Assembly: GCA_017456665.1 (NCBI GenBank)
Contig: JAFTIY010000088.1
Span: forward strand, 1-42,718
DNA length: 42,718 bases
Direction of reading: 5' to 3'
Source: Clostridia bacterium
Lineage (GTDB): Bacteria > Bacillota > Clostridia > Christensenellales > Borkfalkiaceae
The notes beneath the pieces were generated by a model that saw only the letters and a list, made by a program, of their open reading frames with translations, made no database searches and had not been told where the DNA came from. Of the stretch, positions 1 to 42,718 are shown piece by piece. Both the position numbers and the translations under genes were made by a program. Each line of letters begins with the position of its first letter. Within the stretch, counting starts at the first letter, position 1.

Positions 1-104
1 GTTGCCACAAACAACGAGCATTTTGCGAAGGACGTTTACTACACCGTAAATAACTGAGCAAAAGCGCAGTTTTTGTGGCAAATGCGAAGTATATAAGCCA
101 TATT
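1..104. other. Non-coding end of window with an inverted repeat
   Basis: No gene is visible. TTGCCACAAA (2-11) pairs with TTTGTGGCAA (72-81), a 10-bp stem around a large loop. The loop holds CTACACCGTAAATAAC, which resembles CTATCGCGCCGTAAATAAC in the 143-bp repeats near 7.1-7.5 kb, so both may belong to one repeat family. The stretch lies just downstream of rseP on the minus strand, but there is no clear U-run, so a terminator role is uncertain. Confidence 0.5.
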
Positions 105-1565
105 TTAGATGCATTTTACTAAATCTATCATTATTGCAAACACAAATAAAACAACCAATCCAACGGCGTGAATAACGCCTTCTACGTTGCGGTTAATGGG
201 TTTTTTGCGTATCCATTCGATTACTACGAAAACGGCGCGCGCACCATCGAGAGCTGGAATGGGAAGCAGGTTGAATACCGCAAGCGAAATTCCTATAAAG
301 CCAGCTATTTCGAGCAAGTAGTTAAGCCCGTAAGAGGCGTAAGTTGCGGTAGTGGTAATGGTGGTTATAGGCCCGCCAAGCGCATCGAGGCCAAGTTTGC
401 CGGTAAAAAGCTGACCAAACGCCGCAAGAGTGGACTGAACGTTTTTAAACGCATAAACTACGCCGCGACCTATCGTTTCAAAAAAGCCGAATTTAACGCT
501 ATCGGTAGTCATGCGGTAACCTGCTTTAACCATTTGTATGCCAAAATAGTTAAAAATACCCTCGTTTGTTTGCTTAACCTCTTGAGTAAAATCGGTAAGC
601 GTATAAATTAAAAGCACTCTATCGCTCCCGCGTGATACGTAAATATAAAGGTTATCGCCCTCGTTAAAGTTACTAACGAGCGAACAAAAATCTTCGGGAG
701 TAAACGCTCTAACCTCGTTTAAGTAGGTTGCTTCGTCGATATATTTTTGAATAAGAGTATCGCCGTTAACCAAACAACAATCGGTTAAACCCTCGCCTGC
801 AAAATCTTGAGTAACGGGCATTTTATCAGAAATTCTTAAAATATAATCCCCTTTTAGCAATTTTTCGGGGCTAGGATTTTCTTCCGTAGTGCCTAAAACG
901 CCCGATAACGCAGCTATAGACAAGCTTTCGTAAATTTGATTAAGATCTTGCATACTGGTGCTGGTAGGATCGGCGGCAAGTTTAATTTCAATATTTTGCC
1001 TTTGCCCGTTACGAACAACCGTTGCTTTTACAATATCGTTTTTCTTATTGTTTTTTAGTGCGTTTATTAAATCGTACTGGGTATAAATATCAGTGTTGTT
1101 AAGGCTTAAAATTACGTCGTTGCTTTGCAAGGTATAAGAATTTGGGTTTGCAACCTCAAACGCGCCGATGCACATTTGCCCGTAAGCGCCTATCGAAATA
1201 ATAAAGATTAAAATTGCCGCAATAAAGTTCATACTTGCGCCGGCAATTAAAACCAAAATTCGTTGCCAAGGCTTTTTGTTGTTAAAAGCGCGGGGATCAG
1301 CTACGTCGTCGTCTTCTCCCTCAAATGCGCAAAAGCCACCGAGCGGTAAAATTCTTATAGAAAATATTTCGCCGTTTTTGCGTAGCTTTTTATAAATGGC
1401 AGGGCCCATGCCGATTGCAAATTCGTTTACCTTAAAATTGAAGATTTTTGCAACCACGTAGTGCCCAAATTCGTGCACGGTAATCATAAACAACAATACG
1501 AGTAAAGCTAAAAGTATTGAAGTTACGTTGAAAGAAGCTAATAGTTCATTTAATAAGTTAGTCAA
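105..1565 (-). CDS. rseP: RseP-type site-2 membrane zinc metalloprotease
   Basis: A membrane-embedded M50 protease that cuts transmembrane segments such as anti-sigma factors and signal-peptide remnants (family knowledge). The zinc-binding HEFGH motif is near residues 31-35 inside the first hydrophobic segment. A PDZ-like region follows around residues 130-210, and the third catalytic motif NLLPIPALDG lies near the C-terminus between hydrophobic segments. I place the start at TTG 1565, preceded by AGGAG with a 7-nt spacer, giving 486 residues. An upstream in-frame start would lie deep inside dxr with no ribosome site. The gene overlaps the end of dxr by 8 nt, which implies translational coupling. 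It is the last gene of the pyrH-frr-uppS-cdsA-dxr operon, the usual Firmicute setting for rseP. Confidence 0.93.
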   Translation of the reverse strand: MTNLLNELLASFNVTSILLALLVLLFMITVHEFGHYVVAKIFNFKVNEFAIGMGPAIYKKLRKNGEIFSIRILPLGGFCAFEGEDDDVADPRAFNNKKPWQRILVLIAGASMNFIAAILIFIISIGAYGQMCIGAFEVANPNSYTLQSNDVILSLNNTDIYTQYDLINALKNNKKNDIVKATVVRNGQRQNIEIKLAADPTSTSMQDLNQIYESLSIAALSGVLGTTEENPSPEKLLKGDYILRISDKMPVTQDFAGEGLTDCCLVNGDTLIQKYIDEATYLNEVRAFTPEDFCSLVSNFNEGDNLYIYVSRGSDRVLLIYTLTDFTQEVKQTNEGIFNYFGIQMVKAGYRMTTDSVKFGFFETIGRGVVYAFKNVQSTLAAFGQLFTGKLGLDALGGPITTITTTATYASYGLNYLLEIAGFIGISLAVFNLLPIPALDGARAVFVVIEWIRKKPINRNVEGVIHAVGLVVLFVFAIMIDLVKCI

Positions 1566-2706
1566 ATTTTTTCTCCTTAAAAGCAAGCATAACGCACTCG
1601 CGAGCAAAACCGTCGGTATATACTAAATTTTGATAGGTTACCGGCATATTAACTACTTTTTCGAGCGCAAATTTAACGTAGCTTGCTATTTGCGTATATT
1701 TTATTTTACCTTGCAAAAACAGCTGCACGGCAACTTCGTTTGCACCGCTGAGCGCGCAAGGCATAACTCCGCCCTCTTTTGCAGCTGCAAGAGCCAGCTC
1801 AAAACAAGGGTAACGGTTTGTATCTACTTGGTTAAAGGTTAAACTTAAATCAAAAAAGTTTAACTGCTTTGCAGAAGTGGGTTTTCGGTTAGGATAGGTT
1901 AGCGCGTATTGAATGGGAATATCCATAGTTGGCGCAGAAAGTTGAGCTATAACAGCGTTATCGGTATATTCAACCATAGAATGTATTATGCTTTGCGGAT
2001 GAATTACCACCTTAATTTTATCTAAACTGCAATTAAAAAGGTGCATCGCCTCTATAACCTCAAGCCCTTTGTTCATCATGGTTGCGCAGTCGATAGTTAT
2101 TTTTGCGCCCATTAGCCAATTGGGATGCTTTAAGGCGTCGCTTGCGGTTACCTTTTCTAGCTCGCTTATTGGAGTGTTACGCAACGCCCCGCCCGATGCA
2201 GTTAATAAAATTTGCTTAAATGGCTTGTTTGTATTTTCGCCAAGGCATTGCCATATAGCAGAGTGCTCACTATCTACCGGGATTATCGTTGCGCCGTGCT
2301 CTTTTGCAAGAGGCATTACAATTTCGCCCCCGGCAACGAGTGCCTCTTTATTGGCAAGTGCTATAACCTTGCCCATTTTGCACCCCTGTATTACCGCGCT
2401 TAATCCACAAAAGCCTACAACCGCAACAAAAATTACGTCTGCCTCGGGCAAAACGCAATGCAGTAAGGCGTTTTCGCCTGTGTAAAGAGTGGTTTGTTTT
2501 GGAAGGCTTTTTATTTTTAAAGCGCCCTCAGGATTGGTAATACCCGCAACCATTGGCTTAAATTTATTTATTTGTTCGCTTAAAAGTTGACCGTTTGAGT
2601 TACAGCAAAGCGAAACGATTTTAAACTGATCGGGATAACGCTCTACCACTTGTAACACTTGCTTACCAATAGAACCGGTGCAACCTAAAAGTGCAATCTT
2701 TTTCAT
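1558..2706 (-). CDS. dxr: 1-deoxy-D-xylulose 5-phosphate reductoisomerase
   Basis: Catalyses the first committed step of the MEP isoprenoid pathway: DXP to 2-C-methyl-D-erythritol 4-phosphate with NADPH, in the cytoplasm. The N-terminus carries the nucleotide-binding loop GCTGSIGKQ (residues 8-16). The metal/substrate region VDSEHSAIWQCLG follows near residue 145, then LLTASGGALR near 168 and the active-site segment HPQSIIHSMVEY near 236. At 382 residues it is full length. It sits between cdsA and rseP, next to uppS, so isoprenoid precursor supply and undecaprenyl carrier synthesis share an operon. The ribosome site before ATG 2706 is weak, and a 127-nt gap carrying a 16-nt repeat separates it from cdsA. 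Expression may therefore be partly uncoupled from the upstream genes. Confidence 0.97.
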   Translation of the reverse strand: MKKIALLGCTGSIGKQVLQVVERYPDQFKIVSLCCNSNGQLLSEQINKFKPMVAGITNPEGALKIKSLPKQTTLYTGENALLHCVLPEADVIFVAVVGFCGLSAVIQGCKMGKVIALANKEALVAGGEIVMPLAKEHGATIIPVDSEHSAIWQCLGENTNKPFKQILLTASGGALRNTPISELEKVTASDALKHPNWLMGAKITIDCATMMNKGLEVIEAMHLFNCSLDKIKVVIHPQSIIHSMVEYTDNAVIAQLSAPTMDIPIQYALTYPNRKPTSAKQLNFFDLSLTFNQVDTNRYPCFELALAAAKEGGVMPCALSGANEVAVQLFLQGKIKYTQIASYVKFALEKVVNMPVTYQNLVYTDGFARECVMLAFKEKKFD

Positions 2707-2791
2707 TATTATTTATACAACCTAACTTTATTTTATGCAATAGGTTGCCCTTATATTAAAAAATACTTTATTAAAATTATAAAAAAGTGTG

Positions 2792-2807
2792 CTATAACGC
2801 GATTAAC
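2792..2807 (+). repeat. 16-nt intergenic repeat, copy 1 (perfect)
   Basis: CTATAACGCGATTAAC exactly, in the 127-nt gap between cdsA and dxr, preceded by the A-rich/GTG flank seen at other copies (AAAAAAGTGTG). Confidence 0.9.
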
Positions 2808-2833
2808 GCAAGGTTAACCCAAAGTATAAGTGA

Positions 2834-3649
2834 TTAAAAGAGCGCTGTTACCATATAGATAAACAGCGAAGCAAAGATAATGCCATCGATTCTATCGAGC
2901 ATTCCGCCGTGGCCAGGGAATATTTTGCCTGAATCTTTAACGCCAAGTGAGCGTTTAATAAAACTTTCTACTAAATCGCCAAGCTCGGTAAGAACTGCGG
3001 CAAGCAATCCAACCACAGCAAAATATACGTACGCGTTGAGTGATAAATGGTAAGTAAAGGTGTTTTTCATTATGGCATACGTTACCACTGCACCAACAAT
3101 ACCCCCAATTAATCCACCTATAGCCCCACTAATAGTTTTTTTAGGGCTAATTTCGGGGCAAAGCTTTTTGCCCTTTAACGTTCTGCCAACCAAGTAGGCG
3201 AACACGTCTGCCGAGCAAGCACAAACAAAAACGAGAACGAGAGCAAAGGTAGAAATATTACCCAAATAGTTAATGCTCATAAATGGAATGAGCATAACGC
3301 CCGGATAAATTATAGATAAAAAGCTTAAAGCAAGGCTTTCGAGCGAGCATTTGCCCTTTGTAAATACAGGAATAAAAAAGGTGATTATGCTAAACACCAA
3401 ATAGCTGATAAGTGCGCCCGTTTGTTTAAACAAAAAGAAAAAAATACAGCCGAAAAAGCAAGCGCAAAGGCTAACCGCCTTTTGCAACGTAGACGTTTTT
3501 TCGCCCAGCATAGAGTTCATTTCGTAGCTTCCGATAAGAGCAAAAGCGGTTAAAAGAATATGAAAATAATCAACGCTGATCCTTCTTAAAAAGAAAAATC
3601 CAACAACCACAGCGGCCAAAACAGCCCCCGTTATACTTCTTTTAAGCAT
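2834..3649 (-). CDS. cdsA: Phosphatidate cytidylyltransferase (CDP-DAG synthase)
   Basis: Makes CDP-diacylglycerol from phosphatidate and CTP in the membrane, the branch point for all phospholipids, including the substrate of the cardiolipin synthase encoded near 10.6 kb. The protein is 271 residues with about seven or eight hydrophobic segments. It ends with the family signature: SFIKRSLGVKDSG followed by FPGHGGMLDRIDG (about residues 228-255), holding the metal-binding aspartates. Its ATG overlaps the uppS stop as TAATG, a one-base overlap typical of stop-start coupling. Length and signature are normal. Confidence 0.96.
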   Translation of the reverse strand: MLKRSITGAVLAAVVVGFFFLRRISVDYFHILLTAFALIGSYEMNSMLGEKTSTLQKAVSLCACFFGCIFFFLFKQTGALISYLVFSIITFFIPVFTKGKCSLESLALSFLSIIYPGVMLIPFMSINYLGNISTFALVLVFVCACSADVFAYLVGRTLKGKKLCPEISPKKTISGAIGGLIGGIVGAVVTYAIMKNTFTYHLSLNAYVYFAVVGLLAAVLTELGDLVESFIKRSLGVKDSGKIFPGHGGMLDRIDGIIFASLFIYMVTALF

Positions 3650-4347
3650 TATAATTTACCAAAGCGGCGTTTGCGGTCGGCAAACCACGAAAGCGCCTTT
3701 TTGACTTCCTCCTTTGAAAAATCCGGCCATAAAACGTCGGTAAAATAAAGCTCGGCATAAGCGCATTGAAAGAGCATAAAATTACTCAAGCGATGCTCGC
3801 CACCCGTGCGGATAACTAAATCCACGGGAGGCAAAAAGCCGTTGTAGGTGCTTTTTTGGATGTTTTGCCAAGTTATAGCCAAGTTATCTTTTAGCATATT
3901 GTTAAAGGCGAAACAAAGTTCTTGCCTCGCCCCGTAATTAATACATATGTTTAAAACGGGCTTATTAAAACAAGCGGTTTTTTGCTCGTAGGTATTAATC
4001 GTTTGCCTAATTTGCTCGTTTAAAACCTGCGTATCGCCCGAAATACACAATCTAACCCCCTTTTTGAGAGCTATTTCGCCGTATTTTTTAATGCCGTCGT
4101 TTAAAATTTGAAAAAGAGCGTTAACCTCTTGAGTTGGTCTTTGCATATTTTCGGTAGAAAAAGCGTAAAGCGAAATATAGCTCACGCCCTCTTTAAGCAG
4201 AGCAAAAACCACCCTTTCGATATTTTGAGCGCCTTTTTTATGCCCGTAGCTTCTTTTGTGGTTGCGCGCGGTAGCCCACCTGCCGTTTCCGTCCATAATA
4301 ACGCCAACGTGGCAGGGAACAACCGATAACTGTTTATCCTTTTGCAT
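3649..4347 (-). CDS. uppS: Undecaprenyl diphosphate synthase (cis-prenyltransferase)
   Basis: Condenses isopentenyl diphosphate onto farnesyl diphosphate to build the C55 lipid carrier for cell-wall synthesis. The N-terminal catalytic motif GVIMDGNGRWA (around residue 16) contains the essential Asp. The C-terminal substrate motif VIRTGGEHRLSNFMLFQ and the ending YFTDVLWPDF are clear. At 232 residues it is slightly shorter than many homologues, with both conserved ends intact. Start and stop are both fused to neighbours by TAATG overlaps (frr upstream, cdsA downstream), indicating coupled translation within the operon. Confidence 0.96.
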   Translation of the reverse strand: MQKDKQLSVVPCHVGVIMDGNGRWATARNHKRSYGHKKGAQNIERVVFALLKEGVSYISLYAFSTENMQRPTQEVNALFQILNDGIKKYGEIALKKGVRLCISGDTQVLNEQIRQTINTYEQKTACFNKPVLNICINYGARQELCFAFNNMLKDNLAITWQNIQKSTYNGFLPPVDLVIRTGGEHRLSNFMLFQCAYAELYFTDVLWPDFSKEEVKKALSWFADRKRRFGKL

Positions 4348-4922
4348 TAAACGGTCATTACGTCCTTTTCTTTTTCGGCAGCAACCTTTTCTATTTTAGC
4401 GATGATAGCAGTAACGCTTTCTTCAACCGTTTCGCTAAATTGAGAGCATTCGTCCTCGGTAATTTCTTTTCCGTTTTTAAGTTTTTTAAGAGTATCTAAA
4501 GTATCACGGCGTATATTTCTTGCAGCAACCTTTGCTTCTTCGGTCATTTTTTTAACCTGTTTAACGAGCTCTTTTCTGCGTTCTTCGGTAAGCGCGGGGA
4601 AAACTAATCTGATAACGTTACCGTCGTTAGTGGGGTTAATACCGATGTTTGCTTGCTGAATAGCCTTTTCGCAAGCTTTAAGCATAGATTTATCCCAAGG
4701 AGCAACAACCAAGCATTGACCGTCTACAACAGACATATTGCCAACTTGGTTAATAGGGGTAGGAGTTCCGTAATAATCAACTACGACTCTATCTAAAACG
4801 TGGGGATTTGCCCTGCCTACCCTTATCATAATGAGCTCGTTTTTGAAAACGTTTAAAGTTTTTTCTAATCTTTCTTCGTTTTCCATAAGTATCATATCAA
4901 TTTTTTCCATATCAGCTGCCAT
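4347..4922 (-). CDS. frr: Ribosome recycling factor
   Basis: Splits post-termination ribosomes together with EF-G. The 191-residue protein has the all-family features: N-terminal three-helix-bundle segment LEKTLNVFKNELIMIRVGRANPHVLDRV, then VDYYGTPTPINQVGNMSV, then the C-terminal helix region LTEERRKELVKQVKKMTEEAK. ATG 4922 is preceded by AAGGAG at 7-nt spacing. It follows pyrH after an 84-nt gap and is stop-start coupled to uppS. Confidence 0.97.
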   Translation of the reverse strand: MAADMEKIDMILMENEERLEKTLNVFKNELIMIRVGRANPHVLDRVVVDYYGTPTPINQVGNMSVVDGQCLVVAPWDKSMLKACEKAIQQANIGINPTNDGNVIRLVFPALTEERRKELVKQVKKMTEEAKVAARNIRRDTLDTLKKLKNGKEITEDECSQFSETVEESVTAIIAKIEKVAAEKEKDVMTV

Positions 4923-5006
4923 AGTTTTTCTCCTTATATCTAAAATTAAAAGTGTTTTATAGTTGTTCGCATAAAAGCGAATTTTTTAGCTTAAACTGCA
5001 CGTTTA

Positions 5007-5720
5007 TTAGTCGTTTTTTATCCAAGTTCCGTTGTTATTGTTGCCCATAACTGCGTTTACAATAGAATTTTCTTCGTTAAGAGCGAACACGAAAACGGGA
5101 ACGTTGTTTTCCATACACATGGTAACCGCCGTAGTATCCATAGCCTTTAAGCCCTTTGCAATAAATTGCATACCCGTTAAGCTATCGTATTTTTTAGCAT
5201 TGGGGTTGGTTTTTGGATCGCTATCGTAAACCCCATCGATATTTTTAGCAAAGAGCAAAGCGTCTGCCCCGATTTCTGCCGCGCGAAGAGATGCGGTTGT
5301 ATCGGTAGAGAAGAAGGGATGCCCCGTTCCGCCGCCAAAAATTACAACCTTGCCGCTGTTTAACGCTTCGTCTGCCTTGCGCCTATCGAATGGATCGGCT
5401 AAAGGAGTTACGTTAAACGCCGTTTGCACGATTGCGGGCACGCCGTTTGCAATGAGCGTTTCTTGCAAGCACAAAGAGTTCATAACCGTTGCGAGCATAC
5501 CCATATAGTCTGCGGTGCTTCTGTTCATCGAAAGCCCTTGCCTGCCACGCCAAAAATTACCACCGCCCACAACTATGCTTATTTGACAACCTAGTGCGTG
5601 CGCGCTTTTAATTTGAGCTGCTACCTCGTTAAGAATCTCGTTTGAATAGCCCGTGCCCTTTTCGCCTGCAAGCGCTTCACCGCTTATTTTGATTAAAACT
5701 CTTTTGTATTTTGCCGTCAT
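5007..5720 (-). CDS. pyrH: UMP kinase
   Basis: Phosphorylates UMP to UDP, an amino-acid-kinase-fold enzyme normally hexameric and regulated by GTP/UTP. The phosphate loop KISGEALAG is at residues 10-18, followed by IVVGGGNFWRGR near 50-60 and the ATP-region segment ALLFAKNIDGVYDSDP near 155. Length (237) is normal. A GGTGGAG ribosome site sits 5 nt before ATG 5720. It is the first gene of the operon running to rseP. In many Firmicutes rpsB and tsf come immediately upstream. Here they are absent and a separate promoter lies just before pyrH. Confidence 0.97.
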   Translation of the reverse strand: MTAKYKRVLIKISGEALAGEKGTGYSNEILNEVAAQIKSAHALGCQISIVVGGGNFWRGRQGLSMNRSTADYMGMLATVMNSLCLQETLIANGVPAIVQTAFNVTPLADPFDRRKADEALNSGKVVIFGGGTGHPFFSTDTTASLRAAEIGADALLFAKNIDGVYDSDPKTNPNAKKYDSLTGMQFIAKGLKAMDTTAVTMCMENNVPVFVFALNEENSIVNAVMGNNNNGTWIKND

Positions 5721-5752
5721 ATACGCTCCACCATAAAATATTCGTTTTATAT

Positions 5753-5781
5753 ATTATACAATATATTTAGCGATTTGTAAA
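5753..5781 (-). promoter_or_regulatory. Sigma-A type promoter of the pyrH-rseP operon
   Basis: On the minus strand TTTACA (5781-5776), a 17-nt spacer and TATAAT (5758-5753), about 32 nt before the pyrH ATG. Spacing and both boxes are near consensus. Confidence 0.75.
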
Positions 5782-5804
5782 TTATTGTAATAAATTTAAT
5801 TAAC

Positions 5805-5854
5805 AAAAAAAGAAGAAAGTTGCGTTTTTTTCGCCCGGTTTCTTCCTTTTTTAC
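5805..5854 (-). terminator. Terminator downstream of the GNAT-type gene
   Basis: GAAGAAA (about 5812-5818) pairs with TTTCTTC (about 5841-5847). The minus strand continues into a long U-run, so it should end transcription leaving the 5888-7012 gene before the pyrH promoter. Confidence 0.65.
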
Positions 5855-5887
5855 TTTTGTTTAGATTAATTAGAGCTCAACTATAGC

Positions 5888-7012
5888 TTACTGCTCATTT
5901 AACTTCTTGATATAAGAGCGGCGGCGCTTGTGCTGAACGTGCGGAAAATACTTCCATTGAGCTTGAATTGGATAGTTATCTTCTAAATTTAAATTGGTTT
6001 CGCAATATTCAATATCCTTTCTGATCATAAGCTCGATAAGCCCGTCCACCACGATACTGTTAAAGCCGAGGTTTTTATACTGTGGCAATACCGCAATTAA
6101 AGCAAGGTCTAAATGCTTTGGATTGTTTATCGTTTTTAAAAGCTTAATTAGAGTTGAAGGATATAATTTGCCGTTTCCACCCGCTAATGCATCGCCAATT
6201 GACGGAAAGCATAAGCCAAATGCAACAACTTCATCTTTTTCGTTTAAAATAACGCCTACGTAATCGGGCTTTATTATAAGCATAAATTGATCGATGAGTT
6301 GTTTTTTCATTCTATCGGTAAATGGAACCGTGCCGTATAAATGCTTATAGCCCTCGTCTAAAACGTGGAATATTCCGTCTTTATAGGTTTTTATAAACGT
6401 TTTTATATTATCCGGTTGGATAAGCCTTAATTTGTGCTTTTCCATAACCATTTTACTAATACGCTTAACCTTTTCGTTGCGCTCGGGCTTAAATAATCTA
6501 TATTCAAGCCAATCGGTTTCTTTAGCGTAACCCTCACCTTCAATAAGGGCCGAATAGTAGGGATGATTGTATTGCTCTTCAAAGGTGTTTTCTTGATCGA
6601 AACCGTCGATTAAAAGCCCCTCTCTTTCTAAATCAGAAAAGCCCAAAGGCCCGCAAATAATTTCGCACCCTTTTGATTTTGCCCAATTTTCTACTGCTTC
6701 AAACAATGCGTGTGCAACGTTTTGATCGTCAATTGCATCAAATCTAGTAAAACGTGCCCTTTCTTGCCCGGTTTTTTGGTTGCTGGCATGTTGAATTATG
6801 CCTTGAATGCGCCCAACGTGCTCGCCTTGCTTATAAGCGTTAAAAAAACAGCTTTCGCAAGTGTCAAAATAAACGTTTTTATCTGAAAACAGCGTTTTTT
6901 CATCTGCATAAAGGGGGGGAACGTAACATGGGTTACCTTTATACATTTTGTTTGCAAAATCTAAAAAGTTTTTGCGCTCTTTTGCATTGTTTACTTGTTT
7001 AATTTCAATCAT
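5888..7012 (-). CDS. Large GNAT-type N-acetyltransferase of unknown substrate
   Basis: A 374-residue protein beginning with the segment NPCYVPPLYADEKTLF typical of a widespread group of ~370-aa GNAT-related proteins (YghO-like) found in anaerobes. The C-terminal half has GNAT-like features: VGVILNEKDEVVAFGLCFPS (strands 4-5 region), LALIAVLPQYKNLGFNSIVV (acetyl-CoA loop region, with a degenerate QxxGxG), then ETNLNLEDN and a basic ending KHKRRRSYIKKL. Substrate and role are unknown. The ribosome site is AAGGAT, 6 nt before ATG 7012. It is flanked downstream by a terminator and upstream by a 16-nt repeat copy and the 143-bp tandem repeats, so it is probably monocistronic. Confidence 0.7.
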   Translation of the reverse strand: MIEIKQVNNAKERKNFLDFANKMYKGNPCYVPPLYADEKTLFSDKNVYFDTCESCFFNAYKQGEHVGRIQGIIQHASNQKTGQERARFTRFDAIDDQNVAHALFEAVENWAKSKGCEIICGPLGFSDLEREGLLIDGFDQENTFEEQYNHPYYSALIEGEGYAKETDWLEYRLFKPERNEKVKRISKMVMEKHKLRLIQPDNIKTFIKTYKDGIFHVLDEGYKHLYGTVPFTDRMKKQLIDQFMLIIKPDYVGVILNEKDEVVAFGLCFPSIGDALAGGNGKLYPSTLIKLLKTINNPKHLDLALIAVLPQYKNLGFNSIVVDGLIELMIRKDIEYCETNLNLEDNYPIQAQWKYFPHVQHKRRRSYIKKLNEQ

Positions 7013-7041
7013 AAAATCCTTCTTTTATTATGTAAATGCCT

Positions 7042-7057
7042 ATTAATCGCGTTATAG
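7042..7057 (-). repeat. 16-nt intergenic repeat, copy 2 (15/16)
   Basis: Minus-strand CTATAACGCGATTAAT, about 30 nt upstream of the GNAT-type gene's start. Confidence 0.85.
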
Positions 7058-7125
7058 AAGAGTTTTTACCTTTTAAGCTTTAGCTATAGCAACTGGCTCA
7101 TAATTAAAAATTTGACGGTTATGGT

Positions 7126-7471
7126 AATGTGGAAAAAATTAAAAGAACGAACTATCGCGCCGTAAATAACCGCTATTTATTTAAATTCGTTGTTTAAATA
7201 GTGGTTAGATGCAAGCGAGAGCAGGCGTTTTAAGTTTTTCCGCAGGGGGCGACCTTGGTGGTCGCAGGAATGTGGAAAAAATTAAAAGAACGAACTATCG
7301 CGCCGTAAATAACCGCTATTTGTTTAAATTCGTTGTTTAAATAGTGGTTAGATGCAAGCGAGAGCAGGCGTTTTAATTTTTACCGCAGGGAGCGACCTTT
7401 GTGGTCGCAGGAATGTGGAAAAAATCAAAAGAACGAACTATCACGCCGTAAATAACCGCTATTTATTTAAA
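7126..7471. repeat. 143-bp tandem repeat (2.4 copies) running into pyrR
   Basis: Units start at 7126, 7269 and 7412, exactly 143 bp apart. Units 1 and 2 are complete and differ at only a handful of positions. Unit 3 stops after 60 bp at 7471 and supplies the last codons and stop of pyrR. Each full unit holds a stem CCGCTATTT/AAATAGTGG, a GCGACC/GGTCGC hairpin, and an outer TTTTTCCGCA/TGTGGAAAAA pairing that closes across the unit boundary. It fills most of the 7013-7458 gap, where I see no gene. Confidence 0.93.
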
Positions 7472-7995
7472 ATGCAAACGTTAGTTATACCATCAGTCTG
7501 CTCAAACTTAACCGAAACAACTTCGCTTAACGAAGTGGGCACGTTTTTGCCAACGTAATCTGCCCTAATGGGTAACTCGCGGTGACCTCTATCGATAAGC
7601 ACGGCAAGCTGAATGGATTTTGGGCGGCCAAGTTGCATGATGGCGTCGATTGCCGCTCTTACCGTTCGGCCTGTAAAAATAACGTCGTCACATAAAATTA
7701 TATCTTTACCTTTTACGTCAAAATAAATTTTACTTTCGTTTACCTTTGGAATTTCGTCTAGTTCTGAAAGGTCGTCGCGATAAAGAGTTATATCTAACTC
7801 GCCAACGTCTACCTTTGTTTTTTCAATTCGCATAATACCTTCGCTTATAGCCTTTGCAAGCGGCACTCCGCGCGTTTTAATACCAACGAGGGCTATACTT
7901 TCTGCCCCGCCGTTACGCTCTAAAATTTCATGCGAAAGCCTAACTATAGTGCGTTTAATCGCATTTTCGTCTAATAACAGTGTTTTAAATTTCAT
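7459..7995 (-). CDS. pyrR: PyrR bifunctional pyrimidine regulator / uracil phosphoribosyltransferase
   Basis: PyrR binds pyr-operon mRNA in response to UMP/UTP and has uracil phosphoribosyltransferase activity (family knowledge). The PRPP-binding loop [17 protein letters not shown] is clear (about residues 96-112), as are [14 protein letters not shown] and the ending [18 protein letters not shown] take ATG 7995 (178 residues) rather than TTG 8007; neither has a strong ribosome site. No pyrimidine biosynthesis gene or anti-terminator pair is visible nearby, so it would have to regulate distant targets. The last three codons and stop lie inside unit 3 of the tandem repeat, suggesting repeat insertion or expansion at the gene's 3' end. 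Confidence 0.94.
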
Positions 7996-8088
7996 TATAT
8001 ATACCAACGATTAAGTTCGTTATTGCGCCTATTTATTCAGCAAAATATTAAATTTTGATAATTATCTTTTTATTGTAATAACATAAAT

Positions 8089-8117
8089 ATTATAACACTA
8101 TTTTAATTTAATGTAAA
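8089..8117 (-). promoter_or_regulatory. Sigma-A type promoter of pyrR
   Basis: Minus-strand TTTACA (8117-8112), a 17-nt spacer and TATAAT (8094-8089). It predicts a leader of about 85 nt before ATG 7995. No obvious PyrR-binding loop or attenuator was recognised in the leader. Confidence 0.7.
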
Positions 8118-8235
8118 GTAATTTTAAAAATATTTTTATCAACAGCAATTGAATAAATTTATTTACTCACAAAGTGTGCTTTAACTTTTATTTAACTAAA
8201 CCCGCTTTTTTTGCTGTTTATTAAAAAAAGTAGAG

Positions 8236-8251
8236 CTATAACGCGATTAAC
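8236..8251 (+). repeat. 16-nt intergenic repeat, copy 3 (perfect)
   Basis: CTATAACGCGATTAAC with flanks AGTAGAG before and TGGGCGTTTTG after, matching copy 6 closely. It lies in the spoIVFB-pyrR gap. Confidence 0.9.
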
Positions 8252-8275
8252 TGGGCGTTTTGAGTTTTAACAATT

Positions 8276-9121
8276 TTAGTTTAGTACGCGCTCGGCAATT
8301 ACTCCCACCCTTTCGTATAAAGCGTAAGAAGATAAAACCTTTTCGGTTTGATATAGGTTTAAGCAGATTATTTTTCCGCTTTTTTCGTCGGTTATATCCA
8401 TACAAAAGAGGGTTGAACTATCGCAAACGGAATAAATATCTTTAAGCAGTAGGTTATAGTTTACTATTACGTGCTTGCACTCTTTAAAGCGCAAATTATA
8501 TACCGAACGATTTGCAAAGCTTTTTACGTATGTTTTTTGATTATTTTTTTGTAAACTGCCAATAAAAATAAATAAAGCAAAAAACAGAAGGGATAAATTT
8601 AGTAAATTAATAAAAATTCCGTAAACAAAAAGAGCAAGCAAAAACGTGCTTAACAAAATACCTAAAATTTTGCAAATAAGCGCCGCTCTTTTTTTGCTTA
8701 ACGATAAACAAAGTGTGCAAAATAAAATTCTACCGCCATCTAGCGGAAAGGCGGGAATTAAATTGATAGAGGCAACCGATAAATTGCTTAAAACAACTAC
8801 GTCGGTATAAGTATACGTTTGTGGAAACACCCACCAAAGCGCTATAAAAATTAAGCAAACGGCAACGTTTAAAAGTGGGCCACTTAATGCGATTTTTATT
8901 TCGTCTTTATATAAAAGTCCGTCTATAGAGCCGTTAACTACGCTTCCGTAAGGCATAAGGCACACGTTATTAACCTTATAACCAAGTTTTTGCATAGCGC
9001 TTGCGTGCCCCATTTCGTGAATAAATGCGGTGAGTGCAAAGTTTAAAAATAAAAATACTTTGCCGCAAAGGGCAAAGTATAATCCGAATATAAAAAACAG
9101 AGGATGAATTTTAATTTTCAT
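8276..9121 (-). CDS. spoIVFB: SpoIVFB-like M50 intramembrane metalloprotease
   Basis: A 281-residue site-2 protease, the type that activates pro-sigma-K in the mother cell during sporulation. Zinc motif HEMGH is near residues 35-39 in a hydrophobic segment. The second metal motif INLIPAFPLDGGR is near 125-137. Several hydrophobic segments follow, then a C-terminal soluble part (about 205-281) resembling a CBS-like regulatory region. Its ATG overlaps the stop of the upstream spoIVFA-like gene, the classic spoIVFA-spoIVFB order. Whether this organism's sigma-K is made as a pro-protein cannot be seen here. Confidence 0.85.
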   Translation of the reverse strand: MKIKIHPLFFIFGLYFALCGKVFLFLNFALTAFIHEMGHASAMQKLGYKVNNVCLMPYGSVVNGSIDGLLYKDEIKIALSGPLLNVAVCLIFIALWWVFPQTYTYTDVVVLSNLSVASINLIPAFPLDGGRILFCTLCLSLSKKRAALICKILGILLSTFLLALFVYGIFINLLNLSLLFFALFIFIGSLQKNNQKTYVKSFANRSVYNLRFKECKHVIVNYNLLLKDIYSVCDSSTLFCMDITDEKSGKIICLNLYQTEKVLSSYALYERVGVIAERVLN

Positions 9122-9888
9122 TATTTATTAAATACTATTGAATTTTCTACGGCTGCGTAATCGGTAATTAAACTACCGTTGTTATATAAATAAACACTTG
9201 CTTTGTTTTTGGTGTAACCTATGGGAACGTTTGGATTAACGCTTTCGCCCTGCCCAAAATAAACGAAGTTTATTCCCTCGATAATACTGCTAAAATTATC
9301 GCTGTGTTCTACGGTTACGGTATAAGTGCCGTCGGCATTTTTATCAACTTTTTCTACCACGCCCTCGCAAACGGGATAGAGAGAATATTCGCCCATAACA
9401 GTAATTACGCCGCTTGAAAGAGTAACCCCTTCGCCGGTTGCGGGCATAAAGAGCGAAAAGTCAACGTGAGTGCGATTATCTTGCTCGGCAATTTGTTCAC
9501 TTTGAAAAACGCTTTTTAAAAGTGTGTTCATACCGCTGTTTTCCCAAAAAACGTTGGTTAAAATAATTGCGGCAACCAGTGCGAAGCACGCCGCTACTTG
9601 TGCATAAATTACGGCAGTTTTGCGTTTTTCTGCTTTTGCAACCTTTTCATCGTATAAAACTGGCATATTGCTTGCTTTTTCGCTTACTTTATTGCAATTT
9701 TTATCGTTTTGATCGCAATAAGAGCAGTTTTGATCGCATTCCTCTTCTTTTTCTAATAGGCTTAATTGGTCGTTAACCTTGCGGGCAAGCGTTTTCTTTT
9801 TTAAAAACCTGCTTTTGCGCTTATTAACGTACTCGCACGAGGGAATATTTAATTCAATCATTTTTGCGTATTCGGTGCTGTCGTTCAT
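9121..9888 (-). CDS. spoIVFA: SpoIVFA-like membrane protein with degenerate M23/LytM domain
   Basis: A 255-residue protein with a cytoplasmic basic and Cys-containing N-terminal part (SRFLKKKTLARK, CDQNCSYCDQNDKNC), one membrane segment (AAIILTNVFW, about residues 105-123) and an exported C-terminal LytM/M23-like fold (YSLYPVCEGVVEKV, VTVEHSDNFSSIIEGI, YFGQGESVNP). The metal-binding His/Asp set of active M23 peptidases is incomplete, as expected for SpoIVFA/SpoIIQ-type scaffolds. ATG 9888 is preceded by AAGGAG. An upstream in-frame start would add 15 residues but has no ribosome site. The overlap with spoIVFB supports its role as that protease's partner. The Cys cluster CxxxCxxCxxxxxxC is unusual and could bind metal. 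Confidence 0.8.
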   Translation of the reverse strand: MNDSTEYAKMIELNIPSCEYVNKRKSRFLKKKTLARKVNDQLSLLEKEEECDQNCSYCDQNDKNCNKVSEKASNMPVLYDEKVAKAEKRKTAVIYAQVAACFALVAAIILTNVFWENSGMNTLLKSVFQSEQIAEQDNRTHVDFSLFMPATGEGVTLSSGVITVMGEYSLYPVCEGVVEKVDKNADGTYTVTVEHSDNFSSIIEGINFVYFGQGESVNPNVPIGYTKNKASVYLYNNGSLITDYAAVENSIVFNK

Positions 9889-9919
9889 AGTTTTGCTCCT
9901 TAACAAATTAGTTTGGTAA

Positions 9920-9948
9920 ATTTTATGAAGCACCAGCTTTTATTATTC
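9920..9948 (-). promoter_or_regulatory. Possible sigma-E type promoter of spoIVFA-spoIVFB
   Basis: Minus-strand GAATAAT (9948-9942), 14 nt, CATAAAAT (9927-9920). This resembles the mother-cell sigma-E pattern (KMATATT, 14-15 nt, CATACAMT), which drives spoIVF in Bacillus. Both boxes are imperfect. Confidence 0.4.
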
Positions 9949-9990
9949 CTCGATTGCCACACTTTTTTACTATCGTTAAGCATTTTGGTA

Positions 9991-10019
9991 TTTACAAAAG
10001 AAAAAAATGGTGGTATAAT
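9991..10019 (+). promoter_or_regulatory. Sigma-A type promoter, probably giving a leaderless mRNA
   Basis: TTTACA (9991-9996), 17 nt, TATAAT (10014-10019). The first ATG of the downstream gene is at 10026, 6 nt after the -10 box, where transcription should begin. No Shine-Dalgarno sequence precedes it. Confidence 0.7.
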
Positions 10020-10025
10020 TATTTT

Positions 10026-10541
10026 ATGAAGAATATGTTTTATTTAATTTGCGCGCAAAATAACGAAATTTTTAAAATACTAGTTGCAAGCTTTGTTATA
10101 ATTTTTATACTTTTTATACTTTTTGTTCTTTTTAAAAAACGCAAGCCAAAAGTTGATTACCTTCTTAAAAGCAGTTTGTTAACTGCAACTGAAATACAGT
10201 ATTTTAACGTTTTGCAGTCGATTATAGGTAACGACTTATTAATACTGCCACAAATAAATTTGGCTTCGATTATAGATAAAAAGGGTGCAAACAATTTTAG
10301 AACGGAGCTGTTTAGAAACGTGGATTTTGGGCTGTTTGATTATAACTACCGCCCTATTTTACTGATTGAAATAAATGATAACAGCCATTTTAGAAAGGAT
10401 AGAAAAGAAAGAGATAAGCGCGTTAACGAAATTTGCAAAAGCGCGGGCATTCCGCTTGTTACCTTTTGGGTTAAAGACGGTATTAATCTAAAAAAAATGA
10501 GCCAACAAATCAACAATTGTTTAAAATACGATAGGTTTTAA
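10026..10541 (+). CDS. Membrane-anchored DUF2726 protein (restriction-endonuclease-like fold)
   Basis: The 171-residue protein has one N-terminal membrane segment (about residues 15-38), a basic stop-transfer KKRKPK, and a soluble DUF2726-like domain. Its core matches a PD-(D/E)XK-type nuclease layout: FRNVDFGLFD, then PILLIEINDNSH, then RKERDKRVNEICKSAGIPLV. Biochemical role is not established; an endonuclease or nucleic-acid function is inferred from fold only. I choose ATG 10026 because the promoter ends 6 nt before it; ATG 10035 is an alternative. A longer open frame from 9954 would overlap the promoter. It is divergent from the spoIVFA gene. Confidence 0.75.
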   Translation: MKNMFYLICAQNNEIFKILVASFVIIFILFILFVLFKKRKPKVDYLLKSSLLTATEIQYFNVLQSIIGNDLLILPQINLASIIDKKGANNFRTELFRNVDFGLFDYNYRPILLIEINDNSHFRKDRKERDKRVNEICKSAGIPLVTFWVKDGINLKKMSQQINNCLKYDRF

Positions 10542-10612
10542 AGGTTTTTTTTAACCATTGCGTTACCTTATTTATTACATAATTTTATTAACTTGCTACT
10601 ATTGGAGAAAAA

Positions 10613-12166
10613 ATGAAATTATTTAAACAAAATTACACTAAAAAACGAAAATATGTATCGTGGCGGTTTGTTATAATTGCCCTTTTGATTATTTTACAGC
10701 TCGTATTTACCTTTGGTTTAATAATGCTTTTGGGTAACAAATACGCTTTTGTTCAAATCATGTTTTTTATTTTAGGTATAATTTTATTAATTTTTATAAT
10801 AAACAAGCCCCAGCCGGCAAGTCATAAGTTGCCGTGGCTGTTTATATTTCTTTTAATGCCCGTTGCCGGTTTATTTATATATTTGGCATTCGGCAAAACT
10901 ATTTTGCCTAAAAAACAGCTTAAACGCTTTAATAAAGACGGAATAGATTGCTCTAAATATTTAGTTCAGAACAAATCGGCTAGCGAAAGGCTTTCGCAAG
11001 CAAATTTAGATGGCTGGGCAATGACTCAATACGTTTCTAACACCACCCTTTTGCCCTTTTATAACAACAGCAGTTGCCATTATTTGCCTAGTGGCGAAAG
11101 TTTTTTTGAAAGGCTTAAGCAAAGGCTTAACGAGGCCGAAAAATACGTGTTTTTAGAGTATTTTATTCTTTCTGAAGGTAAAATGCTTGACGAAATTATT
11201 GAAATTTTGATAAATAAGGTTAATTCGGGAGTTAAAGTATTTATTCTTTACGACGACATAGGCAGTATGAAGTATCTACCTATGCACTTTGACGCAAAAT
11301 TGCGCAGCCTTGGAATTAATTGCTATAAATTTAACAGGTTTTTACCCATAATTTCGGCAATTCATAACAATCGCGATCACAGAAAAATTGCCGTAATCGA
11401 CGGCAAATACGCCTTTACCGGTGGAATTAATATAGGCGACGAGTATATAAACGTAGAAAACAGATTCGGGCATTGGAAAGACTGCGCTATTGAAATTGAG
11501 GGCGAGGCGATTAATAACTTCGTGGTTATGTTCGTTCAGCTTTACAACCTTTTTGCACCGCAAGCGCTTGAGGTTAATAATTATTTTTATAAAGGACAGC
11601 CTGTTTTAAGCTCGGGATACGTTCAACCGTTTGGCGATGGGCCAAAACCACTTTACAGTAGCAGAATAGGTCAACAGCTTTTTTTAAACATAATACACAA
11701 CGCAAAAAAATATTTATATATTACAACCCCCTACCTCATCGTTGACTATTCTATAATAGAAGCGCTCGATATGTGCGCAAAACGCGGAGTAGACGTGCGC
11801 ATTTTAACCCCGCACGTTCCCGATAAAAAGGCGGTGTTCGCTCTTACGCGATCAAATTACATGCCGTTAATTCAAGCGGGAGTAAAAATTTTTGAATACG
11901 AGCCCGGATTTATTCACTCTAAAACGATTGTGTGCGACGATAACGTTGCGTTTGTTGGAACTATTAATTTTGATTACCGCAGTTTTGTGCATCACTTTGA
12001 GTGCGGCGCACTGCTTATAGAAAATTCGGCAATATTCGACGTTAAGCAAGATTTTTTACAAACGGTAACGAAAAACGGCATAATGCAAACCAAGCAAACG
12101 GCAAAGCTAACCCTTATGCAAAAGCTTCAAAAAAATTTTTTAGGGTTATTTGCTCCTCTTTTATAG
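10613..12166 (+). CDS. cls: Cardiolipin synthase (phospholipase D superfamily)
   Basis: Joins two phosphatidylglycerols, or a related pair, into cardiolipin at the membrane. At 517 residues it has the standard plan: two N-terminal membrane segments (about residues 17-65), then two HKD motifs, HRKIAVIDGKYAFTGG (about 255-270) and HSKTIVCDDNVAFVGTINFD (about 430-450). GGAG sits 7 nt before ATG 10613. The 71-nt gap after the DUF2726 gene leaves co-transcription possible. Together with cdsA in this window it covers the first and last steps of cardiolipin synthesis. A basic ending LMQKLQKNFLGLF completes the family-typical C-terminus. Confidence 0.93.
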   Translation: MKLFKQNYTKKRKYVSWRFVIIALLIILQLVFTFGLIMLLGNKYAFVQIMFFILGIILLIFIINKPQPASHKLPWLFIFLLMPVAGLFIYLAFGKTILPKKQLKRFNKDGIDCSKYLVQNKSASERLSQANLDGWAMTQYVSNTTLLPFYNNSSCHYLPSGESFFERLKQRLNEAEKYVFLEYFILSEGKMLDEIIEILINKVNSGVKVFILYDDIGSMKYLPMHFDAKLRSLGINCYKFNRFLPIISAIHNNRDHRKIAVIDGKYAFTGGINIGDEYINVENRFGHWKDCAIEIEGEAINNFVVMFVQLYNLFAPQALEVNNYFYKGQPVLSSGYVQPFGDGPKPLYSSRIGQQLFLNIIHNAKKYLYITTPYLIVDYSIIEALDMCAKRGVDVRILTPHVPDKKAVFALTRSNYMPLIQAGVKIFEYEPGFIHSKTIVCDDNVAFVGTINFDYRSFVHHFECGALLIENSAIFDVKQDFLQTVTKNGIMQTKQTAKLTLMQKLQKNFLGLFAPLL

Positions 12167-12255
12167 CTACTTTTATATTTAAAATTTTAATTTTTAAGGT
12201 AAATTTTGTTTTTTAATATAATTTTAAAAAAAATAAAAATAATTTTTAACAATTA

Positions 12256-12284
12256 TGTACAAAAGCAAAAAAATGTGTTATAAT
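12256..12284 (+). promoter_or_regulatory. Sigma-A type promoter of the ferredoxin gene
   Basis: TGTACA (12256-12261), 17 nt, TATAAT (12279-12284), followed by a short leader and GGAGGT 7 nt before ATG 12313. Confidence 0.7.
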
Positions 12285-12312
12285 GATTATAAATTGAAAC
12301 GGAGGTACGATC

Positions 12313-12483
12313 ATGGCTTACAAAATCAACGACAGTTGCATTTCATGCGGTGCTTGTGCTGCAGAATGCCCCGTTAACGCTATTGCTGAAGGCGACGGAC
12401 AATACGTTATTGATGCTGATGCATGCATTTCATGCGGTGCTTGTGCATCAACCTGCCCCGTAAGTGCTCCGGTAGAAGAATAA
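12313..12483 (+). CDS. Clostridial-type 2[4Fe-4S] ferredoxin
   Basis: A complete 56-residue electron carrier. Two symmetrical CxxCxxCxxxCP motifs (Cys 9, 12, 15, 19 and Cys 38, 41, 44, 48) hold two [4Fe-4S] clusters. Internal symmetry is very high, the two halves sharing ACISCGACA-type blocks. It should accept electrons from pyruvate:ferredoxin oxidoreductase (encoded at 22.8 kb) and deliver them to hydrogenase or other reductases. It has a strong GGAGGT ribosome site, its own promoter and its own terminator, so it is an independent, probably well-expressed transcript. Confidence 0.97.
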   Translation: MAYKINDSCISCGACAAECPVNAIAEGDGQYVIDADACISCGACASTCPVSAPVEE

Positions 12484-12569
12484 TTTTATCGGTATACTTC
12501 CAAACTTTTAAGTTCGGAATAGCCTTACTTTAAGCTTAAAGCATTGCGCTTTGGCTAAAACGCGAAATT

Positions 12570-12596
12570 AAGGGTTTGTTTAAAACCCTTTTTTTT
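12570..12596 (+). terminator. Intrinsic terminator of the ferredoxin gene
   Basis: AAGGGTTT (12570-12577) pairs with AAACCCTT (12583-12590), followed by six more T. The rest of the gap up to 12790 is AT-rich with no clear feature. Confidence 0.9.
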
Positions 12597-12790
12597 GTTA
12601 AACCTTATTTTGATTGGTTTAAAAAACTACGCTTAATAAAAACCTATTATTTAGCGCGCTATGCTTTGGTATATTTTTTATACTCGCTAAAAAATTAGCT
12701 ATTTTTTTAGCACTTGGCTTTTTTACTAAATTAACTTTAAAATATTACAAATTAAAATATAAATTTTTAAATTACACATAATAAAAGTAT

Positions 12791-13825
12791 ATGAAAATTG
12801 CATTTTTTGACGTTAAACCGTATGATAAACAGTTTTTTGATAAGGTAGCAAAAGAACGCGGAGTTACGGTTAAATATTTTGAAACAAAGCTAACTGAAGA
12901 TACCGTTACCCTTGCAAAAGGTTCAGACGCCGTGTGCGTATTCGTAAACGATACGGTAAACGCAAACGTTATAGACGGACTTTATAATTTGGGAATAAAA
13001 ATGATAGCTTTGCGCTGCGCTGGTTATAACAACGTAGACGTAAAGCACGCGTTTGGCAAAATTCACGTATTTCGCGTTCCCGCATATTCGCCATACGCTG
13101 TTGCTGAACACGCTATGGCAATGTTGCTTACCTCTATTCGCCGAATTCATAAGGCGTATATTCGTACGCGCGATTTTAACTTTAGCTTAAACGGGCTTTC
13201 TGGCTTTGACCTTAACGGAAAAACGGTTGGAGTTATTGGTACCGGTAAAATAGGAAGAGTGTTTATTGATATTTGTAAGGGCTTTAATATGAATGTTTTA
13301 GCCTACGATAAATATCCTTCGCGCGAGCTTGAAGAGCAAAATAAAGCTAAATACGTTGAGCTTGAAGAACTTTTTAAAAATAGCGACGTTATTTCGCTAC
13401 ATTGCCCGTTAACCGAAGAAACTTACCACATAATAGATAAAAATTCTATTGACTTATGTAAAAAAGGGGTTGTTATTATCAATACCTCGCGAGGAGCTTT
13501 GGTAGATGCAGAGCATTTGCTTTCTGCTATTAAAGAGCGAAAGGTTGGCGCTGCCTGCTTAGACGTTTATGAAGAAGAATCAGAGCTGTTTTTTGAAGAT
13601 TTTTCGGGGCATATTATCGATGACGACGTTTTAGCTAGGCTTATTTCGATGCCCAACGTTATAGTTACCTCACACCAAGCCTTTTTAACAGCAGAGGCGC
13701 TCGAAAATATTGCGAATACCACAATCGACAACCTTTGCAACTTTATTAAAAACGGTGAGTGCTCTAACGAAATTTGCTACCGATGCGGAAAAACTGAAGA
13801 TTGCAAAAAGGGTAAATGCTTTTAA
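12791..13825 (+). CDS. D-lactate dehydrogenase-type 2-hydroxyacid dehydrogenase
   Basis: Likely reduces pyruvate to D-lactate with NADH, disposing of electrons in fermentation. The Rossmann loop GVIGTGKIGR is near residues 148-157. The signature IINTSRGALVDAEHLLSAI is near 234-252 and the catalytic His region VIVTSHQAFLT near 293. The first half carries LRCAGYNNVD, typical of D-LDH. The protein is 344 residues because of an added C-terminal tail with five cysteines (CSNEICYRCG, EDCKKGKCF), which could bind metal. No Shine-Dalgarno site is visible before ATG 12791. A strong terminator follows. Substrate could be another 2-oxoacid. Confidence 0.88.
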   Translation: MKIAFFDVKPYDKQFFDKVAKERGVTVKYFETKLTEDTVTLAKGSDAVCVFVNDTVNANVIDGLYNLGIKMIALRCAGYNNVDVKHAFGKIHVFRVPAYSPYAVAEHAMAMLLTSIRRIHKAYIRTRDFNFSLNGLSGFDLNGKTVGVIGTGKIGRVFIDICKGFNMNVLAYDKYPSRELEEQNKAKYVELEELFKNSDVISLHCPLTEETYHIIDKNSIDLCKKGVVIINTSRGALVDAEHLLSAIKERKVGAACLDVYEEESELFFEDFSGHIIDDDVLARLISMPNVIVTSHQAFLTAEALENIANTTIDNLCNFIKNGECSNEICYRCGKTEDCKKGKCF

Positions 13826-13832
13826 TTAATTT

Positions 13833-13868
13833 AAAAAAGAGGTTTATTATTTAAAACCTCTTTTTTTT
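13833..13868 (+). terminator. Intrinsic terminator of the D-LDH-type gene
   Basis: AAAAAAGAGGTTT pairs with AAAACCTCTTTTTT across a short AT loop, with an eight-T run after the stem. Confidence 0.92.
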
Positions 13869-13880
13869 ATAAAAAACCGC

Positions 13881-13896
13881 TTATAACGCGATTAAC
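13881..13896 (+). repeat. 16-nt intergenic repeat, copy 4 (15/16)
   Basis: TTATAACGCGATTAAC, 12 nt after the D-LDH terminator. Confidence 0.85.
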
Positions 13897-13963
13897 AAAG
13901 GTTAGTTAATTTTTATTTTATAAAAATAAACTTTTTTTTCGTTTTTTATTTAATCAAAAGCAG

Positions 13964-13992
13964 ACATAATTTTTATTTGATTTGCATAATAT
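13964..13992 (+). promoter_or_regulatory. Possible sigma-E type promoter of the SPOCS/LysM gene
   Basis: ACATAAT (13964-13970), exactly 14 nt, CATAATAT (13985-13992). This has the same layout as the candidate before spoIVFA and fits mother-cell expression of a coat-type protein. No good sigma-A pair is nearby. Confidence 0.4.
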
Positions 13993-14020
13993 TTTGTGAA
14001 TAACTTTCGGAGGCTTTTTT

Positions 14021-15493
14021 GTGGAAAATACCAACTTTAATTTAACTACTCCCGTTTTGCAAAATATTAGCTGGTCAGGCGGGGTAAAAACCACCCTTTC
14101 GCTTTTATGTGATAAGGTTTTAAACTATTCGGCAAAGGTATATATTCAAAAAATTACGCCCGTTCAAAACGCGGTAAAGGTTAACTTGCGCGTAGCTATA
14201 ACGGTTGCTTTTGAGGGAGAAGATCAGGTTGTTGATACCTATCAAAGCGCGGCTGAATATCCGGTTGAAATAGCTAACGAGCAAATTAGTGAAAACAGCT
14301 TGGTTAACTTATATGCAAGTTGCAGCCAAATTAACCTTGTTAAAGTTGATGAAAATTACGAAATGAGCGGTTTAATCAACCTATACGGCCACTTTTTTAC
14401 ATACGAACAAACGCAAGGAGCAAGCTCGTTCGATCGCATTATTTGTAAAAAAGAGCAAGTTAACTGCATTAATTTTAAAGGTAACGTTTTTAGCGAATGC
14501 GATATTGAGGGGGATAAAAATCTTACCTACTTAGCGGGTAAAATTATATCGCACGAGAGCATTATAAAAATTAATAGCTCAACCCCTTCGGTTGGCGAAA
14601 TTTTAGTTGAGGGCGAAATAATTAGTGATTTTTGCATTGTTAAAAAGGATGGCGAAACCACGCGTGAAATCTTTGTTTTGCCATTTAAGTACGAGCTTGA
14701 TTGTCAAAACTGCACAACAGACGATAAAGTTCAACTTTTTAGTAGAATTTCAGGCGCATATTTTAAGGTTGTTAACGATGAAAATCAAAACTATTCGCAA
14801 TTAACCGCCACTTTTAACCTTAATTTTAGCGGTATTTTATACGAAAATTGTAACGTAGATATAGTTACCGATTGTTTTAGCCCCGAATATTTTATTACTG
14901 CAGAAAAGCAATCTTTAACGTTTAACACTAACGTTATCTCAAATACGGTTAAGCAACGTGTTTTTGGTCAAGCAATTTGCGAATTAGAAAGCGAATGTAA
15001 GCTTTTAAGCCTATTAAACGGAGAAATTTGTAATTTTAACTATTTAACTGTTGATAATCAGTTACAAATAAGCGGCGAAATAATCGCGAATTTACATTTT
15101 GAAAAACAAAACGACTCCGCTGTTAAAATTGCAGAGCTGCCGTTTAGCATAGATTTACCTATAAAAAATAAAATTATACTTTGCAGCGTTGATAAGCACT
15201 CTCTTACCGCGCGCATGCAAGATAATAAACTTTATTTAGAGTGCGATATTATAATTACTCTTCAAACAAAACAAGAAGAAGAGATTTTATCTTGCGTAAG
15301 CTTTTTGCAAGGCGATAAACTCCCCCAAGACGACAGCGCCGTAAACGTTATTTTTATTCGCAAGGGAGAAGATTTGTGGTCTGTTTGTAAAAAAGCAAAG
15401 GTTAGTCAGGAGCAGCTTATTAATCAAAATCCGCAAAACGTTTTTCCTGCCGAAAAAGACGATTATATAATGGTTTATAAACAAATTAATTAA
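14021..15493 (+). CDS. SPOCS (DUF3794) and LysM domain protein, spore-coat type
   Basis: A 490-residue protein with no signal peptide, starting at GTG 14021, which has CGGAGG 6 nt upstream. It appears to hold three tandem SPOCS/DUF3794-like beta domains (around residues 25-135, 150-290 and 300-420; for example AKVYIQKITPVQNAVKVNLR and SISINSSTP-like segment IIKINSSTPSVGEILVEGEI). A C-terminal LysM follows: VIFIRKGEDLWSVCKKAKVS and KDDYIMVYK (about 445-488). SPOCS/LysM proteins associate with spore morphogenesis, the LysM anchoring to peptidoglycan or coat. The upstream sigma-E-like promoter supports this. Exact coat role is unknown. Confidence 0.85.
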   Translation: MENTNFNLTTPVLQNISWSGGVKTTLSLLCDKVLNYSAKVYIQKITPVQNAVKVNLRVAITVAFEGEDQVVDTYQSAAEYPVEIANEQISENSLVNLYASCSQINLVKVDENYEMSGLINLYGHFFTYEQTQGASSFDRIICKKEQVNCINFKGNVFSECDIEGDKNLTYLAGKIISHESIIKINSSTPSVGEILVEGEIISDFCIVKKDGETTREIFVLPFKYELDCQNCTTDDKVQLFSRISGAYFKVVNDENQNYSQLTATFNLNFSGILYENCNVDIVTDCFSPEYFITAEKQSLTFNTNVISNTVKQRVFGQAICELESECKLLSLLNGEICNFNYLTVDNQLQISGEIIANLHFEKQNDSAVKIAELPFSIDLPIKNKIILCSVDKHSLTARMQDNKLYLECDIIITLQTKQEEEILSCVSFLQGDKLPQDDSAVNVIFIRKGEDLWSVCKKAKVSQEQLINQNPQNVFPAEKDDYIMVYKQIN

Positions 15494-15505
15494 AAAAATA
15501 ACAGC

Positions 15506-15521
15506 CTATAGGTTGATTAAC
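15506..15521 (+). repeat. 16-nt intergenic repeat, copy 5 (GGTT sub-type)
   Basis: CTATAGGTTGATTAAC, 13 nt after the SPOCS/LysM stop. The central block is GGTT instead of ACGC. Confidence 0.75.
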
Positions 15522-15568
15522 TCAACTTTTATGCCGTTTTTTTAACTGCTTTATATAGCACTTTTTGT

Positions 15569-15597
15569 TTGACAACATTTTACTTTTGCTATATAAT
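15569..15597 (+). promoter_or_regulatory. Perfect consensus sigma-A promoter of the ASCH gene
   Basis: TTGACA (15569-15574), 17 nt, TATAAT (15592-15597). GGAG at 15607 leaves a leader of about 20 nt before ATG 15621. Confidence 0.88.
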
Positions 15598-15620
15598 AAA
15601 AATATTGGAGATTAAAAATT

Positions 15621-15956
15621 ATGCTACATACGATGAATTTAAACGATTTACCATTTAATCAAATAAAAAGCGGAACAAAACGAGTAGAAATGCGCCTTTA
15701 CGATCAAAAAAGGCAGCTTATTAAAACTAACGACGATATTTGCTTTACAAACGTTACCACTGGCGAAAAACTTAACGTTAAAGTAACTGCAATTAGAGTT
15801 TTTAAAAACTTTTTTGAACTTTATTCTTTTTATAATGATAAAACGGTGCTAGGCTACAATAAAAACGAGCGAGCTAACCCAGAAGATATGGGCGCTTATT
15901 ATTCAGATGAAAATATTTTATTATACGGAACTTGCGCTATAGAAATACAATTATAA
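15621..15956 (+). CDS. ASCH domain protein
   Basis: A 111-residue ASCH (PUA-related beta-barrel) protein. The family hallmark is near the start: NDLPFNQIKSGTKRVEMRLYD (residues about 7-27), with the Lys, Thr and Glu that line the putative RNA/nucleotide-binding groove. DDICFTNVTTGEKLNVKV follows and the ending YYSDENILLYGTCAIEIQ closes the barrel. ASCH proteins are thought to bind RNA or modified nucleosides; no precise substrate can be assigned. The gene is a single unit between a perfect consensus promoter and a strong terminator, so steady expression is likely. Confidence 0.88.
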   Translation: MLHTMNLNDLPFNQIKSGTKRVEMRLYDQKRQLIKTNDDICFTNVTTGEKLNVKVTAIRVFKNFFELYSFYNDKTVLGYNKNERANPEDMGAYYSDENILLYGTCAIEIQL

Positions 15957-16034
15957 AATAATTATCGTTAAACGTTGTTTAATTTAATAAATATCCCCGT
16001 ATAAAAACGCGGGGTGTTACCATACAATAACCAT

Positions 16035-16067
16035 TACGCCCTACTTTAAGGGCGTATTTTTTTATTT
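16035..16067 (+). terminator. Intrinsic terminator of the ASCH gene
   Basis: TACGCCCT (16035-16042) pairs with AGGGCGTA (16049-16056), then a T-run. A smaller CCCCG/CGGGG hairpin lies just upstream near 16000. Confidence 0.92.
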
Positions 16068-16084
16068 TTACCTCAAAAGTGGGG

Positions 16085-16100
16085 CTATAACGCGATTAAC
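16085..16100 (+). repeat. 16-nt intergenic repeat, copy 6 (perfect)
   Basis: CTATAACGCGATTAAC within the flank AAAGTGGGG...TGGGTGTTTTG, between two converging transcription units. Confidence 0.92.
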
Positions 16101-16164
16101 TGGGTGTTTTGTTAAAAAGTGTATAAAATACCTATTATAAATAATATGTAAAAAGGCATGATAA

Positions 16165-16192
16165 AAGCGGAGCGAAAATATTTGCTCCGCTT
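16165..16192 (-). terminator. Terminator hairpin after jag, member of a shared hairpin family
   Basis: AAGCGGAGC (16165-16173) pairs perfectly with GCTCCGCTT (16184-16192), with TTTTAT after it on the minus strand. Closely related hairpins occur at 26352 and 30810. Confidence 0.75.
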
Positions 16193-16214
16193 AAGTTTTA
16201 AATTTAAATAAATA

Positions 16215-17068
16215 TTAATCTTTTTGACTGTTACCAATAAACGTACCAAAAGAAGTTACGTTATGTTTATCTTTAGGTTTGCCGTACATAGTGTTTTCGG
16301 GGTCTTTTTCGCGGCGAGCGCCGTAAGATTTACCACCCTTTTTGTCGCCGTATTTTTTAAAGCCCTTTTTATCGCCGAATGATTTGCCACCTTTTTTGTC
16401 GTGATGGTTGTTACCGGGGCGATCTGCGTAAATAGGACGTTCATCTTTAATTTCGTTAGGAACGATTACTATATAGCGATTAGGTTCTTTGCCTTCAGAT
16501 TCGGTTTTAACCTCTTCGTTGTTTAAAAGAGCGGTGTGAATAATTCTTCTTTCAAAGGGATTCATTGGCTCTAAATTAACCTTTCTGCCCGTTCTAACAG
16601 CTTTTGCAGCGAGTTTTTGAGCGAGAGCGGTTAAAGTTTCTTCACGTTTTGCACGGTAATCTTCGCAATCTACAACTACGCGCTTATATTCTTCCCTTCC
16701 GATATTAGCAACAGCACCTGCTAAACACTGTAACGAATCTAAAACTTCGCCACGGTAACCGATTAAAAATGAAGAGTTAGAAGCAATTAAGTTAATGCAA
16801 ATTTTTTCGTCGTCACGAGTGATTTCGGTAGTTGCGTGAACGTTAATAAGATCAAACAAACCGTCTAAAAAGTTAACGGCTCTTTGAGCATCGCTTATTT
16901 TTTTGTTAGCTTAACCTTTGCGGGAATTGCTTTTTTAAATATAAGACCTTTTAAAGTAGGTTCTTCTAATACCTCAATTTCTACCTGTTCGCGAGTAACG
17001 CCAAGCTCTTGCAGCCCACATTCAACGGCTTCTTCTATTGTTTTGCCTTGAATTTCAATACTTTCCAT
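16215..17068 (-). CDS. jag: Jag/KhpB RNA-binding protein, frame broken at a slippery A-run
   Basis: KhpB/Jag is a KH-R3H RNA-binding protein linked to cell elongation and division. The frame from ATG 17068 (AAGGAG upstream) encodes the Jag_N domain MESIEIQGKTIEEAVECGLQ and meets TAA at 16897. The next frame back continues with ISDAQRAVNFLDG, the KH GYRG loop, R3H residues NPFERRIIHTAL and a tail of DKKGxKxxG repeats, ending at 16215. The switch falls at A_AAA_AAA (16904-16898) just before the stop, so a -1 slip or one extra A joins them into about 284 residues. Programmed frameshifting, a real indel and an assembly error all fit. It follows yidC, its usual partner. Confidence 0.85.
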
Positions 17069-17106
17069 TATAATCTATACTCCTTGAAAGCCATTGGCTT
17101 TTTTGA

Positions 17107-18600
17107 TTACTTTTTGTTATTTTTACCTTTTTTATCTTTATTTATTTCGTTAATTCTACCCGTTCTTTTAAGTTCCATTTCTTTAGCTTCTTTAGCGGCA
17201 AGACGTTCAAACTTTTTATCAACTAACTTGTTAATAATTAAGGTTGAAGCTAAACCGAAAACTGAGCTTACTACGATGTAAATTGAGAACGAAGCGGTGT
17301 ACATAAACGAAAAAATACCAAACATAACGGGCATCATCCAGGTCATCATCTTTTGTGATTGAGCGGCTGTGCCGTTTTCGCCATCTACAGTAGAAAGCTC
17401 CATTTGGGTTTTATTTTGCTTTTGTAATACTATCTGTGATAAAAGCATAGTGCCAATTGATAATATTACTAAAATAATGTAACCGTTTGCTTGCGATTTT
17501 TCTTTTTCTAAAGCGCCGGTAAGTTCAGCGTATTGTTCTTCGCTTACAGATTGAACGCTATTATCTGCACCCGAGCAAGAAGCCTTGCAAGATGCAATAC
17601 AGCCCGAACTTTTTACAAAGCCGTATTCTGCAAACGTAGATTTAACGGGATGTTCCCAAGGTAAATCTTGCGACCAAATATTTTTAACCCATAAGAACGA
17701 AAGCTCGGTATTTCTAAAAACTTCGGCAGCAGCTTCACGGCCAAAGCCTTTAATATTTTGGTTTACGTATACCTTTGCATAGTGATTAACTATTTGACTT
17801 GCTACTACGTTTAAATCAAGCTCGCTAGATAAAACGTATTCGTTATTTTCGTTTAAATAAATATCGCCGTCTTCAGCAATAATATAATCGGTTAAAGCAC
17901 CGCTAGTGCCCTTTTCGATTTCGCTGTAAATTAATGCGTAACGCTCGTTTAACTGTTCTTGACTGTAACCCGTGCCAAACGTTACAACAGCATCGTATTT
18001 ATTATTTTGTTCAATTTTAAACACTCCGTTATACTCTGAATTTATAAAATAATTATATAAATTTAAATAACGGGTAACCTTTAAATTTCCGTTTTCGTCG
18101 GTGCTTTCTACCTTTATAACGTAATCTTCGCTGCAGTTATCAATAGCCTGCTCGTAAGCAACGCTCATATTGCAAAAAACGTCAAAATTGGCGTAGTTTG
18201 AATAGGTTGAAAATTGACCGATAACAATTATAAATACTACAAGGTTTAATAACGTGGGTAAGCAAGCAGAAAGAGGGCTATATCCGTTTTTCTTATATAA
18301 ATCTTGTAATTTACGTTGATAAAGCTCTTGATTGTTAGAAAATTGGCGCTGAAGCTTTTCAAGCTCGGGGCGCATTTTTTCCATCATTACAGAATTCTTT
18401 TTAGTAGATACTCTCGAAAAAATATCAAACGGAAGGGTTATAAGCTTTAATATTAAAGTAAAAACTATAATACCTATGCCAATACTTCCACAGCCTTCGA
18501 TAAGAGCTTTGATTATATTACCGAGCCAATCGAGCTCTATAACGTTTTCGATTTTTCCTATAGTATCGACAACGACTGAAAGAATGTTAATTAAGTTCAT
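17107..18600 (-). CDS. yidC: YidC/SpoIIIJ membrane protein insertase with a large insert
   Basis: Inserts membrane proteins alone or with Sec. The core has five membrane segments: IGIGIIVFTLILKLITLPF (about 38-56), the cytoplasmic helical hairpin SVMMEKMRPELEKLQRQF, LLNLVVFIIVIGQF (about 122), ILVILSIGTMLLSQIV (about 380) and the C-terminal pair around SFMYTASFSIYIVVSSVFG. At 497 residues it is nearly twice the Bacillus length because of a ~230-residue insert after the second segment (about 140-365), predicted extracytoplasmic, with a Cys patch CIASCKASC. The tail is Lys-rich. I use ATG 18600; the GTG at 18606 lies inside the ribosome site AAGGTGA. It belongs to the rpmH-rnpA-yidD-yidC-jag cluster. 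Confidence 0.93.
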   Translation of the reverse strand: MNLINILSVVVDTIGKIENVIELDWLGNIIKALIEGCGSIGIGIIVFTLILKLITLPFDIFSRVSTKKNSVMMEKMRPELEKLQRQFSNNQELYQRKLQDLYKKNGYSPLSACLPTLLNLVVFIIVIGQFSTYSNYANFDVFCNMSVAYEQAIDNCSEDYVIKVESTDENGNLKVTRYLNLYNYFINSEYNGVFKIEQNNKYDAVVTFGTGYSQEQLNERYALIYSEIEKGTSGALTDYIIAEDGDIYLNENNEYVLSSELDLNVVASQIVNHYAKVYVNQNIKGFGREAAAEVFRNTELSFLWVKNIWSQDLPWEHPVKSTFAEYGFVKSSGCIASCKASCSGADNSVQSVSEEQYAELTGALEKEKSQANGYIILVILSIGTMLLSQIVLQKQNKTQMELSTVDGENGTAAQSQKMMTWMMPVMFGIFSFMYTASFSIYIVVSSVFGLASTLIINKLVDKKFERLAAKEAKEMELKRTGRINEINKDKKGKNNKK

Positions 18601-18662
18601 AGTCACCTTGATCGATTTTTTTTACAGTTAAAAAATTATAACAGATTTTTGTGTTTTTTAGA

Positions 18663-18905
18663 CTAAATAAGCCACTTTTTTACACTCGGATCATCAGGAA
18701 CGGGATCGTATCCCCCTTTGTTTAGCGAATTACATCTTAAAATCCTAAACAATATTAAAGGAAAGGCCTTAAAAAAAGGGTATTTTTCAAGCGCCTCTAT
18801 TGCATAAATGGAGCAAGTAGGCGTAAAAATACAACCACTATTTAAGCCTTTTGATATATATTTTTTATAAAGTTTTATTATCCATATAAAAAAGCGGTTA
18901 ATCAT
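18663..18905 (-). CDS. yidD: YidD membrane protein insertion efficiency factor
   Basis: An 80-residue YidD with the family motif GCIFTPTCSIYAIEALEKY (residues about 24-42), the YKKYIS start region and NKGGYDPVPDD near the end. It is thought to assist YidC-dependent membrane protein insertion at the inner face of the membrane. It overlaps the end of rnpA by 8 nt, so the two are translationally coupled, and it precedes yidC, as in most bacteria. Confidence 0.95.
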   Translation of the reverse strand: MINRFFIWIIKLYKKYISKGLNSGCIFTPTCSIYAIEALEKYPFFKAFPLILFRILRCNSLNKGGYDPVPDDPSVKKWLI

Positions 18906-19221
18906 TCAACAGGTTTTCCTTACAAAGCAGATATTTAATATCTTCGTTATAGCGCTTAAAAGAGTAGTCGTCGCTCGGCTTTGGGACTATTACTATATAA
19001 TATCCCCCTTTAAAAGAGCTAGTATACTCGCGCATACAAGCGCGCAAAAGCCTTTTAATTCTGTTTCGTATAACGGCTTTTCCATTCTTTTTACTTACGG
19101 AATAACCTATTTTTAAATCACGGGCTTTTACGTACACCAAAAGCAAGCTTTTGGCGTAACATCTTTTCCCTTTTTTGAAAACCAGGTCGAAATCGCTTCT
19201 TCTTTTTAACCTGTTATCCAA
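18898..19221 (-). CDS. rnpA: Ribonuclease P protein component
   Basis: The basic protein subunit that helps the RNase P RNA mature tRNA 5' ends. At 107 residues it has the start RLKRRSDFDLVFKKGKR and the core signature GKAVIRNRIKRLLRACMRE (about residues 46-64), the RNA-binding helix. It starts 8 nt after the end of rpmH and overlaps yidD at its 3' end, the conserved rpmH-rnpA-yidD order. Confidence 0.95.
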   Translation of the reverse strand: MDNRLKRRSDFDLVFKKGKRCYAKSLLLVYVKARDLKIGYSVSKKNGKAVIRNRIKRLLRACMREYTSSFKGGYYIVIVPKPSDDYSFKRYNEDIKYLLCKENLLND

Positions 19222-19229
19222 TTTTTTAA

Positions 19230-19364
19230 TTATGCAGAAAGTTTATGACGACCTTTAGCTCTTCTTCTCTTTAAAACGTTTCTACCGCTTTTGGTAGCCA
19301 TTCTTTTTCTAAAGCCGTGTACTTTACTGCGTTGTCTTTTCTTGGGTTGGTAAGTTCTTTTCAT
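19230..19364 (-). CDS. rpmH: 50S ribosomal protein L34
   Basis: A 44-residue L34, nearly all basic: [18 protein letters not shown] then [18 protein letters not shown]. The start at ATG 19364 is fixed by the family's MKRTYQP beginning and by CGGAGG 9 nt before it. A longer open frame upstream is not coding. It begins the rpmH-rnpA-yidD-yidC-jag transcript. Confidence 0.97.
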
Positions 19365-19410
19365 TATGTTAATCCTCCGATTTTTTCTTCGTTTAAAAAG
19401 TACTTTTAAT

Positions 19411-19453
19411 ATTTTATTTATTTTACGCCGTTTTGTCAACAAATTAACGGCGT
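19411..19453 (-). promoter_or_regulatory. rpmH promoter overlapped by a hairpin
   Basis: Minus-strand TTGACA (19439-19434), 17 nt, TAAAAT (19416-19411). ACGCCGTT (19425-19432) can pair with AACGGCGT (19446-19453), so the hairpin covers the -35 box and spacer. There is no U-run in the dnaN direction, so it looks like a regulatory or read-through structure, not an intrinsic terminator of dnaN. Confidence 0.7.
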
Positions 19454-19486
19454 TTTATTTGCTTTATTAGCCTTTTTTTGCCTTTT

Positions 19487-20590
19487 TTAGCCGTTTATTC
19501 TGATAGGTACGATTAAGTAAAGCACGTTTTCGTCGCTATTAGGCCTTATAACGCAGGGCGAAATTGGGGTGGTTAGCGAAATTTTTACAAAATCGTCTTC
19601 TAAAACGTGCATGCAGTCTAAAACGTATTTACTGTTAAACGCTATGAGTATATCTTTACCCTCAAGGCTAATTAGTACGTTTTCGTTAATGTTGCTCATT
19701 TCTGAAGTTGCGGTAATGTTTACGCAGTTTTCTTTAATATCAAATTTTACTAGGTGGTTTTGCACTCCCCTAGAAACAACTGCAGCTCTTTCTACAGCGT
19801 TTTCAAATATTACTTTATTAGCCTTAAATTCGGTTAAAAAGTTAGTGGGAATAATTTGCTTATAATCAATATATTCTCCCTCTAAAAGCCTTGCGGTTAA
19901 AATAGTATTTTCTACTTCTACCATCAAGTTTCTGTCTTGTATAATAACGGTTATAAGGTCTTCATCGTTATCTAAAAGACGGATAATTTCGTTAAGAGCA
20001 CGTGAGGGAACTATAGCTTTAATTTTGCCGTAAACCTCTTTTACGGGCTTTTTGCATAGAGCAAGGCGGCGACCGTCGAGTGCTACGCAAGTAATCATAT
20101 CTCTTTCAGCTTCGAGTAAGCAGCCTTTTAAAATAGGACGGCTATCATCTTGTAAACAGCAGAAAGAGGTTTTGTTTACTAAGCTCTTAAAATCTTTTTG
20201 AACCATAGTAAACGAATTTTCTTTAATTTCTTTGGTTATTACGGGAAAATCTTCGGGATCTATTGCCTGAATAAAACCAACTGAAGAGCTGTAAGTGATT
20301 TTTAAGCGGTTATCGTCGAGATAAAGCTCTAAATCATCCTCTTCTTCTAACTTTTTGATAAATTCTGCAAAAAGCTTACCGGTAACTAAAGTTTCGCCCT
20401 CCATATAGGTTTCGGCCTTAATAGTTTTTTCGATAGCTATTTCGTTATCGGTTGCGATTAAAGTTAAACTATCCCCTTTACAAACGAGTTTTATGCACTC
20501 TAAAATAGGATTAATACCTCTTGTGCTTACCGCTTTAACAACTTTTAAAACTGCATTTGAAAGATCAAGCGCTTTAACGATGGTTTTCAT
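19487..20590 (-). CDS. dnaN: DNA polymerase III beta subunit (sliding clamp)
   Basis: Ring-shaped processivity clamp for the replicative polymerase. The 367-residue protein shows three repeated clamp domains: MKTIVKALDLSNAVLKVVKAV to about 120, about 125-245, and about 250 to the ending YLIVPIRI. Conserved pieces include NPILECIKLVC, DDSRPILKGCLLE, VALDGRRLALCKK and PISPCVIRP. ATG 20590 has CGGAGG 4 nt upstream; earlier in-frame starts lack a ribosome site. It points the same way as rpmH and lies directly between rpmH and the probable origin, the position normally held by dnaA, which is absent. Confidence 0.97.
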   Translation of the reverse strand: MKTIVKALDLSNAVLKVVKAVSTRGINPILECIKLVCKGDSLTLIATDNEIAIEKTIKAETYMEGETLVTGKLFAEFIKKLEEEDDLELYLDDNRLKITYSSSVGFIQAIDPEDFPVITKEIKENSFTMVQKDFKSLVNKTSFCCLQDDSRPILKGCLLEAERDMITCVALDGRRLALCKKPVKEVYGKIKAIVPSRALNEIIRLLDNDEDLITVIIQDRNLMVEVENTILTARLLEGEYIDYKQIIPTNFLTEFKANKVIFENAVERAAVVSRGVQNHLVKFDIKENCVNITATSEMSNINENVLISLEGKDILIAFNSKYVLDCMHVLEDDFVKISLTTPISPCVIRPNSDENVLYLIVPIRING

Positions 20591-20976
20591 GCTTCCTCCG
20601 AAAGAATTAATAATATTTTTATTTATTCTAAGTAATAAAAACAGTAGGGTGCTGTGATTTTGTGGAAATAACAAAAATTAAGCGTTTTGCCTACGTTTTT
20701 TAAATTTTTTAGTGTTGAAAGGTTGTTGAATTTATCTTAATAAATTGTGTTTAACCTGTTTTTTAGTGGATAACTTTTGCTTTTAACCAACTAATTTATA
20801 AAAAACGTTAATTAAAGCTTTTTTTGGCAAAAATAGCCGCAATCCGCACTATAACGTATATATTATATATTATAATTTTAAAAAAAGCAATTAAAAATGC
20901 GCGTGATATTAATTTATGTTCTAAATTTTAAAGTTACTTTATCCATTTTTTAACAAAAAACAAAAAGTGTAAAAAG

Positions 20977-21020
20977 TTATCCACATTTACACAGTTTATC
21001 AAGGTGGATAACCTGTGTAA
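20977..21020. promoter_or_regulatory. DnaA-box cluster in oriC
   Basis: TTATCCACA (20977), TTACACAG (20987), GGTGGATAA (21003) and CTGTGTAA (21013) sit within 44 bp. The last three form a nearly symmetrical palindrome. Confidence 0.8.
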
Positions 21021-21064
21021 GAAAAGTTAATTGTGTAAAACTCAATAAAAAATCATTATTTGAG

Positions 21065-21093
21065 TTGTTAAAAGGCTTTTTTTATGTTATAAT
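21065..21093 (+). promoter_or_regulatory. rsmG promoter, probably giving a leaderless mRNA
   Basis: TTGTTA (21065-21070), 17 nt, TATAAT (21088-21093). The rsmG ATG is at 21100, 6 nt after the -10 box, the same geometry as the DUF2726 gene, and no Shine-Dalgarno site is present. Confidence 0.65.
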
Positions 21094-21099
21094 TACGGT

Positions 21100-21789
21100 A
21101 TGAACGGCATACTTTTACAAAACGGAATAAATTTAGATAATAAAAGCATTGAATGCTTGCAAACTTTTTGCGATTTTTTGTTACAAAAAAACAAGCAGTT
21201 TAATTTAACTGCCATAAAAGAAAAGCAAGAGGTTTATTTAAAACACTTTGCAGATAGCTTGATCGGTACTAACTTTTTTATAAACGCAGGTAGAGTTTTA
21301 GAGGTTGGTTCGGGAGGCGGATTCCCTTCAATTCCGCTAAAAATAGCAAATAGAGATATTAATTTTACTCTAATGGAAGCAACGGGTAAAAAATGCACCT
21401 TTTTAAAAGAGTGCGCAAACCTATTTAATTTTGAAAATTTTGAGGTTTTAAATTTAAGAGCTGAAGAAGCAAGTAAAAACACTACTTTAAGAGAAAGCTT
21501 TGATACGGTTACCGCAAGAGCTGTTGCTTCACTTAACGTTTTAAGCGAACTTTGCATGCCTTACTTAAAAGTTGGCGGTAAAGCTGTTTTTTATAAACAG
21601 TTTTCTGAAAGCGAGTTTGAAGAAGGTAAAAAATCGGTTGAGCTTTTAGGCGGAAAAATAGACCAAGTAAAAAAATACAAGCTTATCGGATTAGATCAAG
21701 AAAGATGTTTAATTATAATAAAAAAGGTTAAAAACACGCCCGAAAAATATCCGCGAGAGTATAAAAAAATAATAAAAACCCCGCTATAA
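21100..21789 (+). CDS. rsmG: 16S rRNA (guanine-N7) methyltransferase
   Basis: Methylates G527 (E. coli numbering) of 16S rRNA. The 229-residue protein has the family start QFNLTAI and YLKHFADSL, the SAM-binding loop LEVGSGGGFPSIPLKI (about residues 67-82), FTLMEATGKKCTFLKE and VTARAVASLNVL. rsmG (gidB) is a standard origin neighbour, usually beside parA/parB. Here parAB lie 9 kb away. Its last codon and stop, CTA TAA, are the first six bases of a 16-nt repeat copy, so the repeat trims or defines the C-terminus. Confidence 0.96.
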   Translation: MNGILLQNGINLDNKSIECLQTFCDFLLQKNKQFNLTAIKEKQEVYLKHFADSLIGTNFFINAGRVLEVGSGGGFPSIPLKIANRDINFTLMEATGKKCTFLKECANLFNFENFEVLNLRAEEASKNTTLRESFDTVTARAVASLNVLSELCMPYLKVGGKAVFYKQFSESEFEEGKKSVELLGGKIDQVKKYKLIGLDQERCLIIIKKVKNTPEKYPREYKKIIKTPL

Positions 21790-21799
21790 CGCGATTATC
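21784..21799 (+). repeat. 16-nt repeat, copy 7 (15/16), forming the rsmG stop
   Basis: CTATAACGCGATTATC. Bases 21784-21789 are the final Leu codon and TAA of rsmG; this is the only copy seen to enter a reading frame. Confidence 0.85.
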
Positions 21800-21825
21800 A
21801 CGTAATTTTAAAAAAAATAGGCTTA

Positions 21826-21834
21826 TGCTAAAAT
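21826..21834 (+). promoter_or_regulatory. Extended -10 promoter candidate
   Basis: TGCTAAAAT fits an extended -10 box (TGnTAnAAT type). It lies 64 nt before ATG 21899; no convincing -35 box. Confidence 0.4.
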
Positions 21835-21898
21835 GACGGTTACTTTATTTAAAAATTAACCATTGTTTGCAAAATCGCCAAAAAATAATAAAGGTAAA

Positions 21899-22381
21899 AT
21901 GAAAAGAAAAAGTATAGTTAAAAAGAAAAACTTTATATTAATATTAGGTATTTTAATAAGCGCAGCTTTTCCGCTTGGAGTAGTAGCAACCGTTTTAGGA
22001 GCAGTAAATGAAAACACGCCTATTATGGTTTTAGGACTTGTTGGTTTAATTTTAAGCTTTTTTGCTATTCCGTTTGTGTGGATAGCATTTGGAGGGCTGG
22101 TTACAAAAAGTAAAATTTGGTACTCAATAGTAAAACGTGGTATTACAGACGTTAATACGTTGGCAAATATTTTTAACCTTCAGCCCCAAGCGGTAACTAA
22201 CGTTATTAAAAATTTAATATCTAAAAATTACCTCGATTATACTCTACTTTATAAAAAGATAGAAAGCGAAATTAAACAAACGAATATAAAGTGCTTTAAT
22301 TGCGGCGCTGTTTTAAAAGAAAACGAAAACGAGTATTTTTGCGAGTATTGCTTTAGTAAGTTTAAAAAAACACAATACTAA
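21899..22381 (+). CDS. Membrane protein with winged-helix-like segment and zinc ribbon, unknown function
   Basis: A 160-residue protein. A basic start (MKRKSIVKKKN) precedes two membrane segments (about 13-33 and 42-67). A cytoplasmic helical part follows: SIVKRGITDVNTLANIF then LQPQAVTNVIKNLISKNYL, which looks like a helix-turn-helix or winged helix. The C-terminal zinc ribbon has CFNCG and CEYC pairs (about residues 138-155). I do not recognise a named family. The domain order suggests a membrane-tethered sensor or nucleic-acid-binding protein. Start ATG 21899 has a weak AAAGGT site; a TTG at 21863 would add 12 residues. A terminator follows, so it is a single-gene unit. Confidence 0.7.
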   Translation: MKRKSIVKKKNFILILGILISAAFPLGVVATVLGAVNENTPIMVLGLVGLILSFFAIPFVWIAFGGLVTKSKIWYSIVKRGITDVNTLANIFNLQPQAVTNVIKNLISKNYLDYTLLYKKIESEIKQTNIKCFNCGAVLKENENEYFCEYCFSKFKKTQY

Positions 22382-22392
22382 TAATAAAAATT

Positions 22393-22424
22393 CCCCTTTT
22401 TATTAAAAAGAGGGGTGTTTTTTT
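22393..22424 (+). terminator. Intrinsic terminator of the zinc-ribbon gene
   Basis: CCCCTTTTTA and AAAAAGAGGGG pair across a tiny loop, followed by GTG and a seven-T run. Confidence 0.88.
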
Positions 22425-22438
22425 ATATAAAAGTGGGG

Positions 22439-22454
22439 CTATAACGCGATTAAC
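22439..22454 (+). repeat. 16-nt intergenic repeat, copy 8 (perfect)
   Basis: CTATAACGCGATTAAC within AAAAGTGGGG...TGAGTTTTTT, just after a terminator. Confidence 0.92.
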
Positions 22455-22619
22455 TGAGTTTTTTAAGTAAAAATAGGCGGTTTTGTATCAAAAATGTATA
22501 AATAAATAGGTAAAAGGTTTAAAAAAAGGCCTAAAATACAGTTTTTAATCAAAAAACAGGCTATTAATGTAATTAAATAAAAATAAATTGTAAAATTTTT
22601 TAAATTGTGCCACATATCA

Positions 22620-22648
22620 TTGACATATTTGTGATAATTATATATAAT
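22620..22648 (+). promoter_or_regulatory. Perfect consensus sigma-A promoter of the PFOR gene
   Basis: TTGACA (22620-22625), 17 nt, TATAAT (22643-22648). The leader is about 110 nt, with GGAGG 10 nt before ATG 22764. The rest of the 22382-22763 gap holds only the terminator and repeat copy 8. Confidence 0.9.
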
Positions 22649-22763
22649 AAGTAATTGAGTGTGCTAATAAGAGCAGTTTAAAATTGAATAAAAATAGTTA
22701 ATGCTCAATAGTACCGTAAAAATTTAGTTTTTAATTTAAGATAAAAAATCGGAGGTTTTTTCA

Positions 22764-25700
22764 ATGAAAAAGATGACCATTGACGGTAATACCGCTGCCA
22801 GCCACGTTGCGTATGCCTTTTCTGAAGTAGCAGCTATTTACCCGATAACCCCTTCTTCACCCATGGCTGAAGTTGCTGACGAATGGGCAACTGCAGGCAG
22901 AGAAAACATGTTTGGCCAAAAGCTTATGCTTGCTGAATTACAGTCAGAAGCAGGCGCTGCAGGTGCTGTTCACGGTTCGTTATCTGCAGGTGCTTTAACG
23001 GTAACCTACACTGCAAGCCAAGGCTTACTTTTAATGATTCCTAATATGTATAAAATTGCGGGCGAACTTCTTCCTACCGTATTCCACGTTAGTGCAAGAG
23101 CAGTTGCTGGCCACGCTTTAAATATTTTCGGCGATCATTCAGACGTTATGGCATGCCGTCAAACCGGTTTTGCTATGCTCGCTTCTGCATCGGTTCAAGA
23201 AGTTATGGACTTAGCACTCGTTGCTCATCTTTCTACTTTAAAGAGTAAAGTTCCCTTCTTACACTATTTCGACGGTTTTAGAACTAGCCACGAAGTTCAG
23301 AAGATCGATGCTATTGAATACGACGAAATGAAAGCGCTCGTTGATATGAAGGATATTGAAGACTTTAGAAAACGCGCTTTAAACCCCGATCACCCCATTC
23401 AAAAGGGTACTGCACAAAACGCAGATATTTACTTCCAAAATAAAGAAGCTGCTAATAAATACTACGACGCTACTCCCGAAATCGTTCAAAAGATGATGGA
23501 TAAGGTAAGCAAACTTACCGGAAGAAATTATCATTTATTCGATTACGTTGGTGCTCCCGATGCTGAAAACGTTATCGTTATTATGGGAAGCGGTGCTGAC
23601 TGTGTTGAAGAAACTATTAACAAACTTAACGCTGAAGGCAAAAAGTACGGCGTATTAAAGGTTAGACTTTACAGACCTTTCTATGCTAAGGCATTTATTA
23701 AAGCACTTCCCAAAACTGTTAAAAAACTTGCTGTTTTAGATAGAACTAAAGAAGCAGGTAGCGTTGGCGAACCCTTATATCTCGACGTTTGCACCGCTTT
23801 AGCAGAAGCTAAAAAGAGAATTACCGTTGTTGGCGGTAGATACGGCCTTGGTTCTAAAGAATTTAATCCTTCTATGGTTTACGCTGTTTATAAAAACCTT
23901 GAAAGCGACAAACCCAAGAATCATTTTACCGTTGGTATTTACGACGATATTACCAATACCTCTTTAGACTTTAGCGAAAAATACGACGCTGCACCCGAAG
24001 GAACTATCAGCTGTAAATTCTACGGCCTCGGTTCAGACGGTACAGTTGGTGCTAATAAGAACTCTATTAAGATTATCGGTGACCATACCGATATGTACGC
24101 TCAAGGTTACTTCTTCTACGATTCTAAAAAATCAGGCGGTATTACCGTTTCTCACTTACGTTTTGGTAAAACCCCCATTCAGTCGACCTATCTTATCGAC
24201 GCTGCAGACTTCGTAGCATGCCATAACCCCTCTTACGTTCTCCGTTACGACATGGTTAAGGATCTTAAACAGGGCGGTAAATTCTTACTTAACTCTTCTT
24301 GGAACACCATTGAACAGTTAAATGCTAACCTCCCCGCTTCTATGAAGCGCATGCTCGCTAAAAAGAACGCAAAACTTTATAATATAGACGCTATTAAAAT
24401 TGCAGGCGAAATCGGCCTTGGCGGAAGAACTAACGCTATAATGCAAGCTGCTTTCTTCTATATCAATCAAGATATTATGCCTTATGCTCAAGCTGAAGAA
24501 TATATGAAACAGGCTGTTAAGAAGAGCTACGGCAAAAAAGGCGACGCAGTAGTTAATATGAACTACGCTGCTATTGAAAAAGCTTCTTCAGAACTCGTTG
24601 AAATTACTATTCCTGCAGAATGGGCAACCACCGAAGAGGGCGCTCCCGCTTTAGAAATTGCAAGCAATAAGTACTTCCAAGAAGTTGTTCACCCCATTTT
24701 AACTTTAGAAGGCGACAATCTTCCCGCTTCTGCATTTAACCCCGACGGTAGCGTTCCCACCGGAACAACCGCTTTTGAAAAACGCGGTGTTGCTATTAAA
24801 CTTCCCGTTTGGGATGCTGATAAATGTATTCAATGTAACCAATGTGCTTTCGTATGCCCCCACGCTTGCTTAAGACCTGCTCTTAACCCCGTTGGTGCTG
24901 AAAAACCCGAAAACTACACCGTTAAAGCTGCTATGGGCCTTAAAGGTTACGAATACAGAATGCAAGTTTCTCCTCTCGATTGTATGGGTTGCGGCGTTTG
25001 TGCAAACGTTTGTCCTGCAAAAGAAAAAGCTATTACCATGGTTGCTTTCGACCAAGTAGCAGCAAAAGAGATTCCCAACTACGAATACAGTGAAAATCTT
25101 GAAGAAGTTGATACTTCTGCCTTCAAGAAAACTTCAGTTAAGGGCAGCCAATTTAGTAAACCCTTATTTGAATTCAGCGGCGCATGCGCAGGCTGCGGCG
25201 AAACTCCTTATATCAAAGTTATTACCCAGCTCTTTGGCGACAGAATGATTATTTCTAACGCAACCGGTTGTTCTTCAATTTACGGCGGTAGCGCTCCCAC
25301 CTGTCCTTATACAAAGAACGCTGAAGGTAAGGGCCCTGCTTGGGCTAACTCTTTATTTGAAGACAACGCTGAACACGGCTACGGCTACTATCTTGCATAC
25401 GCTCAACGCAGAGAAAAACTTGCGGCTACTATCTCTTTAGCTTTAGAAAAAGGCGCTAAAGGCAAGATTAAAAAAGCGTTTATCGAATGGCTCGAAAATA
25501 AAAACAACGCAGAAATCAGCAAACAGGTTGCTAAAACCATTATTACCGAAATCGGACCCGCTATTAAAAACACCCGCGGCGAAATTAAGAACATTCTTAA
25601 AGAAATCGAAACTCAAACAGACTGCTTAATTAAAAAGTCTATTTGGATTATCGGTGGCGACGGCTGGGCATACGATATCGGTTACGGCGGTTTAGATCAC

Positions 25701-26273
25701 GTTTTAGCTATGAACGTAGACGTTAACGTACTCGTTTTAGATACCGAAGTATATTCAAATACCGGCGGCCAAGCTTCTAAATCTACTCCTACCGGTTCTG
25801 TTGCTAAATTCGCTGCAGGCGGCAAGAGAGTTAAGAAGAAAGACCTTGGTATGATGGCTATGAGCTATGGCTACGTTTACGTTGCTCAATGCTCTATGGG
25901 TTCTAACAAGCAACAGTTCTTAAACGCAGTTGTAGAAGCTGAAAACTACGACGGACCTTCACTACTTATTTGTTATGCTCCTTGTATTAACCACGGTATT
26001 AATATGAGTAACTCTCAACTCGAAGAGAAGAAGGCTGTAGACGCAGGTTATTGGCATCTTTACAGATACAATCCCGCTGTTACCGAAGGTAACCCCTTCA
26101 CTTTAGACAGTAAAGATCCTACTGCAAGCTATCAAGAATTCTTAATGGGCGAAACCAGATACACCAGCTTAAAGAAGGCTCAACCTGAACTTGCACAAGA
26201 ACTATTTGATAGAGCAGAAGAAGAAAATACTGCAAGACTTAACAAATATAAAAACCTTGCTAAAAAAGACTAA
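22764..26273 (+). CDS. nifJ: Pyruvate:ferredoxin (flavodoxin) oxidoreductase, single chain
   Basis: Oxidises pyruvate to acetyl-CoA and CO2 and reduces ferredoxin, the centre of clostridial fermentation. The 1169-residue chain has all domains fused in the usual order. First comes the pyrimidine-binding start (HVAYAFSEVAAIYPITPSSP), then the gamma region. A 2[4Fe-4S] insert follows with CIQCNQCAFVCPHAC (about 688-702) and CMGCGVCANVCP (about 740-751). Last is the TPP/third-cluster domain (CAGCGETPYIK about 809, ATGCSSIYGG, GGDGWAYDIGYGG, YSNTGGQASK). Codon choice is noticeably more biased than in neighbouring genes, which with the consensus promoter, strong ribosome site and strong terminator predicts very high expression. 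The small ferredoxin at 12.3 kb is a plausible acceptor. Confidence 0.98.
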   Translation: MKKMTIDGNTAASHVAYAFSEVAAIYPITPSSPMAEVADEWATAGRENMFGQKLMLAELQSEAGAAGAVHGSLSAGALTVTYTASQGLLLMIPNMYKIAGELLPTVFHVSARAVAGHALNIFGDHSDVMACRQTGFAMLASASVQEVMDLALVAHLSTLKSKVPFLHYFDGFRTSHEVQKIDAIEYDEMKALVDMKDIEDFRKRALNPDHPIQKGTAQNADIYFQNKEAANKYYDATPEIVQKMMDKVSKLTGRNYHLFDYVGAPDAENVIVIMGSGADCVEETINKLNAEGKKYGVLKVRLYRPFYAKAFIKALPKTVKKLAVLDRTKEAGSVGEPLYLDVCTALAEAKKRITVVGGRYGLGSKEFNPSMVYAVYKNLESDKPKNHFTVGIYDDITNTSLDFSEKYDAAPEGTISCKFYGLGSDGTVGANKNSIKIIGDHTDMYAQGYFFYDSKKSGGITVSHLRFGKTPIQSTYLIDAADFVACHNPSYVLRYDMVKDLKQGGKFLLNSSWNTIEQLNANLPASMKRMLAKKNAKLYNIDAIKIAGEIGLGGRTNAIMQAAFFYINQDIMPYAQAEEYMKQAVKKSYGKKGDAVVNMNYAAIEKASSELVEITIPAEWATTEEGAPALEIASNKYFQEVVHPILTLEGDNLPASAFNPDGSVPTGTTAFEKRGVAIKLPVWDADKCIQCNQCAFVCPHACLRPALNPVGAEKPENYTVKAAMGLKGYEYRMQVSPLDCMGCGVCANVCPAKEKAITMVAFDQVAAKEIPNYEYSENLEEVDTSAFKKTSVKGSQFSKPLFEFSGACAGCGETPYIKVITQLFGDRMIISNATGCSSIYGGSAPTCPYTKNAEGKGPAWANSLFEDNAEHGYGYYLAYAQRREKLAATISLALEKGAKGKIKKAFIEWLENKNNAEISKQVAKTIITEIGPAIKNTRGEIKNILKEIETQTDCLIKKSIWIIGGDGWAYDIGYGGLDHVLAMNVDVNVLVLDTEVYSNTGGQASKSTPTGSVAKFAAGGKRVKKKDLGMMAMSYGYVYVAQCSMGSNKQQFLNAVVEAENYDGPSLLICYAPCINHGINMSNSQLEEKKAVDAGYWHLYRYNPAVTEGNPFTLDSKDPTASYQEFLMGETRYTSLKKAQPELAQELFDRAEEENTARLNKYKNLAKKD

Positions 26274-26307
26274 TTAGTTTAGTTTTAATAACGTAAGTAA
26301 AAAAAAT

Positions 26308-26338
26308 GCTCGGCTTCATTAAAGAAGCTGAGCTTTTT
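26308..26338 (+). terminator. Intrinsic terminator of the PFOR gene
   Basis: GCTCGGCTTC and GAAGCTGAGC pair (one G-U) around ATTAAA, followed by TTTTTTT. Confidence 0.93.
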
Positions 26339-26351
26339 TATTGTAAAATTT

Positions 26352-26383
26352 AAGCGGGGCGAATAATTTTTGCTCCGCTTTTA
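26352..26383 (+). terminator. Second hairpin after PFOR, shared family
   Basis: AAGCGGGGC (26352-26360) pairs with GCTCCGCTT (26372-26380), then TTAT. It is nearly the same in stem and loop as the hairpin at 16165-16192. Confidence 0.7.
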
Positions 26384-26419
26384 TCTTGTTTTTTATATAA
26401 TTTTTTAATAAAACACCCC

Positions 26420-26435
26420 GTTAATCAACTTATAG
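26420..26435 (-). repeat. 16-nt intergenic repeat, copy 9 (AGTT sub-type)
   Basis: Minus-strand CTATAAGTTGATTAAC, about 75 nt from copy 10 and in the same orientation. Confidence 0.75.
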
Positions 26436-26510
26436 CTACACTTTTGTGATTTTTAATACCAAAAACTCATAAAACAACGCAAATAAAGCAAAAAAACACA
26501 CAAATAGCTT

Positions 26511-26526
26511 GTTAATCGCGTTATAG
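26511..26526 (-). repeat. 16-nt intergenic repeat, copy 10 (perfect, inverted)
   Basis: GTTAATCGCGTTATAG on the plus strand, 10 nt from the stop of the next minus-strand gene. Confidence 0.92.
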
Positions 26527-26536
26527 AGGTGTTTTG

Positions 26537-27349
26537 TTATTTTGAGATTATAACAGATACGTTGCCCAATTGATCGTGTGTAAGTAAGTTTTTATTAACT
26601 TCTAAAAAGATATGAGTGCTTGCATTTTGTGTTTCGTTATCTGATGGCTGAATAACTTTATCTACGCAAATAGTCAACGTGTAAAAATACGGGCCGTTGT
26701 ATATTTTGTTCTGATATAAATAATAGCACCCTACCGAATAACTTACCTTTTCTTCTGTATTGTGGTTTATAAGTATTGCAATAAGTGCGTTATTTTCAAA
26801 AAAAGATTGGTTATAGCTTTGTGCTTGGTTAATTAACGTTTGATTGTTAACAACGCTATTGTTTACGTACTCGGTAAGGTCTGTTAACGAAGTTATAGAA
26901 TGCTTTTTAATGGATTGACCATCTTGCTCAACGTTGCTTACGTAACTAACCTGCTGAACAATTGATTGTTGATTTTTTTCGTAAACTGCTTTTATAATTA
27001 CACTGCCTTTGTATTGATGATAGCGCACCGATACGTCGTTTGCAGTTAACGTATACGGAAAAGTTATTGCCGACTGATTTTGTTCGTGAGCTACGATATA
27101 TAAATATTGCAGATCGTAACCGTAAATAAGGTTTGTAGGCTGTAATACGTCTTCGCTTAAGGTGGTATTTTCGATATAAGATCCGATAATTCTTTCTTGA
27201 TAAATGCCGTATTCTTCTATTTGATTTATTAAAACTATACAGCCTGATAAATCATCGTCTTTTTTTGAAAAACAGTTAGAACACGAAAAGGGAAAGACTG
27301 CTACGTCTAGCGTAATAAATGCAGCTAAAAGTAAAACTTTAATCTTCAT
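26537..27349 (-). CDS. Exported protein of unknown function
   Basis: A 270-residue protein with a hydrophobic N-terminal signal (VLLLAAFITLDVAVFPF) followed by Cys residues at about 23 and 26 (SCSNC). The context is close to, but not a good match for, a lipobox. The rest is polar, Asn/Gln/Ser/Tyr-rich and predicted extracytoplasmic, with no motif I recognise. AAAGGAG sits 6 nt before ATG 27349. It follows a 16-nt repeat copy and the 27400-28843 membrane pair, all on the minus strand, so it could be in the same transcript. Confidence 0.7.
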   Translation of the reverse strand: MKIKVLLLAAFITLDVAVFPFSCSNCFSKKDDDLSGCIVLINQIEEYGIYQERIIGSYIENTTLSEDVLQPTNLIYGYDLQYLYIVAHEQNQSAITFPYTLTANDVSVRYHQYKGSVIIKAVYEKNQQSIVQQVSYVSNVEQDGQSIKKHSITSLTDLTEYVNNSVVNNQTLINQAQSYNQSFFENNALIAILINHNTEEKVSYSVGCYYLYQNKIYNGPYFYTLTICVDKVIQPSDNETQNASTHIFLEVNKNLLTHDQLGNVSVIISK

Positions 27350-27378
27350 ATTTTCTCCTTTTTTTAAAAAACGTGGGG

Positions 27379-27394
27379 CTATAACGCGATTAAC
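27379..27394 (+). repeat. 16-nt intergenic repeat, copy 11 (perfect)
   Basis: CTATAACGCGATTAAC with the flank ACGTGGGG, filling most of the 50-nt gap between two minus-strand genes. Confidence 0.92.
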
Positions 27395-27399
27395 TGCTA

Positions 27400-27765
27400 T
27401 TATGCCTTAAAAAAATTGTAATAATTTATTATGCTTAATACAAATGAAATAACAAGCCCAATTAAAAAGCTTGATAAGTTTAAAATAAAAGAATATTTAA
27501 GTGATTTTTTAAAATCTTTAATTACAAAGTAGTAAACCATACCCTCTATAAACCAAATGGCAACCTCTAACGAAAAAAGCACTAAAAAGTAGGCTATAGG
27601 TTCGTTAACGGCATATTGGGTTAAAAATATATTGAGCGAAAGATTGGTTATTGTGTTTAAAATTATTGAGCAAACGTAAACCTTTATTCTTTTTTCTTTT
27701 AAGATAAAAAGGGCACAAGATTCTATTATTAAAGTTAAAATTAAAGCGGTTGGAATATCAATCAT
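27400..27765 (-). CDS. Four-helix membrane protein of unknown function
   Basis: A 121-residue protein that is almost entirely membrane: hydrophobic segments at about 5-23, 30-50, 58-82 and 92-115. A conserved-looking intramembrane Glu occurs in LFSLEVAIWFIEGMVYYF. I do not recognise the family. It overlaps the end of the MFS gene by 8 nt and uses a site inside that gene's tail (AAGGGT), so the two are translationally coupled and may act together. Confidence 0.7.
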   Translation of the reverse strand: MIDIPTALILTLIIESCALFILKEKRIKVYVCSIILNTITNLSLNIFLTQYAVNEPIAYFLVLFSLEVAIWFIEGMVYYFVIKDFKKSLKYSFILNLSSFLIGLVISFVLSIINYYNFFKA

Positions 27766-28843
27766 TATTATTTACCCTTTTTAAAGTTGAATTTTTTAAT
27801 GCGTAATTGTTTTGGGTTATTTTTTTGTTTACTACTAAAATTAACAGCATAGAAATTACGCCCAAAATAGCAATAAGCATTAGCTTTAGGCTACTGCTAA
27901 AGTTGAGCATTCCAAAAAGATACCCTATAAAAAGCGTACCCGCAAGGATGCCAAATGCCGTTGCTTGATATTTTTTTAATAGCTCGCCCGCAAAGTATAG
28001 GGTTATGGGCATTGAAAAGTTAAACAAGAATAGGCCTAGTAAAAAAGCATATAAGCTTTGTGTGGCAAGCGTTAGCAAAAGCGTGCTTGCCAACATTGAA
28101 ATTATCGTTATTAAATTAATGTTAAGCCTTTTTGCTAAAATTCCGCCAACCGCTTTGCCTAAAGTGGTAGAAATTGCTATAAGTAAAAATGTTAGGTTTG
28201 TGGTTGTAAAGTTGAATACGTTAATTTTGCCTATAAACGCGCGGATAAACACAACAAAAACAGTTAAAAAGAGTAAAACAAAAGTTAATTTTGCGTCTTT
28301 TTTGTTTAAAATAGTTTCGTTCGTTAAGTTATTGTGCGCAGAATTTGCATTATTTTTGCTTAAAAATACAATAGCGGCACTTATTGCCAACAAAACTATA
28401 AATATTATAAATAGAGTAAGGCTGAAAAAGCGTTGGCCTAAAACCAGCCCGGTAGCTCCCGTTGCAACAAAAATTCCTAAATGCGAAATATCGTTATTGG
28501 TGTTATTTATAACCTGTTTTCCACCGCTTATGTGAAAAAAGCTGTTGCATAGCCCTAAAAGCACAGCGCTTAATATGAAGTTACTAAAAAAAAGATAAGC
28601 TAACGCTAAAAAAAGCAAACTTAAAGCCAAAAATAAGCGTGGGCGGTTGAATTTATCTATTAAAAAACCAATAGGAATTTGAAAGATAAACGCGAGTGTA
28701 TTATATATTAAAAATACGTTAAGCGTATTATAATAATCGCTTGAGTAAAGTGATGAAAATATTAACAGAGCACAAAGCCCATCTACCGAAAAATGCATAA
28801 CGGTAAGCAACGCTGTTGCTAAATTATTACTTATTTTAAACAT
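27758..28843 (-). CDS. MFS transporter
   Basis: A 361-residue major-facilitator-type permease with about 11-12 hydrophobic segments. The loop motif between segments 2 and 3 is GFLIDKFNRPR (about residues 58-68). The segment FFHISGGKQVINN and HLGIFVATGATGLVLG resemble the Fsr (fosmidomycin-resistance-like) branch of the superfamily, but substrate is not predictable. A weak GAGAGA ribosome site precedes ATG 28843. It is coupled to the following 4-helix protein. Slightly short for an MFS protein but both ends look complete. Confidence 0.8.
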   Translation of the reverse strand: MFKISNNLATALLTVMHFSVDGLCALLIFSSLYSSDYYNTLNVFLIYNTLAFIFQIPIGFLIDKFNRPRLFLALSLLFLALAYLFFSNFILSAVLLGLCNSFFHISGGKQVINNTNNDISHLGIFVATGATGLVLGQRFFSLTLFIIFIVLLAISAAIVFLSKNNANSAHNNLTNETILNKKDAKLTFVLLFLTVFVVFIRAFIGKINVFNFTTTNLTFLLIAISTTLGKAVGGILAKRLNINLITIISMLASTLLLTLATQSLYAFLLGLFLFNFSMPITLYFAGELLKKYQATAFGILAGTLFIGYLFGMLNFSSSLKLMLIAILGVISMLLILVVNKKITQNNYALKNSTLKRVNNND

Positions 28844-28876
28844 GTTTTTTATCTCTCGTTTATTAAAAAAGTGGGG

Positions 28877-28892
28877 CTATAACGCCATTAAC
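28877..28892 (+). repeat. 16-nt intergenic repeat, copy 12 (15/16)
   Basis: CTATAACGCCATTAAC with the AAAAGTGGGG flank, in the 60-nt gap between the lipoprotein and MFS genes. Confidence 0.88.
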
Positions 28893-28903
28893 CGATAGTT
28901 TTA

Positions 28904-29434
28904 TTAATAAACGTTTATCATAAAGCTTGTTACGGTACTGTTCGTATTGTTAACAGAAAGCGAAATGATTACCCTCCCCTTTTCTACGCGTAAGCTGTGC
29001 GGGCTTTCGTCGAGAAGGGTAAAGCCGTTTGATAACAGCGCGGTTTTAAAGGTTGAAGAGCTACCGTTTACCGAGCAGCCGAAAAGCTGGTAATTAGGGC
29101 TGTAACATTCGATGCGGGTAACAACCTGCTCGCCGATCATGCCCCCTATTTGTTTTGAAACCGAATAAATAACGATTGGCGTTCCGCCTTGTACGCACGC
29201 GGCACTGCTATTAAAATCGATGGAGCTTAAGTAGTAGCCGGTAATGCCGTATCCTTCGATAACCGAATAATTAGAAAAATCGCATTGCAAAAGCGGAGTA
29301 AAAAGCTTAAAATCAAAATTACTGTTTTCGTTTATTTTTTGTGCGGTTATCTTGTTCGTTATTGCGCAACCGCTAAAAAACGAAAAAATAACAGCGGTTA
29401 AAAAAATGCAAAAAATACGGGTTAAATTTTTCAT
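28904..29434 (-). CDS. Putative lipoprotein of unknown function
   Basis: A 176-residue protein. The signal peptide MKNLTRIFCIFLTAVIFSFF is followed by lipobox-like FSGC (Cys about 23), so it is likely a membrane-anchored lipoprotein. ATG 29434 has GGAGGA upstream; the longer frame lacks a ribosome site. The mature part is small, Ser/Asn-rich and beta-like, ending with VIISLSVNNTNSTVTSFMIN. No family is recognised. It precedes the MFS/4-helix/exported-protein set on the same strand, with a repeat copy between. Confidence 0.72.
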   Translation of the reverse strand: MKNLTRIFCIFLTAVIFSFFSGCAITNKITAQKINENSNFDFKLFTPLLQCDFSNYSVIEGYGITGYYLSSIDFNSSAACVQGGTPIVIYSVSKQIGGMIGEQVVTRIECYSPNYQLFGCSVNGSSSTFKTALLSNGFTLLDESPHSLRVEKGRVIISLSVNNTNSTVTSFMINVY

Positions 29435-29611
29435 TATTCTTCCTCCACTAATTATACGCACAAAAAATAAAAATTCCTTTTGTTATTACAATAAAAGTAT
29501 AGCATAAAAGCACAAAGCTGTCAATATAATCGAAAAAAATTAGGCTGTAAGGATTTAAGAGTTTGAATAAAAATATAAATTTTAACAAAAAAATCAAAAG
29601 ACAACAAAAAA

Positions 29612-29656
29612 AGCACACTCATTTTAACAATTTTGTAAAACAAGTGTGCTGGTTTT
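29612..29656. terminator. Bidirectional terminator hairpin after gpsA
   Basis: AGCACACT (29612-29619) pairs with AGTGTGCT (29643-29650), with an inner TTTTA/TAAAA pairing. A-rich on the left and T-rich on the right, so it can act in both directions. The rest of the 29435-29756 gap is AT-rich with no gene seen. Confidence 0.8.
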
Positions 29657-29756
29657 TTATTAAAATAAACAGTTAACGTAACCCCGCCGATAAAAAAAAG
29701 TTATTTTTTACACTATAAAAGTGTTAAAACAAGGTGCGGCCTTTTTTAATTTGCAG

Positions 29757-30743
29757 TTATTCGCTCTTATATTCTCTAACCATTAGCGATAAACCAATAG
29801 TTTTTGGGCTTGCTTTGTGATTTACAACGCTATCTACCGCAAAAACGATGGGCAGTTCAACTTCGTATTTTTTTGCAAGCTCAACGGTTGCGGGCAGTGC
29901 GTTTATTCCTTCAACTACCATACCTACTTTTTTTATTGCCTCATCAATAGGCATCCCTTGACCTATATAATATCCGGCACGGTTGTTACGGCTGTGCAAA
30001 GAGGTTGCGGTAACGATTAAATCGCCCATTCCGGCAAGGCCCGAAAAGGTTTGTTTATTGCAGCCAAGCTTTTCGCCGAGCCTTGAAATTTCGCTTAAGC
30101 CACGCGTAATAATTGCGGCTTTTATATTATCGCCGTAGCCAAGCCCGCTCGCTATTCCGCAGGCGATCGCTATAATGTTTTTTACCGCCCCGCAAATTTC
30201 TACCCCTAAAACGTCGCTATTTGTATATACGCGGAAGCTTTCGTTACTGAAAATTTGCTGAATTGCAATAGCGTTTTGTTCGTTTTCGCATGCGGCAACT
30301 ATTGTAGTGGGCAGATCGAGAGCAACTTCTTCGGCGTGAGTTGGGCCGGAAAGGGCTATCGGTTCAAATCCTATAAGCTCGCTTTTTATAACTTCGGTCA
30401 TGGTAAGATTAGTTTTGCTTTCGATTCCCTTTGCAACGCAAACGACGAGCTGTTTTTTGTTTAAAAAACTGCTTATAAGCCTTGCTGTTGATCTAACGTA
30501 AAGAGAAGGAACGGCAATAACTACCACGTTGGCGTTATTGCACGCCTCTTCAATGTTGCCCGAATAGGTTATGCCTTTTGGAAGCTGTAAATTGTTAAGC
30601 TTTACGGCGGTGCTTGTAAGATTAAGCTGCTCGATTTCGCTTTGCAGAGCAGACCAAACGCAAACGGCGTTTCCGTTTAAAAAAAGCATGCGTGCAAGTG
30701 CTAAACCCCAAGTGCCTGCCCCTAATATAGCTATTTTTTTCAT
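29757..30743 (-). CDS. gpsA: Glycerol-3-phosphate dehydrogenase [NAD(P)+]
   Basis: Reduces dihydroxyacetone phosphate to sn-glycerol 3-phosphate, the backbone for phospholipids made through cdsA and cls. The 328-residue protein shows the dinucleotide loop ILGAGTWGLALARML (about residues 5-19), VVIAVPSLYVRS, VCVAKGIE, ALSGPTHAEE, the catalytic-region EICGAVKNIIAIACGIASG and TFSGLAGMGDLIVTATSLHSRN. AAGGGG lies 6 nt before ATG 30743. Length is normal. Confidence 0.97.
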   Translation of the reverse strand: MKKIAILGAGTWGLALARMLFLNGNAVCVWSALQSEIEQLNLTSTAVKLNNLQLPKGITYSGNIEEACNNANVVVIAVPSLYVRSTARLISSFLNKKQLVVCVAKGIESKTNLTMTEVIKSELIGFEPIALSGPTHAEEVALDLPTTIVAACENEQNAIAIQQIFSNESFRVYTNSDVLGVEICGAVKNIIAIACGIASGLGYGDNIKAAIITRGLSEISRLGEKLGCNKQTFSGLAGMGDLIVTATSLHSRNNRAGYYIGQGMPIDEAIKKVGMVVEGINALPATVELAKKYEVELPIVFAVDSVVNHKASPKTIGLSLMVREYKSE

Positions 30744-30809
30744 ATATTACCCCTTGTAAGCATAAGTGCTTGATTAGTTAGTAAACGATAAATCAAATAG
30801 TAAAATTAA

Positions 30810-30838
30810 AAGCGGAAAATAATGATATTTTTCCGCTT
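30810..30838. terminator. Hairpin between gpsA and parB
   Basis: AAGCGGAAAA (30810-30819) pairs with TTTTCCGCTT (30829-30838). It shares its outer stem with the hairpins at 16165 and 26352. Confidence 0.7.
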
Positions 30839-30859
30839 AAGTACAGCTTAAAAAGTGCC

Positions 30860-30875
30860 TTTAATCGTGTTATAG
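30860..30875 (-). repeat. 16-nt intergenic repeat, copy 13 (14/16)
   Basis: Minus-strand CTATAACACGATTAAA, ending 2 nt before the parB stop codon. Confidence 0.8.
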
Positions 30876-30877
30876 GC

Positions 30878-31786
30878 TTACTTTTTATGTTTTTCGATTA
30901 GGTCTAAAATTTCTATAATTCTATCGAGATCGTCGCGAGTGTAGTAGTCGATGTAAATTCTGCCCTTTTTGTCGTTGCCGATTGCTTGAACCTTCGTTCC
31001 GAAATCTCGTTGCATTCTAACGATCATATCGCGAAGCTCAACGCTCATCGGTTTTGCCGATCCCGCCTTTTTCTTTTCGGGGGGATTGTAATAATCTTTA
31101 ACCGCTTGCTCAACGTCGCGAACAGAAAGCTTATCTTTAACGGCTTTGGTAGCAATGCTTTCTTGCACGTTTGCAGGCAACGTAACGAGTGCTCTCGCGT
31201 GGCCGGCAGAAAGCTTGTTGCTTTCAACTAATTTTATTACCTGCGGAGAAAGAGTTAATAGGCGAAGAGTGTTTGCTACTGCCGAACGGCTTTTGCCGAT
31301 GCGGGTAGAAAGTTCTTCTTGCGTCATATCGTAATCCTTCATAAGCTGCTGCATTGCAGTTGCCGCTTCGATTGGGTTAAGATCTTCACGCTGTAAGTTT
31401 TCGATAAGCGAAATTTCTTTTATTTGGCGTTCGTCGTAATCGCGAATAATTGCAGGAATTGTTGCTTTGCCTGCAAGCTTGCTCGCGCGGAAACGGCGTT
31501 CACCTGCGATGATCATATATTTTCCGTCGTCTGCTTTGTTTAAAACGATGGGAGTTATAACTCCGTGAACGGAAATTGAATCTGCAAGTTCTTTTAAAGC
31601 ACCTTCGTCAAACGCTTTACGCGGTTGATTGGGGTTTGCAAAAATTTTATCGAGCTCTATTTCATAAACGGCATTCGCCTGCTCTTCGGTCATCTTGCTT
31701 TCGTCGTATGTAAATCTGCTGTAGTCTTCGCTCGTATCTGTAAAGAGTGCGGAAAGACCTTTGCCAAGACCTTTGTTTACCTTCAC
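30878..31786 (-). CDS. parB: Chromosome partitioning protein ParB (Spo0J)
   Basis: CTP-dependent DNA clamp that loads at parS and recruits condensin for origin segregation. The 302-residue protein has the start KGLGKGLSALF, the NPNQPRKAFDE motif, the CTPase motif GERRFRASKLA (about residues 96-106), SLIENLQREDLNPIEAA, then the helix-turn-helix GKSRSAVANTLRLLTLS (about 163-179) and a C-terminal dimer domain ending DDLDRIIEILDLIEKHKK. The start is GTG 31786 with AGGAGG 8 nt upstream. It follows parA by 26 nt. Likely targets are the parS-like sites at 35.9 kb. Confidence 0.97.
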   Translation of the reverse strand: MKVNKGLGKGLSALFTDTSEDYSRFTYDESKMTEEQANAVYEIELDKIFANPNQPRKAFDEGALKELADSISVHGVITPIVLNKADDGKYMIIAGERRFRASKLAGKATIPAIIRDYDERQIKEISLIENLQREDLNPIEAATAMQQLMKDYDMTQEELSTRIGKSRSAVANTLRLLTLSPQVIKLVESNKLSAGHARALVTLPANVQESIATKAVKDKLSVRDVEQAVKDYYNPPEKKKAGSAKPMSVELRDMIVRMQRDFGTKVQAIGNDKKGRIYIDYYTRDDLDRIIEILDLIEKHKK

Positions 31787-31812
31787 CTTCTTTTCCTCCT
31801 GTTAAAAATTAT

Positions 31813-32579
31813 TTATTTGCTTTCTCTTTGTAAAAATTCTTCGGCAAGAGCAACGTATGCCTTTGCTCCGTTACATCTGGGATCGTGAACCATTACGGGC
31901 ACGCCGTGGCTGGGGGCTTCAGATACGCGAATGTTGCGCGGAACAACTGTGTTAAACATGATTTTGCCAAAAAATTTGTGTATTTCAGCCGAAATTTGCT
32001 TGGATATTAACGCTCTGCCATCGTACATAGTAACAACTACGCCGTCAATTTTAAGCTGGGGATTGAGGTGCATCACAACTAATTTTATGGTGTTCATCAG
32101 CTGTGATAAACCTTCCATTGCGTAATATTCGCTTTGAATGGGTATAATTACCGAATTGCTTGCCGCAAGTGCGTTGATGGTTAAAAGACCGAGAGAAGGC
32201 GGACAGTCTATCATAATATAATCGTAAAGATCGCTTACGCTTGCAAGTGCTTCGCAAAGGCGTTTTTCACGATTTTTTACGTAAACGAGCTCAACTTCTG
32301 CTCCGGCAAGGTCGATGCTGGCGGGTAAAATATCTAAATTGTTAACGGCGGTTTTTGTTATGGCTTCTTTAACGGGCGTTTGGTCGATGAGTACGTTGTA
32401 TACCGACTTGGTAAGCTCACTCTTTGATAAGCCCAAACCGGTGGTCGCATTGCCTTGCGGGTCAATATCGATAAGAAGGGTGCGTTTGCCCTTAAGCGCG
32501 AGTGCCGCTGAAAGATTTACGAGGTTGAAGTTTTACCTACCCCTCCCTTTTGGTTTGAAAAAGAAATAATTTTTGCCAT
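31813..32579 (-). CDS. parA: Chromosome partitioning ATPase ParA (Soj), frameshifted
   Basis: ParA-type ATPase acting with ParB in origin segregation. From ATG 32579 (GGGAGA upstream) the reading is MAKIISFSNQKGGVGKTSTS, the deviant Walker A motif, then TAA at about 32519. The matching continuation VNLSAALALKGKRTLLIDID lies in a different frame from 32520 and stays open to 31813 (YIMIDCPPSLGLLTINAL, ending LAEEFLQRESK). Adding one base near 32521 restores about 255 residues that align without gaps. A product from ATG 32436 alone would lack the Walker A motif and be inactive. Sequencing error or a true deletion cannot be told apart here. Confidence 0.88.
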
Positions 32580-32610
32580 ATTTTATCTCCCGTTTGAAAT
32601 TGAGTTTAGT

Positions 32611-32639
32611 AAGGCGAAAAAGTGGATTTTTTTCGCCTT
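32611..32639. terminator. Hairpin between ftsH and parA
   Basis: AAGGCGAAAA pairs with TTTTCGCCTT (a longer T-run is present). There is no clear U-run on the minus strand, so ftsH transcripts may partly read through into parAB. Confidence 0.5.
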
Positions 32640-32653
32640 ATTGCGTTTTTTTA

Positions 32654-34690
32654 TTAGTTGTTGCCGTTAGAAGTTGCATCTGAGCCTACGTGGAAGGGGT
32701 CAAGGCGTTGTTTTTCAGAGTTTTCATCCATAAACGCAATGATTTCTTCAACAGTTTTGCCTTCCATAATCATTCTTACCTCGTCTGAATAAATAGTTTC
32801 GCGTTCGATAAGAAGGCGTGCCATAGTGTCGAGCTTATCTTTATTTTCGGTAAGAAGCTTAACCGCCTTTTCGTGCGAGGTTTTAATGATATTTTCAACC
32901 TCTTGGTCGATAATTGCAGCAAGTGACTCGCTGTATACCGTGCGCGTTTGATAGTCTTTGCCAATAAAAATTTGATCGTCGCTTCCGTAGTGAACGGGGC
33001 CTAACCTGTCGCTCATACCAAGCTCGGTTACCATAACGCGTGCAATTTTTGAAGCCTGTCTGATATCAGCGCTTGCGCCGGAGGTGAAGTCTTTAATAAC
33101 AATTTCTTCAGCTGCTCTTCCGCCAAAGGTCATTACGATGCGGTCTAATAATTCGTTTTTGCTGTTGTATTGATCGTCGTTATCGGGGCGGGTTAAAGTG
33201 TATCCGCCTGCATTTCCGCGAGGTATAATGGTAACTTCGTGTACTTCGTCGCAGTGAGGAAGAAGTTTAGCACATATTGCATGCCCTGCTTCGTGGTATG
33301 CCGTAACGCGCTTGTCGCTTTCGGTAACCAGTTTGCTCGATTTTTTGGGGCCCATCATTACCTTTTCGATTGCTTCGTATAAATCCTCGTTGGTTATTGC
33401 CTTGCGGTTTGCCCTAGCTGCAAGTATTGCCGCTTCGTTTAAAAGGTTTGCAAGGTCTGCTCCAGAAAAGCCTGCTGTCATACGTGCAAGTATTTTAAAA
33501 CTTACGTTAGAAGCGAGAGGTTTATTTCTTGAATGTACCTTTAAGATTGCTTCTCTGCCGCGAACGTCGGGAAGATTAATGTATACCTGACGGTCAAAGC
33601 GGCCCGGTCTCATAAGTGCGGGGTCTAAAATGTCGGCACGGTTGGTTGCCGCCATAATAATTATGCCTTCGTTTGATTCAAAACCGTCCATCTGAACGAG
33701 TAATTGGTTGAGCGTTTGTTCACGTTCGTCGTTTCCGCCGCCGAGGCCTGCTCCTCTGTGTCTGCCAACGGCGTCGATTTCGTCAATGAAAACAATACAT
33801 GGCATAGCCTTTTTGGCCATTGCAAATAAATCACGAACGCGCGATGCACCAACACCTACGAACATCTCAACAAAGTCTGAACCGCTGATAGAAAAGAAGG
33901 GAACGTTTGCTTCGCCTGCTACTTCTTTTGCAAATAAGGTTTTACCTGTTCCCGGAGGGCCTACTAGTAAAACGCCCTTGGGAATTTTTGCACCGAGTGA
34001 TGAGAACTTTTTAGGATTCTTTAAAAACTCAACAACTTCTTGTAATTCGCGTTTTTCTTCTTCAGCTCCTGCTACGTCAGAAAATCTAACGGGTACGTTT
34101 TGGTTAACCCTTGCTTTTGTTTTACCAAAATCCATAGCGCTCTTGTTTGAGCCTTGCGCCTGCTTAAAGAATACAACCATTAATAAAATGCCGATTCCTA
34201 TTGCCAACACAGGAAGAATTAGTGATGAAAAGAGTGAGCCTTGGTTTGGATCTGAATAGTCTATAACAATGTCGTTAACGTTGGTAAGCGCAAAAAGTAC
34301 TTCTTCGTATTTTTCGTTTCTGGGATAGCTGGTTTTGTATATTGCCCTTTTATTAGCATCGTAGCCGATGATGTTATAGGTATTAATTACTATCTTTTTG
34401 ATTTGACAGGTTGAATCGTTGATTACTATAAAGCCTACGTCGCTTTCGTTGCGACCATCGTATAAAACTTCATAAACTGTTTCTTTACCATTGCGGGTTA
34501 CCGTTGCATGTTTTTTTCCGTTAACCTCTTCAACCTTGGTACTACCGTCTACTGCCACAACACCTACGTTATCAAAGAAAACGTCGGTTGTTACGTCCTT
34601 TGCAGTGTCAGTAAACATGTAGAAGCCAACGAGCGCAACAATAAAAATAATGATTATTGCATAAATCAGGTATTTGGTTGACTTTTTCAT
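32654..34690 (-). CDS. ftsH: ATP-dependent zinc metalloprotease FtsH
   Basis: Membrane-bound AAA+ protease for quality control and regulatory turnover. The 678-residue protein has membrane segments at about 8-27 and 152-172 around an extracytoplasmic domain. The AAA domain follows: Walker A GPPGTGKT (about 244), Walker [12 protein letters not shown] (about 303), and the second region of homology [20 protein letters not shown] (about 350). The zinc motif HEAGH is near 465, with a conserved C-terminal protease domain. ACGGAGG precedes ATG 34690, and a sigma-A promoter lies about 110 nt upstream. It is followed by parA on the same strand. Confidence 0.97.
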
Positions 34691-34801
34691 AAAACCTCCG
34701 TATTTTCAAAAAAAAGGTTTGCACTTTTTTTGTGTTTTTGCGTTAAAAATCGCCTGTTTTTGCCCGATTTTGAACGCGCTTAAAATTTATTTAACAGTAA
34801 G

Positions 34802-34830
34802 ATTCTACCATATTTTTGTATTATTTACAA
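34802..34830 (-). promoter_or_regulatory. Sigma-A type promoter of ftsH
   Basis: Minus-strand TTGTAA (34830-34825), 17 nt, TAGAAT (34807-34802), giving a leader of about 105 nt. Confidence 0.65.
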
Positions 34831-35910
34831 GTTAAAAAAGGTAAAATTTTGGTAAAACTTTGTATACTTTTATCATTTATTATTGTGCCCCTTTTAGCAG
34901 TTTAAATTCTCTATTTTTTGTTATTTTTTTGCATATTTTATGTTGATTTTTTAGCTTTTTTGCTTAAATAAGCCGTGTAGTTGCATTACGTTTTTATTAA
35001 GTTCTTTTTTTGCGTTTTAATATATCTGGCATAAATACGCTTGCGTGATTTTTATTCGGCCTTTTATTTGCCTAGTTATTAAATGCGTTATATTTATTAT
35101 TTTATGCAACGAGATTTTTATAAATACTTTTTACTTTTTTTAGTTATTTTTTATAATAAATGCTGACTACATATGTGAGCGGTAGTTTTGCTAAACCTTC
35201 TTTTGATAATATTAAAGCGATAAGAAACAGTTTTTTTATGGCTTCATGGTTGAACCTTTAAATTTAAATCGATTATATTGCGTATTATTTAAAAAGTTAT
35301 TAAATATTTGCAAATTTTACTATTTTTAGCATAAAATTACCTATTTTTATATATGCGCTAACCCAAAAATTAAGTTTTAGCGATTTTTTTATTTTTTACG
35401 GGTAAATGTTCATTAAATTTTTGCAAAAATTTGGTCAAAAAAGCAAATTTTTATCTTTCGGTAATTTTTTTATTTTTTTATAGGCTTGTATATCATTTTT
35501 TTATTTTATCGATAGTTTTTTTAAAAGCTTAAGTTAAATTATTTATAGTAACGTTGGCAGATTAACTAAATTGCCTAAAATTTTAAATTAACTTTTGTTA
35601 TACCATCATTCAACTTCGTTACAACTAATTATTTTTTTGCGCCTAAATAATATTATTTCGGTTAATGCGCGCAAGTAAACGCAAACACACGAACAAAAAT
35701 AATATTACTGCGTATAATTTTTTTTAAAAAATTTAATAAAATTCACCAAAAAAACACAAACAATCAAAAAATTATAAAAAAATAGCAAAAACACAAAAAA
35801 ATTAATTTTTTATTTGCCGTTAGGCCGATTATTTATTTAAACTAGTGATAAGCAAAAATATATAACGCAAAAGAGCACACAAAATAAAAAAAATAGCCGC
35901 ATATTTTATG
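34831..35910. other. Extremely AT-rich gene-free stretch
   Basis: More than 1 kb of mostly A/T runs with no open frame that has a ribosome site, no RNA gene and no clear hairpin terminator. It separates ftsH from the parS-like sites and is the longest empty region in the window. Confidence 0.7.
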
Positions 35911-35918
35911 CGCTACCG

Positions 35919-35934
35919 TGTTTCACGTGAAACT
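35919..35934. promoter_or_regulatory. parS site 1
   Basis: TGTTTCACGTGAAACT, 15 of 16 bases of the bacterial parS consensus TGTTTCACGTGAAACA. It lies about 4 kb from parB, and arms AGCCG/CGGCT flank it. Confidence 0.9.
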
Positions 35935-35956
35935 CGGCTGTTTTTTACCAAAAAAC

Positions 35957-35972
35957 TGTTCCATGTGAAACA
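35957..35972. promoter_or_regulatory. parS site 2
   Basis: TGTTCCATGTGAAACA matches parS (TGTTNCACGTGAAACA) at all but one position and is 38 bp from site 1. Confidence 0.8.
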
Positions 35973-36110
35973 TTTTTATTAAAACTATTATGAGAAAAAA
36001 ATTTTACAAAGCTTAAAATCGTAGATTTTATGCGGAATTTTGCGTTTTTTGAGCTTTGAAAAACACTCAAAAAATTACCCCGATTTTTTTGAGCTTGTCC
36101 GATTACTAAA

Positions 36111-36143
36111 AATTCCGTGAAACAATCAATGTTACACGGAATT
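36111..36143. repeat. Inside-out parS half-site pair in a perfect inverted repeat
   Basis: AATTCCGTG (36111-36119) and CACGGAATT (36135-36143) are perfect inverted arms. Within them CGTGAAACA (36116-36124) is a right parS half and TGTTACACG (36130-36138) a left half, in everted order with 5 bp between. Confidence 0.65.
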
Positions 36144-36218
36144 ATGCGCCAACAAAAAAATAAATAAATAGCGAAAAAAAACAACTAAATGAACAAATAT
36201 TCAGCAAAAAACAGTAAA

Positions 36219-36244
36219 AAAACGGGCTAAAAAGCCCGTTTTGA
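36219..36244. terminator. Terminator after cvpA-like gene
   Basis: AAAACGGGCT and AGCCCGTTTT form a perfect stem around AAAA directly after the stop; symmetrical A and T tracts allow action in both directions. Confidence 0.88.
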
Positions 36245-36982
36245 TTATATTAGATGTAAATTTTCCATTGCCCAGGTAATAAGCTTGCTGAATAAGTTGT
36301 AATCTTGTAAAAAGCTTGCAATCATCGACTGACTTATAGCGCTTTTTAATTGAGTGATATAAGGCACGGTAGAGGGAGCAATATCTATTAAGAAAATTAC
36401 TACGTAGATAAACAAAACGCCTTTTATAAGGCCTAAAATAAGGCCTAAAAGCTTGTTTATGCCGTGCAGAACGGGTAATTTTACTAAAAGCTCAAGTATT
36501 TTTCTTACTATGATTAAAACCAGCTTGGCAACAGCACAAATAATAGCAAAACATGCTGCAGAAAGCATATAATTAGCAGCTGCAGTGGCCAAAAAAGAGC
36601 CGATATTTGTAAATGCCGTGCCTATATTTTCGGTTAAGAGGTTTACGCAAAAGTCGTTAACAAACTGGGGTAAACCCATCGTAGTTATGGCTGTTTGAAG
36701 GTTTTCTACCGTTGTTTCAAGCATTAGCGCTTGATTATCGCCAAAGGCGCTAAGTATTATATTTGACAGCTTAGACGTTAAATCAAACTGTGAGTTGATC
36801 AATTTTAACAAGTCATCACAAAAGATAGCTGCAATAATTAAAGATCCAATCGTAGTTATTAGGCCAAAAAACTGCTTAATAAAGCCCTTACATAAGTTTA
36901 CTATAGCAAAAATGGCAATAATTACAATACAACCAATATCTGCAATCATCGCGCTACTCAATTGGCTTAATATGCCGTTCAT
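36245..36982 (-). CDS. CvpA-family membrane protein
   Basis: A 245-residue inner-membrane protein with four or more hydrophobic segments (about 12-50, 60-80 weak, 130-160, 178-215). The CvpA-like start is IGCIVIIAIFAIVNLCKGFIKQFFG, and the typical segment LVKLPVLHGINKLLGLILGLIKGVLFIYVVIFLI is split across about 185-215. Family members have been linked to colicin V production and envelope homeostasis; function is unclear. AAGGAG precedes ATG 36982. It is monocistronic between a promoter and a terminator. Confidence 0.8.
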   Translation of the reverse strand: MNGILSQLSSAMIADIGCIVIIAIFAIVNLCKGFIKQFFGLITTIGSLIIAAIFCDDLLKLINSQFDLTSKLSNIILSAFGDNQALMLETTVENLQTAITTMGLPQFVNDFCVNLLTENIGTAFTNIGSFLATAAANYMLSAACFAIICAVAKLVLIIVRKILELLVKLPVLHGINKLLGLILGLIKGVLFIYVVIFLIDIAPSTVPYITQLKSAISQSMIASFLQDYNLFSKLITWAMENLHLI

Positions 36983-37044
36983 GAGTAATCTCCTTGAAAG
37001 TATAATTAGAAATTGTTATAGGATTTTTTCAATTTTCTAAACAT

Positions 37045-37073
37045 ATTATACCATTAAAATAAGTAATTTGCAA
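37045..37073 (-). promoter_or_regulatory. Sigma-A type promoter of the cvpA-like gene
   Basis: Minus-strand TTGCAA (37073-37068), 17 nt, TATAAT (37050-37045), leader about 60 nt. Confidence 0.65.
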
Positions 37074-37098
37074 TCAAAAATGAATATTATTTTTTAAA

Positions 37099-37683
37099 AT
37101 GGGAAAAAATATAGCGGGTATGGAAGTTTCGTTTAATATTAATAACGCGTATGCGGCAAAAGGAATATGTAAAGCAGTTGAGCAAATGACCGAAAATTAC
37201 AGCGATATTTGCCTAATTTTTGTGGGTACAGATGCAAATATAGGGGATAGTCTTGCTCCGCTTGCAGCTAGTATAATAAGTGTAAAAAATGGTAATATTT
37301 TTACCTATGGTAATTTAAATTGTACTATTACGGCAAAAGAAGTGCCTTTTATGTGTGAATTTGTAAAAAATGCACATCCCACCAGCTTTTGTTTGGTAAT
37401 TGATGCCGCAGTTGGTAAAAAAGAAGACGTTGGGGTAATAAAAGTGCAAAATAGGGGAATAAAACCTGGTTTAGGGGTAAATAAAGACCTTCCCATGATG
37501 GGTAACGGCTCTATAATAGGCATAATAAGTGAAAAAAGTGAAAAAAACGGCGGAAATTTAGCTATAACGCGGCTTTCTTACGTGTATAAGATGGCAAAAG
37601 TGATAGCAGAAGGCTTGCAAAGCTATATAAACGGCCGTTTTAGCCCAATTTTAACCTCAAACTCTGGTTTTTCGATAGAATAG
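37099..37683 (+). CDS. yyaC: YyaC-like spore protease-related protein (DUF1256)
   Basis: A 194-residue YyaC-family protein, related in fold to the GPR-type germination protease and made in sporulating cells. Family motifs are clear: LIFVGTDANIGDSLAPLA (about residues 38-55), FCLVIDAAVGKKEDVGVIKV and GIKPGLGVNKDLPMMGNGS (about 120-138). No Shine-Dalgarno site is visible before ATG 37099 and no good sigma-A pair is seen, in keeping with a sporulation sigma factor, though I could not place one. In Bacillus yyaC is near parAB/oriC, and here it is close to the parS sites, so the origin neighbourhood is partly kept. Confidence 0.92.
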   Translation: MGKNIAGMEVSFNINNAYAAKGICKAVEQMTENYSDICLIFVGTDANIGDSLAPLAASIISVKNGNIFTYGNLNCTITAKEVPFMCEFVKNAHPTSFCLVIDAAVGKKEDVGVIKVQNRGIKPGLGVNKDLPMMGNGSIIGIISEKSEKNGGNLAITRLSYVYKMAKVIAEGLQSYINGRFSPILTSNSGFSIE

Positions 37684-37806
37684 AGGTAAAATTGTAAATC
37701 GGGCCTTTTAGGGCAAATAAACGGTTAAAAAAATAATTATTGTGGCTAAAAAGTAAAAATATAGCAATTTAAGCGAAATATGGCAGAATTTTTTAAAAAA
37801 GTTGGC

Positions 37807-37822
37807 CTATAGGTTGATTAAT
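37807..37822 (+). repeat. 16-nt intergenic repeat, copy 14 (GGTT sub-type)
   Basis: CTATAGGTTGATTAAT with preceding AGTTGGC; same central block as copy 5. Confidence 0.7.
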
Positions 37823-37874
37823 CGCTATTTCGCTTACATTTTGTTTAAAAGTGTAAGTTTCACTATAAATTTGC

Positions 37875-37890
37875 GTATAAATTGATTAAC
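37875..37890 (+). repeat. 16-nt intergenic repeat, copy 15 (divergent)
   Basis: GTATAAATTGATTAAC, matching the TATA and GATTAAC ends but not the centre. Confidence 0.5.
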
Positions 37891-37978
37891 TAATATTATA
37901 AAAAAATTGTTTCACAAATACAAAAACAATAAAAAACGTGCTAAATTTCAGCGATTTTTAACAAAAACAATAAAAATA

Positions 37979-38019
37979 AAGGCCCGACCTGCTTTGTATT
38001 AAGCGGGTTGAGCCTTTTT
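37979..38019. terminator. Bidirectional terminator between yyaC and gltX
   Basis: GGCCCGACCTGC (37981-37992) pairs with GCGGGTTGAGCC (38003-38014) with one mismatch and G-U pairs, flanked by A-run left and T-run right. Confidence 0.82.
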
Positions 38020-38179
38020 AGTTGTTTATTTTATAGCCGACAGTTTTTAACTTTTAAATAAAATCGAAAAGCAAAGCTAATTTAAAAAACAAAAATTTTA
38101 TAGCAATACAAAATTATAAAAATTTTATAAAAACTTATAAACTAATTTTTTAAGTTTTTGTAATAATTTCAGTTAAAAA

Positions 38180-39628
38180 TTATTGAGCATTCTTTTTTAA
38201 TAGCTCTAAAGAAAAATTGATTCTTCTTAAGCTTTCTTCTTTTCCTAAAATAAGAGCGAGCTCGATAGCGCCGCCAGGCGTCACGTCTTTGCCTGAGAGG
38301 GCAACTCTTGCCGGCCAGAGTATTTGTCCGTTTTTCATCTCTTTTTCGGTTGCAAGGGCAATTAAGCGGTCGTGAACGGCATCGTGAGTGAATTCCTCAA
38401 GCCCTTCAAGCGCTTCTTTTATCCAAGGTAGAACGGTTAAAGCCATTTGAGCGTCGGTTTTCATCTTTTTGTGATAGAAAAGTTGGGTATCGTATTCGCC
38501 AAATTCTTCTAAAAAGTCGATTTTTTCGGGAATTTCACTTAAAATTTCAACTCTGGTTTTTAAAAGAGCAGATAATAGTTTAAGATCGTATTTGCCGTAA
38601 ACCTTTGATTTTTGGAAGAAGGGAAGAGCTACTTTTTCAAATTGCTCGTCGCTCATTTCTTTCAAATACTCACCGTTTAGCCAGCGGAGCTTAACGTCGT
38701 CGAATATTGAGGGGCTTTTTGAAACGCCGTCAAGAGAGAAAAGCTCGATCATTTGCTGCATGGTCATTTTTTCTACGTTTTCTTTAGGGCTCCAGCCTAA
38801 TAAAGCTACGTAATTTACTACCGCCTCGGGTAAATAGCCTTTATTTAAGAAGTCGTCGAAGTTAGCATCGCCGTAGCGCTTTGAAAGTTTGCGGGTTGCA
38901 TCCTTCATGATGGTGGGAAGATGGATATATTTTGGTCTTTCCCAACCGAAAGCATCGTACATAAGGTTGTATTTGGGGGTTGAAGAGAGATATTCGGTGC
39001 CGCGAATAACGTGCGTAATGTTCATCAAGTGGTCGTCGATAACGTTTGCAAAGTTATAAGTGGGCATTCCGTCGCTTTTAATCAAAATATTATCTTCAAG
39101 ATCAGAATAATCTACGGTAATAGTGCCGTAAACCATATCTTCGTAGCTCGTTTTACCTTCGGTAGGAATGTTTTGACGGATAACGTAGGGCTCGCCTGCT
39201 GCAATTTTTTGCTCAATCTCTTCTTTTGTGAGCTTTAAACAGTGCTTATCGTATTTGCGGTTACCGTTTTCATCGGTTAAAGACTCTAAACGTTCTTTTG
39301 AGCAAAAACAGTAGTAAGCGCCGCCAAGCTCAATAAGCTTTTTAGCGTATTGCATATAAAGTTCTTTGCGCTCGCTTTGTACGTATGGGCCGTAATTACC
39401 GCCAACGTCGGGGCCTTCATCGTAACTAATGCCCGATTGGTGCAAAGAAGAGTAAATAACCTCTACAGCTCCTTCAACAAAACGCTCTTGGTCGGTATCT
39501 TCAATACGTAAAATAAAGTCGCCACCGTGCTTTTTTGAGTAAAGATAGCAATAAAGAGCAGTTCTTAATCCCCCAAGATGCATAAAGCCAGTAGGGCTGG
39601 GAGCAAACCTGGTTCTAATTTTTTCCAT
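38180..39628 (-). CDS. gltX: Glutamyl-tRNA synthetase
   Basis: Charges tRNA-Glu (possibly also tRNA-Gln in the indirect pathway of Firmicutes). The class I signature RTRFAPSPTGFMHLGGLRTA (about residues 4-23) replaces HIGH with HLGG. The second motif KLSKRYGD is near residue 245. The zinc-type insert region has CFCSKERLESL and HCLKL. The C-terminal anticodon-binding part ends SLELLKKNAQ. The start is ATG 39628 with GGAGG 6 nt upstream; the in-frame GTG at 39640 overlaps that site. Length 482 is normal. Confidence 0.97.
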   Translation of the reverse strand: MEKIRTRFAPSPTGFMHLGGLRTALYCYLYSKKHGGDFILRIEDTDQERFVEGAVEVIYSSLHQSGISYDEGPDVGGNYGPYVQSERKELYMQYAKKLIELGGAYYCFCSKERLESLTDENGNRKYDKHCLKLTKEEIEQKIAAGEPYVIRQNIPTEGKTSYEDMVYGTITVDYSDLEDNILIKSDGMPTYNFANVIDDHLMNITHVIRGTEYLSSTPKYNLMYDAFGWERPKYIHLPTIMKDATRKLSKRYGDANFDDFLNKGYLPEAVVNYVALLGWSPKENVEKMTMQQMIELFSLDGVSKSPSIFDDVKLRWLNGEYLKEMSDEQFEKVALPFFQKSKVYGKYDLKLLSALLKTRVEILSEIPEKIDFLEEFGEYDTQLFYHKKMKTDAQMALTVLPWIKEALEGLEEFTHDAVHDRLIALATEKEMKNGQILWPARVALSGKDVTPGGAIELALILGKEESLRRINFSLELLKKNAQ

Positions 39629-39687
39629 TTTATCCTCCACGGCGAAAAATCGCCTGTTTTATTATACAAATTTTATAAAAAGTTAGG

Positions 39688-39703
39688 CTATAGCGCGATT
39701 ATC
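39688..39703 (+). repeat. 16-nt intergenic repeat, copy 16 (14/16)
   Basis: CTATAGCGCGATTATC, with the AAAAAGTTAGG flank, upstream of gltX. Confidence 0.75.
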
Positions 39704-39901
39704 GCAGATTTTGCTGTTAAATTATTGCTAGTTTTTGCAAATAAATAATTGATCAAAAGCAAAGGCAAAAATACAAGAAGCATAATAAAAATGCAATAAA
39801 ATCGCATGGTTTTAAGTTAAAGATTGTAAAAACAATAAAAAGAATAAAAAATAAGTAAAAAAGTTAAACAAAAAAAGTAAATTTTGTGTGGAAATATTGG
39901 G

Positions 39902-39917
39902 CTATAAGTTGATTATT
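39902..39917 (+). repeat. 16-nt intergenic repeat, copy 17 (AGTT sub-type)
   Basis: CTATAAGTTGATTATT, 4 nt before the spaced parS-like palindrome. Confidence 0.6.
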
Positions 39918-39921
39918 TTGC

Positions 39922-39938
39922 GTTTCACGAGTGAAACA
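39922..39938. promoter_or_regulatory. parS-like palindrome with a 2-bp spacer
   Basis: GTTTCAC-GA-GTGAAACA: both parS arms are intact but separated by two extra bases at the centre. A further half-site TGTTTCACG lies at 40051-40059. Confidence 0.6.
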
Positions 39939-40019
39939 ATCAACAAAACGAGCAAAAAATCGCACGAAAAAGCATAATGGGCAAAAAGAAAGAAAAAAAT
40001 CCGCCCTAAAAGATTTAAG

Positions 40020-40051
40020 TTATCCACAATTAAGCAATAAAATGTGGATAT
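40020..40051. promoter_or_regulatory. Inverted pair of DnaA boxes in the gltX-radC gap
   Basis: TTATCCACA (40020-40028, perfect) and TGTGGATAT (40043-40051, 8 of 9) face each other 14 bp apart, directly followed by a parS half-site. The 39629-40115 gap otherwise holds only repeat copies. Confidence 0.7.
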
Positions 40052-40069
40052 GTTTCACGATTTATAAGC

Positions 40070-40085
40070 CTATAACGTAATTAAC
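40070..40085 (+). repeat. 16-nt intergenic repeat, copy 18 (14/16)
   Basis: CTATAACGTAATTAAC, 30 nt from the radC stop codon. Confidence 0.75.
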
Positions 40086-40115
40086 TAATAAAAACTAAAA
40101 AATGTTTAACAAAAA

Positions 40116-40811
40116 TTAATCAATTATTGTTTTTAAGTTATTAATTATTTGTTCTAATCTACCTTCATAATGGTAGCTATAACTATTGTCGCCCGAAACT
40201 ATAATGTGATCGTACAAAATAACGTTGTGTAATCTAAGTGCCAAATAAATTTTTTCGGTAGCCTTGTCGTCGGTAAAAGAAGGTTGGCAGTTGCCCGAAA
40301 TATGATTATGGCAAATAACAACGCTATAAGGCTTTTGAGAAAGAACGCCATGTAAAAGATTATCTACTGAAACCGACACGCTGTTATCTGAATGACTGCA
40401 AAAGATTTTTCTTAAAATAATTTGCCCCTTTTTATTTAAAAAAAGTGCTAAAAATTTTTCTTCAGTATAATGCTTAAAACTATCAATAAGAGCCTTTTTG
40501 CTGCTTTCGTAGCTAAAAACTATGGGTAAATTATTGTTTTGTTTATCAATTCTCGTAAAAATTTCACCTACAGTAACTAAAAACGCAGCCGTTTTTTCGC
40601 CAACTCCTTCAACGGTAATTAAGCTATCAACCGGGGAAGTAAGGCAATTATACAAATTACCAAAATTGTCGATTAAGGCGTGCGCTATTTCGTTAGTATT
40701 TTTACGGGGGATAGTGTAAAAGAGTAAAATTTCTAGCATCTCATGATCGGTAAGCATCTCTTTTTTGCCAAAAAGTTTAGAAATCATACGCTTTCTGTGT
40801 CCTTCGTGCAT
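40116..40811 (-). CDS. radC: RadC-family JAB domain protein
   Basis: A 231-residue RadC/YicR-type protein. The N-terminal half has a helix-hairpin-helix-like region LITVEGVGEKTAAFLVTV (about 64-81), and the start MHEGHRKRMISKLF resembles the UPF0758 family. The C-terminal JAB/MPN domain carries CHNHISGNCQPSFTDDKAT (about 166-184), the metal motif HxH...S...D, with Ile where HNHPSG is usual. Despite the name, DNA-repair function is doubtful and the real role is unknown. CGGAG is 6 nt before ATG 40811. It is divergent from pepV. Confidence 0.88.
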   Translation of the reverse strand: MHEGHRKRMISKLFGKKEMLTDHEMLEILLFYTIPRKNTNEIAHALIDNFGNLYNCLTSPVDSLITVEGVGEKTAAFLVTVGEIFTRIDKQNNNLPIVFSYESSKKALIDSFKHYTEEKFLALFLNKKGQIILRKIFCSHSDNSVSVSVDNLLHGVLSQKPYSVVICHNHISGNCQPSFTDDKATEKIYLALRLHNVILYDHIIVSGDNSYSYHYEGRLEQIINNLKTIID

Positions 40812-40849
40812 AAAAAACTCCGAAATTATAAAAAAAACTTATAATATAT

Positions 40850-40878
40850 TTTACCATATTTAAAAAAAAGTGTATAAT
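40850..40878 (+). promoter_or_regulatory. Sigma-A type promoter of pepV
   Basis: TTTACC (40850-40855), 17 nt, TATAAT (40873-40878), then GAGG about 8 nt before ATG 40914. Confidence 0.65.
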
Positions 40879-40913
40879 AAAATAAGGATAAAAATAACAA
40901 TTGAGGAAAAAAA

Positions 40914-42191
40914 ATGCAAGAAATTAATAAAATTAAGCAATCTATTATCGATCTATGCGCAATTGAAAGCGTTCAGCAGCCCCCACTTGAGGGTATGCCC
41001 TTTGGAAAAGGGGTTAACGATGCTTTAATTTTTACTCTTAACTTAGCAAACTCAATGGGGTTTGAAACGGTAAATTACGACGGGTATGCCGGCGAAATCA
41101 TTTGGCATGGCGAGGACGAAAACGAACAAACGATGGGTATTCTTTGCCATCTTGACGTTGTAAAGGCAGGACGACTTGGCGATTGGAAATATCCTCCCTT
41201 TACGCCAACCGAAGAGGACGGAAAAATTTATGCACGCGGTACTTTAGACGATAAGGGCCCGACCATTTGCGTTCTTTATATGTTAAAGGAGTTAAAGGAT
41301 GAGGGCTTTAAACCTAAAAAGACGATAAAATTTATACTTGGATGCAATGAAGAGAGTGGCTGGGAATGTATTAAACACTATAAAAAAGTGGCAAAAATGC
41401 CCGATTTTGGATTTTCTCCAGACGGAAACTTCCCCGTGCTTTATGCCGAAAAGGGTATTTACCACGCAAGGTTTGAGTTTGACTGCAGTCCGCTTATAAA
41501 AATTTGTAAAGGGGGAGAGATGGCTAATATGGTTTGCGATTACGCATACGCCGTTGCTCCCGTTAACGAAGAGGCTGCAATAAAGTACGGTTTAACCGTA
41601 AACGGCGAAAAGGTAGAAAGCTTTGGCGTTTCGGCGCACGGATCAACCCCTGATAAGGGAAAAAACGCAATAGCTCCCCTTCTTTTATACCTTGCAGAGT
41701 GCGGACTTATTGATAAATACGTTTACGATTCGCTGTTTGGCGATTGCTATGGGCTTAAAAAGTTAAACGATGAAACGGGCTATCTTACTATGTCGCCCGA
41801 TATTATAGAGGCACAAGACGGAAAGATGTATATAACCGTTGATTTTAGATATCCCGCAACCTTTGACGGTCAGGTGATGATAGACGCGGTAAAAAAAATC
41901 GCACCAAGCACTCTTATAGGAAATCACCAGCTTCCGTTATTCAACAGCAAAGATAGTTTTTTAATAAAAACTTTATTAAATATTTACAATGAAGAAACGA
42001 ATAGCGACCTAAAGCCGATGGCGATAGGAGGCGGAACTTACGCAAGGGCGTTGCCAATCGGCGTTGCATTCGGCCCGGAATTTCCAGGAGAGGATGCCCC
42101 GGTTCATGAGCCAAACGAGTATATTACCGTTAAAAATATTGAAAAAATGTGTGCAATATATAAACGTGCCATTAAAGAGCTTACCAAATAG
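40914..42191 (+). CDS. pepV: M20-family dipeptidase (PepV-like)
   Basis: A cytoplasmic zinc dipeptidase that releases amino acids from dipeptides. The 425-residue protein has the M20 metal motifs in order: GILCHLDVVKAG (about residues 75-86), ARGTLDDKGPTICVLYML (about 104-121), GCNEESGWECIKHY (about 144-157), SPDGNFPVLYAEKG (about 166-179) and the C-terminal FGPEFPGEDAPVHEPNEY with the final His ligand. The lid/dimer domain includes VSAHGSTPDKGKNAI. Length is a little under the usual PepV size. It has its own promoter and is followed by the multi-hairpin repeat. Confidence 0.92.
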   Translation: MQEINKIKQSIIDLCAIESVQQPPLEGMPFGKGVNDALIFTLNLANSMGFETVNYDGYAGEIIWHGEDENEQTMGILCHLDVVKAGRLGDWKYPPFTPTEEDGKIYARGTLDDKGPTICVLYMLKELKDEGFKPKKTIKFILGCNEESGWECIKHYKKVAKMPDFGFSPDGNFPVLYAEKGIYHARFEFDCSPLIKICKGGEMANMVCDYAYAVAPVNEEAAIKYGLTVNGEKVESFGVSAHGSTPDKGKNAIAPLLLYLAECGLIDKYVYDSLFGDCYGLKKLNDETGYLTMSPDIIEAQDGKMYITVDFRYPATFDGQVMIDAVKKIAPSTLIGNHQLPLFNSKDSFLIKTLLNIYNEETNSDLKPMAIGGGTYARALPIGVAFGPEFPGEDAPVHEPNEYITVKNIEKMCAIYKRAIKELTK

Positions 42192-42235
42192 TGATTTGTT
42201 TTTGTTAAGCGGCAAAAAAAGCACTTACGAGCCAT

Positions 42236-42455
42236 AGCGTGATGCTCTTAACGGAGCATTCACGCTAAATGATGTTTGCCCTCACGGGCAAATGATGTTG
42301 CCTGCGGCAGTGATGTTTACTGCGTGAATGATGTTGTGCCTTCGGCACAGTGGGCAAACATCACATCATTGCGAGCTTGTATTTGCGTAGCAAATGGCGA
42401 GCAACATCATTATGCGGAGCATAACATCACTTTTGCGTCAGAAAAAACATCACTA
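42236..42455. repeat. Compound multi-hairpin repeat with GATGTT/AACATC spacers
   Basis: A chain of small hairpins: AGCGTGATGCTC/GAGCATTCACGCT (42236-42266), TTTGCCC/GGGCAAA (42275-42292), TGCC/GGCA (42299-42309), TGTGCC/GGCACA (42335-42349), TTTGC/GCAAA (42382-42394) and TTATGC/GCATAA (42410-42424). Between them GATGTT occurs four times in the first half and AACATC four times in the second, so the two halves can also pair with each other. An open frame across it is an artefact of the repeat. Confidence 0.85.
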
Positions 42456-42464
42456 ACAGAAAAA

Positions 42465-42504
42465 AGAGAGGACACTTCGGGATTTAAGCCGATTTGTTCT
42501 CTCT
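42465..42504. terminator. Nested hairpin, terminator-like
   Basis: AGAGAGGACA (42465-42474) pairs with TGTTCTCTCT (42495-42504), with inner TCGG/CCGA. Flanked by an A-run left and T-rich sequence right; it could end pepV transcription. Confidence 0.6.
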
Positions 42505-42540
42505 TTCTGCTTGTATTAAGGGTTTGAGCTTAGCCCTTTT

Positions 42541-42560
42541 GCATTTGTCCAGACAAATGC
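42541..42560. repeat. Perfect 9-bp inverted repeat
   Basis: GCATTTGTC and GACAAATGC with a 2-bp centre, just after AAGGG/CCCTT arms. From 42561 to the window end I see AT-rich sequence and no gene. Confidence 0.6.
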
Positions 42561-42718
42561 GATGCTTGAACTTTTGTCAAAGTGTAAATTCTCCGCTAAG
42601 GATACCACCATATATCTGCTTAATTTTTATACTTTTTACATAAAAAGATAAAAACTCTAGAAGAAAACACGTTAATTAAGATAACGCACTCAAAAAAAAG
42701 AGAAGGCAAAAAATATTA

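Follow-up and report, generated by a model that had tools for sequence, protein, structure and literature searches.

A Gut-1-related hairpin-array element in intrinsic terminators of Clostridia, probably moved in trans by a large serine recombinase

The Gut-1 RNA (Rfam accession RF01706) was published as an independent RNA some 77 nt long, found only in the human gut; its status as an RNA, and as a non-coding one, was rated certain (Weinberg et al. 2010, PMC2864571). A literature search found no later papers naming its accession. The element described here resembles Gut-1 in its three hairpins separated by GUGAAAU-type spacers. It differs in that the Gut-1-like part is half of a palindromic mobile unit, which measures about 330-400 bp and sits in terminator loops, and in that the copy analysed lies below the Rfam threshold and has GATGTT spacers. 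The domain DUF4368 marks a clade of multi-targeting large serine recombinases (DUF4368 / TndX / Cp36), one member of which has a target motif that is A-rich on the 5' side and T-rich on the 3' side of a dinucleotide core, while another has a TT core (PMC10083194). Elements of this clade in two genomes (G074 and G098) share with ours the end arm GTGATGTTCTTARCGGAGAATT, a TT core in register and a half-terminator flank, but the clade's elements encode a recombinase and much cargo, whereas ours has no gene. IS1272, of the IS1182 family, also uses inverted repeats as its target; it removes the target stem-loop without duplication (PMC5678879), whereas here the stem arms are kept and 2 bp are duplicated.

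Bacterial MITEs, like this element, are short, non-coding, multi-copy and intergenic and have inverted ends. The differences lie in the terminator-loop target, the interior made of a hairpin array, and the probable mover, a serine recombinase rather than a DDE transposase. REP/BIME sequences with their RAYT (TnpA-REP) transposases are likewise repeated extragenic palindromes having a short constant head by the hairpins and inverted second copies. Constant spacers and inverted halves are present here, but a GTAG-type head is not, and the element has terminal inverted ends, a 2-bp duplication, terminator-loop targets and, in most of its carriers, no matching Y1 transposase. A literature search found no papers on terminator-targeting MITEs, and we know of no description of a MITE whose mover is a large serine recombinase.

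The window, that is, the whole stretch of 42,718 nucleotides analysed, carries one copy near its right end. A preliminary description had placed a multi-hairpin element at 42236-42455. The array found there is real, but the unit is larger: the complete element occupies 42235-42609 (375 bp), of which the earlier stretch covers the left 60%, and includes a left-end hairpin, a three-hairpin tail and a right inverted repeat. Its layout is thus a terminal hairpin, a palindromic array and a three-hairpin tail, between imperfect inverted ends. The four GATGTT and four AACATC spacers reported earlier are all present, as are hairpins with the loops TCAC, TGC, TGC, TTC, GTA and GGA. The features are as follows.

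40914..42191, + strand: upstream gene, M20-family peptidase; its 3' end faces the element, 43 bp apart
42216..42235, + strand: left host flank, A-rich AAAAAAGCACTTACGAGCCAT, putative 5' terminator arm (from flank pairing across copies)
42234-42235, + strand: left 2-bp core AT (register from the junction comparison of copies)
42235..42609, + strand: complete mobile element (boundaries from copies with unrelated flanks)
42235..42267, + strand: left-end hairpin TAGCGTGATGCTC-TTAACG-GAGCATTCACGCTA (from the sequence; conserved in copies)
within 42235..42267, + strand: left inverted-repeat arm AGCGTGATGCTCTTAACGGAG, in the left-end hairpin (from the sequence; conserved in copies)
42267-42339, + strand: Gut-1-like match in the first half-array (RF01706, full model, 35.7 bits; gathering score 50)
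42271..42335, + strand: first half-array with four GATGTT spacers (42271-42276, 42294-42299, 42312-42317, 42330-42335)
42275-42292, 42299-42309 and 42316-42328, + strand: hairpins of the first half-array
42335..42404, + strand: centre of the array
42335-42349, + strand: centre hairpin TGTGCC-TTC-GGCACA
42352-42363, + strand: GGGCAAACATCA in the centre, the exact complement of 42270-42281
42369-42404, + strand: centre hairpin with a GTA loop
42357..42451, + strand: second half-array with four AACATC spacers (42357-42362, 42403-42408, 42423-42428, 42446-42451)
42410-42424 and 42431-42446, + strand: hairpins of the second half-array
42457..42509, + strand: tail hairpin CAGAAAAAAGAGAGGACA...TGTTCTCTCTTTCTG, common to subfamilies with other spacers
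42520..42536, + strand: tail hairpin GGGTTTGAGCTTAGCCC (conserved in copies)
42541..42560, + strand: tail palindrome GCATTTGTCCAGACAAATGC (from the sequence; conserved in copies)
42587..42609, + strand: right-end arm AATTCTCCGCTAAGGATACCACC, the inverse of the left arm
42610..42634, + strand: right host flank, core AT (42612-42613) followed by TCTGCTTAATTTTTATA, a degenerate 3' terminator arm

Two other repeats occur in the window. The dispersed repeat CTATAACGCGATTA (extended form GGGGCTATAACGCGATTAACTG) is found 12 times in the 42.7 kb, against 0.03 expected, at 2792, 7044, 8236, 13881, 16085, 21784, 22439, 26513, 27379, 28877, 30862 and 39688; it is apparently mostly intergenic and is unrelated to the hairpin array. 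A 143-nt tandem unit is repeated about 2.4 times at 7126-7471, with at least 97% identity.

The pattern GATGTT-N(6-26)-GATGTT occurs five times in the window, always inside the stretch first noted, where 0.06 occurrences would be expected; none of 100 shuffles reached five. As single-stranded DNA the full element folds with -77.3 kcal/mol, compared with -46.8 +/- 4.3 kcal/mol for shuffled sequences (z = -7.1), and the complete element folded as RNA is also far more stable than its shuffles. Both of the folds proposed in the preliminary description are found, the hairpins standing in a row in one and the spacers pairing to give a cruciform in the other. When 12 copies are aligned, the cruciform is the consensus fold, with first-half spacers pairing with second-half ones. 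In this fold 97.5% of the cells are paired, as against 38-50% when the partners are slid, and the covariation is 0.202 versus 0.086 (0 of 500 shuffles). A T-to-A switch in the forward spacers is matched by an A-to-T switch in the partner (UA:7, AU:5; columns 62/225, 80/202 and 100/178), and the hairpin stems likewise carry two-sided changes. Judging by these compensatory changes, the array is kept as a structure.

Any one copy has uniform spacers, and subfamilies hardly share a spacer type; a change in one half is compensated in the other, and the spacer positions are nearly constant from copy to copy. The counts of GATGTT/GAAGTT/GAAATC/GATATT/GAATTG/TTATGA are 8/0/0/0/0/0 in the window, 0/7/0/0/0/0 in copy L042, 0/0/6/0/0/0 in L029 and 0/0/0/6/0/0 in L203; the TTATGA group is looser, with two to five exact spacers. 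Because the two aligned subfamilies are clades, the switches may represent few events. Several pairs that change together, and six spacer types that are complementary between the halves, need explaining. The array would be either a tolerated insert or else a recognition or RNA module.

At the Rfam gathering threshold there was no match in the window. In a relaxed search the window copy matched the full RF01706 model (35.7 bits against a gathering score of 50; E 1.4e-5 for the stretch). On the opposite strand, the second half of this copy gave a match of 20 bits. Five related copies reach the threshold with 50.3-57.6 bits, two of them in the window's own genome (L222, G000:C118, and L185, G000:C28; the others are L038, L043 and L033), and these have GTGAAGTT or ATGAAATC spacers. 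Since these related copies exceed the threshold, Gut-1 is half of this element. By sequence comparison the window element is related to Gut-1 at the family level, and this explains where Gut-1 sits.

Complete copies number about 25; they come from the genome of the window, from its genus, from further families of the order and from named metagenome genomes of Clostridia. When 61 relatives were searched with a 301-base probe, nine matches were obtained in the own genome (G000) and nine in G001, of the same genus, with further copies in G002, G035, G032, G048, G045 and others, 10 of the 61 relatives in all. The earlier suspicion of a modular, repeated and mobile palindromic element, which could not have stood without other copies in the genome or its relatives, is therefore borne out: the hairpins vary across the copies while the spacers are constant. 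Some copies are 94-98% identical across families, that in G048 (another family of the order) being 98% and that in RGIG5194 (a named Clostridia genome from sheep caecum) 96% identical. Besides the window's own, 23 complete copies of 328-397 bp are delimited by both ends (left TAGCGTGATACTCTTAACGGAG, right CTCCGCTAAGAACATCACC). The outer 60 bp are unrelated in copies that are 94-98% identical inside, which shows that the ends are real. A scan of the genome contigs for the GATGTT pattern was dominated by chance and coding matches; the only complete copies that it gave were L052, L064 and L159, L098 being a naked array. Phage and plasmid records contained no copy of the element. Nor does its exact end pattern occur in IMG/VR or in the 391 genomes of the class that were searched, of which few belong to the order, so that complete elements look largely order-restricted.

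Like a MITE, the element is non-coding and has terminal inverted repeats, several copies and different flanks. Its mobility is well supported. At L210 (G151:C25) two elements form a head-to-tail tandem pair with one CGTT junction common to both, as expected of a circle recombining into a filled site or of unequal exchange.

Nearly every copy lies directly 3' of a gene, the genes being unrelated between copies, and its flanks are the two arms of an intrinsic terminator that differs from copy to copy. The left and right flanks of the same copy pair with a mean of -16.1 kcal/mol over 22 copies, compared with -6.8 kcal/mol for mismatched flanks (0 of 20000 permutations). The terminator stem is found over these 22 copies, the window copy itself being weak: its own flanks pair with -5.1 kcal/mol (AAGCA with TGCTT of the right flank), and its right arm is degenerate and 100 bp from the contig end. 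These weak arms and the nearby contig end make decay or an assembly join possible there. Examples of pairing flanks in other copies are AAAAAGGACGAGAA / element / TTCTCGTCCTTTTT (L032) and AAAAACTCTCCGT / element / ACGGAGAGTTTTT (L052). Two orthologous sites that lack the element are ordinary terminators, one at mreB in G000 (versus L031) and one in G075 (versus L022); no base-exact empty site was found among the genomes compared, one genome per species. Targeting of intrinsic terminators by the element is well supported. On partition-function folding, the host terminator is predicted to re-close around the insert to 92% of a tetraloop control, versus 89% with shuffled inserts (p = 0.01). Re-closure is thus hardly better than with shuffled inserts, so that an array-specific sparing of the terminator is not claimed and the tolerance argument has little array-specific thermodynamic support.

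Upon comparing the left with the right junctions of 22 copies, exactly two adjacent positions were found to be co-duplicated, at rates of 95% versus 54% expected (z 5.3) and 91% versus 83% (z 2.8). The duplicated dinucleotide is mostly TT, is AT in the window's subfamily, and is GT and TA once each. In this 2-bp register both ends together make one site with symmetry about the core, from which they read outward as TGGGTGATGTTCTTAGCGGAG and AGCGTGATACTCTTAACGGAG. The duplication is of the kind expected at a MITE target site, but it could also be a recombinase core: as in the substrates of large serine recombinases, a 2-bp core is common to both junctions and the half-sites are inverted.

The right-end motif was searched, with up to one mismatch, in 200 genomes of the order. 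It matched the small elements, two coding regions (L199 and L206) that look like chance, and the contigs G074:C5 and G098:C2. In both contigs the element's right arm, GTGATGTTCTTAACGGAGAATT, lies 50-70 bp downstream of the stop codon in a large serine recombinase gene. The domains of the protein in G074 are Resolvase, Recombinase, a zinc ribbon and DUF4368. The C-termini of the two recombinases are homologous and diverged (about 65% identical by eye), yet the end TTTCCGTGATGTTCTTAACGGAGAATTGGTGG is identical in both genomes. The 22-bp arm adjoins the half-terminators AAACCTCC in G074 and AAAAACCTCCC in G098, the sequence outside the end (ACAAACCTCCG..., AAAAACCTCCC...) is half a terminator, and the spacing to the TT core is that of the small element. 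By our own arithmetic, an exact match of 22 bases would arise by chance in this amount of sequence with a probability below 1e-3. These matches moderately support the DUF4368 large serine recombinase as the best candidate for the mobiliser. Behind the G074 recombinase (L283, G074:C5:84000-97236) are genes resembling a type I restriction-modification system, which probably belong to the recombinase's element.

In two genomes, then, a single end adjacent to a serine recombinase matches; some 1.05 Mb of G074 did not contain the other end of that recombinase's element. No large serine recombinase was detected in the copy-rich G001, which is 96% complete, nor in G151, G219, G125 and G045, and in such carriers the supply of recombinase was possibly transient. 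These ends are missing from the recombinases of the other carriers. Plasmid-borne relatives of the recombinase do not exceed 44% identity, and IMG/VR yielded none. Given one end only, the lack of a recombinase in G001 and other carriers' recombinases without these ends, the mechanism is one that we infer.

The best explanation, to which a probability of roughly 0.6 is given, is that of a non-autonomous MITE-like element in the loops of intrinsic (rho-independent) terminators, moved in trans by a DUF4368 large serine recombinase. Its basis in the sequence is a single 375-bp unit with inverted ends, many copies, terminator-arm flanks, a 2-bp duplication and an array that contains Gut-1. The mover is probably a serine recombinase supplied from elsewhere. 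A TndX-like, multi-targeting enzyme, provided in trans by an integrative element, would excise the unit as a circle with the junction ...CTCCGCTAAGAACATCACCCA-TT-AGCGTGATACTCTTAACGGAG... and would then integrate the circle at terminators, which would resemble symmetrical A-rich / core / T-rich attB sites to the enzyme. Insertion after genes, with the host stem still closable round the insert, would be nearly neutral, and the element may persist for that reason. No host benefit was seen.

A possible though doubtful reading, compatible with this explanation of the complete unit, is that the hairpin array is a mobile or selfish module in its own right, which a separate element, one that targets terminators, has captured. 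Naked arrays, which share the design but have neither ends nor tail, follow tRNA terminators in the window's own genome (L007, G000:C15; L010, G000:C38) and occur in other Clostridia (L028, G023:C69; L098; L150), several of them directly adjoining a terminator T-tract. Arrays are also present in gut phage contigs (L450, twice; L431/L479; L474), some with other spacers, those observed being GTGAAGTT, TCGATAT and TGAATTG. The two in L450, at 3845-4055 and 7848-8060, stand between structural genes and point in opposite directions; at these sites related phages for the most part carry no array, or have other palindromes, such as TTGACAA repeats with a similar centre. This occurrence in the own genome, other Clostridia and phages suggests that the array may be an older module of its own. 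However, neither a mobiliser nor a precise empty site was found for the naked arrays, no phage-record match spanned such an array site, and the naked arrays could equally be decayed copies.

It is unlikely that the unit is instead a MITE related to a DDE transposon whose targets are palindromes in terminators and which duplicates 2 bp there, the serine recombinase match then being secondary. Inverted ends and a short duplication would fit, and palindrome-targeting DDE elements exist, IS1272 being one that replaces stem-loops (PMC5678879). However, the deletion of the stem-loop without duplication by IS1272 is at odds with the two stem arms that remain here, and no DDE element with these ends was found in the 200 genomes of the order searched by end motif. 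The DUF772 domain of IS1182-type transposases, the one DDE-type domain searched, is present in none of 11 carriers; an IS1182-type transposase was accordingly rejected as the general mover.

Still less probable is a true non-coding RNA gene, Gut-1, acting in trans, with the copies as gene duplicates. The published rating of Gut-1 as certainly RNA and non-coding (PMC2864571), the covarying structure and the position of the copies, where upstream transcripts would read in, are in its favour, but a DNA structure explains the covariation equally well. Moreover, Gut-1 is only one half of a symmetrical palindrome within a mobile unit, there are several copies per genome and they are sporadic in relatives (10 of 61 genomes), and around the window copy no promoter-like site above chance was found. 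Since the genes around different copies are unrelated, the ideas of a CRISPR-like element, a toxin-antitoxin RNA or a riboswitch were dropped.

The preliminary description had proposed a REP/BIME-like element, with a REP-associated Y1 (HUH) transposase as its mover. Hairpins with a short constant head and an inverted second half speak for this, but it is very improbable and already largely refuted: Y1_Tnp (PF01797) is absent from seven of 11 carriers (G001, 96% complete with nine matches, G002, G048, G151, G032, G094 and G045), Y1 matches span most of the family model in just two of the 11, the window's genome has only truncated IS200-like remnants, and paired inverted ends with a 2-bp duplication, here in terminator loops, are unexpected of the Y1 mechanism. 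The earlier interpretation as a whole is partly supported; terminator targeting, the tail and the kinship with Gut-1 were no part of it. The remnants in the window's genome are L197 (G000:C118:74411-74581) and L198 (G000:C89:13-126).

Across all the arrays the spacer types are GATGTT, GAAGTT, GAAATC, GATATT, GAATTG, TTATGA, TCGATAT and ATGAAGC. Tentatively, the arrays may represent an undescribed, widespread superfamily of palindromic hairpin-array elements, of which Gut-1 would be a fragment and which would parasitise intrinsic terminators and gut phages. All or nearly all of the six to eight spacers in an element would be identical and would switch together, with compensation in the opposite half, implying either a spacer-specific trans-acting partner or homogenising template-switching; among the members of the superfamily would be a MITE that owes its movement to a large serine recombinase.

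With the element described here, Gut-1, catalogued as a "certain" non-coding RNA, is recast as half of a mobile DNA element, and the description of the Rfam Gut-1 family may need revision, as its above-threshold matches here (L222, L185, L038, L043 and L033) are halves of palindromic mobile elements. Intrinsic terminators emerge as a preferred and probably nearly harmless landing site, a choice linked to the A-rich/core/T-rich preference of the multi-targeting serine recombinases used in genome engineering. It is unusual for all eight spacers of so short an element to switch in concert, and this poses a testable question, namely what reads or copies the spacer code.
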